The notes beneath the pieces were generated by a model. It did no database searches. It had not been told where the DNA came from and worked only from the letters and a program-made list of their open reading frames with translations. DNA of 64,000 nt from Rhizophagus irregularis (lineage: Eukaryota > Glomeromycota > Glomeromycetes > Glomerales > Glomeraceae), in the NCBI RefSeq assembly GCF_026210795.1, contig NC_089448.1:1302001-1366000 (forward strand). The letters are read 5' to 3'. A program made the position numbers and the translations under genes. Positions 1-64,000 of this stretch are shown here, one piece after another; position 1 is the stretch's first letter, and every line of letters begins with the position of its first letter.

Positions 1-231
1 TATTAAATATTCTGGTCGAAATTATAGTCTATTCAGAGCTGAGATTTAAAATCTTTTTTCGGCAATAATCTCATTTAAAATATTTAAGATTTTATCTGGA
101 TCAAAACACTAACTACATCCTCGTGGGATCCTGCATAAATTAAAAAGTATAAGGGTTCGTAACGTTAGTATCACTTCAGCATTACATGGGTACGAAACGC
201 CTTCTTTAATTCGAAGGATTTTGCTCAAAAT

Positions 232-1379
232 CTAGGAGAGGAGATTCAGGATTGATTTCAACAAAGACCGCGTGTCGTCGTTCACTTTGGTGTGTTTTTT
301 GGATTTATTGCGGGAATTTTTTGAAGAGGTAGAGTACCGCCTGCTTCCCTTTGAGGGATTTTGAGTTTTTCATTTTGTCTTTATTAGACTTGGGTTTTTG
401 TTTAACATAGGGAAAACAGGGCGGACATGCATTATATCACAATGTCGATCACTTGCCGATCATGATATAAGTGATATCACGTTAAATTTGAAGCTTTATT
501 CCAAGCAATAAATGTTCTGACAATTTATGTTAAATTATTTTATTTAATAGTTTCATTTATCAATAAATTAATATAAAAGTATTGTGGCAAAATAAGGTGT
601 GTTTCCAAAGTTAGATTTTACGTCAAATTTTCAATAATTAATATATATGCTATATATATGCCGATCATCTGCTAACGTGACTTTGAAGCTTCGGGCGAAG
701 CCACAGATCTTCGGGCAAAACTTGAAACTTTTACAGTATATTATTTAGGTATTCAAGAATCAATGGCTATAATAAACCTGGATAATTTTTGATAACCCAA
801 AAGTTATCATTAAATAAATGTTTACAATTATTGTAAAATTAATATATGTCTGATATTTGACAAAATCTTTATGAATTATTTTAAGAACTAATTTATTAAC
901 AATAAATAAAATAAAGTAAATAAAATCGAAATTTTATACATTATTATGTAGAATTTGTGAAAAAACTAATTCAACGGTATTTTTTAATGTGATAATATTG
1001 GACAAGTGATCGGCAAAATGATCGGCAATATTGTGATAATATGGGGATGTCCGCCCTGTTAACATAGGGGGAGTTTGATATGGTCATCTTCCAAGCCTGT
1101 GGCACCTCTATAGCAGAATGTAGTTGTTTTTGGGACTCGAAATCAAATATTTATTCCCTTTGTCCAGTATAGAAGAACCAGACCTAGCCTTAAGAGTCTT
1201 GTACACAAAGTCTCCAAAGGATTGCCCTTTATAATAATTTTTAAAATCTTTTTCGGGGCGTCTGATGGGATTAGTACTTTATCCTGGAAACGTTCACGTT
1301 CCTTGCGGTCCTTGAGTTTCCAGAATCCTGGGTACCAACGCATGGTCACGTCATCCAATAATTGGCACCAGGTTCTCAT
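232..1379 (-). pseudogene. Decayed coding region of unknown family, split by an inserted element
   Basis: The product is not recognised. Reading the minus strand from 1379, a stretch with ordinary amino-acid content begins with Met-Arg-Thr-Trp-Cys-Gln-Leu-Leu and stays open for 78 codons to 1143. After apparent frame changes, coding-like sequence rich in Lys, Ser and Asn continues through about 1070. The same type of sequence resumes on the far side of the 642-bp element (417-1058) and runs to a TAG near 232. The residue mix (Trp, charged runs, 'FWKLKDRKERER') looks like the C-terminal part of a former protein, perhaps transposon-derived, but no motif proves this. Frame shifts and in-frame stops make it a relic. 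Confidence is limited because I see no family signature. Confidence 0.35.
417..1058. mobile_element. 642-bp inverted-repeat DNA element with 11-bp target duplication
   Basis: The ends are inverted copies: CAGGGCGGACAT at 417 and its complement ending at 1058. Both are followed inward by similar blocks containing ATATCACAAT / ATTATCACAAT and repeated GCCGATCA motifs. TTAACATAGGG lies at 402-412 on the left (with four extra A before the element) and again directly after it at 1059-1069. That is a plausible 11-bp target-site duplication, a length seen in Mutator-like elements. No transposase ORF is present, so it is non-autonomous. It interrupts the decayed coding region on the minus strand. Confidence 0.7.
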
Positions 1380-2331
1380 AACAAAATCGGTGTCTTAAAT
1401 CCGTCCATAAACTTATAATTATAAGATAGTTATATAGATCATGTGATCATTAACCAATGACATTATGATTATATAATTATGACCAATAGGCATTTGACCA
1501 CTGGTCATAAGTACATATGAATGATATGATCATGGTCATTGTCCATCACTGCCCTCTAGTGGGGTTGAGCGATTCGTTTGGTTTGGGATTTTTTTCGGTT
1601 TTGTAAATCGTTTAAAATAAAATAAAAATAAAATAAAATAAATCAAATCAAATTTTCTAAGATTTTTTTAAAAAAATAAATTTTTCTACCCGCACATGCC
1701 CTAAAAGTACTCGTCACCGCCGGCACCGCGTTTTCACTGTTTATATTTATCTGAGGGACTTAGTCACAGTTTCTTTTTTCGCCTCCCAAAATTATTTTTT
1801 TCACATCCTATAAATTACAAAATTCTAGTGCATTTTGGGATAGCTTCGGCATCACCTGACTCAAAGGTTGCTCACGCGAACTTGATACCATTTTTTTCTA
1901 GGCGCAGCTAAATGTTTTTTCTTATTTGAACGCTCACAAGAGTCCTGGAAAAAAGATAAAAAAGATAGAATCCATTCATTCGTTAAAAAGAATCATATCT
2001 TTAAATTTGAGACGTTACATTTGAAAGAGTTCGATCTACTAAACACCAATTATCAATTCATATATCAAGAACGAATTTATGATTATCTCGTCAAAAATTT
2101 AAAACTTCATTTCTTAATAAATATAATATAAAAAGTATTTAACTTTTCCTACGATTAATAACAATTGATTTATTCTTGAAAAGTAGAATTTTATTAAACA
2201 AAAGAAGCCTGGAAAAAAATCTTTTTTTTATTTGATCTAAATAATTTACCTAGTTCGTAATAACTAATAATTATATATATATGTCATGAGGAATACACTA
2301 GGATCCTTAATTATTAAAATACTAGTAGTAA
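1380..2331. other. Gene-free stretch with AAAAT-type simple repeat and shared BTB 3' flank
   Basis: No gene is seen. About 1611-1652 is an A-rich (AAAAT/AAAT) simple repeat. From about 1861 to 2331 the sequence resembles 5935-6387, the region downstream of the next BTB-TLDc gene; both contain the same lead-in to the gene end, with TAACAATTGATTTATTCTTG near 2158 and 6229. A degenerate copy of the BTB upstream motif, TCACGCGA, sits at 1872-1879. This suggests that another family member once lay to the left in the array. Confidence 0.6.
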
Positions 2332-4275
2332 TTATTCCTTCAAAATTTCAAAAATTTCATATTCTTCTACTGAAAAATTATCTTTAGTTTCTCTAATTGA
2401 TTTGTCATAATCAAAAGAAGAACAACTACTCCGATCGTAGCAATGTTTTCCCAACACAAAAAAGTCACCACGACCAAATGACGGACCGAATTTAGTGTGA
2501 TTATATATAGCATGAGAACTTCCACACTTTACGCGGCTTAAAACATAATTTTCAATATTTTCTTTATTCTTAAAAGAAAATATAAAACTATTTGTAGTAA
2601 AGCCATAGGTGTAGTCGTCTTCATAAGAATCCCATGTGAGCGGATTATATCCTCCAAGAATTTCATTACTATCTTTCACTTTAATAATTGATATAGTATG
2701 AGATTGACCATCACAGATCTCATGAAATTTACTAGATGAAAATCCATCACGAGATCCACGAAGAATTAATTTGAATTCGTACAAATTTTTTACTTTGTCG
2801 GTAATTTCTAATTTATCAATCCACTTCGAGATTAACTCAATATGATGGAATGTAATAATTCTTGAATCAATAATTTTTGAATTAATTTCTTTTGTTATCG
2901 TCTTTGATTCCTGTTTGTTATTTGGTTGAATTATAAAATCTTTAATTAATTTATCAAGTAATTCTTTGGGTATGATCTTTTTATATGGAAATACTTTATC
3001 TGCAAATTCATTTGGAGCCAAATTGTAGAATTTAATTAAAGGGATAATTTGTTGTAAAGTATTCTTTAAAGTATCAAAATCATCTATTGAATAACTTGAG
3101 AGATCTGAAGAAAGTTCAGAATTTTGAGCAATACCCCATTTAAGTACATGTTCCCAAACTTGAATATCACTCATTTGAAAATTATCATGTTGAATAAGAG
3201 AAATCAAACAATTTTCTGAAAGAGAAATAAATTCGATTGAATTAAAAATTTTTTCTGGTTCTTTAGACATCAATTCAGTACAAAAATTTCGTAATTCCAT
3301 AAAAGAATTATTTTCAAAACTTGTTTTATATAACAAGTTAAAATTTTGTTCCATCCAATCCTTTTTGTTTTCAATTAAAAATAATTGTAGATGAGTAATC
3401 AATTCTTGAAGATTAAGTTCATTAGAAGCAATCAAAATTTTAATAATATCCGAAGTATCATATTCTTCCAAAGAAAGCCTTCCTCCATAGATGTATCTAA
3501 AATAAAAAAATTTGAATTTTTCCGTAAGCATGTAATGATGTAAATATATATATACAGTCGGACCTCTATATACCGATACTGTTGTTTTGGCGAAAATATA
3601 TCGGTATATCAAATTATTTTACGTTACCGTTATCAGTGAATCATAATGCGGTCCAAAATCAAATTCTTGCCAGCATTATAGCATTATGCAAACTACGATA
3701 ATATATTAAAATTTCATGTGATTTGGATGGAACAAATTTATAGTGTTGGCCCGAATTAATACCAGTGTAACCCATACCTAAAGTAACATCTTATTATGTA
3801 TAAAGAGGCAAAGAAAGGTATCGGTACATGTTACATCGTGAAACTATATATAATATCGGACAATGAGGTATTTTTATTAATTGTGAAACGGGACATAGAA
3901 AATTTATCGGTACAGGCAATTATCGGTATATAGGATATCGGTACATAAAGGTCTGACTGTATATATTTTTTTGAAAGAAAAAGTCGTCATAATTTATTTT
4001 TCCAACTCTCACCTTAATATCATTTGAAAAATTTCAGGCAAAATATTTGGTAATTTAATATGTGTCAAGGTTTTATCATCCCCCTTTTCATTAACGCTGG
4101 TTGATAAAATTCTTCGCAAATAAGAAGAACGATAATTTAAAATAACCATGTGAGCATGGAAAATTTTCACGTAAGGGTCATTACCAACTTCAATGGTAAT
4201 ATCATAAAATTCATTATCTTCTAAAATTTCAAGTAAATTTTGAGATAATGTTGGTAAAAATTTATTATCATACAT
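2332..4275 (-). CDS. BTB-BACK-TLDc domain protein (copy 1), two exons
   Basis: Exon 1 is 4275-4013 and exon 2 is 3496-2332, with one intron at 3497-4012 (GTGAGA...TTTTAG). Together they encode 475 residues. ATG at 4275 is chosen because all three copies start with MYDNKFLP. The BTB fold covers about residues 15-115 ('FYDITIEVG', 'FHAHMVILNYRS', 'YIYGG'), a BACK-like helical region follows to about 220, and a TLDc domain occupies about 300-473 ('LILRGSRDGF', 'ILGGYNP', 'GPSFG'). BTB proteins usually act as homodimeric adaptors, often for CUL3 ubiquitin ligases; TLDc is linked to oxidative-stress responses and V-ATPase binding. The actual substrate is unknown. The splice joins codon Arg88 in phase 2, as in the other copies. 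The intron is five times longer than in the paralogues because a MITE sits in it (3555-3959). Confidence 0.88.
3555..3959. mobile_element. 405-bp MITE inside the BTB gene intron, TA target duplication
   Basis: The left end reads CAGTCGGACCTCTATATACC, and the right end is its near-perfect inverted copy, ending at GGTCTGACTG (3959). TA flanks both sides (3553-3554, 3960-3961). About 25 bp of terminal inverted repeat begins CAGT. A TA duplication with CAGT ends fits the Tc1/mariner-pogo group. There is no coding capacity. Paralogous introns at 7535-7641 and 18221-18319 lack it. Confidence 0.8.
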
Positions 4276-4376
4276 TATTTTCGAATTTCGTATTTTTCAG
4301 AGAAACGAAGAATAAAAAAAAAATACAGAATATTTGAACTAAATAAATATTTGGTCATTGATTTATTTGGCAATTT

Positions 4377-4420
4377 CGGACCGAAAAAAACACCGAAAGG
4401 CATAATCACGCGATTTATTT
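4377..4420 (-). promoter_or_regulatory. BTB-family upstream module, E-box mutated to CACGCG
   Basis: The block contains CGGACCGAAAAA, an ACCGAAAGG element and TCACGCGA (4406-4413), about 130 bp upstream of the copy 1 ATG. The same order of elements lies upstream of the other BTB copies, where the core is palindromic TCACGTGA. Here one base of the palindrome has changed. A regulatory role is inferred from conservation and position. Confidence 0.5.
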
Positions 4421-4980
4421 ACGAATAATTACTCTAACTCTCAGTTGGAGATCGGTCGATCCTTTGACCAAAAATTTCGCTAAAGAACTTTATTAAAAAA
4501 ACTTTTTTTCGGACTAGTTAACATTACTAAATAATTAAAATTTTTGGATTCTCCGACGTGAGTTACATATAGAAAATGAGTCACAATACTCGTTCCAATA
4601 CTAAAATTGCAAAAAATATAGACAATATCCTAGTAAAATTAGAGCTGTTCATATAGAAGATGACATGGAAAAAATAGATAATATTTTTCCCCTCAGATAA
4701 TATGGATACTGACGAAAATCCTCTTCCTCAATCTTCCGGATTTGACATCACGTGATACTAATAATCAACACCAATTATCAATGAACACGGACAGATGAAC
4801 ATTGATCATCCACCTACCATTATTAATCCCCATCATCACACAATGATATCATTACTTTAAATATACACTTTTGATGGTTCATCAGTACAGCAAATTAACC
4901 TCTTTTTCGTTGGAAATAGGGTTTTACCGAAATCCCAACGATCAGAATCCTGTTACAACACAATCCCGAGCTCACAATCC
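4421..4980. other. Gene-free stretch between BTB copy 1 and an element cluster
   Basis: No gene is supported. A TCACGTGA palindrome occurs near 4751. The open frame beginning at 4871 runs into the inverted-repeat element at 4981 and shows no family similarity, so it is not called. Confidence 0.5.
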
Positions 4981-5165
4981 CCCTGTAAAAAAAGACGATC
5001 CATTTTTTATATTTCATCTTTATTCCATAAAAGGCTCATATTTCCGGAATTAATAACCTTATATCATAGAACTTATCGAATTATTTACATTTCCGTGAAT
5101 AGATCCGTGAAAGGCGCATTTTTACGGAGTTTTTACAGAGATAACGGATAAAATTTTTTATAGGG
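4981..5165. mobile_element. Short element with CCCTRTAAAAA ends, TCC duplication
   Basis: It starts CCCTGTAAAAAAAG and ends TTTTTTATAGGG, which are inverted copies over about 12 bp. TCC is present just before (4978-4980) and just after (5166-5168). Two other elements in this window (15057-15230 and 43069-43363) have the same termini and a 3-bp duplication. It is non-coding, and its interior differs from the other two. The family assignment is by termini only. Confidence 0.55.
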
Positions 5166-5336
5166 TCCTGACAAATCATAATCCAAAAAATTAAACCACA
5201 TTGTTCCTGACATTCATTATCACGAAACTTATTATCCTCCTGACAATTATATTATAATGACGTAATAATATTTAGTATTTAAAAGCGGATTTACGTAGTT
5301 TTGGGATTTAATTTTCGGGATTATGATTTGTCAGGA
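5166..5336. mobile_element. 171-bp MITE, TCCTGACAAATCATAATCC ends
   Basis: TCCTGACAAATCATAATCC at 5166-5184 is mirrored by its exact complement at 5318-5336, with a partly matching A/T-rich extension inside each arm. The element lies directly against the end of the 4981-5165 element, so either the two inserted side by side or the first insertion created the target. No target duplication is obvious and there is no coding capacity. Confidence 0.6.
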
Positions 5337-5723
5337 ATTGTGAGCGTCAGGTTTGTAAATCTTTAATTTCAAGGAAGTGTATAAAGCTTATTTAAAGATT
5401 TATTCTTGGCGACTAATTTCAAAAGCAAAGATTTTCGAAGTATCCTATTAGGGCCATGACATATATTAGCTAATATTTTAGAGGGTAAGCAAAATCTTAC
5501 GTGACACAAAATTAAACATTTTTATTGGTTAAAACTAGTATTATATTTATAATTAAATATTATTGGCTAAAAGAAATCTTACCTGGGGGTGGAGGGGTAA
5601 GGCTCCTTCATAGTTATGAAACTAATATTAGCTATATCACTGCCCCTTATAATTATTATTATTATTTTTTTTTTAAAAAAAAAATAATTATTTATTTCAA
5701 TTTTCTTATCTCAATATCATTCA

Positions 5724-5876
5724 GTTAGGTATAATATTTGGTATTAAAACTGATAAGAAAGTTTTCGCAAATAAGTAGAATGATAAATTAAAATAGCCAC
5801 ACGAACACGAAATATTTTTACGTAAGGAGCATTACTATTACAATGGTTATACTATAAATTTACTATCATCTAACAT
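5724..5876 (-). pseudogene. BTB exon-1 fragment
   Basis: The minus strand matches exon 1 of the BTB-TLDc genes. The complement of TTACGTAAGGAGCATTAC corresponds to the conserved 'GNDPYVKIF' coding segment, and GATAAGAAAGTTTTCGCAAAT corresponds to 'LRRIL'. Frame disruptions and loss of exon 2 make it a relic. Its upstream module with TCACGTGA (5949-5956) survives. It lies between copies 1 and 2 in the same orientation and is therefore a dead array member. Confidence 0.65.
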
Positions 5877-5933
5877 TTTCGATAGTTTTGCCTGTGGTAC
5901 CTTGCTTCAGTAAGTGTAGAATTGAGAAATCTT

Positions 5934-5965
5934 TCGACCGAAGGTTGGTCACGTGATTTATCTAA
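5934..5965 (-). promoter_or_regulatory. BTB-family upstream module of the dead copy
   Basis: It contains CGACCGAAGG followed by TCACGTGA (5949-5956) and an ATTTATC segment, in the same order as upstream of the intact BTB genes. It stands about 70-90 bp before the exon-1 relic. Confidence 0.45.
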
Positions 5966-6387
5966 CTCGACACATTTCTAGACACAGCAAAATGTTCTTA
6001 CTTAAACACTCACAAAAGTTCTGGAAAAAAGATAAAAAGGTACATCCATTTATTTGTTAAAGAGAACCAGAAAATTATCATCATTTATGAAATAATTTTT
6101 CACAACAAGGAATAACTTTAGACATTACATTTTGGAATACTAAATCAGTTAAACCAATTATCAATTCATACATTAACAATATTATAAGAAAAAATTTATT
6201 CAACTTTTCCTACGATTAATAACAATTGATTTATTCTTGAAAAGTAGAATTTTATTAAACAAAAGAAGCCTGGAAAAAAATCTTTTTTTTTATTTGATCT
6301 AAATAATTTACTTAATCCGTAATAACTAATAATTATACATATATATCATGAGGAATACACTAGGATCCTTAATTATTAAAATATTAA

Positions 6388-7904
6388 TCATTCTTTCAAA
6401 ATTTGAAATATTTCATATTCTTCTACGGAAAAATAGTCTTTAGTTTCTCTAATTGATTTGTAAAAAGCACCAGAATTACAACTCCAATCATAGCCATTTT
6501 CTCCACACAAAACGAGGTCAGAACCAAATGATGGGCCACAATTAATGTGATTAAATGTAGCATAACTTACAACCATTACGCGACTTAAAACATAATTTTC
6601 AATATTTTCCTTATTCATAAAAGAGAATATAAAACTGTCTCTAGTAATGCCATAGCCACCTCTAGAATTCCATGGGAGTGGATTATATCCTCCAAGAATT
6701 TCATTACTATCTTTCACTTTAATAATTGATATAGTATGAGATTGATCATCACAGATCTCATGAAATTTACTAGATGAAAATCCATCACGAGATCCACGAA
6801 GAATTAATTTGAATTCATACAAATTTTTTACTTTGTCGGTAATTTCTAATTTATCAATCCATTTCGAGACTAATTCAACATGTTGTAATGTAATAATTTT
6901 TGAATCAATACTTTTTTGGCTAATTACTTTTGTTATCGTCTTTGGTTCCGGTTTGTTTTTTGGTTGAATTATAAAATCTTTAATTAATTTATCTCGTAAT
7001 TCTTTGGGTAAGATTTTTTTATATGGATATACTTTATCTACAAATTCACTTGGAGTCAAATCATAGAATTTAATTAAAGGAATAAATTGTTGTAAAGTAT
7101 TATTTAAAGTATTAAAATCATCTTTTGAGCAATTTGAAGGATCTGAGGAAATTTGAGGATTTTGAGCAATACCCCATTTAAGCATATATTCCCAAACTTG
7201 AATATCACTCATTTGAAAATTATCATGTTGAATAAGAGAAATCAAACAATTTTCTGAAAGAGAAATAAAATCGATTGAATTAAAAATTTTTTCTGGTTCT
7301 TTAGACATCAATTCAGTACAAAAATTTCGTAATTCCATGAAAGAATTATTTTCAAAACTTGTTTTATATAACAAGTTAAAATTTTGTTCCATCCAATCCT
7401 TTTTGTTTTCAATCAAAAATAATTGTAGATGAGTAATTAATTCTTGAAGATTAAGTTCACTGGAAGCAATCAAAATTTTAATAATATCCGAGGTATCATA
7501 TTCCTCTAAAGAAAGTCTTCCTCCATAGATGTATCTAAAATAAAAATATTTGAATTTTTCCGTAAGCATGTAAATATATATACAGTATATATATATATAT
7601 TGAAAGAAAAAGTCGTCATAATTTATTATTCCAAGTCTCACCTTAATATCATTTGAAAAATTTCAGGTAAGATATTTGGTAATTTAATATGTGTCAAAGG
7701 TCCATCATTCCTCTTTTCATTAACGCTGGTTGATAAAATTCTTCGCAAATAAGAAGAACGATAATTTAAAATGGCCATGTGAGCACGGAAAATTTTCACG
7801 TAAGGGTCATTACCAACTTCAATGGTAATATCATAAAATTCATTATCTTCTAAAATTTCAAGTAAATTTTGAGATAATTTTGGTAAAAATTTATTATCAT
7901 ACAT
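6388..7904 (-). CDS. BTB-BACK-TLDc domain protein (copy 2), two exons
   Basis: Exon 1 is 7904-7642 and exon 2 is 7534-6388; the intron at 7535-7641 is 107 bp. The product is 469 residues. The domain order is as in copy 1: BTB at about residues 15-115 ('FRAHMAILNYRS', 'YIYGG'), a BACK-like region, and a C-terminal TLDc from about 300 ('LILRGSRDGF', 'ILGGYNPLPW', 'GPSFGSDL'). It probably acts as a dimeric adaptor; the target is unknown. It differs from copy 1 mainly in the linker and the last 90 residues, where tracts rich in Tyr, Ser and Cys vary between copies. The 3' flank is nearly identical to that of copy 1, showing a head-to-tail duplication. Exon 2 is open upstream into the intron, but the codons before 'YIYGG' are intronic. 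Confidence 0.88.
7581..7587. other. Possible transposon excision footprint in the copy 2 intron
   Basis: TACAGTA stands in an AT-only (TA)n tract at about the place where copy 1 carries its CAGT-ended MITE. Tc1/mariner-type excision leaves TA, a few terminal bases, then TA, so TA-CAG-TA could be a footprint. Chance within a short AT tract is the alternative. Confidence 0.35.
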
Positions 7905-8024
7905 TATCTTCGAATTTCGTATTTCCAGAGAAACGAAAAATAAAAAATAAAAAAAAATACAGAATATTCGTTGTACTAAATAAATATTCTATCATTGATT
8001 TATTGATTTATTTGGTTATCATTT

Positions 8025-8070
8025 AGGACCGAAAAACATCCGAGCGAAGGTCTTATCACGTGATTAATTT
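8025..8070 (-). promoter_or_regulatory. BTB-family upstream module of copy 2
   Basis: It contains AGGACCGAAAAACATCC, an AAGGTCT element and TCACGTGA (8056-8063), about 150 bp upstream of the ATG at 7904. The order matches copies 1 and 3. The CACGTG core is a typical bHLH binding site; which factor binds is unknown. Confidence 0.55.
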
Positions 8071-8708
8071 ACGAGTTTAGAAGCAATAGTCTCTCTTGTC
8101 TTTACTGTATTAGTGACGATCAAAAAGAAGCCAATGCGAGTTGCTATACTTACAAAAGTCGACGGAAAGTACATACACAGGACTAGGAATAATCAGACAA
8201 GATCTAGTACTTTTCGATAGTGGAGATCTTTTTTCTGCGCTTTTGATATTTTGGTTTCTTGGGAATTTTTTGTTGCTGTCGTTTTCCGGCCGGCGCAGCA
8301 AAAATTTCAACACGCGATTGGAATCCAAAAATGGCAAAAATGGCAACGGAAGATTTTTGAGGAACAAACTAGATCTCCGGAAAATGACGTGATTTGAGGT
8401 GATTAAAATATATAAATGCCACTTTTTTTTCTATTTCCAATAATAGATTTGATTTTATTAGTACGACCACTAATTAATAATGTAAAGGGCCATTAAGGAG
8501 TTTAGTTACTAAATTTCGACGAAGTTTAGCCGATCGTCAAGTTGCGGTCGCACGTGAGATCACGTTTACGTCATACCAACTACATTGAAGATATCCTTCA
8601 ATAAAATCACCGTAATCTAAAAAATTTTTCTATAAATAACACCGACATATCCCATTCTTAAATTTATCTTCTTCTTGCGTCAGATATATCAACCCCATCT
8701 TTGAACTG

Positions 8709-9440
8709 TTTTTTGATTGAGAATTATGATTTCAGTTATGGAAACGTGTGCTCGAGAAAGATTCGACACTTTTTGTCACAATATTCAGATCGGAAGAGAA
8801 TTTAAGGGTAGTTTGGAAAAAAAGTGTGACTGAAAAAGGTGTAGGAGGAGTAAACCAATTCACACGTTTACTTCGCAAAAGATTCAATCGTCAAGAAAGG
8901 AACAGACGATACATCCGGCGGTTCCTAAACAAAACATTACGAAGGAGGTTACAAAGGAGGCTAGTGCGAAAGAGATTAAAGATGCGTTAAAGAATTAGAT
9001 GAATCCTTTTTTCAAGAAGAGTAGCCAGAATGAAGCGATAGCCATCGATGAGAACGAGAGCGCCACAATTGGGAAATGGATTACCGAAGGGAATAACATG
9101 AATCAAGGGGAGATCAGAAGACTATCGTGAATTTATCTGCAAAAAGTGATTCCTCTTCGATAAATTTAGACAAAGAAATCGCGCATGCTTTAAATGAAGA
9201 GGAAGTGTTTAATACGGTTGAAAGGTATGGAAAAGATGTGTAGATAAACGGAAGAGTTTTAAATCGGTGACTGTGGAGGAAGATCCTGCTCGGACGAAGA
9301 GTTGTTCTCATGCGTATTTTCCAAACAAAGTTGTAAAAATAGTGGAGGAATATCGTGAAAATGTCGTAACTAAGAAAAAGGCCCAAATTACTCCTTCGTG
9401 AGAGCGAATTCATGAGTTTAATAGAATCAAGTGCGCCTGA
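8709..9440 (+). pseudogene. Decayed coding region of unknown family
   Basis: Sequence from about 8709 to 9440 is richer in G, C and purines than its surroundings and reads as broken coding sequence. ATG at 8738 begins a frame with 'ARERFDTFCHNIQIG' that stops after about 30 codons. Adjacent frames continue with 'RVNQFTRLLRKRFNRQER', then acidic/Ser segments ('IDENESATIGKW', 'DKEIAHALNEEEVF'). The successive frame changes point to a dead gene. No domain is recognised. It is followed at once by a BTB relic in the opposite orientation. The minus-strand open frame across 9114-9461 is judged a shadow. Confidence 0.35.
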
Positions 9441-9444
9441 AAAG

Positions 9445-9816
9445 GTAATTTTTGATACCAACTCAGTACAAAAAATTTTGTAATTTCAAAAAAAAATTAT
9501 TCTCAAAACTTGTTTTATATATCAAGTTAAAATTTATTCCATCCAATCTTTTTTGTTTTCAATTAAAAATGATTATAATGAGTAATTAATTCTTGAAGAT
9601 TAAGTTCACTGGAAGCAATCTTCTTCTGAAGAAAGCCTTCCTCAATAGATGTATCTAGAATGAAAATATTTTATACATAAATATATATATATATATATTT
9701 GAAAGAAAAAATCGCCATAATTTATTACTTCAATTTTCTCCTCATCTTGAAGATAAAATAAAATTCCATCATCTTTCTTTTTATTAACGTTAGTTGATAA
9801 AATTCTTCGCAAACTA
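9445..9816 (-). pseudogene. BTB-TLDc relic with remnants of both exons and the intron
   Basis: The minus strand shows an exon-1 piece (about 9816-9735, matching the 'SYLRRILSTNVN' region), a TA-rich intron and an exon-2 start (ATAGATGTATCTAGAATG on the plus strand). It continues through segments matching 'SELNLQELI', 'DWMEQNFNL' and 'TELMSK'. Single-base losses and a missing block destroy the frame. It matches the N-terminal third of the intact copies. Confidence 0.7.
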
Positions 9817-10187
9817 TGCATGGGCCATATAACGTCACATATTATGACACTAAATTTGTCGCTATTAATTAATGACCACAAAAAAAAAAAATGATTAAAC
9901 TAGGATTAAATTGGATTAAATTGTTTTTTGTTATAGGACATGGGAATTAAAGTGTTACACATATATGATGGAATCAGATGATTAATCATATTATATATCT
10001 GTGTAACAAGTAAAAAAAATAAATAGTTTCATCAACTGGTCGTATTAGAAGGATGTTACGATAACATATTAGAATTATTGATAATATTTTTCTTTATTTA
10101 ATATTTCAATAAAAACTAATTTTTAAAAATATTCCAATTGTATCATTTGTCTTGAACCATTTTCGTTTATTATCTTTTTTTTTGAAT

Positions 10188-10447
10188 ATGCCCAAACTCA
10201 ATAAAGATATTCTTTTATTAATATTTGAAGAATTACAGGATAGTTCAAAATCCCTCTTTTCATGCCTTATGGTTAATAGAATTTGGTGCTTTAGTGCTAC
10301 AACAATACTATTTATAGTAATGAAAAATTTTTATTCGTCATTATTGCTTACTATTTACTTGATGATACTAAGAACTTATAACAAATCAAGGAATTTAATT
10401 GCCTTTAAGTTCAAACCAACCACTTTTATTCGATTATTATACTACAC
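10188..10447 (+). pseudogene. F-box gene 5' fragment
   Basis: ATG at 10188 opens with 'LNKDILLLIFEEL' and 'SLFSCLMVNRIWC', clearly the F-box of the 24035/39100/51549 genes. After this, a deletion and frame changes scramble the 'LWRNPWSY...' segment, although nucleotide similarity persists to about 10440. About 85 codons remain open. No downstream LRR-like part exists. It is a dead 5' copy. Confidence 0.75.
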
Positions 10448-10451
10448 TTAA

Positions 10452-12237
10452 TCCCATGCCCACCAACATATTATGATAATATCCCTTAATGGCAAGCCGG
10501 CTTATGGAGAACTTTAAGAAAAATGTGAATAATTAAATGTAACCAATGCATATTATCAGGATCATGCGTCTCTCTTAATTGAATAAATTTATCAGAATCA
10601 ATAATAGGACCTTATATTGATGGTTATACAATATATTAATGAGGCGTTGAACTAAGAAATCGCGAAAAGTATAAAGTTCAAATCAAGTAAACATACAAAC
10701 TGTTTTTTTTTTTAATTCAATTTCTAATTCAATTATTCTAGCCATTAGCGTTTTTCTTTATTGAAAGGCTCATTATATTCATCATGGTCTAAGACAACTT
10801 GACTCTTTTTAGATTCTTGAGAAATCTGGTTTCTACCAGCATTATATGCAAAATCCTTTTTTCTTTTTTAATAACTGATTTAATTTTCTTTATACATAGC
10901 TCATCATTAATTTTAAGCTTAATAATATAATATTGTTTCTAACCTTCCACATATCTAAAGATTTCATTATCGTACAGCTTATTCTTTCGTGACCTGCCCT
11001 ACTGGTAAAATATTTTTGATCTGTATAAAGAAAATGGAAAGATAAATTTATAAGTCGCATTATTGCATGATATTCATTAATAAATAGTACTTTGTAGTTA
11101 CCTTCTATAATATCATTTAATATGATAATAGTATATTTGTCTTGAAATTAATACGTTATCAACGCAATTTATTTTGACTGCGTCCACAACCCTATAGTCG
11201 TGATTCGTGATACGCACAAATCAGATCATCGGATAAACGTCTTCATATACAGTATATAGGAAAAAAAAATGGAAAGATCTGTGACACACAGCTAATGCTG
11301 ATTATGTAACGATTTACCAATTAGAGGACTAGTAAAAACAATATAAAGAAATAATATTACATTATTTCATAATTATGTGAAAAATTTTGCCACTTTTAGA
11401 ATAATTTTCATTGTAAACAATGGAGTAACAAATGGTTACAATGAACTCACAATGAATATACATCAATAAGAACAGAATCAGTCATTACGAGGTGATCAAT
11501 TTCTTAGTAAAACAGTGAAATATCTTGAACAATATCTCTTTTTTTTTATACTTTTTATTAATTATATTTTGGCTATTAAACCCAAAGCCTCAAATCAACT
11601 TAATTATAGCATTTGCTTAATAAGAAGGTCAGAAACAGTGAAATAGAAAAGATTAAATTGTTTGATAAACAAAGAAAATGTCGAGACTTTGCAAAATTTA
11701 ATCATTAACTTTATTTACCTGGATTATAAACAACAAATATTTAAATAAGTTTAATAATTTGTTTGTGTATTTGTAACAATCATATTTGTAGTAGATTTAT
11801 TCATTCTCATAAATATTGCTGTGGAAATTAATAATTATAAACCAGCAAACCAGGAGGTGCAAGCCATACAACATCAAGTTCCGGAATGATTAAGTTGTTT
11901 CAAGACAAATAACCTTATTTCAAACTAATTTCTTTTAGAAAATAAATTATTAAGGTTTAAAATTACAATTAGCTAATAATAGTTTAATCTGATTCAAATA
12001 TTTTACGCCAAAAATTAAAAAAGTCAAAAATGCGTTTAAATGATGCACTCAAAAAGTGGAAAGTATCTACATGAACACTACTTAATGCATAATGGTTTTC
12101 ATACATATTTATGCATTTTATGTTTAACTAAATATGTGATAAAATCTGCATATTGATTCAAATCAATCATTTCATTTTGATAAAATAGTTAAAATAGTCC
12201 AAATTTTAATTGTTAAAAACTTTATATTAAATACTGG
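10452..12237. other. Gene-free AT-rich stretch
   Basis: No coding region or recognisable repeat family is seen. The stretch is AT-rich with many homopolymers. Confidence 0.5.
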
Positions 12238-12403
12238 CTATACTAATTTTCGCCTCTAGTTCCATTGATGAACAGTGTTCGATTGATCAACATCTGGAAT
12301 TTTTTGATTTGTAATCATTTGTAATCATCCGGACCATGTCTTCTGCCGTCATTACATGGAATCCGAGCCAATTCCACATCGGATCCAATGAAAATTAGTA
12401 TAG
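12238..12403. mobile_element. Short MITE-like inverted repeat
   Basis: CTATACTAATTTTC at 12238-12251 is mirrored exactly at 12390-12403. The interior is less AT-rich than its surroundings. TA steps in the ends would allow a TA duplication, but this cannot be separated from the repeat itself. Confidence 0.4.
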
Positions 12404-12982
12404 CTCTATAAAGGCAAAAAAAAAATTATGGAATAAACTCCGATAAATGACCATTTCCAAATTTATATTTCATAAATATTTCCTGAAGCGCTGCTGTTAA
12501 AATAAATTTTGCAAATATTCAACCATTAATACTACTCATAACCCATATTAGCTAATAACGAAAATAACACATATATATTTCGTCTAGATACATTTGCCTT
12601 TACAATATGTATTCCTGCTATATTAGAAATATCAATATCATATTAAATATATTAAATAAGATTTATCACTATAAAGTTGTATCGTTCAAAAATTGAAATC
12701 AAAAGACTTTATTAACAATATAGTACTATGACATACAGTAGTGAAATAAATCCTAATATTAATTTTAGAAATAACTTTAAACCAATAGAAGTACATATAA
12801 TATTCAGGAATTGTTTAATAATTTAATAATTTTCAATTACCTTGTTGCTGAAGATGGATTAAGCGAGAAGACCACTGGATTATGATGAAGGAAACTTAAA
12901 TAAGTGACTTGCTCAAAATTATTTTATTAAGTTAGTATACTATACTAAAATAACAAATCATGCTCACCAATAATAATAATGT

Positions 12983-13174
12983 TTAACGAAAAGAAGACCC
13001 ATAAAACAATTGAAACGCGAATAATGAACTATTATTAATTTGTAAAGGTAATCGATTTGATGTATCGCTTCTAGTATATACTCTACTGATTAATCTGCGT
13101 CTCCGTTGTTTATGAATAACACGATTGAAATTAACAAAAGGAACATATAAATTCTTAGGGTTCTTTAACGTCAT
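12983..13174 (-). CDS. Small basic ORF, function unknown
   Basis: An ATG-started frame of 63 codons with a cluster of basic residues ('HKQRRRRLISR') and a fairly even base composition for this region. It resembles no family I know. It may be a real small gene, an exon, or a remnant. There is no supporting neighbour: about 500 bp of AT-rich DNA lies on either side. Confidence 0.2.
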   Translation of the reverse strand: MTLKNPKNLYVPFVNFNRVIHKQRRRRLISRVYTRSDTSNRLPLQINNSSLFAFQLFYGSSFR

Positions 13175-15056
13175 TTTAAAAAATTAAATATAAAGGTTGG
13201 AGTGAAGGTTAAAAGAATGGAAGAACAAAAGAAATTTTATTAGTTAGATTTATACTAATATTCATGTAACACTCATTTGATTGGTTGATTTATTATTATA
13301 GTCTCCTCAAATAAAAAAAAAAATAAATAAATTCTTCGAAAGAAAATTCCTCGTCAAACAAACATTAGCTTTCTATAACTAATCATCATTCAGTACAAAC
13401 TCTTTTCTTAGCAAATTAAAAGGAACTAAATCACAAGTCTAAAAAGCGCTTTATTTCTAGAATAGCAAATGTCTTTTCTTACATACAAATATAGTACAAA
13501 ATAATAAACTTTATTAAAATATACAAGAGACCATTCAATCATTTCTAAATAAAATATAATCTGCAATCTCATCTAAAAAGTGAAAATAATATAGAGTATC
13601 TGAATTCACGTCAGATGTGTTCAGGATTCATCAAAAATTTTTTCTTTTTTAACTATAAATGTCTATAATCTTCATATATAATTATTTCGTATTATTCATT
13701 GCCCAATAGCGTTGGATATTGCGTCATATGCAATGTACTCAATATGTTCAAATACTAACGAGCGTAACAATAAACAATTGGTGATATTACTAATATTGTG
13801 GCGTTCTTTATTTTTATACATGAAAAAAAAAAGGTAAATATACTCCGGAATTTACTGTTTTTATCTTACTTTAACAATGCGACTTTTGTCTTTTGAACAT
13901 GTATTTTTTTTACGACTAATCATTAAAATCCTTTCCTTTCATCACCTCTATATTTGGTTATATATAAAATATTTCTGTCATTAAATAAAGATTTATAGCG
14001 TACAAGACGAATATTACATAAATAAAATGACATGTCATTTCATACTGTATATTAGCCTTTCTAAGTAAATTCATCGTTTAACATAATGTAGGGAGATCAT
14101 AACCTGGAGAGGACAAAAACATGTCCAGAATCATCAAATTTTGGCCAGAAATTATTAGTAACAATAAACATGTCATGTGATTTTATAATTTTTTCTTATA
14201 ATTCTGGCCAAATTTTATAATTCTGGCCTAAGTTATATGTATTATTTTCTCCTATTTCTATTTTATATCAAGTAATTTTTTTATTAATTTTTATATAAAT
14301 TAAATTTATGTTTGTAATAAAGTCACAAAGACAATAAAAATGAAAAAATTTCTAAAAAATAGGAAATACTGTATAATAAATTTTGGCTTGTAATCATTTA
14401 TTTTTAACAAACTTTTATGTGAATTTTAGATTTGTTGAAAAATCTTGATTGTGGTTATTTATTATAGATTTTAAACTTTAAGTATCTTATAAATAAATTA
14501 ATAAAATTACGTTTTATTATATTGTAAAATAAAATTTTAAAAAATCGCGTATTTATGTGTGTAATCTTTTCAAGTTGAAGCAATTGCTCTTTATCAATGA
14601 CATAAAAAGTAGTAAATCAAGTTACGCCAATATTTGTATAACATATGGCGCAGTATAACTAATGATCATCACATGATAATCAAGTGACAAGTGACATGAA
14701 GAGTGATAATGGAGGGAACCAATGGCTATATAATGCCAAGAGTTAGTAATACTGTACATTAATGTTCCAATAGTAATAATGATTATATGACAGTCTTAGA
14801 AAGAATTTTAGTTTTAGCAAATGCTATAAAAACAAGAGCTTTTGAGGAGTTTTCCAGAGTTAGATTTTATGTTAGAATTTCTTCGCAATGTTATACTTTC
14901 TTTATGATAAAAGTATTGTTATTTAGTAACCCAATATTAGCTAGATCAATGTTTAATGAATTGTAATATGTGTTAACCCAATAATCTTATAATTTATGTC
15001 TTATTTTTATGTAATAATGAACCAAGCAATGATATCTTATTTAATAACGTTCTCTT
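13175..15056. other. Gene-free stretch with a small inverted repeat
   Basis: No gene is supported. About 14136-14216 contains an inverted repeat (AAATTTTGGCCAGAA against TTCTGGCCAAATTTT), perhaps a degraded element. A third direct copy of the ATAATTCTGGCC part follows. Confidence 0.45.
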
Positions 15057-15230
15057 CCCTATAAAAACGAAATGTTAAATTTGTTGTTCATGTGTAATAA
15101 GTGTCTAAAAAAGCACCATTTTGTCCGATTTATGTCTTATTACAAAAAAACGAAAATTAAACAAAATGGTGCTTTTTTAAACATTCATTACAAATGAACA
15201 ACAAATTTAACACATTTCGTTTTTATAGGG
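15057..15230. mobile_element. 174-bp near-perfect hairpin element, CCCTATAAAAA ends
   Basis: The two arms of about 68 bp (15057-15124 and 15163-15230) are almost perfect inverted copies, leaving a loop of about 38 bp. The ends read CCCTATAAAAACG and its complement. CTT occurs on both flanks (15054-15056, 15231-15233). Termini match the elements at 4981 and 43069. A transcript would fold into a long hairpin. Confidence 0.7.
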
Positions 15231-15961
15231 CTTGTATTATTAAATTATTTTATATCACTTGTCAGGAGAGAAGGTGGCAGTTTTTTTTATATGACATCAT
15301 TGTTTATAAATTTTTATTGCGATGTTTCCAAAGTCTTTTTCCATACTTTCCCATATAATAATATTTTGTGCATACTTGTATTTTGTAATTGAAATAAGTT
15401 CATCAAAGAAATCTTTAATTGATTTTTCATATTCTCAAGTTTATGTATAAAATTAAATTTTGCATTGATTACAGCAAACCTTGCTGACAAAAGTTAACTG
15501 TATACACCATTAATCCAAATTATTATAATTGTTCTATTTATATGTGATAGTACCTGAAAGTAGAAAGTAAAAGTTTGCATCATAAATATTAAATTAATTT
15601 TGCATTTTTCTCTGTAACTTAAAGTCTATCAAATAAGTTTAAGTTTTGAGAACTTCTTAAATGGGCATTACTCAGGTCCTTCGAGTTGTTTAAACATAAT
15701 TTTAATGCTTTAAAGGTTGCTTTATAACAATTTATTTCCTATTAAATTTTATAATTTATAATATAAAGAGAAATAAGATGAATTTTTTTTTTAATTGAAG
15801 TAAATTATGCTTAATCAATAATAAATTTATTTAATGCATTAATTAACTAATATTCTGCCCGATCATGAAAATAATCCATTTTTTATTTAATATAAAACGA
15901 TTGCTTCAGTTGTTCTAGTTAAACTATAATAACCATTTCCCTTGAATAAATATTCTTACAT
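15231..15961. other. Gene-free AT-rich stretch
   Basis: Nothing recognisable is seen in this stretch. Confidence 0.5.
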
Positions 15962-16203
15962 CAATATCATTTGTTTTTCAGGTAAAATATTTGATGATAT
16001 GATTTTTCAAGTTCTATCGTCTTTCTTTTTTTATTGACGTTATTTGATAAATTTCTTCGAAAAGATAATTAAAACTAACCATATAGCATGGAAAATTTCA
16101 TATAAGAAGCGAGTCATTACCAACTTCAATAGTTATATTATGAATTTTCATTATATTCTAAAATCCAAGTATAATTTTTCTAAGAATTTAATGTCGTACA
16201 TTG
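15962..16203 (-). pseudogene. BTB exon-1 relic
   Basis: The minus strand matches exon 1 from the start (CATTGATG... region near 16203) to the splice region (ATCAATATCATTTG at 15962). Recognisable pieces correspond to 'NDPYVKIF', 'HMVILNY' and 'IFQMIL'. Indels break the frame. Exon 2 is absent downstream; the next intact family member lies about 1 kb to the right. Confidence 0.65.
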
Positions 16204-16234
16204 ATGAATTTTGTACCTAAAAATTTTTTCATTC

Positions 16235-16398
16235 ATGAGGACCCGGAATATAGAGACAGAGTTCAGCTGTAAAAACTTCAGTTACTATGGGCTCTACAGT
16301 AAGCAAATCTTCAGGGAAAAAAAATTCCCGACTTGTATAATCTAAAAAGGAAGGAACTGCATAATTTTTGCCAACTTTGACCTTTCCGGGGTTCTCAT
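16235..16398. mobile_element. Possible small MITE
   Basis: ATGAGGACCCGGAA at 16235-16248 and TTCCGGGGTTCTCAT at 16384-16398 are imperfect inverted copies around a non-coding, less AT-rich interior. No target duplication is clear. Confidence 0.3.
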
Positions 16399-17070
16399 TT
16401 ATGATGTATCAGTTAAAACAAATTTCAATTCATACATTAGAATTTTGATAAGAACGAATTTTAAAACTAATACAAGATTTATCACTTTAAAGCATAAAAT
16501 ATTCAATTTTCCTTCATGACGTAAAAAATGATTTTTCTAATCACAAAAACGTCAGACCGCAATAATGTTAATTTTTATTTAAATTTTTTAAATTTCTAGA
16601 TATCATGCAAAAATTATAAGATTAATAACAATAAATCTGTTCGTGTAAGATAGAATTCTGTTAAACAATAGAAGCCTAAAAAAAAAATTAGTTCGTAATA
16701 ACTAATAATTACATATACAGTACATGCGTCACAATTACGTCATTAAATCTTACGTCATGCCGGCGACATACATACTTATGCCATAAAGAGTGACATATGA
16801 CGTAGCCGAGTCATACCTGTCTGACCAATCAAAATCAAAGTTTTGATTATATGCACAAAACTTCAAATCAATAATAATAGTATTTCATTTAAAATGATTT
16901 TGTATTTGTATTAATGGTATTTTATAGTTAAAAATTTATTAATAAACTATTCAATTAAATATAATATATTAAATTTAAGTTATATAATACGTCTTTGAGT
17001 CACGTCATTAAGTTTGCACCCTTAGAGAAACAGACTAGAGTCCTTAACTATTAAAATTCAAATCATTATT
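16399..17070. other. 3' flank of BTB copy 3
   Basis: No gene is seen. Parts near 16620-16690 match the 3' flanks of BTB copies 1 and 2 (AATAACAATAAATCTGTTC, GAAGCCTAAAAAA). About 16725-17000 carries repeated ACGTCA/TGACGT motifs of unknown meaning. Confidence 0.5.
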
Positions 17071-18582
17071 TCATAATTTGAATATTTCATATTCTTCTAC
17101 GGAAAAATAATCATCAGTTGTTCTAATTGATTTATCATAAGAACTACTAGAATAACAATAACTCTGATCATAGCCATGATTTACTCCACACAAAACGAGA
17201 TCAGAACCAAATGATGGGCCGCAATCAGTGCAATTATATATAGCAAAATTTATTTTACCCTTTACGCGACTTAAAACATGGTTTCCAATATTTTCCTTAC
17301 TTTTAAAAGAGAATATAAAACTATCATTAGTAATGCCATAGCCAAATTCAGATTTCCATACAATCGGATTATATCCTCCAAGAATTTCATTACTATCTTT
17401 CACTTTAATAATTGTTATAGTACGAGGTTTATTATCACAGATCTCATGAAATTTACTAGGCGAAAATCCATCACGAGATCCACGAAGAATTAATTTAAAT
17501 TCATATAAATTTTTAATTTTATCGGTAATTTCTAATTTATCGATCCATTTTGAGATTAATTCAACATGTTGGAATGTAATAATTCTTGAATCAATACTTT
17601 TTGGGCTAATTTCTTTTGTTATCATCTTTGATTCCGGTTTGTTATTTGGTTGAATTATAAAATCTCTAATTAATTTATCACGTAATTCTTTGGGTATGAT
17701 CTTTTTATATGGATATACTTTATCTGCAAATTCATTTGGAGTCAAATTGTAGAATTTAATTAAAGGGATAATTTGTTGTAAAGTATTTTTTAAAGTATTA
17801 AAATCATCTTTTGAATAGCTTGAGAGATCTGAAGAAAGTTCAGGATTTTGAGCAATACCCCATTTAAGTACATGTTCCCAAACTTGAATGTCACTCATTT
17901 GAAAATTATCATGCTGAATAAGAGAAATCAAACAATTTTCTGGAAGAGAAATAAAATCGATTGAATTAAAAATTTTTTCTGGCTCTTTAGACATCAATTC
18001 AGTACAAAAATTTCGTAATTTCAAGAAAGAATTATTTTCAAAACTTGTTTTATATATCAAGTTAAAATTTTGTTTCATCCAATCTTTTTTGTTCTCAATT
18101 AAAAATAATTGTAAATGAGTAATTAATTCTTGAAGACTAAGCTCACTGGAAGCAATCAATATTTTAATAATATCTGAAGTATCGTATTCCTCTAAAGAAA
18201 GCCTTCCTCCATAGATGTATCTAAAATGAAAATATTTGAATGTTTCCGTAAACATATAAATATATATTTTTTTTTTTTTGAAGAAAAGTCGTCATAATTT
18301 ATTATTATAATTCTCTTACCTCAATATCATTTGAAAAATATCAGGTAAAATATTTGGTAATTTAATATGTGACAAAGTTCCATCATTCCTCTTTTCATCA
18401 ACGTTAGTTGATAAAATTCTTCGCAAATAAGGAGAACGATAATTTAAAATAACCATGTGAGCACGGAAAATTTTTACGTAAGGGTCATTACCAACTTCAA
18501 TAGTAATATCATAAAATTCATTATCTTCTAAAATTTCAAGTAAATTTTGAGATAATTTTGGTAAAAATTTATTATCATACAT
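17071..18582 (-). CDS. BTB-BACK-TLDc domain protein (copy 3), two exons
   Basis: Exon 1 is 18582-18320 and exon 2 is 18220-17071, with a 99-bp intron (GTAAGA...TTTTAG). The product is 470 residues. BTB: 'FYDITIEVG', 'FRAHMVILNYRS', 'YIYGGRLSLEEY'. The BACK-like part is close to copy 1 ('DFNTLKNTLQQIIPLIKFY'). The TLDc part retains 'LILRGSRDGF' and 'GPSFGSDLVLCG'. The last residues ('EYEIFKL') end four residues short of the usual 'EILKE' tail. The likely role is as an adaptor with a TLDc effector domain; the target is unknown. The intron has no insertion, so it probably represents the ancestral size. Of the three copies it is the most isolated from the 2-8 kb array. Confidence 0.88.
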
Positions 18583-18685
18583 TATTTTCGAATTTTGTAT
18601 TTTTCAGAGACGAAGAATAAAAAAAAAATACGGAATATTTGTTGAACATAAATAAATATTCGATCATTAACTTATTTGGTAATTT

Positions 18686-18726
18686 CGGACCGAAAAACAT
18701 CCGAAAGGTCTAATCACGTGATTTAT
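18686..18726 (-). promoter_or_regulatory. BTB-family upstream module of copy 3
   Basis: CGGACCGAAAAACATCCGAA, then GGTCTAA and TCACGTGA (18714-18721), about 130 bp upstream of the ATG. This is the clearest version of the module. Conservation at 16-18 kb and at 2-8 kb is what supports a regulatory role. Confidence 0.55.
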
Positions 18727-20204
18727 TCGGATAATCGTCCAACTATTCTTCAAGTCTAGAGCAATACTAGAGCATTTGTTTCTTGTCTACTCCATATACA
18801 TTATTTATTCCGTGATAATTTTAAAATTACTTTTATGATGTTTTAGATCCGGAATCATTATCTTATACAGAAAATAAGTTGTTTACTAGTATCTTTTATT
18901 ATTGATTTTTCCCGGTTATTGAATTTTCTATCAGGCATTTACAAATAACTATAATATTTTATTTATTATGGGATAAACAAAATTTGTCTAGATCCATTTT
19001 TTAGCAGTCGTAATATACTGTATTTCAGAGTTCATCTCGATTGATTTTCTACACAAAATTAGTCAAAGTGACATCTTTTTTGGAATAAAATAAAATAAAA
19101 TTACTAATTTTAGGATTATCTAACAAATTTAATTCCTTAAATTAGCCAAATTCAGCAGCTTAGTTCTAAAATGCACAAATTGAATATCTTTACCTTAGCA
19201 AAAACGTACTTTAGTTAGGTGCAAACCTAAACCTAAAACAATCTAAATTTTGTTGTTTAAATAAAAAAACAAGTTCTTTCTTTTATGATTTACTGTATTT
19301 ATTTAATTCTTTTTAACATTATTATGGATTTAAGATTTGTTTGTAAAAATAGGAAATTGATCATTTTTTTATTAGCATAATGAAATTATTAAATAATTTA
19401 TTTGTTTGTATCTATTATTTCATTTACTAAAACTGTTAAATCGTAAATATTATAACATTGCAGATAAATCTAATTTAATTTAGGTGCAAGTAATTTCGTG
19501 ATAGAATATGTGAAATAAAATGTAAGTAAAGCTGTGTAGTGGTTATAGTTTCTTGTTCTATAATAAATGGTATATTTTCCTCTTTTATTTTCATTTCATT
19601 TCTTCTTTTTCTTTGCTTTAAGTCTTTAGATTACTGCAGTTAATTTTTTCGTTGTTTTTGTTCCTTTCTTTTTGTTTCTACAAATATATATATAACTAAG
19701 ATACCGACTTCTTTTCGTTCTTTTAGGTCTTTAGGTTTTTCAGTTCTAAGGTTATAAAGTTATATTTTTATTTTTTTTATCTTGCTTTTGTTCTCATTTC
19801 CATTTTTTCAGTGGCTTCTTATTTCTTAATATCTTTTGAAATTTTCTTCTGCAGCCAAAGATGCTTCTATTTATTTTTCCTACTTTTATTTTGTTTTTTC
19901 TTCCTGTTTTTAATATCATTTTTTCTAGGTCTTTTTTTAGGTACACAGTTAAAGGTGCATTTTTCTTTTTTTCTTTTTATTTTTATTTCTTATATTTATC
20001 TACAAATCAAGCCATTTACTTTATATAAATTGAGTTCAAAGCTTGTACATAAACATGTAAAATGAATACATGATAGATCGGCAAAAGTATTTAAGGAGAG
20101 TCTTGAAATAATTATCATTATAAATTTCACTACCATAAATGAAGTAATTTTTTACATATGATCGTCCAATTTTAACCGATTGTAAAAGATAAAATTATAC
20201 TACC
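18727..20204. other. Gene-free stretch with a pyrimidine-rich block
   Basis: No gene is supported. About 19555-20000 is markedly T/C-rich on the plus strand. The open frame at 19811-20065 (Phe/Leu/Ser only) is a product of that bias. A repeated TCTTTAGGTTTTT/TCTTTAGATTAC motif occurs within it. Confidence 0.5.
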
Positions 20205-20718
20205 CCAAGAGCACCGTAACCAAAGTTACAGTCACGTGATATTTGTTTGTACTATAAAAAAAAAGGTCCAATCAAAAAAAAATCTCCTCTTCATTGGTAA
20301 AAATTTGTATTACGAACATTTAACATGTTATTTAGTTTTGTTTATCAAATTCTTATTAATAAATTGTCATTCGTTTAAAAGATTTCGCATTTTATTGTTA
20401 TCAATCAGATATTCGTTCATGACAGTGAGAACAACTTTTCTTAACTCTTTTCCTTTTTTACTAAAAAAAAATTTGTTGTATTGCTTTGAGAGCAACGAAT
20501 ACAAGTATGCACTTCTTCCATTATTAAATGAAGAAAGATGATATTAAAACATGCTAATATTGACAGTATTTTTATTGTAGCTTTAGAACTTGGTGAATAA
20601 AAAAAAGTTTATCTATATATTCTTAATTTTTATTGGCAAAAGGATGTGTTTTTGATTGGACGTTTTGTAGTACAAACAAATATCACGTGACTGTAACTTT
20701 TGATTACGGTGCTCTTGG
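20205..20718. mobile_element. About 514-bp element with long inverted repeats
   Basis: CCAAGAGCACCGTAA at 20205 begins an arm of roughly 70 bp that continues through GTTACAGTCACGTGATATT, TTGTTTGTACTA and GTCCAATCAAAAA. The same order appears inverted from about 20645 to 20718. The right arm differs by small indels. No target duplication is evident and the interior is AT-rich. The open frame at 20236-20541 overlaps the left arm and is not credible as a gene. Confidence 0.65.
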
Positions 20719-21378
20719 TGAATTTAAAATTATTTAAACTTAATAAATATCGACAAAATTAATATTTTAGGACAATTTCGGTTAATTTAATATTATTGGA
20801 GCATCAATACTATTATACTGACTAAAAAAGACAAATTATTTGGTTCTGTATCTTATATTTGGTTTCATTCAGCTAGCAAGTTATATCATTAGGTTATATT
20901 ATTTTTAATCAAATTATTTAATGTTACACATGTTGCGCAAGAGTTCATTTGCGAATAAATTTATCCGAAATCCATTAATTCTTTCTTTTTAAAAAAATTT
21001 TATTTTTATTTTTATTTTTTTTATTTACCCTCATAGGGATCGATATTTAATTATGAAAAAATTTTTATTATTTAGCTAATGATATCATTTAATAAATAAA
21101 TTGTAACATAGCTATATTCAGTGCAATATAAATAATTTATTATGGAAATATTAACAATGGATCCTAAAGAAAATAAGAGAAATTTATGGAAAATGAGTTG
21201 ATGAAAAAAAATATCATGTAAAACAGTAAAACAATTCATTTTATCATTAATGACATTATATTAATAAAATTTATGATTTAGAATGATAATATATTTTTTT
21301 AAAAAGTACCATTGTACTATTTCTACTATTGGTTCAACTGCTAGTTTATATGGAAGGTTTAGAAAAAAGAAAAAAATG
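20719..21378. other. Gene-free AT-rich stretch
   Basis: No gene is seen. Sequence just upstream of 21379 may hold heavily decayed kinase sequence but cannot be read. Confidence 0.4.
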
Positions 21379-21838
21379 CACATGGAATTACCTTATATGG
21401 CACCAGAAGTTTTGCGTGGATATCAACTAATATATAAAAGCATCTGAAATTTATTCATTTGGAATAATGATAAATGAATATATATTTGAGTAAATTCCTT
21501 ATAACAATATTCATTATGATCATTCTTTAGTTATTGAAATATGTAAAGGACTTAGTTTGAATATTTTTAAATATACACAAACCATTTGCAGACTTGATTT
21601 ATAATGTTGGGATGCAAAAAAAGAAAACAGATCAACCACCGAAGAATTGCATCAAAATAAATGGCATTTTGATGAATATGAAGATAATGTCAAGTAAATG
21701 AATATGATGATAAGATCAAATTAAACAGAACAAGTGAAAAAAGATCTAACTAATAACATTCAAACACACCCACAAGAAATCTATACTAGTAAACTTTTTA
21801 AGTTTCAAAAATCTTTTAGAACCAGTAGATTCAGGTAA
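21379..21838 (+). pseudogene. Decayed kinase C-lobe
   Basis: The plus strand reads 'LPYMAPEVLRGYQ', the APE region of a protein kinase, then broken pieces for 'EIYSFGIM', 'HSLVIEICKG', 'CWDAKKENRP' and 'IQTHPQEIYTSKLL'. The last is the tail typical of the kinases in this window (compare 'LQTHPQAYYTSRLL' in the gene ending at 33878). Stops and frame changes interrupt it repeatedly. The N-lobe and catalytic loop are missing. Confidence 0.75.
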
Positions 21839-23840
21839 TATAATTTACCTTAATAACAAAAAATATACTTACATTACTAATTATTTGTTTCTTTTATTAT
21901 GTAAATAAGTAACAAGAAAAACTCGTCTATATTTATTTACCTTAGACACAACTAACGAACCATCATGATCCTAATCGGCATCTACGTCACCTCATTATCC
22001 ACAAATTTTATTCGTTCCCTTGAAGATCGCAATTTTGGACACTGGTAATGCGCAACAACTTTATGCTGCGCCACCGAAAAAGATGAATCCCAAGAGAACT
22101 TGAGACTAGGTAAAGAATAACAAACCCAAAAACGCAAAAGAAAAGTTATTTTTTTTTGCAGTTCTTTCCCTGCTGTATTGCTCTTTCCAAACTTGTTTAT
22201 AGAAAAACCTATGCCCACACCAGCTTATTAGGTATATTTTTCTTTCAAATCCGTTATATTTCACTGATATTCTATTATTTACCAAGTGCAGTCAAAGTTA
22301 TGTTTTAGCATGACTAATTGTGACATATGCTTGTCTAGGTGCGAATAGTGAATCCAATGATATGTAACATATGGTATTGCTAATGCTTAAGTTTTATGCA
22401 CTGTTATAATTGACTAATTGTTGATTTTTAGTTTGAATTTCTAACAAAGAAAAGAAGATCTCAAATGATTATAATTTTGATAAAAAAAAATCTTAGATTA
22501 TTATTTATTATTAATTTTACAAAAAAAAAGTTTATTAAAATTATTAATAAAGAACAATCTACTCTATTGTATTTTTTTAAGCTATTAAAATCATTCAAAA
22601 ATCCTTTATTTAATTTAACTTTTAAATAAAAAGATATTATTGGCAAAAAAAATCTTAGATAATTATTTATAATTATTTACTGTTCTATTGTACTCTTATT
22701 AATTATTAAAAACATTTAAAAAAAATCTCTTTTTACTTAATAAATCAAAAAAGAATTATTTCAGTCATTATACCACCCATCTAGAACTGCAAGAAAAAAT
22801 TTATCAGGAGATAAATTTTAGGTCAATATGTTAATATTTAATAAATCACCTAAATAAACCATAAATTATACTTACCGAGCTTTAGATTTTTTTTTTTTGG
22901 ACAAATCTGCTCATATATTTTCATTAACAATAGTTATTCACTTTCAGGAAGGCGTCCAGATAAATAATCTCGTGATGGTAAATTGGATGTGGTATTTAAT
23001 TCCTTTACGAAATCGACAAAAAAAGGGTGTTCAACAATTCTAAAAACATTTCACAAGCCACAAAGAATCTCATTAAAACATGATTGATTCAAATTTTCGA
23101 TTTTCAGGAAGTTTTGTAGAATCATGAAAAACTTTCATGGTTGTTTTCCCACCAGAAAGAGTGTCTGTCTTTCTTTTTTTTATTAGAAACATCACTCTTT
23201 CTTTAACTTTGGTACGAAGCACAAATACAGGTGCATCTGTTGGGTAGTGATTGAAATAGGTGTTTCTCCTCGTTGCTACTTTGCTTGAAAAATACTTACG
23301 TTCTTCTCCGAATTTTCAGCTTCTTTTCTTTCAATATGAAGCCGTATTAATCCTAAAGAACGTCCATCAACACTTTTATCCTTATTTTTATTACCTTTAG
23401 ATGTTCGAGCTTGTTGAATGGCAGACTACTCCATTACATCCACAATAATTAAGTCACGTGTGAGTAGTTATATTAAACGTTTTAAACTAAATAACAAGCG
23501 CTTAAATATCTCCATTTTAATTAAATGCCCAGAATAAACTAATATAATCAGAATTTTTAAATGTGCTCGAATATTTAAAATTTTTTAAGGAAAAATGTGT
23601 GGCATTGGTTGAAATGATCTACCGCAGCTTAACCGTTTTGGAATAAAATTGTGTTTCGTATTTCTACTAAGTTATTTTGGTCAATTCATACAAAACTACA
23701 ATGCCAGTCGTAGAGTTGCAGGGGAAACTGGTTTGATACATGCTGAAAGTCAAAACTTTAATTAGAAGCGTTTCAACTATTGGGCAAAAGGTTTCAACAT
23801 CATTTTGTGTCACAAACAAACAAATTTTTCTGCATAATTT
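21839..23840. other. Mostly gene-free, with two possible coding relics on the minus strand
   Basis: 21982-22218 holds a 78-codon minus-strand frame of mixed composition with no known similarity. About 22930-23440 on the minus strand reads as broken coding sequence, with a segment like 'DGRSLGLIRLHIERKEAE'. I could not identify either. The rest is AT-rich and empty. Confidence 0.3.
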
Positions 23841-23884
23841 GTTCGTCAAATTTGGAAATTTACCGGAGCTTTATTATATATAAG
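23841..23884 (+). promoter_or_regulatory. F-box upstream module of the 24035 gene
   Basis: TCAAATTTGGAAATTTACC followed by GGAGC and the TATA-like TTATTATATATAAG, about 150-195 bp before the ATG. It matches the right half of the module upstream of the other F-box genes. The GTCGCACA half is degraded to TTCGTCA here. Confidence 0.5.
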
Positions 23885-24034
23885 TGTAATTATAGTTATT
23901 TCTTTTTCAATTTATTTATTTTTTTTTTTTTGCAACAAAATATTATAAATTGCAACTTTGAAAAATTTTTTTAAAGTGTACGGTTGCAAAAGATTATTTT
24001 AAACGTCCTATACAGTATTTTTTGAGGGTAAAGA

Positions 24035-25525
24035 ATGTCCAAACTTAATAAAGATATTCTCACCTTAATATTTGAAGAATTACAAGATGATTCAAAATCA
24101 CTCTTTTCATGTCTAATGGTTAATAGACTTTGGTGTGAAACAGTGGTTCCGGTCTTATGGAGGAACCCATGGTCTTATAATGGTATTAATTATAATAATA
24201 AAAGCTATTTATTCTTTATTATTATTTGCTATTTATTTGATGATATCAAAGAATTGATAACAGAACAAGGAATTCAATTACCTTCAAGTTCAAAAAAATC
24301 ACTCCTATTTGACTATTTATCCTTTTGCAGAAGTATTAATGTGAAAACTATAAATAATATAATTTCTATTGGATCATCTTTAGCCCATAATCAATTTTTT
24401 ATGCAACAAGAATTTTACCTTCACTTCATGAAAAAATGTTCAGGCTTGAAGTATTTAGATATGAGATCAATTAATCATCAAATATTTGGTTTTCCAGAAG
24501 CTAAAATTCATCTTGAATCACTTTGTGAATTAAAATGTGATACATCTATTAATTCTTCATACTTTTATGGGCTATCACGTTTTTGTCAATATATACAGGG
24601 ACTTTTCATCGTTCATATATGCCCAAAACCTAATGATGGAATTGTTAAATTAATTGAAGTTCAGAAGAATTTAAAGTATTTTGAATGGAAAGATGATTTT
24701 AATGGTGATTTTCCTAGAGAAGATCCTTATGAAAAAATTCTTCTTGCACTAGAAAAAAAGGCAGATAATATCGATCATTTAAGAATATTTTTCCAATATG
24801 TAGATGATTTTGAACATCAATTATTGCAAAAGATACTTCCGAGATTTCATAAATTAAAAACGTTAATGATTGAGAACGAGTTTCGTTCTTTTACTGATGT
24901 ACATTTGAATAATTTGGTTTATCGTGATCTTGAGACCCTTAATATAGAGTGGAATAAGCAAAATGTACTTTCTAGTATAGTTGAAAATAGTGGAGGACGT
25001 CTCAAAAAAATTTTATTCAGACCCAATTATATGAACCTAATTGTAGATGCAAACTTTTATAATAATTCTCTCAACTATATTCGTATGATTTATGAAAATT
25101 GTCCTTTAATTGAATATTTGTCAATTATGTTTTCATCATCAAAAAAGCATTTCATAGAATTTGAAAAATTATTAAAAGTTTGTAAAAATTTGAAATCATT
25201 TTTACTAGTTTTATCAAATGTATATGGCGATAAAGCTAGCGATGAGAAGGTTGTAGATGGTGGAGACGAATTATTAAAAGTATTAATTAATTCTGCACCA
25301 ACTAATTTAAAGGAAATAAGATTTTTTAAACATTTTAAATTTTCTTTAGAAAATTTGGAAGAATTTTTAGGAAATTGGAAAGGTTGTGCACTAACTATAT
25401 TTACATCTGATTCACTTTATGAAAGAGAAGATTATAAAAAGTTGATTGATAAGTATAAGGATGATGGAGTGATTAAGGATTTTATATATGAAAATTATCC
25501 AATTAGGATTAACTATATATTTTAA
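24035..25525 (+). CDS. F-box protein with LRR-like C-terminal region (copy A)
   Basis: A single exon of 496 residues from ATG at 24035, the start shared by all family members ('MSKLNKDIL'). The F-box is at about residues 2-45 ('LTLIFEELQDDSKSLFSCLM', 'NRLWCETVVPVLWRNPW'). The remainder is a repetitive alpha/beta region with LRR-like lines ('LKYLDMRSI', 'LKTLMIE', 'LETLNIEW', 'IEYLSIMF'). F-box proteins bind Skp1 and bring substrates to SCF ubiquitin ligases; the LRR part would choose the substrate, which is unknown here. It is well preserved, without frame damage. It shares 5' and 3' flanking blocks with the other copies, so it spread by segmental duplication. Confidence 0.88.
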   Translation: MSKLNKDILTLIFEELQDDSKSLFSCLMVNRLWCETVVPVLWRNPWSYNGINYNNKSYLFFIIICYLFDDIKELITEQGIQLPSSSKKSLLFDYLSFCRSINVKTINNIISIGSSLAHNQFFMQQEFYLHFMKKCSGLKYLDMRSINHQIFGFPEAKIHLESLCELKCDTSINSSYFYGLSRFCQYIQGLFIVHICPKPNDGIVKLIEVQKNLKYFEWKDDFNGDFPREDPYEKILLALEKKADNIDHLRIFFQYVDDFEHQLLQKILPRFHKLKTLMIENEFRSFTDVHLNNLVYRDLETLNIEWNKQNVLSSIVENSGGRLKKILFRPNYMNLIVDANFYNNSLNYIRMIYENCPLIEYLSIMFSSSKKHFIEFEKLLKVCKNLKSFLLVLSNVYGDKASDEKVVDGGDELLKVLINSAPTNLKEIRFFKHFKFSLENLEEFLGNWKGCALTIFTSDSLYEREDYKKLIDKYKDDGVIKDFIYENYPIRINYIF

Positions 25526-26747
25526 TTTGTTATATAAGTTTACGTTTAATTTAATAATTTAAAGTATATTTTTTAAAATTTAAGCTTCATAGTCTATATT
25601 TTCGCTATTGAGCTCGCTATTTTAATAAAGTAGGTATTTATCAGAATAGTACTTACTGCCATTTTTAGAATTTTGACTAATATGTAACGAGTTTAAAAAA
25701 GTAATTTATTTATTTATAATTTTAAATTAAAATCGTTAATAACGAACCAAGAGAATTTAGAAAATCATGATACTGTAATCTGTCATTGATTTCTTAAAAA
25801 TTTTATAAGAATCAATGAGCGATAACAATGAATTAGTCAAATGAATTTATTTATTTTTATTATTATTTAAAATATATAATCTATTTTTTATTAAAAAAAA
25901 AATACTGGAAATTTTCTGCGATATCAAAGGAAATTTTATTTATTTCTTTTTATCTTTCTTATATAAACTATTACGTCTATTACTCTTTTTTTGATTTTTT
26001 TTATTTGACTGACTCAAGCTTTACTAAAAAATATGTATTAGAAAGTGCATATAATTAGATTATTAGAATGATGGAAAATTATCCATAGTCACGTAAAGAA
26101 ATAAATACTTCGTGTGTGAACAAATACATTTTGCAAATTATTAAAAAAATACTTGCTAATCGTTTCCTTTAATTTCACTAGGAAATGATTCGGGCCAATT
26201 GTAGTTCAAAGAATAATATTAATATTATAAAAATTTTAGACAGTAGATAATTAAGTTATTAATTGTAACCTAAGATAATATGATCCAAAAATTATTATTT
26301 ATTAGACCTAATATTTATTGAGATTTCCCTTGATTATTCAGATTTAATAAATTCAAATGAACAAATGAGACAAGTTATCAAGTTTAATTATATCTGATTT
26401 ACATTTATTCGGATTTATGCCTAAAGGTTCCGACTTCGTATTAATTCCTGGAAATTTTGAATACCTGTAGAATGCAAATATTTATATTAAATCTTTGCTT
26501 TCTATATTTCATTCTGCATATGAGGTCATATTTTCTATATTCTTTTCACTTGTTTTCACTCCTAAAAAATTAACAATATCAAAATTAAATAGTGAGATCA
26601 GATTTTTGACGTGAAACTTTGGCAAAATTTTGTTATTCATATAGTCTTGTGTTTGTTAATATAGTATATACTTGCACATTTTTAAATATAAATGGATCAA
26701 AATTCGTATATTATTAATTATAAGTTTAAATAATGTAAGATAATTAA
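25526..26747. other. 3' flank of F-box copy A and AT-rich DNA
   Basis: The first 120 bp resemble the 3' flanks of other F-box copies (TTTACGTTTAATTTAA, TATTTTCGCTATTGAG). No further gene is seen. Confidence 0.5.
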
Positions 26748-27119
26748 GGCCACTCCAATTTAATAGTTTGTTTAACGTACCCCACCCCCCTCATTTTTGA
26801 AAAATTTTTAAAAATAAACAAACATATGTTATATCACGTGACTTATAATAACATCACCGATCTGTATAATATTTAAAAGAATTTCTTTCCAGTGTATTTG
26901 AATCTACCAAAGAAAATGGTATAATTAATAAAAGTAATATATGTAAACTTATTAATTGCATTATCTGTAATAAATTAAGATGTATTTTTAGTAAAAATGC
27001 ATTGAGTAATAAAGAAAAAACTATGTTTATTTTTAAATGTTTACTTAATTTGACCCCTCCCTCCCCTCAATTTTTATATAAAGTTAGGACGTTAAACAAA
27101 CTATTAAATTGGAGCAGCC
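26748..27119. mobile_element. 372-bp MITE, PIF/Harbinger-like, TAA duplication
   Basis: The left end is GGCCACTCCAATTTAATAG and the right end is its inverted counterpart (CTATTAAATTGGAGCAGCC). Inverted similarity is about 30 bp, through GTTTGTTTAACGT. TAA flanks both sides (26745-26747, 27120-27122). A 3-bp TAA duplication with GGC-type ends is characteristic of PIF/Harbinger MITEs. C-rich and T-rich tracts follow each end inside. It has no ORF. Confidence 0.75.
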
Positions 27120-27424
27120 TAAATCACGAAATAATAAATATTTAGGTTGAATTAAATTAAAATAATAAATATATTAAATGAATCGCGTCTGTCGAGCAAA
27201 TAAATTTTTAACCTGCATGTGATGTTTTTCTATAATTGATGTATTTGCGAAAATTAAAAATCGAATAATCAGAATAATAATTATAGATGAGAAATAAATA
27301 TTAATTTTATTTTTAATTTATAGTTTAATATATATATTTAATAAAAATGAATTATTCATTACTTTCTGTTACAACTTAGCCACTTTAGTCTGTTATCATC
27401 TGATCACCAGCAGCAACATTGATC

Positions 27425-27658
27425 AGGAAGGAAGGGAAGGAAAAGAGAAAGAAGACGGAAAGCAAATGAGAGAAGGGAAAGGAGAATGGAAAATGAAGGG
27501 AGGGAAGGGAAGGGAGAGAGGGAAAGCGAATGAGAGAAGAGAGGGAAAGGAAAAAGAAAGGAAAAGGAAAGGAAAGGAAGAAGAAAGAACGAGAGAATAA
27601 GGAAAGAGAAAGGGAAGGGAAAAGAAAAAGAGGTAAAGCGAGAGAAGAGCAAAGGAAT
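27425..27658. repeat. Purine-rich low-complexity tract
   Basis: Almost pure G/A on the plus strand (GGAAGGGAAGG, GAGAAAGGAAA units), about 230 bp, pyrimidine-rich on the other strand. Several overlapping open frames on both strands arise only because stop codons are rare in such sequence. Long polypurine tracts can form triplex DNA. Confidence 0.8.
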
Positions 27659-27735
27659 ACACAAAAATACACACCGACCACCCCACACTTCCAACCTACA
27701 TACCTAAAAGATGTAAAGAAAAGAGGACCCAAAAA

Positions 27736-28016
27736 AAGACCTAAAGAAAAGAGAAGACTTACTGGGTGAAGTTATTTTTAGTTTACTTATCGAAGAATTA
27801 TTCAACCATGTTCAAGATTATTTAATCGAAAAACAATAGACCTAAAGAAAGGAGAAGAGAAAAGAAGACAGAGAGAAGGCACTATATTCGAGATTATTTA
27901 ATCGGAAAGCAATAGAAGACCTAAAGACCCATTGGTGAAGATATTATTGGTTTATTAGTTTCATCTGATGAGTTATTATCAAAGAAGAATTCAACATGTT
28001 CAAGATTGTTTAAGAA
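27736..28016. repeat. Degenerate direct repeat, two to three units
   Basis: The sequence AGACCTAAAG...GGTGAAG...TTCAACATGTTCAAGATT occurs at about 27738-27815 and 27912-28005, with a partial copy between. It may be decayed coding sequence; the function is unknown. Confidence 0.4.
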
Positions 28017-28116
28017 AAGGGAAGGTATTGGAGGTATTGGGACATATTTACAGTATATTATTTATTATATATACTCGTGACAAAACCAACATGATCAAGA
28101 TATGTCATAAGAAATA

Positions 28117-28466
28117 ATTTTTTGCATATTGAATTTGAAAAATTACTCAAAATTTGTTAAAATTGGAAATCATTATTATTAGTAATAGTGAATAAATAGG
28201 AAGTATATGAAGTAAAATCTTAAGAAAAGATTATAGAAAACGTGAAAGATTATTAAAAGTATTAATTCTACACCAACTAATTTAAAAGAGATAAGATTCT
28301 TTGATCATTTTAAATTTCTTTGGAAAATTTGGAATAGTTCTTAGGAAAATGAAGAGGTTGTCCAATTTCTATACTTTATACGTCTGATTCTCTTCAAGAG
28401 AGAGAAGATTCTAAAAAACTGATTGATAAAGTATAAAAATAATGGAATTTTAGATATGAATCTAAT
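28117..28466 (+). pseudogene. F-box gene 3' relic
   Basis: It matches the last third of the F-box genes: pieces coding for 'FEKLLK', 'KSLLLV', 'LKVLI', 'TNLKEIRFFDHFKF', 'SILYTSDSL' and 'KLIDK'. Many single-base losses scramble the frame. Its 3' flank (28505-28700) is conserved and is copied again at 37738-37895. No 5' part is present. Confidence 0.75.
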
Positions 28467-28504
28467 ATATATAGCGTTAGCTACCATTTTTAATGTTTTG
28501 TAAG

Positions 28505-28700
28505 CTATATATTTACGTTTAATTTAACAAGAATTCAAAGTATTAATATTTTGTAAAAGTTTACATTTTATAATCCATGTTTTCGCTATTGAGAGACTAC
28601 TAGAGGGAATTGTTCATATTTAATGAAGTTGCTATTTATCAAAATGATCTAATTATTTAATGAATTATTCGTTTTTGGAACTTTTGACGAACTTCTTGAA
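28505..28700. repeat. F-box 3' flank copy, repeated at 37738-37895
   Basis: TATTTTGTAAAAGTTTAC, CCATGTTTTCG, ATTTATCAAAATGATC and ACTTTTGACGAACTTCT occur in the same order at 28505-28700 and 37738-37895. The second site has no F-box gene next to it, so the gene there has been deleted or only the flank was duplicated. Confidence 0.65.
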
Positions 28701-30613
28701 TTATCTGCAACCAGTAAAATTCAAGGCGCAAGTTCTCTGGCATATAATAGGTAGAATTCCGTAATTTGCTTAAACCTTGATCAATATGTAATACGTTTAA
28801 CAAGTAATATCTTTATATTTAATTTTAATAATAAGCACTCTTTAAATGTATAATATGATTTTAATACTGTAATCGAAAATGTCTAAGATTTACATCATAT
28901 ATTTTTGACTAACTAAATTAAGTAATCAATTATTTTTTATTATTTTCTAACAAAATTCAACATATTTTATTAATATTATCAACATCGATATGGATACTCT
29001 CGTCTCATGAGTAAATTTAATGTTAACATTATTGACAAACATTATTTTTGATAACTTCTTGAACCCAGTGAAATTGTGCCTGTAGATGGTAAATATTTAA
29101 GTGAAGTGTACTGTAATAAAATAAAATTATTCAATATTTTTTAAATAATTTGAAAAAGATATTAACTTAGTCTGTTTCCACTTTCCATATCAAATCATGG
29201 TAGTAAGATTATGTAAGTAATTTTCCAATATTATTTTTTTTAAAAAAAAACCAAATGAATCATAATTTAGAGAACTGTGTGATAAAGAGAAAATATAAAA
29301 TATATTTATTTAATTCTTATAATTGATTACAAACTGGTTTATTTGGCTATTGATTTATTTACGATTGTTATTCATTTAATTAAACATTTTTAACTGACAG
29401 AAGAATATAGCTACAATTGATAGTCCGAAACTGGTTAATTAACGTGCATCTACTTAATTTATCAAATAAACGCTTGGTGACACATATTGTTCAAAAAAAA
29501 AATTAACTATAGTAATACTAGAATGCATAACTAGTAGATAGCTTTAACCGGTTAACATTTATAACCGGTTCCGACCTTGATGAAGATCATGCGCAGTACT
29601 ATCTGTATACCTCGTACACGTTCATATTTATGCTTTTGCGAAACTTTTCTTAAATAGGAAACCTCCAACCAATCCAGAACATCTCTTCAAAATAACTTAT
29701 TTACACCGCTAAAAGATTTGTTGGCTGCCAAAGTTAGCATCTTAAAAAGGAAATCACTTAAAAACTAATCTTATGTTAACAAAAAAGTTAACGTTAATGT
29801 TAACATAAACGTAATGCTAACCTGTCATTTTGTTTCAGAATGATGACGTTAACGCATCACCTGCCCACCCTAAGAGACATACTTTCTTTTGCTAAAAATT
29901 ATAAAAATTACGGAAAATCATGTGAAAATTAAATAATAATAAAAAGAATTATTTTTCGTCGATTTCAGTTGGACTCTGCTGCGGAGCTGTGGTCTAACGG
30001 TAAGTGGTAATGATTTTTTATTGGCGTCGGGTTGATTTCTTTTAGGTTCAGTCAGTTCTGGGATTTTTTTTTTTTAGGATCGGTTCATTGCTGCGATTAC
30101 TGCTGCGGTATTATGTTAAATAGCTTTGGTTTCCTTTGGCGTCGGGGGATTAGTAATATTAAGTTATTAATAAATTTTTTCTTTCTTTTTCAGTTCTGTT
30201 ACTCTGTCTGAGAATCAGCTTATTCATTGATAGGCAATTAAATTATACTTAAATTAGTATTATTTCCATATGTATAAATTATAAAAGATTTGAAGTAAAT
30301 ATTTATTAAAGTCCTACTTTGTTTAAGTATGCATAAAAAATCTAATATATTTATAGTTTATGCAATTTCAGCCAATTCGGATTATACTGTATCCAATTTT
30401 CCCAAATCTTTATATAAACAACCGTTATTCATACAAAATTGATTTGCAATGCACATGATTTTGTTATAATGAACTGCAATGCAGTGAAATGTGGTGAATG
30501 TGCAACAGTGCAGTGAAACATAGCATATAAAAAAAGGGGCCCTTCCTTTTTGGAATGCACTATTTAGGAATTTAAAATTTTAAAATGTTAGCAAATAAAA
30601 CTATTTGTTAATA
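28701..30613. other. Upstream region of the Sel1-kinase gene
   Basis: No gene is seen. Palindromic AACCGGTT occurs twice near 29548-29571, and GTTAAC or its variants several times at 29774-29856. 29990-30110 holds a GC-richer patch with CTGTGGTCTAACGGTAAG, resembling a tRNA A-box, but no tRNA can be folded. Part of this may be 5' UTR. Confidence 0.4.
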
Positions 30614-33600
30614 ATGTCAACTTTCACTAATATCAAAGATTCAAGTGATAACATTAATTGGTTAGAAAAATCAGCAGAGAAGGGTGATGAAGGGTCAATG
30701 CACAATCTTGCCTTACGATACTACAATGGTGAAGGGACAGAGAAGGACTTGGGAATGGCCTTTCACTGGTTTCAGAAAGCAGCAGAAAAGGGCTATAAAA
30801 GGTCAATGCATAATCTTGCCTTACAATACTATAATGGTGAAGGGACAGAGAAGGACTTGCGAATGGCCTTTTACTGGTATCAAAAAGCAGCAGAGAAGGG
30901 TTATGAAGGGTCAATGCATAGTCTTGCCTTACAATACTACAATGGTGAAGGGACAAAGAAGGACTTTGGAATGGCCTTTTACTGGTATCAAAAAGCGGCA
31001 GAGAAGGGCTATGAAGGGTCAATGCATGGTCTTGCCTTACAATACTACAATGGTGAAGGGACAGAGAAGGATTTAGGAATGGCCTTTCACTGGTATCAGA
31101 AAGCAGCAAAGAAAGGCTTTGAAGGGTCAATGCACAATCTTGCCTTAAGATACTACAATGGTGAAGGGACAGAGAAGGACTTAGGAATGGCCTTTTACTG
31201 GTTTCAGAAAGCGGCAGAAAAGGGCTATGAAGGGTCAATGCATGGTCTTGCCTTACGATACTACAATGGTGAAGGAACAGAGAAGGACTTGGAAATGGCC
31301 TTTTACTGGTTTCAGAAAGCAGCAGAGAAGGACTATGAATGGTCAATGTATGGTCTTGCCTTACAATACTACAATGGTGAAGGGACAGAGAAGGACTTGG
31401 AAATGGCCTTTTACTGGTTTCAGGAAGCAGCAGAGAAGGGCTATAAAGGGTCAATGTATAGTCTTGCCTTACAATACTACAATGGTGAAGGGACAGAGAA
31501 GGACTTGGAAATGGCCTTTCACTGGTTTCAGAAAGCGGCAGAGAAGGGTCATGTAGAGTCAATGCATAGTCTTGCCTTACAATACTACAATGGTGAAGGG
31601 ACAGAGAAGGACTTGGAAATGACCTTTCACTGGTTTCAGAAAGCGGCAGAGAAGGGCAATGAATGGTCAATGCACAGTCTTGCCTTACGATACTATAATG
31701 GTGAAGGAACAGAAAAGGACTTGGGAATGGCCTTTCACTGGTTTCAGAAAGCAGCAGAGAAGGGTGATGAAAAGTCAATGCATGGTCTTGCCTTACGATA
31801 CTACAATGGTGAAGGGACAGAGAAGGACTTGGAAATGTCCTTTCACTGGTTTCAGAAAGCAGCAGAAAAGGGCTATGAAGTGTCAATGCATGGTCTTGCC
31901 TTACGATACTACAATGGTGAAGGAACAGAGAAGGACTTGGGAATGGCCTTTCACTGGTTTCAGAAAGCAGCAGAGAAGGACTATAAAGTATCAATGCACA
32001 ATCTTGCCTTACAATACTACAATGGTGAAGGGACAGAAAAGGACTTGGGAATGGCCTTTCACTGGTATCAGAAAGCAGCAGAGAAGGGTGATGAAGGGTC
32101 AATGCTCAATCTTGCCTTACAATACTACAATGGTGAAGGGACAGAGAAGGACTTGGGAATGGCTTTTCACTGGTATCAGAAAGCGGCAGAGAAAGGTGAT
32201 GAAAGTTCAATGTATGGTCTTGCCTTACAATACTACAATGGTGAAGGGACAGAGAAAAACTTGGGAATGGCCTTTCACTGGTTTCAGAAAGCAGCAGAGA
32301 AGGGTGATGAAAAGTCAATGCACAGTCTTGCCTTACGATACTACAATGGTGAAGGAACAGAGAAGGATTTGGAAATGGCCTTTTACTGGTATCAGAAAGC
32401 GGCAGAGAATGGCAATGAAAAGTCAATGCACAGTCTTGCCTTATGTTATGAATATGGTGAAGGAATAGAAAAGAATTTGGAAAAAGCATTTTATTGGCAC
32501 AAAATGACTTCTGATAATTTTAAAATTAACAACTTATGTAAGGAATGCAATCAACCATATATTGATTACAAATGGTGCCAACAATGTAATATTAAACAAT
32601 TTCAGCAAGAATTTTCAAAATGGACTAGTAAAAATAAATTTATTGATAAATTTATTCAAGAAGCACAACTAAATGCTAAAAGTAATTATGAAATTTTAGA
32701 ATGGATACCTTATAATAAATTGAATAATATTAATTATTATGATAAAGGAGGATTTAGTAAAATTTATAGAGCTAACTGGTTAGATGGACCTATTGATAGT
32801 TGGAACTTTGATGAACAACAATGGAATAGATGGACTGAATATGAAGTTATTCTTAAAAATCTTAATAATTCATCAAGTTTAAGTGATAAATTTTTAGATG
32901 AGGTATAGTATTTTTATTTATTAGATACTTATAATTGTATATTTTATTTTATCTTATAAATTAATAATTTTAAATATTTATTATATATAGTGGAAACATC
33001 ATTATAATTGTCAGAAAAAATCATTTTCAAAATTTATTCAATTCTTTGGAATTTCCCAAGATCCAAATAATTTAAATTATATGATAATAATGAGTTATGC
33101 AAAAAAAGGAAGTTTAAAAAAATGTTTATCTAATATAGTTAAATTTAAATGGCAAATTAAATTGCAATTATTGAAAAAAATTATTTTAGGACTTAAAGTA
33201 ATACATGAATCAGAACTTACTCATTGTGATTTTCATGATGGTAATATCTTAATATCAGATGATTATAATGAAATATATATTATTGATTTAGGATTATGCA
33301 AACCCATACAAAATTCTGATGATAAAATTGATAAAGTTTATGGAATTATACCTTATATGGCACCTGAAATATTAAGAAACAACACTTATATTCCAGCAAG
33401 TGATATCTATAGTTTTTCAATGATTATGTGGGAATTTACATCAGGTATTCCTCCATTTAACAATAGAGCACATGATATTCAACTTATTTTAAGTATTTGT
33501 GAAGGAGATCGCCCTGAAATTATAAAAAATACTCCAAAATGTTATATAGATTTGATGGAAAAGTGCTGGGATTCAGATCCTTCCAAAAGACCAAATATAG

Positions 33601-33878
33601 TAATTATTGAAAATACTATATCTGAATGGCTTAGAAGTATTAATGAATATTATATATTTAATGGTGAAGATGAACAAAGATATGAAGTTCCTAATATTGA
33701 TAATCAATTAAAAAATGATATGTATGAATTTATTAATGCAAATAGAGTTTTGACACAAGAACAAGCTAATATTTCTGGTTTACAAACTCATCCACAAGCA
33801 TATTATACAAGCCGCTTGCTTACTGAAATTTTATATCAAAATAATTCTGAGTGTTTGGATTGTATAATTAAAATTTAA
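30614..33878 (+). CDS. Sel1-repeat protein fused to a protein kinase, two exons
   Basis: Exon 1 is 30614-32902 and exon 2 is 32991-33878; the 88-bp intron (GTATAG...ATATAG) lies inside the kinase N-lobe. The protein is about 1058 residues. Residues 29-640 are seventeen Sel1 repeats of 36 residues ('YYNGEGTEKDLGMAFHWFQK'), a helical solenoid for protein binding. A Cys pair motif CX2C-X9-CX2C follows (about 645-665). The kinase runs from about 696: glycine loop 'GGFSKIY', 'VILK' lysine near 748, catalytic 'HCDFHDGN' (Cys replaces the usual Arg of HRD), 'DLG' in place of DFG, 'YMAPE', and 'DIYSFSMIMWEF'. All catalytic positions are present, so it is probably active. The substrate is unknown. The start is the first ATG (30614); the three codons upstream lack one. 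Sel1-kinase fusions are numerous in Rhizophagus. Confidence 0.88.
30698..32533 (+). repeat. Coding tandem repeat, 108-bp unit, 16 near-identical copies plus one diverged
   Basis: Each 108-bp unit encodes one 36-residue Sel1 repeat and begins at ATG-CAC/TAT. Units 1-16 (30698-32425) are almost identical at the DNA level, including synonymous sites. Variation is concentrated at the last six residues of each unit (KGYEGS, KGDEKS, KDYEWS and others). Unit 17 is diverged. Homogeneity suggests recent amplification or gene conversion. Confidence 0.9.
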
Positions 33879-34318
33879 ATATAAATTTTTATAATGACCT
33901 TATTTATTTATTGATTCATAAAAACTTTAAACAAATTTTATTTGTGATGATAAAAAAAAAGTATCATTTGTAATAGATATTTTATTTAGTTTAATAAAGA
34001 ATAAAAAATGTTTATTGTTCAAATAAATTTATTTTTTATTTAATTAAAAGATTAAAAATGGATGCAAATTTGTTTAATAAAGTCAATCAAAATATTAACT
34101 TAAAAAAATAATCTGTAATGATGTAATGATATCAGGATTCCTTATCAATTTGTATAAAAAATGAAAACAAAATAAACAATTTACAGTAGTAAATATACAT
34201 TATTAAAAAATCATGAATAATGAGGTGGTTTTAACACAATGAGATATTTATTAAAAAAAAAACTTTTTGTTAAAAATATAGTCACCAAATAATCCCTAGT
34301 TATAAAATTAACATAATA
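33879..34318. other. Spacer between convergent genes
   Basis: AT-rich, no gene. It separates the 3' ends of the Sel1-kinase gene and the channel gene on the opposite strand. Confidence 0.6.
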
Positions 34319-36973
34319 TTAAAATAATTTTGCATTTATTTCCTCCAATAATTTCTCTAACTTATCAAATTTCTCTAATTTCTCATGATAAGATTTTTCT
34401 AATTTTTCTTAATTCTGATAATTTCTCCAATATTACCTCATTGTCAATAGGATTATGTTCAATTGAAAGTACTTTGAATAAATTTTCCCGCATCTCTGTG
34501 AATTCCTTAGTATCCCATTCACCCTCTTTAATCAATCTTTTAATTTCTATTCGAGTCTTATCAACATCAGCATAATAATACCTTGAAAAATTAAATTTGA
34601 CAAAATCATAAAATTAAACTTTTTTAAAAAGTAAAATTACATACATAACTTTAGGAAACCATGTTTTCCAACGTCTCTGATGTGGTAACAGGTAAAATAA
34701 CTCAATCTCAGCTAAAATCTTTAAAAAGTAAAATCGAAATATATTAGTATATTTACAGAAATGGATTGATTAATGTTAATATTATTTACCTCTGCCTTCT
34801 GTATCAAATATGAGACTCTTTTATTATCTACTTCAATTGCTATATTGAGTAATCCAATTAACAAGTTCATAAGGTATACAACAATTATTAAGAGGCAAAA
34901 TAAAATAATCAATATTGCAATTGATGGATTGTCTGCATATGGCCAATTGGATAATGCGCTTGAATCACCTATTGATAAAGAATTGCTAAAAATATCAGAA
35001 AATGTTATGAAGTATATTTATATAATTATGAAGAATTTAAATATACCTATTAAAAACAAATATATCGCAAAAAGAGAAGTTTTAATATCTATAAACATGT
35101 TTGTATTTTTATCAGGAATTCCATCATTATTAATTTGACTATAACTAGGAGCTAAATTCAAAGGATTATTTGGATCATCATTATTTGTATTATGTTGATC
35201 AAGTGAAAATTCAGATCTTAGTGATAATAAAATATAAAATGCATGTGCAAAACTTATTATAATAATAAATAAGACTAATAAAAAAGAAAAAATCTTTTTT
35301 CCAACACTAATAATAATTGCATAATATATACCAAAATATTCAAAAGCTCTAAAAAATAAAAATTTTATATCCAAAAATAAGCATGAAAAAGAAAGCAATT
35401 GAATTAGATAATTATTATCCTTATCCTTTGTTTGAAGCCAATAAATAGAAGTGAAAATTGAAAGCACATAAGCAATTATATCTGAAACATTAAAATATTA
35501 TATAATTAATTTTATTTTCTTAAATATTGTAAAATAATTAAATTAAACATTTATATTCACCAAAAATATTCCAAAAATTATAGAACCACTTATTAGTAAT
35601 ATTATAAAAAAATTGACGAATTTCAAAAATCAGATGAATAGATCCAAGTATAATTGAAGCAATAAAAAGTCGTTGTCTAACTTCTTCATTGATATATTGA
35701 TTAGGAATTGTTGCAGCAGCAGTAAAGCATCCAAGTAATGTCATAAATAAAATCCAAATCATTGCATAATAATATTTTCCATAAGTATTCCATTTAAAAT
35801 TAATTAATGCTTCTCCATTCCATGTTTTATAAATGTTTCTATTTATTGTTTCAGTAAATAGACTAGGTTGAGGTCTAATTAATTCTATAAACCAATTATA
35901 ATCTTTTGAATAATTAACAAAATTAATATAAGGAATCATGAAAGTAATTGTTGGTGTTGTTGTTATATCTTTTTTTGAAAAAGAATTAAAAAAATTAAAA
36001 ATTGTAGATTCAGGATTGAAAAAAGTTTTGAAAAATCCAAAATAAATAAAATATTGATATAGTAAATCTGGAGTGTAAATATTATTAATAAAATTGTAAT
36101 TTGATAAAATAGGAAATATAGTCGAGCGAAGTGGTATAATTAAAGGAAAAGTTAGAATAATAATAATAATAATAGATGGTATTAATATCAATAATAATGG
36201 ATTATAACCTTCTTTCAATATGCAATAAAGTTTATAATTGTACTTTGTCCATAAAAGAGATTTCGATAAATTAGCTATTTGAGGAGATTGAAAAAAAGAA
36301 TAAAGATGTAAATTTATATATTGACGCTCTATACTATAAAAAGAAGAATCTATGATCATATTTGTTTCTGATGAATAATTTAGAGTATATTCTGGATAAT
36401 ATTTATCTAGTAATGGCATTAATGCTCAAAAATGACCTATTGTTCATTAAATCCTCTTTAAAATAAGTCATACATTTTTATAAATATCATCAATTAATTC
36501 TAATTTATGTTCTTTAATTGCAAATTTTAATAATTCAACTCCATATTTCAAAAGACCTAACTTATTATTTTTTGCATCTGAAACCCATCCATTTAATTTA
36601 AAACTATCATAATTTGGTAATGGCAAAGTAGATTTTGAAAATAATTCTTTGTAATAAAGTATTTTCAAATATCCTATAAAATTTTTTCCTCTTTTATAAT
36701 CGTATAACTTATCTAATTCCATAAAATAAAAATAGTTTAAAGAAATAGATTTGTTATTTTCACTAAAAGTATAAATAAGAATACCAAATGTTGTCAATAT
36801 AACAATATTATTATTATTAAATAATGAGCTTGCAATTAATTTATGTTTATTGTGGGTATTGTTGGAATATTCATTAAGTTTATAAGGATAACTAGATTAG
36901 GTTGATGTGTGGCGACTTCGTCGCCACCAGATAGATTATTGTCGAAAACATAAGTGATTAGGTCTTTGTTCAT
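34319..36973 (-). pseudogene. Six-TM ion-transport (TRP-like) channel with several frame breaks
   Basis: It starts at ATG 36973 ('MNKDLITYVF'). Proposed introns are 35482-35560, 34969-35046, 34719-34789 and 34582-34644 (all GT...AG, 63-79 bp). Exon segments encode TM stretches: 'LLLILIPSIIIIIILTF', 'MIWILFMTLLGCF', 'FIASIILGSIHLIF', 'IIAYVLSIFTSIYW', an S4-S5-like block, a pore stretch 'NWPYADNPSIA' after 'FLIG', and S6 'LIILFCLLIIVVYLMNLLIG'. A charged, coiled-coil-like tail follows. Such proteins usually conduct cations; ligand and ion are unknown. Frame is lost by single bases near 36879-36881, 36475-36479, 36419-36421 and about 34400. If the last break is an error, translation ends at 34319; otherwise at 34383. 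It may be a pseudogene or carry assembly indels. Confidence 0.7.
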
Positions 36974-38935
36974 GATTATTTTATTGATTTTTAAAAAAAA
37001 ATTGTAGTAATTCCAAAAACTATGAAATAAATAATAGCAAATTTATTTATTTTTATTTATAAAATTGATAAAAACATTCGCAAATATAAAATGAATATTA
37101 AAAATTATAAAAGTTGCTACTGGTTAGATTTTTTATAATAAAATTTGCCAAAATCTGGTTAAAAAACTAATTATTAAAATCGGAAAAAGTTGCTATTAGT
37201 CAGTAATGAATTTGGTGACATTAGTTTATTTGAACTATCATACTTTCAATCGATTAAAAATCATTTTATTCCCAAGATGAATTGTTTTTAGTTAGTGAAT
37301 AAACATTTTATTAGTGATTTGTAATAAATAATTAGTACAAAAATTTTATCATTTACCAAGATATTTACTAAATTGCCAATGTGATCTATTAGTATTGTCC
37401 TATTTCAGTCAGTTTCTTTCATTTCAAAGCCACAAGAATAAACATAAAATGGTAGAAAAAGAAGTGGCTTGGTTAATAATATTCAAAGAAAAGAAAATAA
37501 TATTGTAAACGAATGATTGTCAAATGTTATTTACCAATAAAGTCACAAGATCAAACCTAAAATGGTAGATTAGCAAACTAATATTATAGTTTAAAATAAA
37601 ATTAGTTAATTAAAAAAAATTATCATCCCATCTCATGATAATTATTTACTGTATTACGATTTTAGCCTTTGTTACATTTTTTTTTAGTTTTATTTGGGAA
37701 CTTTGGGAACTTTTATCTTAATATTTATTTGTTTTTATTATTATTAGTTGATATTTTGTAAAAGTTTACTATATTTTATAGTCCATGTTTTCGTTATTGA
37801 TTAGAGAGAATTGTACATTATTTAATGAAGTATCTATTTATCAAAATGATCCAATTATTTAATGATTTATTTTTAGGTACTTTTGACGAACTTCTGATCG
37901 ATTATTCATATGGCTATGAGTAATCACATGAGTAATTTTCAATTTTATAGTTTTATATTATTGATTTTACATTTATCATTATATTCAAGATTTGGCAAAA
38001 AAAGAATGTTTATTGAATAATTAGATATACGATGTTTAAATAGTACAATAAAATGAATAAACCAGTAAATACAAAATAAATCAAAATTCTAACGAATTAT
38101 TTCTTCTCGATTCCATCTCACTTTGGCAAATGAATATTTTCATTACACATTTTCTATAATGATATTAATAAAAATATAGTAATCATGATTAATTAGTTAC
38201 TTTGTAATTAGTGGTCAGTTTGAACAGTCTTTTAAAATTTAAAATTTTTCTATATAACTGTTATAAATCAGTATTGCCTGATTATTGTCCAAAAAAAAAT
38301 GATAATTATAACGATTAACAGTTAATGAATGTATATTACGTTAATTTTATGAAAAAATCTTGACATAAAAATTACTATTTTAAAGATAGAATTTTAATTA
38401 AATAATATTTTAAACATTAGATTATTTTTGTTTAATAGGTTTCTGAGAAAAGTGTTTCTCAGTACCGACGATTATTTAACAAGAAACCGCGCATCTTATT
38501 ATGATAGTATGAAATGTGGAACCATTTAATCTTGTCTTACCGCTTTATCAAATCAAACTGAACGTTTGGCGTCAATCATTAATAACTCTGATCAGAAGTT
38601 TTTTTAAAAAAAGCAATTTGTATAAGAAATATTTTTAATTTTCCAATTAACCATTTCTCGCTTGCTGATAATACAACTTACATAAGAAGGAACGGAACAT
38701 AACATTCTTTTATGATTACAAACTATTAAAATTAAAAATTACCACTTTATTATGTATGTAGTACAAATAATAATAAATACACAAACGCAAAATTAATATA
38801 ATTTTAGCCGCAGCTCTTCAGCCGGCATTATTTCAATAACGGCTGGCATTGTTAAAAATAATAAAATTCGACTAAAATAAATTAGTAGGCACAAATAAAT
38901 AAACAGTACTGCATAATTTGCTTGACATTTGATCA
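36974..38935. other. Gene-free stretch with a solo F-box 3' flank
   Basis: 37738-37895 repeats the F-box 3' flank also seen at 28505-28700, without a gene. From about 38430 to 39099 the sequence resembles 50785-51548, upstream of F-box copy C, so about 650 bp of 5' flank was duplicated with the gene. Nothing else is recognised; the minus-strand frame at 38793-39023 lies inside that flank and is not called. Confidence 0.55.
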
Positions 38936-38990
38936 TATGGTCGCACAGATTAATCAAATTTGGCAAATTTACCGGAGGGTATATAAATGG
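38936..38990 (+). promoter_or_regulatory. F-box upstream module of the 39100 gene
   Basis: TGGTCGCACAGATTAATC, then AAATTTGGCAAATTTACCGG and a TATATAA box, 110-165 bp before the ATG. This is the most complete version. The same order is seen near 51360 and 55578 and partly near 23841 and 53611. Confidence 0.6.
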
Positions 38991-39099
38991 AATTTTTTTT
39001 TTTGTTTTTCTTTTTTTTCGCAAATATTATATGTTGTATTTTGAATTTTTTGAAGTATTCAGTCGTAAAAATTAGCTAGCAGTTTTTTTGGAGTAAATA

Positions 39100-40590
39100 A
39101 TGTCCAAACTTAATAAAGATATTCTTTTTCTAATATTTGAAGAATTACAAGACGATTCAAAATCATTATTTTCATGTCTATTGGTTAATAGACTTTGGTG
39201 TGAAACTGTGATTCCTGTTTTATGGAGGAACCCATGGTCCTACAGTAGTATTAATTATAGCAATAAAAAAAATTTATTCGTCGTTATTGCTTGTTACTTA
39301 TTTGATGATATCAAAGAATTCATAACAGAACAAGGAATTCAATTCCCTTCAAGAAAATCTCTCTCGTTTGATTATTTATCCTTTTGTAGAAGTATTAATG
39401 TGAAAACTATAAATAATTTAATTACTATTGGATCATCTTTGGCTCATAATCAATTTTTTATACAACAAGAATTTTATCTTTACTTTATGAGAAAATGTAT
39501 GGAATTGAGGTATTTAGATATGAGATCAATTAATCATCAAATATTTAGTTTTCCAGAAGCTAAAGTTCGTCTTGAATCACTTTGTGAATTAAAATGTGAC
39601 ACATCTATTGATTCTTCATATTTTTATGGATTATCACGATTTTGTCAATATATACAAAGACTCATCATCATTCATATATGCCCAAAACCTAATGATGGAA
39701 TTGTTAAATTAATTGATGTTCAGAAGAATTTGAAATATTTTGAATGGAAAGATGATTTTGATGAAGATTTTCTTGTAGAAGATCCTTATGAAAAAATTCT
39801 TCTTGCATTAGAAAAAAAGGCAAATAATATCGATCATTTAAGAATATTCTTCCAATTTGTAGATGGTCTCGAACGTAAATCATTGCAAAAGATACTTCCA
39901 AAATTTCAGAAACTAAAAACGTTAATGATTGAGGATGATTATTATTTTTTTACTGAGGAACAATTGAATAATTTGGTTTATCATGATCTTGAGATCCTTA
40001 ATATAGAATGGAATGGGTTAAATGTACTTTCTAGTATAATTGCAAATAGTGGAGGACGTCTCAAAAAAGTTTTATTCAAACCTTATGATACTATCGAAAT
40101 TGAAGATGCATCCTTTTATAAAGATTCTCTCAACTTTATTCGTAAGATCTATGAAAATTGTCCTTCAATTGAATATTTATCAATTATGTTTTCACCATCA
40201 AAGAAACATTTTGCAGAATTTGAAAAATTACTAAAAGTTTGTAAAAATTTGAAATCAATATTATTAGTTATAACGGATACACCGGATGATGAAACTTATT
40301 ATGAGAAGATTATTGAAAGTGGAGATGAATTATTAAAAGTATTAATTAGTTCTGCACCGACCAATTTAAAGGAAATAAGATTTTTTAATCATTTTAAATT
40401 TTCTTCAAAAAATTTGGAGGAATTCTTAATAAAGTGGAAAGGTTATGCACTTTCTATAATTACATCCAATTCACTTTATGAAAGAGAAGATTATAAAAAG
40501 CTGATTGATAAGTATAAGAATAATGGAGTAATCAAGGATTTTAGATATGAATTTTATCCTAGAATTTGTTATAATTTTAATATGTTATAA
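39100..40590 (+). CDS. F-box protein with LRR-like C-terminal region (copy B)
   Basis: A single exon of 496 residues starting 'MSKLNKDIL'. F-box at residues 2-45 ('LFLIFEELQDDSKSLFSCLL', 'NRLWCETVIPVLWRNPW'), then LRR-like strands ('LRYLDMRSI', 'LKTLMIED', 'LEILNIEW', 'IEYLSIMF'). It is closest to copies A and C, with substitutions spread through the LRR part, for example 'FDEDFLVEDPYEK' against 'FNGDFPREDPYEK' in copy A. By family it would be the substrate receptor of an SCF complex; the substrate is unknown. Intact frame, TATA-like promoter module and a conserved 3' flank suggest it is functional. Confidence 0.88.
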   Translation: MSKLNKDILFLIFEELQDDSKSLFSCLLVNRLWCETVIPVLWRNPWSYSSINYSNKKNLFVVIACYLFDDIKEFITEQGIQFPSRKSLSFDYLSFCRSINVKTINNLITIGSSLAHNQFFIQQEFYLYFMRKCMELRYLDMRSINHQIFSFPEAKVRLESLCELKCDTSIDSSYFYGLSRFCQYIQRLIIIHICPKPNDGIVKLIDVQKNLKYFEWKDDFDEDFLVEDPYEKILLALEKKANNIDHLRIFFQFVDGLERKSLQKILPKFQKLKTLMIEDDYYFFTEEQLNNLVYHDLEILNIEWNGLNVLSSIIANSGGRLKKVLFKPYDTIEIEDASFYKDSLNFIRKIYENCPSIEYLSIMFSPSKKHFAEFEKLLKVCKNLKSILLVITDTPDDETYYEKIIESGDELLKVLISSAPTNLKEIRFFNHFKFSSKNLEEFLIKWKGYALSIITSNSLYEREDYKKLIDKYKNNGVIKDFRYEFYPRICYNFNML

Positions 40591-43068
40591 GCTACAAGTT
40601 TACGTTTAACACGTTCAACAAGAATTCAAAGTATATTTTATGAAAGATTTTAATATAGCTACTTGGAGGTGGGTTAGAGAATTATATGTCATTTCATAAT
40701 GTAGCTATTTATCAATTATTAGAAATGATCCAATTAATTTTGCTTTTCGTTATTTTTGAAATTTTGATCATTATGTGAAATGTAATTACTTTATATTTAA
40801 GTTCAGTAGTAAGAAATATTTTTGTATATAATTCCAACCAATATGAATTAAGATAAATATGATTATAAGAATAGACGTGTATATGACAATGAATCAATCA
40901 GTTGTACAGTAAGAATTATTCGATCATGTTGAACTTTATTTTTTTTATATTTCTTATATGTAATATGGTGACAATTATCCTTTTTTGAATTTTTGATTAT
41001 ATTGACTACTCAAACTTTTTCTTTGATAGCGCAATAGATTATTAGATAATTATAAATGAGAAAATCTGGTATTTTATAGATTATATATATTTCATATCCA
41101 CTTTTATTATTTCAAAAGTGCTTATATTATCCTTTAATAAAAAATAAGTACATATAATGTAATTGTCCCTACGATCAATATTCTTATATTGTTACGTGTA
41201 AAGAAATACTAATGATTACAATTCGTAATTATAAATAAATACATAAAATATTCATATTCTTCCCTTTTGTACTTTAAATTGTATTTTAATTATACTTACG
41301 TACACTTATTTCATCATCTTCTTAAGAGAAAATCAACTCTCAAACAAAAAAAAAAAATACTTGCTAATCGTTTACCAAGATATAACAGGATAAGAGTATC
41401 ATTAGATAAAAATTAATACCGATATTATAATAAATTTAGAAAATTTAGATATTATATATAACCGAATTTTATTGAGGCTAGGTAGAAAACAATTAATAAT
41501 AAAAGAAACGCTAAACAATTTATTTGGACAAAAATCTCAGTCTAAGCCACGCCGATCATAATTTTTTTTCTACTCAGTATAATAGTATATTACTGCTAAA
41601 CCTTTCATTGGGTGCTAAAATGTCATTGTAAGTACTAATAAAAAATGCTTTTTTATTAGACAATAATTAATATTTTTAAAGTTATATATATCATATACTT
41701 ATTTGTAAAAAATTGTTATAGGCGTTTAATACATTAATAATCATTAATAATCATATTTTAATGTACTTGTTAATTATAGACGATAAAAACAAGTCAAGAT
41801 TGTATTTCTAATAATTTTACATATAATATCTATTTGTTTTAGTATAGAAAGTAGAAACTATTTTAATTAATCATAATTTATTTTGGAAATATTTGAACAG
41901 GGGCATACAAATAATCAACTAGGAAAAAACTCGAAATCAAAAATTTTTTGATATAGAACGCAATTTTTATCGTTCTACTGTATTTATTCTTAGTTAAAAT
42001 TTTTATTTACTTTCAATTTTTTAGTCTTTTGTAAGACAATAAATTTGTTCAGAAAACAGCCTACTAATATACAGTAAATTATTCGTATTGCAAAATTCAT
42101 TTTGGTAATTATTATAAAAATAAAATTTTAGATTTCCATTCGTATAGGAGGTGTACACGGGTTTATAAATTTCTAGGCCGATCATTCAACGATTTCAACG
42201 TTGAGCAGAATTAAATTTAAAAACAGAAAAAGAAAATTTTGTTAAAATAAGTCAAAATTGACATTCAAAACCAAATTTGAAACTTCAAGGAACGGACGAA
42301 ATACACATAAAATATGTTTCTTAAAGTTATATTTATTAAAAATTTTTTAACACGTTTATCTCAAAAAAAAGTCTTATTTATATATTGTCATGTAACATGA
42401 AACACATGATATATCTGCGCCTGATCTATTCATGTTTATTATAGTTAGTTGGCTCGTGAAGATTTTTTTGGCTAATCCATTTTCATTTAACGAAGGCTTG
42501 ATCAACCGGGGATGTGGTCAGCCGCAGTAGATCGTGTTGCCGAGGCTATCCGGTTATCTTTTTTAATTATTTTTTTCTATTTTTGGTCTTCTTTTCAAAC
42601 CCGAAAAAATAAAAAATTTTTTAATTACTGGTTTTTTATTTAATTAGTTTTTTTCTATCATTTCTATATATAATTTATATTTTGTGTATTAGATAAGAAT
42701 CTTACGCTTTAGCGTAAACTTTTATTGATAAAATGTATATAATACATCATGTATGTGTTGCACATAATACAAGAAAGATAATTATTTATCATTTTTATTA
42801 TATAAACCATCATTTTTTCATATCAAATAAATTGATTTTGGAATAAAAGTTAATTCAACACATAGTCGTTGTTTATACTTTTTTCACTAAAATGATCTAT
42901 ATGTTCATTGATAATAGCATTTTTTATTTTTTATTACGTAAATTTAATTATGTATATTGATTAAAAAATAATAATCTGGTGCAAAGTAACAGTCACTACC
43001 AGTTATATAATGTTTGACTCTCTTTTAACATCAATTGCAAGCTTAACTGACATATAAAGGTTAACATA
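40591..43068. other. Gene-free stretch, one GC-rich patch
   Basis: The first 500 bp share blocks with the 3' flank of the broken F-box gene (the sequence near 40950 matches that near 57505). About 42484-42552 is a small GC-rich patch with complementary AACCGG/CCGGTT ends, followed by a T-run; it could be a small structured RNA, but no known family is recognised. The phrase CTGCGCCTGATCTATTC occurs here (about 42415) and again near 44798. Confidence 0.4.
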
Positions 43069-43363
43069 CCCTATAAAAAAAGAAAATTCGGAATTTGTCC
43101 TGAAAAGTATGGAAAATGTCCGGAAATTTTCCATGCATCCGGAAAACATTCGGAAACGGTCACGTTTTGGAACACTTTCCGGACGCACAAATTCCAGACA
43201 TTTTCTTGACACTCCAGAATTTGTCCAGAATTCGTCCAGAATCGAGCGTCCGGAAAATGTTCCAAAACGTGACCGTTTCCGAATGTTTTCCGGACGCACG
43301 GAAAATTTCCGGACATTTTCCATACTTTTCAAGACAAATTCCGAATTTTCTTTTTTTATAGGG
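43069..43363. mobile_element. 295-bp palindromic element, CCCTATAAAAA ends
   Basis: The whole segment is close to a perfect palindrome: ends CCCTATAAAAAAAGAAAATT and complement, arms of roughly 120-130 bp, with internal TCCGGAAAATG, CGGAAACGGTCACGTTTTGG and copies. ATA flanks both sides (43066-43068, 43364-43366). Because both strands read alike, four mirror-image open frames appear and none is a gene. The ends match the elements at 4981 and 15057. Confidence 0.75.
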
Positions 43364-45491
43364 ATAAATTTCTGCATTTTACTGTCATGGATTTTTTCTT
43401 TTTTATTAATAATTAGTAACGCATTTCTTTATTAACTATTTGCCTAATAATTATACAGGGACCATAATTACATAGGAACATAAGGACCACTACTATATTA
43501 TAGGTAAACAAAAATTAACGAAGATAAATTAACTACAAACCATTGAAGAGAAAGGAGAAAAAAGAAAAAATTTTGTTTTACACCAATTTTCGCATCCCTC
43601 AACGATAGCACCTCACATCAAATACAACCACGAGCTTCAACGTGCCAGACCTCTGCTTCCTATGCTAGTATGCATTTGTTATAGCGTAATAATTCTTTTT
43701 TTCTTCCAACATTAAAGTTACCAATCCTTCAATTCCTTGAACCATTAGAACCCTAAACAGTCTCCAGAAATACTATTAGGTAAGTACAACCAGGCCGTAC
43801 AAGTCAGCAGTTCCGAACGTCGTACAAGAATCCAATAATCCAAAAAAAACCCGAGGGTAGAAAATTTTCTGAAATCTAAATCCTCTGAGAGAATAATCGA
43901 AAATGGGCAAAGATTCCTCTCTCGTCCACAGATCTAATAACTCTTTACTGGATCCAAATTCCAAAAAATTTACAGGTCGTATGTTTGGTTTCAATTTCCA
44001 CCATCACAATCTTCTAATTAAACTAAAAGAGACTTTATATTTTTCTTTTGAATATTTTTTACATGAAATCATGTAAAAGTCTTCTTCCCTCGAAAATTAA
44101 ATTCAGACCACCATAAGAATAACGGTCCGTATCTCAAAATTCAAAAGTGTTGAAATATTTCTCATGATAATTGCTGCGGTTATTTGTCATCAGATTTATG
44201 CGGAAAACGGAAAGTTTTTTTGCTGAATTTTTGCTGCGCCGATCGAAGCAACGAAAAAACCAAAGAGCAAAAAATCATCAAAATAAGCTAAATAGTCGTC
44301 TTTTTTGTAGTCCTAAACCTTTGGAGTCGAGATAACTTTTTTTGGAAAGAAAGATTTCAAACTATTATTATTAAACTAACGTGAAAATTTTATATCTACG
44401 TGTCGTAAAGGAGTGAATAAACAGTTCGTGATATTGAAATGCGTTAAAAATGTAAACTCTACATACTTTTTTGAACTCTTCCACCTTTTGTTCCGTCCTA
44501 AAATTTTTGGACATGATGATCGGTGGAAAGAGTTCTCCTATGAAAAATCTCCAACTCAATTTTTACGATTCATAAACTATACATATTTACATATTCCACC
44601 GATTTCTGTTTTACCAAAAATTATTAATATTTTAAGATTTTTCAATTAAACACCTTTTTCAACAATAAATTAATTTTGTAAAATTTTCTGAATGAATCAA
44701 TTACTTGATGTAGAAATTTCTCAAAAAATTTATCTGTTATTTTATTTAATAGTCTCCCATATAAATAATTTGAATTGTGTAACATGAAAACCCATGACAT
44801 ACTGCGCCTGATCTATTCCTAATTTATTATTACACTAAATTGTTTTAAGTACATTATGGCGTAATAATTTCTTTCATTTATCCAATTCTATTTTTTTTTT
44901 TAAACCATAAATTTCATTCTAACCTATATTTGTGATCCTTAAAAAAGAAAGTAATAAAGAAAATGATTATAATTCTACAAAAATTCTTCTCTTAGAAATA
45001 ACAAATTGAATGGTTTCTTATAATCTTTCGTTTTCATTATTCACCACGTTGTTTATTCAAAATAAATTCAACTGAAAAATAACTAAAGAAAATTGACTTT
45101 TCATCAATCATGTTTATTGATTTTTAAGTGAGATTTAAAAATAACTACAAATTATTACAAATTAATAGTTCATTGAATAACAATCATTGATTTTTGTTTA
45201 TCAAATTATTTGAACATTAATAATATAATCAAGGATACTTATCTATTGAATAAGTATGACAATCAGGTTTTTTAAACACAAATTGTATTTGCTGAAAAAA
45301 AAAGTAAATTATTAATTTTATTTCTTTTTTTTGGTTATGAGGCGTAAAATATTACACCTCATTCGCCTTAAGGTCACAAAATTTATGTGGGTCAACATAA
45401 AATTTTGATCAGCAATTTGCATTTTTATTAATTTATCAAGTGAATGAACTTAAAATAATTTATTCATTCTCTCTTTCTTATTGATTACATT
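43364..45491. other. Mostly gene-free, with coding-like patches
   Basis: 43550-44350 is less AT-rich than its surroundings and may include decayed coding sequence; a 57-residue frame is listed separately. The remainder is AT-rich. Immediately before 45492 there is no clear promoter motif. Confidence 0.4.
43903..44076 (+). CDS. Small ORF, 57 residues, function unknown
   Basis: ATG 43903 opens with 'MGKDSSLVHRSNNSLLDP' and then 'KFTGRMFGFNFHHHN', a composition more like real protein than the AT-rich background. After His-Asn the frame becomes A/T-biased up to TAA at 44076, so only the first 35 codons may be coding, perhaps a first exon or relic. No family is recognised. Confidence 0.2.
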   Translation: MGKDSSLVHRSNNSLLDPNSKKFTGRMFGFNFHHHNLLIKLKETLYFSFEYFLHEIM

Positions 45492-46642
45492 ATGTCCACT
45501 CAAGATATGAATTGATAGGTGCAACAATTAATAGAGCAATGACATTAACAGATGTTAATATTTACAATGATATACACAAAGAATTTGAATTTAAAAAACA
45601 AACAGTCCTTGCTGATAAAATTCTTACAAATGATGAAAAAACTTATGCAATAAGATGGTTAACTAAAGATTATGATCGAGATAGAGTTATGGATAATGAT
45701 GGTACAAAAAGAATTTGTGAAAATTGTAAACAGGAATGTTTAGCCACATTATATTGTGAATATTGTGTTCGAAATTATTTAAAAGAAGATTTTTTCAAAT
45801 TGGACATCTGGAAATGATGATATTGATAATTTAATACAGACATGTCAAATGGAATCACTCATTCCGAATAATATAGTTGAATGGATCCCATATAGTAATT
45901 TAGAAGATATTAAATATTTAACAAAAGGTGGATTTTCTGAAATTTATACAGCAGATTGGATTAATGGAGATTATGATGAATGGGATTCTGTAAAAAAACA
46001 ATTAAAAAGAATTGAAAGACCTGGAATACAAAACATAAGGATGAAAGTAGTACTTAAAACGTTAGAAAATGTTGAAAGTGCAAATCAAAGTTGGTTTGAA
46101 GAGGTTTGTATTATTGTATTCTATATTTTATAAAATTGTTGTAATTTTTTGTATTAACACTAGTATTTTTACAAATTATTATCTTTTAGGCTAAATCACA
46201 TATAACTATAAGTAATAAATGGATGTGTGTTGTTCAATGTTTTGGTTTAACGCAAAATCCATCAAATGGAAATTATATGCTTGTAATGAATAAAATGGAT
46301 ATAGATTTAAGAAAATATTTACAACAAAATCATAATCAACTTACATGGAAAGATAGAATGAAAATTATTTATTATTATATAATTCTTGCACTTTATTATA
46401 TTCATGATGAGAAAGCAATTCATAGAGATTTGCATTCTGGAAATATATTATATTCACAACTTAATGATTCCTGGTATATTAGTGATCTTGGATTTTGTGG
46501 ACCTGCTGATAAATCTTCAACAAGTATATATGGAAATCTTCCTTACATAGCACCCGAAGTTATTGTTGGAAGTGAATATACTTTTGCATCTGATATTTAT
46601 AATTTTATAGTTGCTAGAAAGAGCGTCATTTTCTCTTTCTGA
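45492..46642 (+). pseudogene. Truncated protein kinase with frame breaks
   Basis: From ATG 45492 ('MSTQDM') one base is missing before 'LIGATINRAMT'. The frame then runs through 'KRICENCKQECLATLYCEYC' (Cys-pair motif). A run of six T at 45790-45795 shifts frame before 'NDDIDNLIQTCQM'. The kinase N-lobe follows ('LTKGGFSEIY', 'VVLKTLE'). An intron at 46104-46189 is followed by 'HRDLHSGN', 'DLGFCGPA' and 'YIAPEVI'. Similarity ends abruptly at 'ASDIYN' (about 46604), so the lower C-lobe is missing. With two frame breaks and a 3' truncation it cannot be functional. It is close in type to the kinase part of the gene ending at 33878, but here HRD and a plain N-terminal region replace HCD and the Sel1 repeats. 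Confidence 0.8.
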
Positions 46643-46795
46643 AAATCAATGATTGTTCAAATTGAATCGCGGGAAGTTGGCTATTAATTTTTAAGAGAGT
46701 GATAATTAATTATCTATTTTTCATAATTTTTATTGGTGGTTAGTCTGCAAAATTTTTTATTTATTGTAAATGTAAATTGATGAAAAATAAAGTTT
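46643..46795. other. Spacer and target site of the reverse-strand retroposon
   Basis: No gene. AAAAATAAAGTTT at 46783-46795 is the left copy of the target duplication described for the adjacent element. Confidence 0.5.
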
Positions 46796-46976
46796 TCTTT
46801 TATTTTTATTTTTATTTTCAACGTGAACTAAGCTACAGTACAAATTACAAGGACACTATACTAGAGCCGAAAGTAATTCCATCAAGCTATAAGCCAAACT
46901 GTCACGAAGACGGCGTCGCCTTGGTTGTCCAAACCGGAATCAGTGAGTAATCCCTGAGGGAGAACCCACCCGAATC
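46796..46976 (-). mobile_element. 181-bp SINE-like retroposon, 13-bp target duplication
   Basis: On the minus strand it runs from 46976, GC-richer than its surroundings, to a tail of AAAAT-type repeats at about 46796-46818. AAAAATAAAGTTT flanks it on both sides (46783-46795 and 46977-46989). The last unique bases before the tail, TAGTTCACGT, are shared with the larger retroposon at 47078-48164. A short body with an A-rich tail and a flanking duplication fits a SINE or a 5'-truncated LINE. No clear pol III A and B boxes are seen. Confidence 0.65.
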
Positions 46977-47077
46977 AAAAATAAAGTTTCTTTTTTTCGT
47001 CCGCGTAATTTCTTATATCACGTGAGATCGGCAGTTTGCAATTTATTGGCTGACTATTGTTGATCATCACATGAAAT

Positions 47078-48164
47078 AAAAAAAAAAACTCTTCCCTCTT
47101 TCCGTCTGGAATTTATTATTCCGCAGTATTCAAAAACACTAAATACCTTTCTGCTCTAGATAGGGTAGGAGGTGGGTCCTTTTTGGACTCGGCGGTTAGT
47201 GGTTAAAGAACTTTACTACACTTTACTACACTCTACTCACAACTATGGTCCTGGAACCCTCGGCCTTTCCGCTTATACTCGACGCTCCCAACTACGGCAA
47301 AATACTTTTTGGCTTTCCTTCCTTTAGAGAAACGGGCTTATTTAAACACAACCTTTATAAACTTCAACAACGGCTACTTAACCCTGAGAATATTCCCAGG
47401 AAAAAGAAGACTTCTTTATATAGGGTCTCTTCACGTCACCTAGAACTTTGGATAGAAGACACTTTCGTTCGAAACTTTGACCAACATGCCTTCGACGCTT
47501 TGGCGTTCGCATGGTCACGTGCTAAACGCGACAACTTACCTTTTATGGCTGCATGTAATGTGCATTTCAAGAAACACAAAATCAAACCAACACCAATTAA
47601 ATTTCACGGTACACGAACTCTAACTTCCCATATCAAGATGACCTACCGCGTGGAACATTACCTTCCAATGGTTTGGCAAAAACAACCACGTGATTACACA
47701 AAAAAAGAAAAAATTTTTAAGGATACTTTTTATTCCTTACAGCGTTGGTTATTGGAATTAATACTGCGCTTTTTACACCTTTTATACAATCATACGGTTG
47801 CCACTGAGTCACTTACCAAATACCTTTGGACTCGATCATATAGGTGGCACCTTTATTCGACTCTTCGACCAGAGGACCTCCATACCCCGTATTCTCTAAA
47901 CGAAGGTTTAGTTCGGTATAGGATTTTCGATTCACTTAGACCACGTATAACTTAGTTCTAAAGCCTTTTCTTTGGTTTATTCGGATGTGATGTCGTGTTA
48001 GGGACTCCTCCAAGTGCGTTAAAGGTACCAGAGTGGCGCTGTCCTCGGGCGGTTTGATTATAGCTTAGTATTAGATAGCGTTCGACATTTGTTTTATCTT
48101 TTGTTCTTGTCTATCTTTCTGTAATCTAGTTCACGTGGTTTTTAAAAATAAAAATAAAAATAAA
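47078..48164 (+). mobile_element. About 1.09-kb retroposon with ORF, AAAAT tail and 15-bp target duplication
   Basis: ATCATCACATGAAAT stands at 47063-47077 and again at 48165-48179. Directly before the right copy is a tail of AAAAT repeats. A perfect 15-bp duplication plus an A-rich 3' tail is the signature of target-primed reverse transcription. The body is clearly less AT-rich than the surrounding DNA. It contains one ORF (47245-47955), about 165 bp of leader and about 210 bp of 3' UTR. There is no reverse transcriptase, so it was mobilised in trans. It could be a non-autonomous element or a processed copy of a cellular mRNA. Confidence 0.75.
47245..47955 (+). CDS. Unrecognised 236-residue protein carried by the retroposon
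   Basis: ATG 47245 is the first ATG after the leader and begins 'MVLEPSAFPLILDAPNYGK'. The frame is intact to TAG at 47953. The protein is basic, rich in Arg, Lys, His and Trp, with 'PRKKKTSLYR', 'FVRNFDQHAFDALAFAWSRA', 'HFKKHKIKPTPIKFHGTRT' and 'WLLELILRFLHLLYNHT'. No signal peptide, obvious zinc finger, RT or endonuclease motif is visible. Basic character would fit nucleic-acid binding, as in a LINE ORF1 protein, but this is inference. The codon choice uses far more G and C than neighbouring genes. The intact frame in an otherwise decayed region suggests recent insertion or selection. Confidence 0.5.
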   Translation: MVLEPSAFPLILDAPNYGKILFGFPSFRETGLFKHNLYKLQQRLLNPENIPRKKKTSLYRVSSRHLELWIEDTFVRNFDQHAFDALAFAWSRAKRDNLPFMAACNVHFKKHKIKPTPIKFHGTRTLTSHIKMTYRVEHYLPMVWQKQPRDYTKKEKIFKDTFYSLQRWLLELILRFLHLLYNHTVATESLTKYLWTRSYRWHLYSTLRPEDLHTPYSLNEGLVRYRIFDSLRPRIT

Positions 48165-48179
48165 ATCATCACATGAAAT

Positions 48180-49085
48180 TGAACCAAACAATGGATTTTT
48201 ATCCATGATGGACAATGGTCGTTCAAAAGAAGAAAAATTGATAATGATGTAAAAATTTTTCGGACAGCAGGTAATTAGGTAATTTTAAAATCTAAATAAA
48301 TAATAATTATTCGCTTCTTTTATTATTAATTTTCTTATATTATTATTATTTTTTTTTAAAAAAAAAAAAATTAGTAACGCGTTTATTAATTAAGTAATCG
48401 ATAAAAGCATCTTGATTACAAAATGTTAAAATACCTAGAAAGTAAAATAAATAAATTAAATTACCCTCTATAACTAAAGTATATCTAGACTAAGCTTCAG
48501 ATCTAACTATTTTATGTCTGATCTAAAAATTATTGTTTAAACTACGCTACTAAACTAAATTTTAATATGTTTTTCAGATTTTCTATATTTTCTGTTTTTA
48601 GAGACTTTTACTATAATAAAACTTTTTAAACTATTCTAAGAAAAAAAACAAAATTAAACAAAAATAATAAAATTTTATACATTAAGAAAAAAAACTCTAA
48701 CACTTTTTAACGGAAATACTGAAAATCCCAGCATAAGACGCTTTCATATGTCGATATGTCCGACGAATTTTCTGTCCAATCCAAGAGCCAGCCCAAGAAA
48801 ATTTCTTAAATTTGTAAAAATTTAAAAAAGGGACAAATTTATTTATTCCTTAACGGAATCTTCCCTTTGTCCTTGCGTTGTAACTAGTCGCTTTTTATTT
48901 TTGTTGATCTCGTCTTCGTCTTCAATCTTCTTTTTTGAATCTCTCTCCTTGGTTGATTTTCTTTTCTCTTCTAACAAGCATATATTTTATTGACTTCATC
49001 TAATCTTTCGCTAAAATTATTATTCAAAAGATCGAGCTCTTCATGTTCTTCTTTGGACCTCAGTATTGTTGATAGGGAATAGGGA
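48180..49085. other. Gene-free AT-rich stretch
   Basis: No gene is seen. 48360 carries a T-run/A-run junction. About 48850-49060 is pyrimidine-rich with Phe/Ser/Leu-like coding bias but stops in all frames. Confidence 0.5.
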
Positions 49086-49500
49086 TGGCAACGGTCACGG
49101 TCATTAACTGGTTATGACCGGTCATGACCATGACCGATATTGGTCGGTCAAAGGCCTCTGACTGACCGTTTGACTGACCATTTAACCGATCCTGAAAACA
49201 TTTGCAAAACGTCTTTTAATATGAAATTTAATAAAAAAATGTTTTGCAAATGTTTTTTTAATTATTTTAATAGAAAACGTTGCGAAAACGTTTTTTATTC
49301 AGTATTTCATAAAAAAAAAAGGTTTTGCAAATTGATTTAACAAAAAAATGTTGTGAAAACGTAATCTAATAAAAAAAAATGTTTCACAACGTTTTTAAAT
49401 AGAAATAAAAATTTAAATTTAATAAAAAAGTTTTTGCAAACTTTTTTTTAACCAAAAATATTGCGAAAGTGGTCAGTGGTTAGATCGGTCAAACGGTCAT
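49086..49500. repeat. Palindrome-rich element (TGACCGGTCA motifs)
   Basis: 49086-49190 has nested palindromes around GGTCATGACC and TGACCGGTCA. The outer part GACCGTTTGACTGACC reappears inverted near 49468-49497 (GTGGTCAGTGG...GGTCAAACGGTCAT). In between, GTTTTGCAAA/TTGCGAAAA and AATAAAAAAATGTTT units repeat imperfectly. It looks like a degenerated inverted-repeat element. Confidence 0.5.
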
Positions 49501-49936
49501 AATAGAGAATCAGATTGTGCGTCAACAAATTTGTCCTTAGATGTTGATTGCGTTGGCACCTTGAATCTATTCATTTTTTATATGTACTTTCTTCACCAAT
49601 TAGCTCGTCTTGATGTTTCATTTGAAGCCCTCTCCCCATTTATTCGTCCATTGTGAATTTACAATTTTCTTATATTATTAATATACAGTGTTTTACACAT
49701 TTCATTAACTAAGGAGCTGATCATACTCAATCATTGATTGGTTCGAATCAATGCTCGATTAAAATTGAGTAGCGTTAATCGATCAAAATTAATCCACTTC
49801 TTGTGATAAATTAAATTTAATCGAATTTCGATCGAAACACGCTAATTTTTTTAAATCTATTGTTACACAAGAATAAGTTCATGATCACATGATGACGATC
49901 TATGTTGCGAATGTCGAATATATGCAACATAGTGGA

Positions 49937-50100
49937 TAAATGTAATATATTAAATATAATTCATATAGTTTATATATTCCATATAGTTTATATATTTCAT
50001 ATAGTATATATATTTCATATAGTATATATATTTTATATATTTTATATATTTTATATATTTTATATAGTACATACTGTATATAGTATATATTCAATATATT
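49937..50100. repeat. AT tandem repeat
   Basis: Units such as TATATATTTCATATAGT and TATATATTT follow one another over about 160 bp. Mirror-image open frames on both strands (Tyr/Ile only) are artefacts. Confidence 0.8.
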
Positions 50101-50109
50101 GTAATTAGT

Positions 50110-51082
50110 GTAAATTTTATTATAAATAGATCATATTTGCAAGGTTGAATAAAGCGCGCACTCATGCCATGTATTAAGGGTCAAAAAGTCCTAAAGTTTA
50201 ATGATGATAATAAAGTCTATATTCTAAATATACACCTTGTCCTTGAATTATGTCTTATACACTTTATTTCTTATTTCTTATTGTTTGTTTTTGATTGTTT
50301 GTAAATCCTTCATTTGCGTCTGATCGTATAGGCTAATTGGGAAGCTATACTTTATTCGCATCTGGTCGGATTTGTTAGAATTGATTGTTTTGTATAAGAT
50401 TTACGTTAATCATCTTAATTCCTGACCTCTCCGATCCTTCTGCTTAATACATTTTTAATTAAACTTACTGCTTAATATTTTAAGCAACTAAAGAACTGAC
50501 GTTAACACTATCATCAATCACATAAATTGAATGTCCTAATAATTATTTAATTGCCAAAAAATAGTTTATTATCCAGTATTATACAGCTTTCATGTTAATG
50601 TGCTTCTTTAACCTTTTATGTCGATTTTATGTTGATTATGCACAACAATAATCACTTTTTTACTTTTTTTGATGAACATCAAATTATGATAAAATCAGGT
50701 GATTTGACGTTACAGATCATTTTATTACTAATTAAATGATACTTTAAAGTCTGCGCGATCATTTATAAATTTTTGTATATATGGTTCAATAGGTTTCTTT
50801 GTCCGATCATATTAACAGGAAACCGCATATCTTACTATAGAAAAATTATGAAATGTGGGAAAAATCTAATCTGAACTCATCTTAATTCTATTTTTGGGGT
50901 CAGACATTCATAAACATTCATAACTCAAGGACCGGAGTTTTTAAAAACAGAAAATAACATCATTTTATGATTACAGACCATTAAAATCAATTATTATATA
51001 GTATATTATCTTTTTTTCTTTTAGTATATATATATATAATAGTAGATAACGAAATTTAATGTTTTCAGCCGCAGCTCTCCAG
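50110..51082. other. 5' flank of F-box copy C
   Basis: No gene. From about 50785 on it matches the 5' flank of copy B (for example AGGTTTCT..., GGAAACCGCATATCTTA..., TTTTATGATTACA...). The outer part is AT-rich. Confidence 0.5.
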
Positions 51083-51231
51083 CAGTGATTTTCTGAAAAA
51101 AAATGTCACGAAAATCACGTGATATTTTCATCACCGGCGTCACAGCCGTCACACCCTAATTTTAATTTTTTTTAGTAACAAAATCCTATACTCGTCACGC
51201 CATTTCGTGACATTTTTTTCAGGTTACGCTG
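51083..51231. mobile_element. 149-bp MITE in the F-box copy C upstream region
   Basis: Ends CAGTG...CTGAAAAAAAATGTCACGAA and the inverted TTCGTGACATTTTTTTCAG...CGCTG. It lies within GCAGCTCTCCAG/CAGCCGGCAT, which is continuous (GCAGCTCTTCAGCCGGCAT) upstream of copy B, so the site without the insertion is visible at about 38810. The interior is rich in CACG/CGTGA motifs. No clean target duplication. Confidence 0.7.
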
Positions 51232-51359
51232 GGTAGTCTCAGCCGGCATTTTTCATAGCGGCTGACATTGTAATTTTAAGAAAATACAGAAATAAATTAT
51301 TTTTGTGTCACAAATAAAAAAAATAGTACCGCTGCATTTAATTAATATTTGATAAGTTT

Positions 51360-51410
51360 ATAGTCGCACAAGTTAATCTAATTTGGAAAATTTACCGGAG
51401 TTTTATTTCA
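51360..51410 (+). promoter_or_regulatory. F-box upstream module of the 51549 gene
   Basis: TAGTCGCACAAGTTAATCT, AATTTGGAAAATTTACCGG and AGTTTTATTTCAC, about 140-190 bp before the ATG. The TATA-like part is weaker than in copy B. The long T-runs between module and ATG are also shared. Confidence 0.55.
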
Positions 51411-51548
51411 CAATTGGTATTACAATTTTCATTTCTAAATTTTTTTTTTTTTTTTTTTTGTAATCAATTACATTTTGAAAAAATTTTTTTTTTGAAATAT
51501 TCAATTATTTTAAACCATTTTACACGGTTTTTTTTTTTTGAATAAAGA

Positions 51549-53042
51549 ATGTCAAAACTTAATAAAGATATTCTCTTCCTAATATTTGAAGAATTACAAG
51601 ACAACTCAAAATCCCTATTTTCATGTTTATTGGTTAATAGACTTTGGTGTGAAACAGTAGTTCCGATTTTATGGAGGAACCCATGGTCCTATAACGGTAT
51701 TAATTATAGTAATAAAAACAATTTATTCGTCGTTATTACATGTTACTTATTTGATGATATTAAAGAATTCATAACGGAACAAGGAATTCAATTACCTTCA
51801 AAAAAATCTCTCTTGTTTGATTATTTATCTTTTTGCAGAAGTATCAATGTAAGCACTATAAATAATGTAATTTCTATTGGATCATCTTTGGCTTATAATC
51901 AATTTTATATACAACAAGAATTCTATGGTCTCTTTATGAGAAAATGTCCAGAGTTAAAGTATTTTGATATGAGATTAATTAAGCATCAAATATTTTATTT
52001 TCCGGAAGCTAATACTCGTCTTGAATCACTTTGTGAATTAAAATGTGATACATCCATTGATTCTGCATACTTTTATGGATTATCACGTTTCTGTCAACAT
52101 ATACAGAGACTTATCATTATTAATATAGACACAAAACCTAATCATGGAATTGTTAAATTAATTGAAGTTCAAAAGAATTTAAAATATTTTGAATGGAAAG
52201 ATGATTTCGATGATGATTATCTTAAAGAAGATCCTTATGATATATTTCTTCACGCATTAGAAAAAAAGGCAGATAGTATCGATCACTTAAGGATATTCTT
52301 CCGAATTGTATTTAATATTGAACATACATTATTACAAAATATACTTCCAAAATTTCATAAACTAAAAACATTATTAATAGATGATTATCTTCTTTTTAAT
52401 GAAGAACAATTGAAAAACTTGGTTTATCATGATCTTGAAATCCTTAATATAGAGTTCAATAAATTAAATGTAATTTCTAGTATAATTGAAAATGGTGGAG
52501 GACGTCTAAAAAAAATTTTATTCAGACCTTATGATACTATTGACTTCGAATTTAATGATAACTTTAATGAAAGTTCACTCAATTTTATTCGTAAAATTTA
52601 TGAAAATTGTCCTTTAATTGAATATTTATCAATTGCATTTTCACCATCAAAAGAACATTTTAATGAATTCGAAAAATTATTAAAAATTTGTAAAAATTTG
52701 AAATCTTTATTATTAGTTATATTAAATATTGATATGATAGAAACTAATGAAAAAATTTTAGAGAATGGAGAAAAGTTATTAAAAATATTAATTAATTCTG
52801 CACCAACTAATTTAAAAAAAATTAAGTTTTATGATGATTTTAAATTTTCATTAAAAAATTTGGAGGAATTCTTAGAAAAATGGAGAGGTTGTCCACTTTC
52901 TATACTTACATCTGATTCTATTTATGAGAGCGAGGATTATAAAAAACTGATTGATAAATATAAAAATGATGGAATAATTAAGGATTTTAGATATGAATCT
53001 TATACTCATTTAATTAATTATCATATAAGTCATAATGTCTAA
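51549..53042 (+). CDS. F-box protein with LRR-like C-terminal region (copy C)
   Basis: A single exon of 497 residues beginning 'MSKLNKDIL'. F-box at residues 2-45 ('LFLIFEELQDNSKSLFSCLL', 'NRLWCETVVPILWRNPW'), LRR-like region to the end ('LKYFDMRLI', 'LKTLLIDD', 'LEILNIEF', 'IEYLSIAF'). Intact. It would serve as a Skp1-binding substrate receptor; the substrate is unknown. Closest to copy B in the 5' flank and in much of the coding region, but it carries distinct residues in the central stretch ('NIDTKPNHGIVKL'). A MITE sits about 320 bp upstream, absent from copy B. Confidence 0.88.
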   Translation: MSKLNKDILFLIFEELQDNSKSLFSCLLVNRLWCETVVPILWRNPWSYNGINYSNKNNLFVVITCYLFDDIKEFITEQGIQLPSKKSLLFDYLSFCRSINVSTINNVISIGSSLAYNQFYIQQEFYGLFMRKCPELKYFDMRLIKHQIFYFPEANTRLESLCELKCDTSIDSAYFYGLSRFCQHIQRLIIINIDTKPNHGIVKLIEVQKNLKYFEWKDDFDDDYLKEDPYDIFLHALEKKADSIDHLRIFFRIVFNIEHTLLQNILPKFHKLKTLLIDDYLLFNEEQLKNLVYHDLEILNIEFNKLNVISSIIENGGGRLKKILFRPYDTIDFEFNDNFNESSLNFIRKIYENCPLIEYLSIAFSPSKEHFNEFEKLLKICKNLKSLLLVILNIDMIETNEKILENGEKLLKILINSAPTNLKKIKFYDDFKFSLKNLEEFLEKWRGCPLSILTSDSIYESEDYKKLIDKYKNDGIIKDFRYESYTHLINYHISHNV

Positions 53043-53610
53043 GTTTAATTTATTAAGACTTATAATATTTTATTTATTTATTTCGGTTTTTTTTGTATAT
53101 ATTATCGAGGGTGTATCTCAATCATGTCTGACTAATTAATAAATTTATTTTTGGATTTTTGCTATTTATTTGTGCAAACGTATGAATATTTGAGCGTTTT
53201 GTTATTTTATTTAAAGTAAAATTTTCAGGGAATAAAATTACTAGTAAATAGGGATATTGTACAGTCTTTATTTGCGAGAGGTCAAGAATTAAAAACGTGA
53301 TCCATTATGTGGCGTAGCAGATCACATGAGAAAAGTTCCGCAGGGAGAATGATCTGTCGCTGCGGATCTCTATGTCAAATAATACAAACCTTCTCTCTGA
53401 TCCTAATGCTGGCCATTGCGAAATTTCTTTCAGGTGCTTCTGTTATTCCAATTGAAAAAGAAAAGGATTTTTTTGGTAAATTGACTTATAGAATAATTAC
53501 ATAACAATCCATGAAACTATACTATATTTGTTAAGAATATTTATTCACGTAATATTTGGCGTAGTATTTGATTTTTTATTTTCGCTGTTGTGAACTTTTA
53601 TTATCATTTG
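53043..53610. other. Mostly gene-free, one small coding-like frame
   Basis: 53307-53504 is an ATG-started frame of 65 codons beginning 'MWRSRSHEKSSAGRMICRCG' with a later hydrophobic stretch. I do not recognise it and rate it unlikely. The rest is AT-rich. Confidence 0.3.
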
Positions 53611-53645
53611 ATGGTCGCACAGTTCAATCGAATTTGATACTTTAT
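53611..53645 (+). promoter_or_regulatory. F-box upstream module of a dead copy
   Basis: GATGGTCGCACAGTTCAATC and GAATTTGATAC match the left half of the module at 38936. The ACCGGAG part is lost. An F-box fragment follows about 100-140 bp downstream. Confidence 0.5.
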
Positions 53646-53740
53646 TTTTTTATTTCTTTTAATTTTTTTTTTTTGGAAATTAATTTTGAAAAGATACTTT
53701 TAGGTATATTTCAGTTGTAAAGATTGTATTAAACTCGCTT

Positions 53741-53850
53741 TATTTGAATGAAGAATTCCCATATTTTGTTAAGATATTCTTTTTTTGATATTTAAAGAGT
53801 TACAAAACGATTCAAAATCCCCTCTTTTTCATGTCTAATGATGATGAGCA
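53741..53850 (+). pseudogene. F-box 5' fragment
   Basis: Pieces coding for 'KDIL', 'IFKELQNDSKS' and 'SCLMM' are readable, but the ATG is lost and an indel breaks the frame. The match ends at about 53850. Upstream module preserved. Confidence 0.65.
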
Positions 53851-54954
53851 TGTGATATAAGATACCATTATGGGACATTATTATGATTCTTTTGAAAAAT
53901 TTTACATACTGTGATTTTTCCAAACTTTACCAGCATATTAATTTTATTTTAAACTTCAATTATACTTATTTTTTTTATTAAAACCCATTTATTATTGATC
54001 AAATTTCATATATAGTTGACTTTAAATTAACGTACTATAATCTACATATTTTTTTCAATATGATGAATTAAAATCTTACATATCAAAACTTTTTCATTAT
54101 AATAAGTGTTATTTTTGTATATTTGTATCTAAAATATTATTAGAATTGGAAAAAAATGAGGGACTTAATATGTACCATCTATTCATATTTAGGAAAATCG
54201 AATATAATTGATAAATATATAGTAAAATTGTAAATAATTTGACACACATGTATGATTTTACATTCATTTGGAAGGAAAAAAAAACCTATTTAATTATTAA
54301 AAATCGCGTGAATTCAATCACTAGTTGATCAGTAACTATGATATCAAAGGCGCATTGCTGTAGTGCTGTAATGAGTCATTGTATATACAAAATATACTAT
54401 CGCGTAAATCATGACTTCATGGGTATTTATGAGTTTAGGTATATAAATATGTACCAAATTTTGTTGGATATATGTTGATAAGCCACAATTAGAGATCTAG
54501 ATTTTCACTGATCTATAGATAATCATGATTATAGGTACTTGTTCCACAATATCTGTGTCCAAGTTCAATTCTTGAAGGTGATTTTCTTACTAATTAGTTT
54601 TATATCTTCTTTTTTTTCAGTTTTCCATAGTGTCTTCCTGTTTGCACCTTGTTGTGGTTATCATTTGTTTTGTAATAATCAGAGAAATGAATTACTGGAA
54701 TTTCTCACATATAGTCAGTACCATTCAGTATTTTTTGCACAAATAATTTTATTTTCATTCAATAGAGATAATGTACTCTGGTGTCTCCAACATGTTCTGG
54801 ACCTCAAATCTAAAAGAAAGTATATGGAAACGTTAGCAAACGTTTCTTATTAATATAATAAAATTTTTTTTTGTTTCTTAATGGCATATTACAGAATTTA
54901 CAATTCTAGCATTTCCAGTGTAATCTAAAAAAAAATGATAAATGTTTCTAGAAA
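53851..54954. other. Gene-free AT-rich stretch
   Basis: No supported gene. A frame across 54539-54853 lacks an ATG start and shows no similarity, so it is not called. Confidence 0.45.
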
Positions 54955-55235
54955 ATAAGTTTCGAAAGTTCAAAGTTTACTATAGTGCTAAAAAAAATTA
55001 TAAAAGTTTCAAAAAATTGAAACTTTATATATAAAAAAAAAATTAAAAAAAATAAGTTTCAAAAGTTTCAAAAGTTTGAAACTTTATCATACTACTAAGG
55101 TTTTGAAAAATTGAAACTTTATGTATAAAAAAAATTTAAATAAATAAGTTTCGAAGGTTCAAAACTCTTAAAAAATCACAAAAACTTTCTCAAAACTTTA
55201 TATATAAAAAGCTTTGAAAGTTTGTTTGAAACTTA
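54955..55235. repeat. Interspersed GTTTCAAA/TTTGAAAC repeats
   Basis: The motif GTTTCAAAAGTTTGAAACTT and variants recurs several times, in both orientations and with A-runs between, over about 280 bp. This gives a set of nested small palindromes. Confidence 0.55.
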
Positions 55236-55577
55236 TCAAAAAAAAATGATTTTTGAAAAACAGTTAATATTATTAGAATATTTAATGTTTATAGTACCTT
55301 TTTAATTGTATTGAATTAGATACTTCCAAGTTAGTCACAAATTATTAAACAATATTACAGTATTTGAATTTATTACTCACCCTGGGTGAGATTCGATTAG
55401 TAAAATACAGTAAAATTAAATTATAAAAAAAAAAAGTATAAATAAATTAACCTTAACCAGAGAGATACAAATACTTTTTATATTTTTTAATTTTTTATCT
55501 AAATACATTTATTTGTTTAAATAGCCATTCCCATAATATTTGGCTTATAAACATTGTGAAACATTAAAATTTTGTTT

Positions 55578-55636
55578 ATGGTCGCACAGGATAATCTAAT
55601 TTGGCAAATTTTCCGGAGTTTGCCTATTATATAAAT
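55578..55636 (+). promoter_or_regulatory. F-box upstream module of the broken gene at 55737
   Basis: TGGTCGCACAGGATAATCTA, AATTTGGCAAATTTTCCGGA and TTATATAAATG, 100-160 bp before the former ATG. The promoter remains well conserved although the gene is dead. Confidence 0.55.
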
Positions 55637-55736
55637 GTGGACCATTTTGTTTTCCTTTTCTGCAACCTATTATTTTTGAAAATACTTTTTGAAAATATTC
55701 AATTGTTTTAACGGGTTTTCTTTAAAAAAATAAAGT

Positions 55737-57148
55737 ATGTCCATAATCAATAAAGATATTCTTTTCTTAACATTTAAAGAATTACAAGATGATTCCAAAT
55801 CCATCTTTTCATGTCTAATGGTTAATAGACTTTGGTGTGAAACAGCGGTTCCAGTTTTATGAAGAAATCCTTGGAGCTACAGTAATATTAATTATAAGAA
55901 TAAAAATTATTTATTCTTTATTATTGCATATTATTTATTTGGTGATATTGAAGAATTCATAACAAATCAAGGAATCCAATTACCTTCAAGTTCAAATCAA
56001 TCCCTCTTGTTTGATTATTTATCTTTTTGTAGAAGTATCAATACAAATACTATAAATGATATAATTTCTATTGGATCATCTTTAGCTTATAATCAATTTT
56101 TTATTCAACAAAATTTTACTTTCTCTTTATGAGAAAATGTCCAGAGTTGAGGTATTTAGATAAGAGATCAACTAAACATCAAATATTTTATTTCCCAGAA
56201 GCTATGATTCGATTTGTGAATTAAATTGTAATACATCTGTTGGTTCTACATACTTTTATGGATTATCACAATGCTGTCAGAACATACAGAGACTTAACAT
56301 TGTCAATATAGACATAAGTCCTAATGATGGAATTGTTAAATTAATTGAAGTTCGAAAGAATTTAAAATATTTTGAATACTTGCGTTAGAAAAAAAAGCAA
56401 ATAATATCGATATGTAGAAGATTTTATTCATACATTATTACCATGTATACTTCCAAAATTTCATAAATTAAAAAAATTGGCAATTGATGTTGATCTTTTT
56501 TTTACCGGAGAAGAAGAACTATTGAAAAGCTTGATTTATCATGATCTTGAAATCCTTAATATAGATTCTAGTAATCTAAATGTAATTTCTAGTATAATTG
56601 AAAATTGTGGAGGACGTCTAAAAAAAATTCTATTCAGACCTTATGACCTTAAAGAAATTAGGAGAGACTTTAAAAATAGTAATACTCTCAATTTTATTCG
56701 TAAAGTTTATGAAAATTGTCCTTTAATTGAATATTTGTCAATTGTGTTATTACCATCAAAAGAACATTTTAATGAATTTGAAAAATTATTAAAAATTTGT
56801 AAAAATTTGAAATATTTATGGTTAGGTAAATTAAGTATTAATAGAATAGAAAGTCTTGAAGAAATTACAGAAAATGGGGGAACTTTATTAAAAATATTTA
56901 TTAACTCTGCACCAACTAATTTAAAAGAGTTAAGATTTTTTGAAGAATTTAAATTTTCTTTGGAAAATTTGGAGGAATTCTTAGGAAAATGGAAAGGTTG
57001 TCCATTTTCTATACTTACATGTGATTCTCTTTATGAGAGCGAAGATTATAAAAAACTGATTGATAAGTATAAAAATAATGGAATAATCAAGGAATTTAGA
57101 TATGAAATTGATTATAGAGAATTAATTAACAGTTTTATTGTGTTGTAA
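55737..57148 (+). pseudogene. F-box/LRR-like pseudogene (copy D)
   Basis: It begins at the family ATG ('MSIINKDIL') and keeps the F-box ('TFKELQDDSKSIFSCLM', 'NRLWCETAVPVL'). The conserved Trp codon of 'VLWRNPW' is TGA at 55860-55862. A base is lost near 56105 ('QQNFTFSL'), segments are deleted near 56190-56215 and 56380-56415, and the middle is unreadable. The last 200 codons (56477-57148) form an open frame equal to the C-terminus of copy C ('FIRKVYENCPLIEYLSIVLL'). Relative to the intact copies this is a dead gene with a recent-looking 3' end. The 3' flank matches that of copy B. Confidence 0.85.
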
Positions 57149-59038
57149 GCCATATGTTTAATGTTTACGTTTAATTTGACAAGAATTTAAAGTATTGATA
57201 TTTTGTAAAAGTTTATATTTTATAGGTTATATTGTCGAGGCCACTACTCCAAATTTGTAACGCGTTTAAATTTGACAATAAGCACTCTTTTACGTATATT
57301 TCCAGTTAAAATTTTCTAATATGATTTTAGAAAAAATATGATACTGTAATCGGAAATGTCTGTTATTAATTTCTTTTATTATTTGTAAGAATCAATGAGT
57401 GAGTGTATAACAAATAAATTAATTCTTATATATATATTTTTTTAAAAAAACTAGAATACTTTAAGAATTTTTCGTGATGACAAAAAAATTTTTTTTTATT
57501 TTGCTTATATGTAATATGATGACAATTATCCTTTTTTTGAATTTTTATTATACTGATTAATATAGCATGACATAATATGTTACAAGATAAATTATAAAAG
57601 AGAAAATTCAAATCTATTTTAATAATTCATATTTTTTTAGGAATTTAAGTTTTTGATAAGTTCATGGCCGCACAATGATCCCGAAATATATATAAACTCG
57701 GGAGTCAGCTAATACTGGCTTTTACGCATTTTTTCAGTGTTCGGAAATGACCTACCATTCAAAGGATTTACCTAATCCTTTGTCATAATCATAAATAAAT
57801 CATTTGGCATTTGTCATTTGGGTCCATTTGAGAAATGACAAATGACAAATAGTGATTTATGATTATGACAAATGACAACAATCATAATACTGAAAGATTA
57901 TTGTAATTGCGGAATCGCGTGATTTGTTAAAAATACTAAGCGAACAATTCTTTAAAAATTTTTTTTTCATAAATCATTTTTGACATAACTATTATATATA
58001 ATATTATTAGGTTGATTTAAATTTGTTGTTACAGTATTGTTCTTTCACCAGTTCATACAAATTTAGAAACAAGCCAATAAAAAAATTACATTGAAATGTA
58101 TTGTATGGTTTCAAATTTTAATAAGCAATTTCAGCTAAATAATCCAATTTTTAACTTATATTTTGTATTCTTTCTATATATAACATAATTTTTCAATTTT
58201 AGTTTATAATTATACTTAATTTTCATTTTATAAATGATTGCATAATTTATTTACTTTAAAATTAGTATAATGTTAAAATAAATCACATAATTTATTTACT
58301 TTAAATCAAGTAATGTGAGAATTAATGGGATTTTAAAAATGTTAAAAATAAAATTTTTATGAATAATTTTGACTAATTATGCGGAAATGTTAGGACTTAA
58401 GAAGAAGCATCAGTATGACTCATTTGGCTGGTTGAGTTGATTGTTAAGGCAAGAAATTGCCAAATTAGTAAATTATTTGGAAAAGCGAACAAAAATGGTT
58501 AAAGTTTAAATTTTCTTTCGATTAAATATAAATTATAAATTACGTTATATGAAATCTTTTGCCACTATGAAAAGATTCTTTGTTACATAGATAAAACAAG
58601 ATTATATATTATATTTCTTTATGTTAAATAAAGATTATCAATAAAAACTTTCAAAATATTTAAAAAAAAAAAATTTCATAATTTTGGTTGGTTGTATAAC
58701 GAATTCAAACCTGCAGTATAATTTGGTATCGGAAAACCACCGAATTTGGTATCGGGACATTTCGCCGAAAAATAATCTCTGGCCTGAGTTATTTATAATT
58801 CTGCATAATGTAGGCCCTATTTTTCGGCGAAACGTCCTTTCAGCGAAATGGCTTTCAGCGAAATGTACCGTAACCGTATAATTTCTTGGGTCCTATCACA
58901 CAAGATAATCCTATATAACGTTAATAAATTTTTTTTTTTTTTTTTTGTAATCAAATATTATGAGTTACATTCTGAAAAAAAAAAGTTTCTAAAGTATTCA
59001 GTTGTTTTAACCCCGTTTTACAGTTTTTTGAGTAAAGT
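57149..59038. other. Intergenic, with two inverted repeats
   Basis: 57150-57560 is the F-box 3' flank. 57777-57877 is a foldback (TTTGTCATAATCATAAAT against ATTTATGATTATGACAAA) containing direct copies of ATTTGTCATTT. 58722-58880 holds an inverted-repeat element (GGACATTTCGCCGAAAAATA / TATTTTTCGGCGAAACGTCC), with two further CAGCGAAATG units on the right. TGGCCGCACA near 57664 is a lone trace of the F-box module. No gene is supported. Confidence 0.5.
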
Positions 59039-60391
59039 ATGTCAAAACTCAATGAAGATATTCTCTTCCTAATATTTGAAGAATTTCAAGACGATTCAAA
59101 ATCCCTCTTTTCATGTCTAATGGTTAATAGACTTTGGTGTGAAACAGTGGTTCCGGTTTTATGGAGGAACCCATGGTCCTATAGCAGTATAAATTATAGC
59201 AATAGAAGCTGTTTATTCTCCATTATTATTTACTATTTATTTGATGATATCAAAGAATTGCAAGGAATTAAATCATTTTTATCTATGCGCCCACTCTTGT
59301 TTGATTATTTATCTTTTTGTAGAAGTATCAACGTATGCACTATAAATGAGATAATTTGTACTGGAACATCCTTATCTAATAATCGACTTATTATCCAACA
59401 AAAATTTTATGGTCTCTTAATGAGAAAATGTCCAGAGTTAAAGTATTTTGATATGAGATCAATTTCTAATAGTTTTCCAGAAGATAAGACTCGTCTTGAG
59501 ACAATTTGTGAATTAAATTGTGATACATCAATTGATTCTATATACTTTGATGAATTATCACGTTTCTGCCAACATATACAGAGATTTATCATTGTTAATA
59601 ATCGCAACCCTCTTCGTGGAATTATTAAATTAATTGAAGTTCAAAAAAATTTAAAGTATTTTGAATGGGAAAATGATCGTAGTGGAGAAGGTCCTTATGA
59701 ACTAGTTTTTCGTGCGTTAGAAAAAAAAGCAAATAATCTCAATTATTTAAAATTATTTATCGGTTGTGTAAAAGATTTTGAATACACATTACTACAAAAG
59801 ATACTTCCAAAATTCCATAAATTAAAAACATTGGTAATTGATGTAATTGGCAATGATAAATCAAGATTTCCGATTGTTCCACATCATCTCGAGAACCTTA
59901 GTATACAGCGGAATAGTTTAAATGTGCTTTCTAGTATAATTGAAAATAGTGGAGGACATCTAAAAAAAATTGCATTCAGACCTTACGTACTTTGTAAAAG
60001 TGATGATAACTTTAACAATTTTATTCGTAAAGTTTATGAAAATTGTCCTTCAATTGAATATTTGACAATTTCGTTTTCACCATTAGAAGAGAATTTCACT
60101 GAATTTGAAAAATTACTAAAAATTTGTAAAAATTTAAAATCATTATTATTAGACATAAATCAACCTACTTGTGGTAAAAATTGGAAATATGGGGGAAAAT
60201 TATTAAGATTATTAATTAAATCAGCGCCAACTAATTTGAAAGAAATTAGAATCCATAATGGATATAGTTTTTCTTTTAATAGCTTGAAGAAATTCTTAGG
60301 AAAATGGAAAGATAGGCCTGCACTTTCCATACTTATTTTTGACTTGGCAGAGTACTTATATGGGGGAGTATTATATAAATCTAATCAATAG
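59039..60391 (+). CDS. F-box protein with LRR-like region (copy E), shortened C-terminus
   Basis: A single exon of 450 residues, start 'MSKLNEDIL'. F-box at residues 2-45 ('LFLIFEEFQDDSKSLFSCLM', 'NRLWCETVVPVLWRNPW'). The LRR-like part is the most diverged of the intact copies ('LKLFIGCVKDFE', 'LENLSIQRNSLN', 'IEYLTISF'). Near 60362-60366 a run of five G shifts frame, so the usual 'LIDKYK..GIIKDF' tail (readable in another frame to about 60458) is lost. The protein may still work without its last 20-30 residues, or the run length may be miscounted. Expected role as for the other copies: an SCF substrate receptor. Confidence 0.8.
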   Translation: MSKLNEDILFLIFEEFQDDSKSLFSCLMVNRLWCETVVPVLWRNPWSYSSINYSNRSCLFSIIIYYLFDDIKELQGIKSFLSMRPLLFDYLSFCRSINVCTINEIICTGTSLSNNRLIIQQKFYGLLMRKCPELKYFDMRSISNSFPEDKTRLETICELNCDTSIDSIYFDELSRFCQHIQRFIIVNNRNPLRGIIKLIEVQKNLKYFEWENDRSGEGPYELVFRALEKKANNLNYLKLFIGCVKDFEYTLLQKILPKFHKLKTLVIDVIGNDKSRFPIVPHHLENLSIQRNSLNVLSSIIENSGGHLKKIAFRPYVLCKSDDNFNNFIRKVYENCPSIEYLTISFSPLEENFTEFEKLLKICKNLKSLLLDINQPTCGKNWKYGGKLLRLLIKSAPTNLKEIRIHNGYSFSFNSLKKFLGKWKDRPALSILIFDLAEYLYGGVLYKSNQ

Positions 60392-61655
60392 GTATAAAAG
60401 TAACGGAATAATCAAAGATTTTAAAAATGTACAAAATGATTTTTTCTATAAGTTATAATTTCTATAATGTTGAAGTTTCATAATATTTAGTTTCATAATA
60501 TTTGATAATATATTTTTGACTTATTTTTTTTTTTTTTTTGATATATAAAAATTTGAAATTATATTTTTCTTACTACTAAGTTCGGATTATTGCATCATGC
60601 TGTAATTTTCCGATTAATTAATAAATTTTCTTTCCGAAATTTTTATCTTTCGACTTTTTGTAACAATATACATATAAAAATATTTGAGCGTTTAAATATA
60701 CATAACCTGATGCAAAAAAAAATTCCATACGCTTTTAATTTACGTTAAAGCAGTTTATAAGCACCTCTTTTGCATATAATTCTGGCCAGACCGCCTTGGA
60801 TGATGATATATTTAAATGGTCTATCTATCTATAATAAAATAAATAAATATATAAATAATAATTTAATTCCTTTTTATATTGGAATGTTTTTGCTAATAAT
60901 TGTTTGTTAATTTAAGGAAATTGAATAGTGATTTTACAGATTTTATTGTATTTGGAAGTGAGGAATCTTTATTTTCTTTTTTATGTTTAATATTAATGTT
61001 CGATTTTTTTCTTTTCTCAAGAATATGCAATTTTTTTTTGGTTCTTTTTAATTAAAAAGGAGGAGTTGTAACCATTTATACTATATAGTTTATACCATGT
61101 TATGCTGAAAATTAGTTGAAGTCTTATGTTATGCACTGAATTAACATGATTTGGTCACTGAATTTACATGTTCTAGTTACAAGCTTTATCTGATTTAGTC
61201 ACTAATTTTACTGCTTAAATTGCAGTTAAAAACTGTTATCAAAACAAAAATGCTATATTTAATAATTTAAGATATTTGATAATTCCAGGTTCGACTAAGT
61301 CTGTCAACCTAAAATAGGATAAAGAAGGCCTTTTAATTGTGTTAAGGAAATGTAGCAACATGTCTAACTCCCCTTCATATAATATCTACAGTACAATAAG
61401 TTCAGGTTCGTTCAATAATTGAATTTCTGTGAAAAGGAAACTCAGCATATTAAAAGAAGGAAGTCCTTCGTATAACATCATTTCTATTCTGGATACAAAA
61501 TTATTTATTTAAGAGCCACAAACACTATAATCCTAAAAATGTGGCGAAAAAAAACATCCATTTAAACCTTAACGAACGACTAAGTTAAATGGACAATAAT
61601 AAAGGATACAAAAATATTCATATGTATAATTTTAGCTTAAGTCGAAGTTTATCTG
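60392..61655. other. 3' region of copy E and gene-free AT-rich DNA
   Basis: 60392-60458 continues the family tail out of frame. Nothing else is recognised. Confidence 0.5.
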
Positions 61656-61755
61656 TACATGCTTGATATTTTTATCTGTTCATGCTTGATGTTTATCTAT
61701 CACGTGCTTGATATTTTTATCTGTTCATGCTTGATGTTTATCTGTACGTGCTTGT
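61656..61755. repeat. Minisatellite, left part
   Basis: A unit of about 21-24 bp, GTGCTTGATGTTTATCTGTA and variants with extra T, repeats four to five times. The array resumes at 62657, so it was one locus before the insertion of the 900-bp element. Confidence 0.7.
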
Positions 61756-61756
61756 A

Positions 61757-62656
61757 TGGCAAGCCAAATCGGACAAAAGTCTGTCAATGCACAGATAAAT
61801 TTTCACAGTTATTCTTTGCCATTTTTAGTAATTTTTTGCAGATGATCTGTGATATTTTGCATATATTATCTGCGAAACTTTCCAAAAATTTTTACAGATA
61901 TTTTTTCCAAATTTTCCCATTTTTTATTATCTGTGCATCAACAGATAATTTATCTGTACATTAGCAGATAATTATCTGAATATTAACAGATAATCATCCA
62001 GATTTTAACAGATAAATTACTCTAATTATTAAGATAATAATTTGCATTTTAGTTTTAGAGAGAATGGTATTAAATGTATGAATTTAAAATAATTTTTAAA
62101 AATTTATTTGTTTAATTTAAAAACAAATAGCACAATTGAGATATTAAAAAAAAAAGTTCATTCTGTTATAGTGTAAGATAAAAATATAATAAATAAATTA
62201 TGTATCAAAAACTATAAAGTAATTATTATTTATTAACAAAATATTATAAAAAGTATATTAATAAACATTAAAAACTTTCCTTGTAAAGCAATAAATAAAA
62301 AATCATGAAAAAAAGTTTAAGTTTGACAAGTTTCAGACTTCTAAAAAATGTTTTTTTTAATTTATCACACAAAAAAATATAAAAATTTAATGATAATTTA
62401 TCTGCTATTACCCAGATGATTATCTGTTAATATTCAGATAATTATCTGTTAATGCACAGATAAATTATCTGTTGAAGTTCAGATAATAAAAAATGGAAAA
62501 ATTCGGAAAAAACATCTGTAAAAAATATCAGACTGTTTCACAGATAATAAATGCAAAATATCACAGATCATCTGCGAAAAATTACCAAAAATGGAAAGAA
62601 ATAACTGTGATAATTTATCTGTGCATTGACAGACTTTTGTCTGAAATGGCGTGCCA
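61757..62656. mobile_element. 900-bp foldback element with 260-bp arms, TA duplication
   Basis: Arms of roughly 264 bp (61757-62020 and 62392-62656) are near-perfect inverted copies, starting TGGCAAGCC/TGGCACGCC and continuing through CAGACAAAAGTCTGTCAATG-like sequence. Inside the arms lie many ATTATCTG/CAGATAAT motifs in both orientations. TA flanks both ends (61755-61756, 62657-62658). The central 370 bp are AT-rich without coding capacity. The element interrupts the TGCTTGATGTTTATCTG minisatellite. Long arms with subterminal motif clusters suggest transposase-binding sites. Confidence 0.75.
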
Positions 62657-62880
62657 TATGCTTGATGTTTATCTGTACGTGCTTGATATTTATCTGTACG
62701 TGCTTGATGGTTTTATCTGTATGTGCTTGATGTTTTTATCTGACCATGCTTGACATTTTTATCCGTCTGTGCTTTATGTTTTTATCCATTTGTGCTTGAT
62801 ATTTTTGTTCGTCTGTGCTTGATGTTTTTGTCCAACTGTATTTGATTTAATCCAACTATGCTCAATAATTTTATCTTTGT
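62657..62880. repeat. Minisatellite, right part
   Basis: Continuation of the GTGCTTGATGTTTTTATCTG array with about nine increasingly diverged units to 62880. Confidence 0.7.
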
Positions 62881-62949
62881 CAAAAATTAGTTTCTTTGTC
62901 AGCACAGGGTTGATATTTTGTTGGTCACATGTTTTAAGTTTAGTGTAGT

Positions 62950-64000
62950 TTTAAAAAATTTTTTTTTTTTTTATTGGCTTTTTTTTATAAACAAATTTTG
63001 TAGAGAATTTTTATTTTTAATATAGGCAAAGGCTTAGTTTGATAGAATTTCTTTGGGAATTTTTTTAATAAGATTTTTTTTGATAAAAAATTTCGTTAGA
63101 AAATTTTTTTTCATTGATAGGAACATTTCTGAGTTTTTTTTTTGATGATAATTTCGTTAAAAACTTTTATTTGATAGAAATTTTATTGGAGAATTTTTTT
63201 TTTGATAAGATTTTTTTTTTGATATGTACTTAACAATTTTTTTTGACAGGAGAGATTTTTTTTTTTGATAAAGAATTAATTGAGAATTTTTTTTTTTTTG
63301 CAGAAAATTATTTGAAGAATTTTTTTAATAGGGAAGATTTTTTTTTTGATAGATAATTTCGTTACTAGAAAATTTTTTTAACAAGTGAGATTTTTTTTGA
63401 TAGAGAATTTCGTTAAGAATTTTTTTTTAATAGGAGGGAGTTTTCCTTGATAAAGAATTCTTTTGGGAATTTTTTTTAATAAGTGAAAGTATTTTTTGAC
63501 GGAGAATTTTATTAGAGAATTTTTTTTTTGATAAAAATTTCATCATAGAATTTTTTTTTAATAGGTAAGATTTTTTTTTTTTGATAGATCATTTCATTAA
63601 TAATTTTTTTAACAGGAGATTTTTTTTTTGATAGAAAATTTCGGTAAAGAATTTTTTTTTTAATAGGAGGGAAGTTTTTTTTTGATAGAAATTCTTTTGA
63701 GAACTTTTTTTAATAGGTAAAGAATCTTTGAATTTTTTTTTAATAGGGAAAATGTATTTTTTTGATGGAAGATTTTCGTTAGAAATTTTTCTTAATCAGG
63801 GATATTTTTTTTGATTGAGAATTTCATTAGAGAATTGTTGGTTGAAAAGTCTTTTTATTTTTTTGATGGAGAATTTTGTTAGAAGTCTCAATAGAAAATT
63901 TTATTGAAAATAGTTTTTTATTTAATAAGGGTATCGAGAATTTTGGCTTGAAATTTTTTTTTTTAATAAAGAATTTCATTAGAGATCTTTTTTTATAAAA
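62950..64000. repeat. T-rich degenerate satellite
   Basis: Units of roughly 50-70 bp contain GATAGAGAATTTCGTTAGAG, a run of seven to ten T, AATAGG and another T-run. At least fifteen imperfect units are visible up to the window end, so the array continues beyond. T is strongly enriched on this strand throughout. No coding sequence. Confidence 0.75.

Follow-up and report, generated by a model that had tools for sequence, protein, structure and literature searches.

SINEs with LINE-derived tails carry a borrowed LINE 3′ end. Among fungal elements, MINE of Magnaporthe consists of WEIRD RNA fused to the 3′ part of the MGL LINE, an arrangement explained by template switching (PMC2104539). HeT-A of Drosophila, which serves the telomeres, encodes a Gag resembling that of TAHRE (PMC5537684), and HAL1 (half-L1) of mammals encodes L1 ORF1p and arose several times (PMC5753468). 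The R2/R1 hybrid SIDEs, which change partner by forming hybrids, take their 5′ portion from one element and their 3′ end from a different LINE; they apparently use the machinery of the latter, and the authors who described them considered DNA recombination likelier than template jumping for such hybrids (PMC3414825).

Like MINE, the insert described here is fungal and bipartite, its 5′ part being the copy of another transcript and its 3′ part a 5′-truncated LINE end, with one pair of duplications around the whole; the repeats flanking MINE are 10–20 bp long, as are those of the insert (PMC2104539). Whereas the WEIRD part of MINE is described as non-coding, the body joined to the LINE here belongs to a mobile family that codes for a protein and has further copies and tails. 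HeT-A is similar in being a non-LTR element with a protein but no pol, thought to rely on the reverse transcriptase of another element (PMC5537684), and HAL1 in being a non-autonomous LINE derivative with one ORF (PMC5753468). In contrast to HeT-A, the protein of the insert has no detected LINE relative (two LINEs of the same genome, LINE-A and LINE-C, were compared) and its copies lie on many contigs; unlike the HAL1 protein, it matches neither LINE-A ORF. The homology to a LINE ORF1 or Gag that defines HeT-A and HAL1 was not found against LINE-A, nor, by tblastn only, against LINE-C. The R2/R1 SIDEs are short, internally deleted, located at rDNA sites and retain the R2 ribozyme (PMC3414825), whereas the insert keeps a protein-coding body. 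It also differs from LINE-tailed SINEs, as it codes for a protein and has no tRNA gene or such Rfam match; a short pol III head derived from tRNA, 5S or 7SL RNA is absent from this 1.1-kb, ORF-bearing insert. The combination of an orphan ORF, several LINE tails and a recent swap seems to be new. Our reading, to which we give a probability of roughly 0.8, is that a non-autonomous, protein-coding family dependent on LINEs in trans (family 1) recently gave rise to this full-length copy, which acquired a LINE-A tail through a template switch.

The insert comprises 1,087 bp (47078-48164, + strand) of the window, that is, of the whole 64,000-nucleotide stretch analysed, and is flanked by a perfect 15-bp target duplication. 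Its boundaries and coding region are as follows.

47063-47077, no strand: left target-site duplication ATCATCACATGAAAT, an exact repeat, with a rarity control
47078-47088, + strand: A-run forming the 5′ boundary of the insert, from the sequence
47089-47134, + strand: conserved 5′ head CTCTTyCC..CTTTCCGTCTG..CCGCAGTA, common to five family-1 copies, L029 and L030
47245-47955, + strand: intact 236-codon ORF, from the ORF list; native to about residue 222, then LINE
48144-48164, + strand: AAAAT-type simple repeat at the 3′ end of the insert, from the sequence
48165-48179, no strand: right target-site duplication ATCATCACATGAAAT, an exact repeat

As a control for the duplication, random pairs of 40-mers from the window were compared, skipping pairs less than 100 bp apart, and an exact match of at least 15 occurred in 1 of 5,000 draws. 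The GC content is 0.394 in the insert, 0.261 in the flank on each side and 0.265 in the window; equal GC richness was reached by 9 of 315 segments of the insert's size (step 200), some of which may overlap the insert itself. The first-pass annotation had reported the perfect duplication, the AAAAT-type tail and the differing base composition, and was right in all three. A tRNA-derived head was rejected, as ARAGORN found no tRNA gene at the insert (0), and two Rfam matches up to E 1 both lay outside the insert and far below the cut-offs, with no match of the SINE-head type at the insert.

The ORF encodes a basic protein of 236 aa (computed pI 10.0), and its final eight residues and stop correspond, in frame, to the end of a LINE ORF2. 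Only one other ORF, of 51 codons, is listed inside the insert, and no reverse transcriptase appears in the ORF list. When the insert was simulated by a first-order Markov model, an ORF as long as 236 codons never arose (0/1,000); the longest simulated one had 145. Searches with the 236-aa protein gave no match in Pfam, a best E value of 1 in PDB with nothing in the profile search, and best E values of only 0.045-0.073 in PHROGs and NCBIfam; among viral contigs, 61 pattern matches were obtained, and none (0) was confirmed. The AlphaFold2 single-sequence model, with a mean pLDDT of 43, was too poor to use. The earlier claims of an intact ORF with no recognised domain and no reverse transcriptase thus hold, except that the last eight codons and the stop belong to a LINE ORF2; a match to a known protein family, which that annotation had named as the ground for reading the ORF as an ordinary gene, was found in none of Pfam, PDB, PHROGs and NCBIfam.

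We searched the insert's own genome (146.7 Mb, 32 contigs) at the DNA level, scoring the best 40 of 75 candidates, and 41 matches were listed. Among the matches listed, two besides the insert are near full-length (L002, 90% identical, and L003, 79%), and two more cover element positions 7-676 and 9-676, both at 68%; at least 36 matches are confined to element 847-1087. At the protein level, the genome yielded 15 matches at 13 loci, and a search with a diverged family member 26 matches at 20 loci, giving together 21 loci that hold the protein or parts of it, the window locus included. The frame is intact over most of the protein at three of these 21 loci (the window copy, L002 and L017). That of L014 is open, but is cut at residue 170, while the remaining family-1 matches are partial or carry stops or frame breaks. 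Two loci, L041 and L042, each hold a 40-aa protein fragment and are about 88-90% identical to each other hundreds of bases downstream; given this shared downstream identity, the fragment may have been captured by a different repeat, to which both loci would belong.

A script that looks for a direct repeat of at least 10 bp after an A-rich end found such repeats at eight of the 21 loci, with lengths of 15 (window), 17, 16, 17, 19, 11, 20 and 20 bp. In control pairings of the upstream flank of one locus with the downstream flank of another, repeats of at least 15 bp occurred in 0 of 420 and repeats of at least 11 bp in 22 of 420. The seven duplications of 15–20 bp are therefore firm, while the 11-bp one of L015 is weak. 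At the other 13 of the 21 loci the script found no target duplication, and several of these still have an A-rich end by eye. Since the duplications differ between copies, the copies are separate insertions. Duplications variable in length and sequence, an A-rich 3′ end and some 5′-truncated copies (L026 and L015) are the features of a TPRT retroposon; the lack of a reverse transcriptase, combined with a 3′ end that an autonomous LINE in the genome also carries, is that of a LINE-dependent non-autonomous element. By these features, family 1 is a dispersed retroposon family, and the duplications and sequence matches show that the window copy is a member inserted with target duplication. A description of family 1 was not found in the parts of the literature that the search covered.

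These copies bear directly on whether the insert might be a processed copy that a LINE moved a single time from an ordinary host gene of unknown function. An intact ORF, a target duplication and an A-rich tail are what such a retrocopy would show. However, the protein occurs at 21 loci, seven of which have their own duplications of 15–20 bp, and several copies have a common 5′ head and tail outside the ORF; moreover, no intron-bearing parent gene was recognised among the 21 family-1 loci of this one assembly (0/21), most of which are broken. We consider a retrocopy very unlikely. The first-pass annotation had offered this explanation beside that of a LINE-dependent element with its own basic protein; the former finds no support in these loci, and the latter is supported by the copies' own duplications, the common 3′ end and the existence of a full-length LINE with that end. 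The copy search it had proposed, run here on the own genome, returned the 21 protein loci, the at least 36 tail-only matches and the differing duplications.

The native part of the ORF looks to be under constraint. Between the window copy and L002, its 222 codons differ by seven synonymous and three non-synonymous changes, giving a pN/pS of 0.12 (bootstrap 0-0.48), or 0.28 if the codons at and past the join are counted. The pN/pS values are 0.65-0.66 to L014 and 0.53-0.56 to L017, the synonymous sites of the three L017 pairs being saturated or nearly so; the ratio is below 1 in six of six pairs, with bootstrap upper limits of at most 0.98. This favours selection on the protein while the elements were active, as judged from ten changes between two copies. 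On the other hand, the ORF could be a chance product or a decaying remnant without function, as the few intact loci (3/21) and a selection signal drawn from few changes would allow. The absence of such an ORF from all of the simulations, a homologue of 35% identity whose frame is intact over 215 aa, and the low pN/pS between the two closest copies over the native codons, with values below 1 throughout, make this very unlikely. By analogy with ORF1 proteins, the 236-aa protein may be an RNA-binding, ORF1p-like partner that aids its own RNA; RNA binding is suggested because a basic protein is encoded on a LINE-dependent RNA.

When compared with its sister copy L002 (contig C6), the window copy is 98% identical over element 1-835 and 64% identical over the last 250 bp. 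The identities are 162/166 for element 1-166, 659/669 for 167-835 and 160/249 for 836-1087. The earlier claim of recent movement is supported by the 98% identity over element 1-835, together with the perfect duplication. The change in identity falls at the following features.

47913-47923, + strand: junction filler of about 10 bp, with no match to the sister copy or to the LINE-A copies found
47924-48164, + strand: LINE-A 3′ end replacing the family's tail B, from sequence matches and the tail tree
47929-47955, + strand: C-terminus and stop of LINE-A ORF2 (DSLRPRIT and stop), from in-frame comparison

Among the best 40 of 72 candidates, the window tail is matched most closely by LINE-A copies at C4:1322152 (95%), C8:3703703 (94%) and C10:1443732 (94%), and the LINE-A copy L007 is 99% identical over the final 130 bp and 92% over the whole tail. 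Because the ORF enters the LINE in frame, it uses the LINE stop: the end of the window ORF, DSLRPRIT and stop, is identical to that of the LINE-A copy L005, which reads QSFLDSLRPRIT and stop at this place. An exact donor was sought among the best 40 of 72 candidates and not identified: their tails are at most 96% identical, and the filler of about 10 bp is absent from all of them. For this reason, the donor may no longer exist, or the tail may have been swapped indirectly.

In agreement with this division, the body tree (five rows) pairs the window copy with L002 (support 99/99), whereas the tree of the terminal 130 bp places it inside the LINE-A-type tails (support 100/99). The latter has 17 rows, chosen from the loci studied here and including 15 distinct sequences, with an unsettled bootstrap and mostly weak inner branches. 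A tail tree that forces the window copy, L002 and L003 together was rejected (p-AU 0.0008), and with all six family-1 tails used the p value was 1e-7. The identities and the two trees show the window copy to be a chimera of a family-1 body and a LINE-A tail. The first-pass annotation had named a LINE-dependent element as one of two alternatives, but had missed the chimera and the LINE origin of the tail and final codons. This combination of body and tail was found in one copy among the matches listed, which implies that the chimera may never have moved again.

The owner of the new tail stands at C10 as a full-length LINE, LINE-A (L019 with L035). L019 is one of the at least 36 tail-only matches and has a long ORF1, in which a CCHC-like motif was seen by eye. 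ORF2 is 1,988 aa long, with RVT_1 (E 1.7e-21) as the sole Pfam report, and its endonuclease and RNase H were read by eye from the translation; TATCATTCCTTACCT stands at both LINE-A ends, again by eye. Tail B, which the window copy lacks, is common to L002, L003, L015, L022 and L026, at 80-86% identity to that of L002. Given that L022 carries tail B with a protein only 35% identical to that of the window copy, tail B is the older state in the family. The relative age of the tails and the ownership of the new one by LINE-A are shown by these sequence matches. The broken LINE L032, which is 64% identical to LINE-A ORF2 over 475 aa, likewise ends in a tail resembling that of L002, at 78%. In older loci, the ORF is followed by a common 3′-untranslated block and then by further tails.

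A third tail occurs in L020 and L021, where the protein extends to residue 170 and is followed by a LINE endonuclease fragment, 46% identical to LINE-A ORF2 165-218. The endonuclease fragment keeps the reading frame in L014/L020; in L021, whose protein frame is broken, it does so in the second part. The tail of L020 and L021 is 91% identical to that of another LINE, L044 (LINE-C), of which they hold an internally deleted part. With tail A, tail B and the LINE-C tail, one body is therefore seen with three LINE-type tails.

The passage from protein into endonuclease in L020 and L021, together with a basic protein without reverse transcriptase and a LINE tail, would also be expected if the protein were the ORF1 (Gag) of a LINE that had lost its ORF2, as in HAL1 or HeT-A. 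Against this, LINE-A ORF1 gave no match to the protein by tblastn or by profile comparison (hhalign), ORF2 gave none by hhalign, and the LINE-C locus had no protein match by tblastn, LINE-A and LINE-C being the LINEs compared. In the other family-1 loci, of which mostly about 0.8-1.7 kb of flank was covered, nothing else matched LINE-A ORF2. Since the protein breaks off at residue 170, where the join lies, the arrangement in L020 and L021 looks like a secondary fusion. We consider descent from a LINE ORF1 unlikely.

Under the reading that we prefer, template switching, as suggested by the structure of the copies, would be the mechanism and the LINE-A enzyme the mobilising activity. The family-1 RNA would carry the conserved head at its 5′ end, encode the basic orphan protein in a single ORF and finish with a 3′ end of LINE type, on which a LINE reverse transcriptase can work. 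The LINE-A machinery would nick the target at ATCATCACATGAAAT and prime there, reverse transcription would start on the 3′ end of a LINE-A RNA, and after about 240 nt the enzyme would jump to a family-1 RNA and copy it to its 5′ end. The product would be a bipartite chimera with its ORF closing on the LINE-A stop codon. A template switch would account in one step for the single duplication pair, the filler, the truncation of the LINE part and the completeness of the 5′ head.

The main rival is a join at the DNA level followed by copying: a family-1 copy would have undergone recombination with a LINE-A 3′ end, or inserted next to one, and a transcript spanning both would then have been copied. 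LINE-A-type tails are frequent (at least 36 tail-only matches), the filler of about 10 bp also fits end joining, and DNA recombination was the explanation preferred for the R2/R1 SIDEs (PMC3414825). However, this course needs a source copy and a single deletion taking out both tail B and the remainder of LINE-A, a second copy with the same join is not among the matches listed, and template switching yields the product in one step. A DNA-level swap is accordingly doubtful to our minds, if still a serious competitor.

The 5′ head links family 1 to other elements. Its exact core (47098-47128), CTTTCCGTCTG-N(8-18)-CCGCAGTA, occurs at eight places in the genome, namely five family-1 copies, L029, L030 and C4:4511228, and at none (0) in the reversed control. 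The A-rich stretch before CTCTTyCC is also present in L029, L030 and LINE-A, while other copies are more variable; LINE-A shares with the 5′ end of the insert only about 15 nt, the first A-run and CTCTTTCC. L030 has a different orphan ORF, of 383 aa, which is 25-26% identical to the ORFs of L010 and L008, both of which have LINE-A tails, and it is flanked by a 16-bp duplication whose copies lie 2.7 kb apart; these three loci, with ORFs of about 400 aa, are taken as family 2. L029 carries the head; the family-2 ORF gave no hit there, and a duplication was not found. By profile comparison, the family-2 ORF and the 236-aa protein are unrelated. A conserved hairpin in the 5′ head, which appeared compensatory by eye, was rejected, as 161 of 500 shuffles reached its covariation and pairings slid by -1 to -3 scored higher. 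Separately, two LINE-type tails stand in tandem at L010:1501-2066, which suggests that one retroposon inserted beside or into the end of another.

Tentatively, these elements might form a class of protein-coding LINE parasites, made up of two orphan ORF families that are unrelated but each include at least one copy with the same head. Such elements would persist by swapping their tails, time and again, for that of the active LINE, and their non-LINE protein would work within the RNP of the partner, where it would either assist the copying of its own RNA or hijack the enzyme. We regard such a class as possible, though the odds are somewhat against it.

Just upstream of the insert, on the minus strand, lies a further, smaller insertion (window 46783-46989), with a body at 46796-46976 between two copies of AAAAATAAAGTTT (by eye), an A-rich end towards 46796 and at least 40 further matches in the genome. 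Its tail resembles the tails of L039 and L040 and a stretch in L004. The window ORF at 46223-46642, which resembles a protein kinase fragment by its HRDLHSGN motif, ends shortly before both insertions. Kinase-like ORFs stand in L021 as well.

A non-autonomous retroposon tied to one LINE should die with that LINE. The best reading of family 1 is that of a protein-coding LINE parasite that changes its partner, probably via template switching. As the same body and ORF are found with three LINE-type tails, one of them gained within the last ~2% of divergence, partner switching can be studied directly here. A curated repeat study of Rhizophagus irregularis describes SINE and several LINE groups and reports that two-thirds of the transposable elements were previously unclassified (PMC11075540); elements of the present kind are unmentioned in the portions of that study drawn on here. 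If a LINE-dependent element encodes a protein unlike both ORFs of the LINE that owns its tail, as here, this would widen the coding range of such retroposons, and, if the host is an arbuscular mycorrhizal fungus, part of the large unclassified repeat fraction described for Rhizophagus irregularis (PMC11075540) could consist of such elements.
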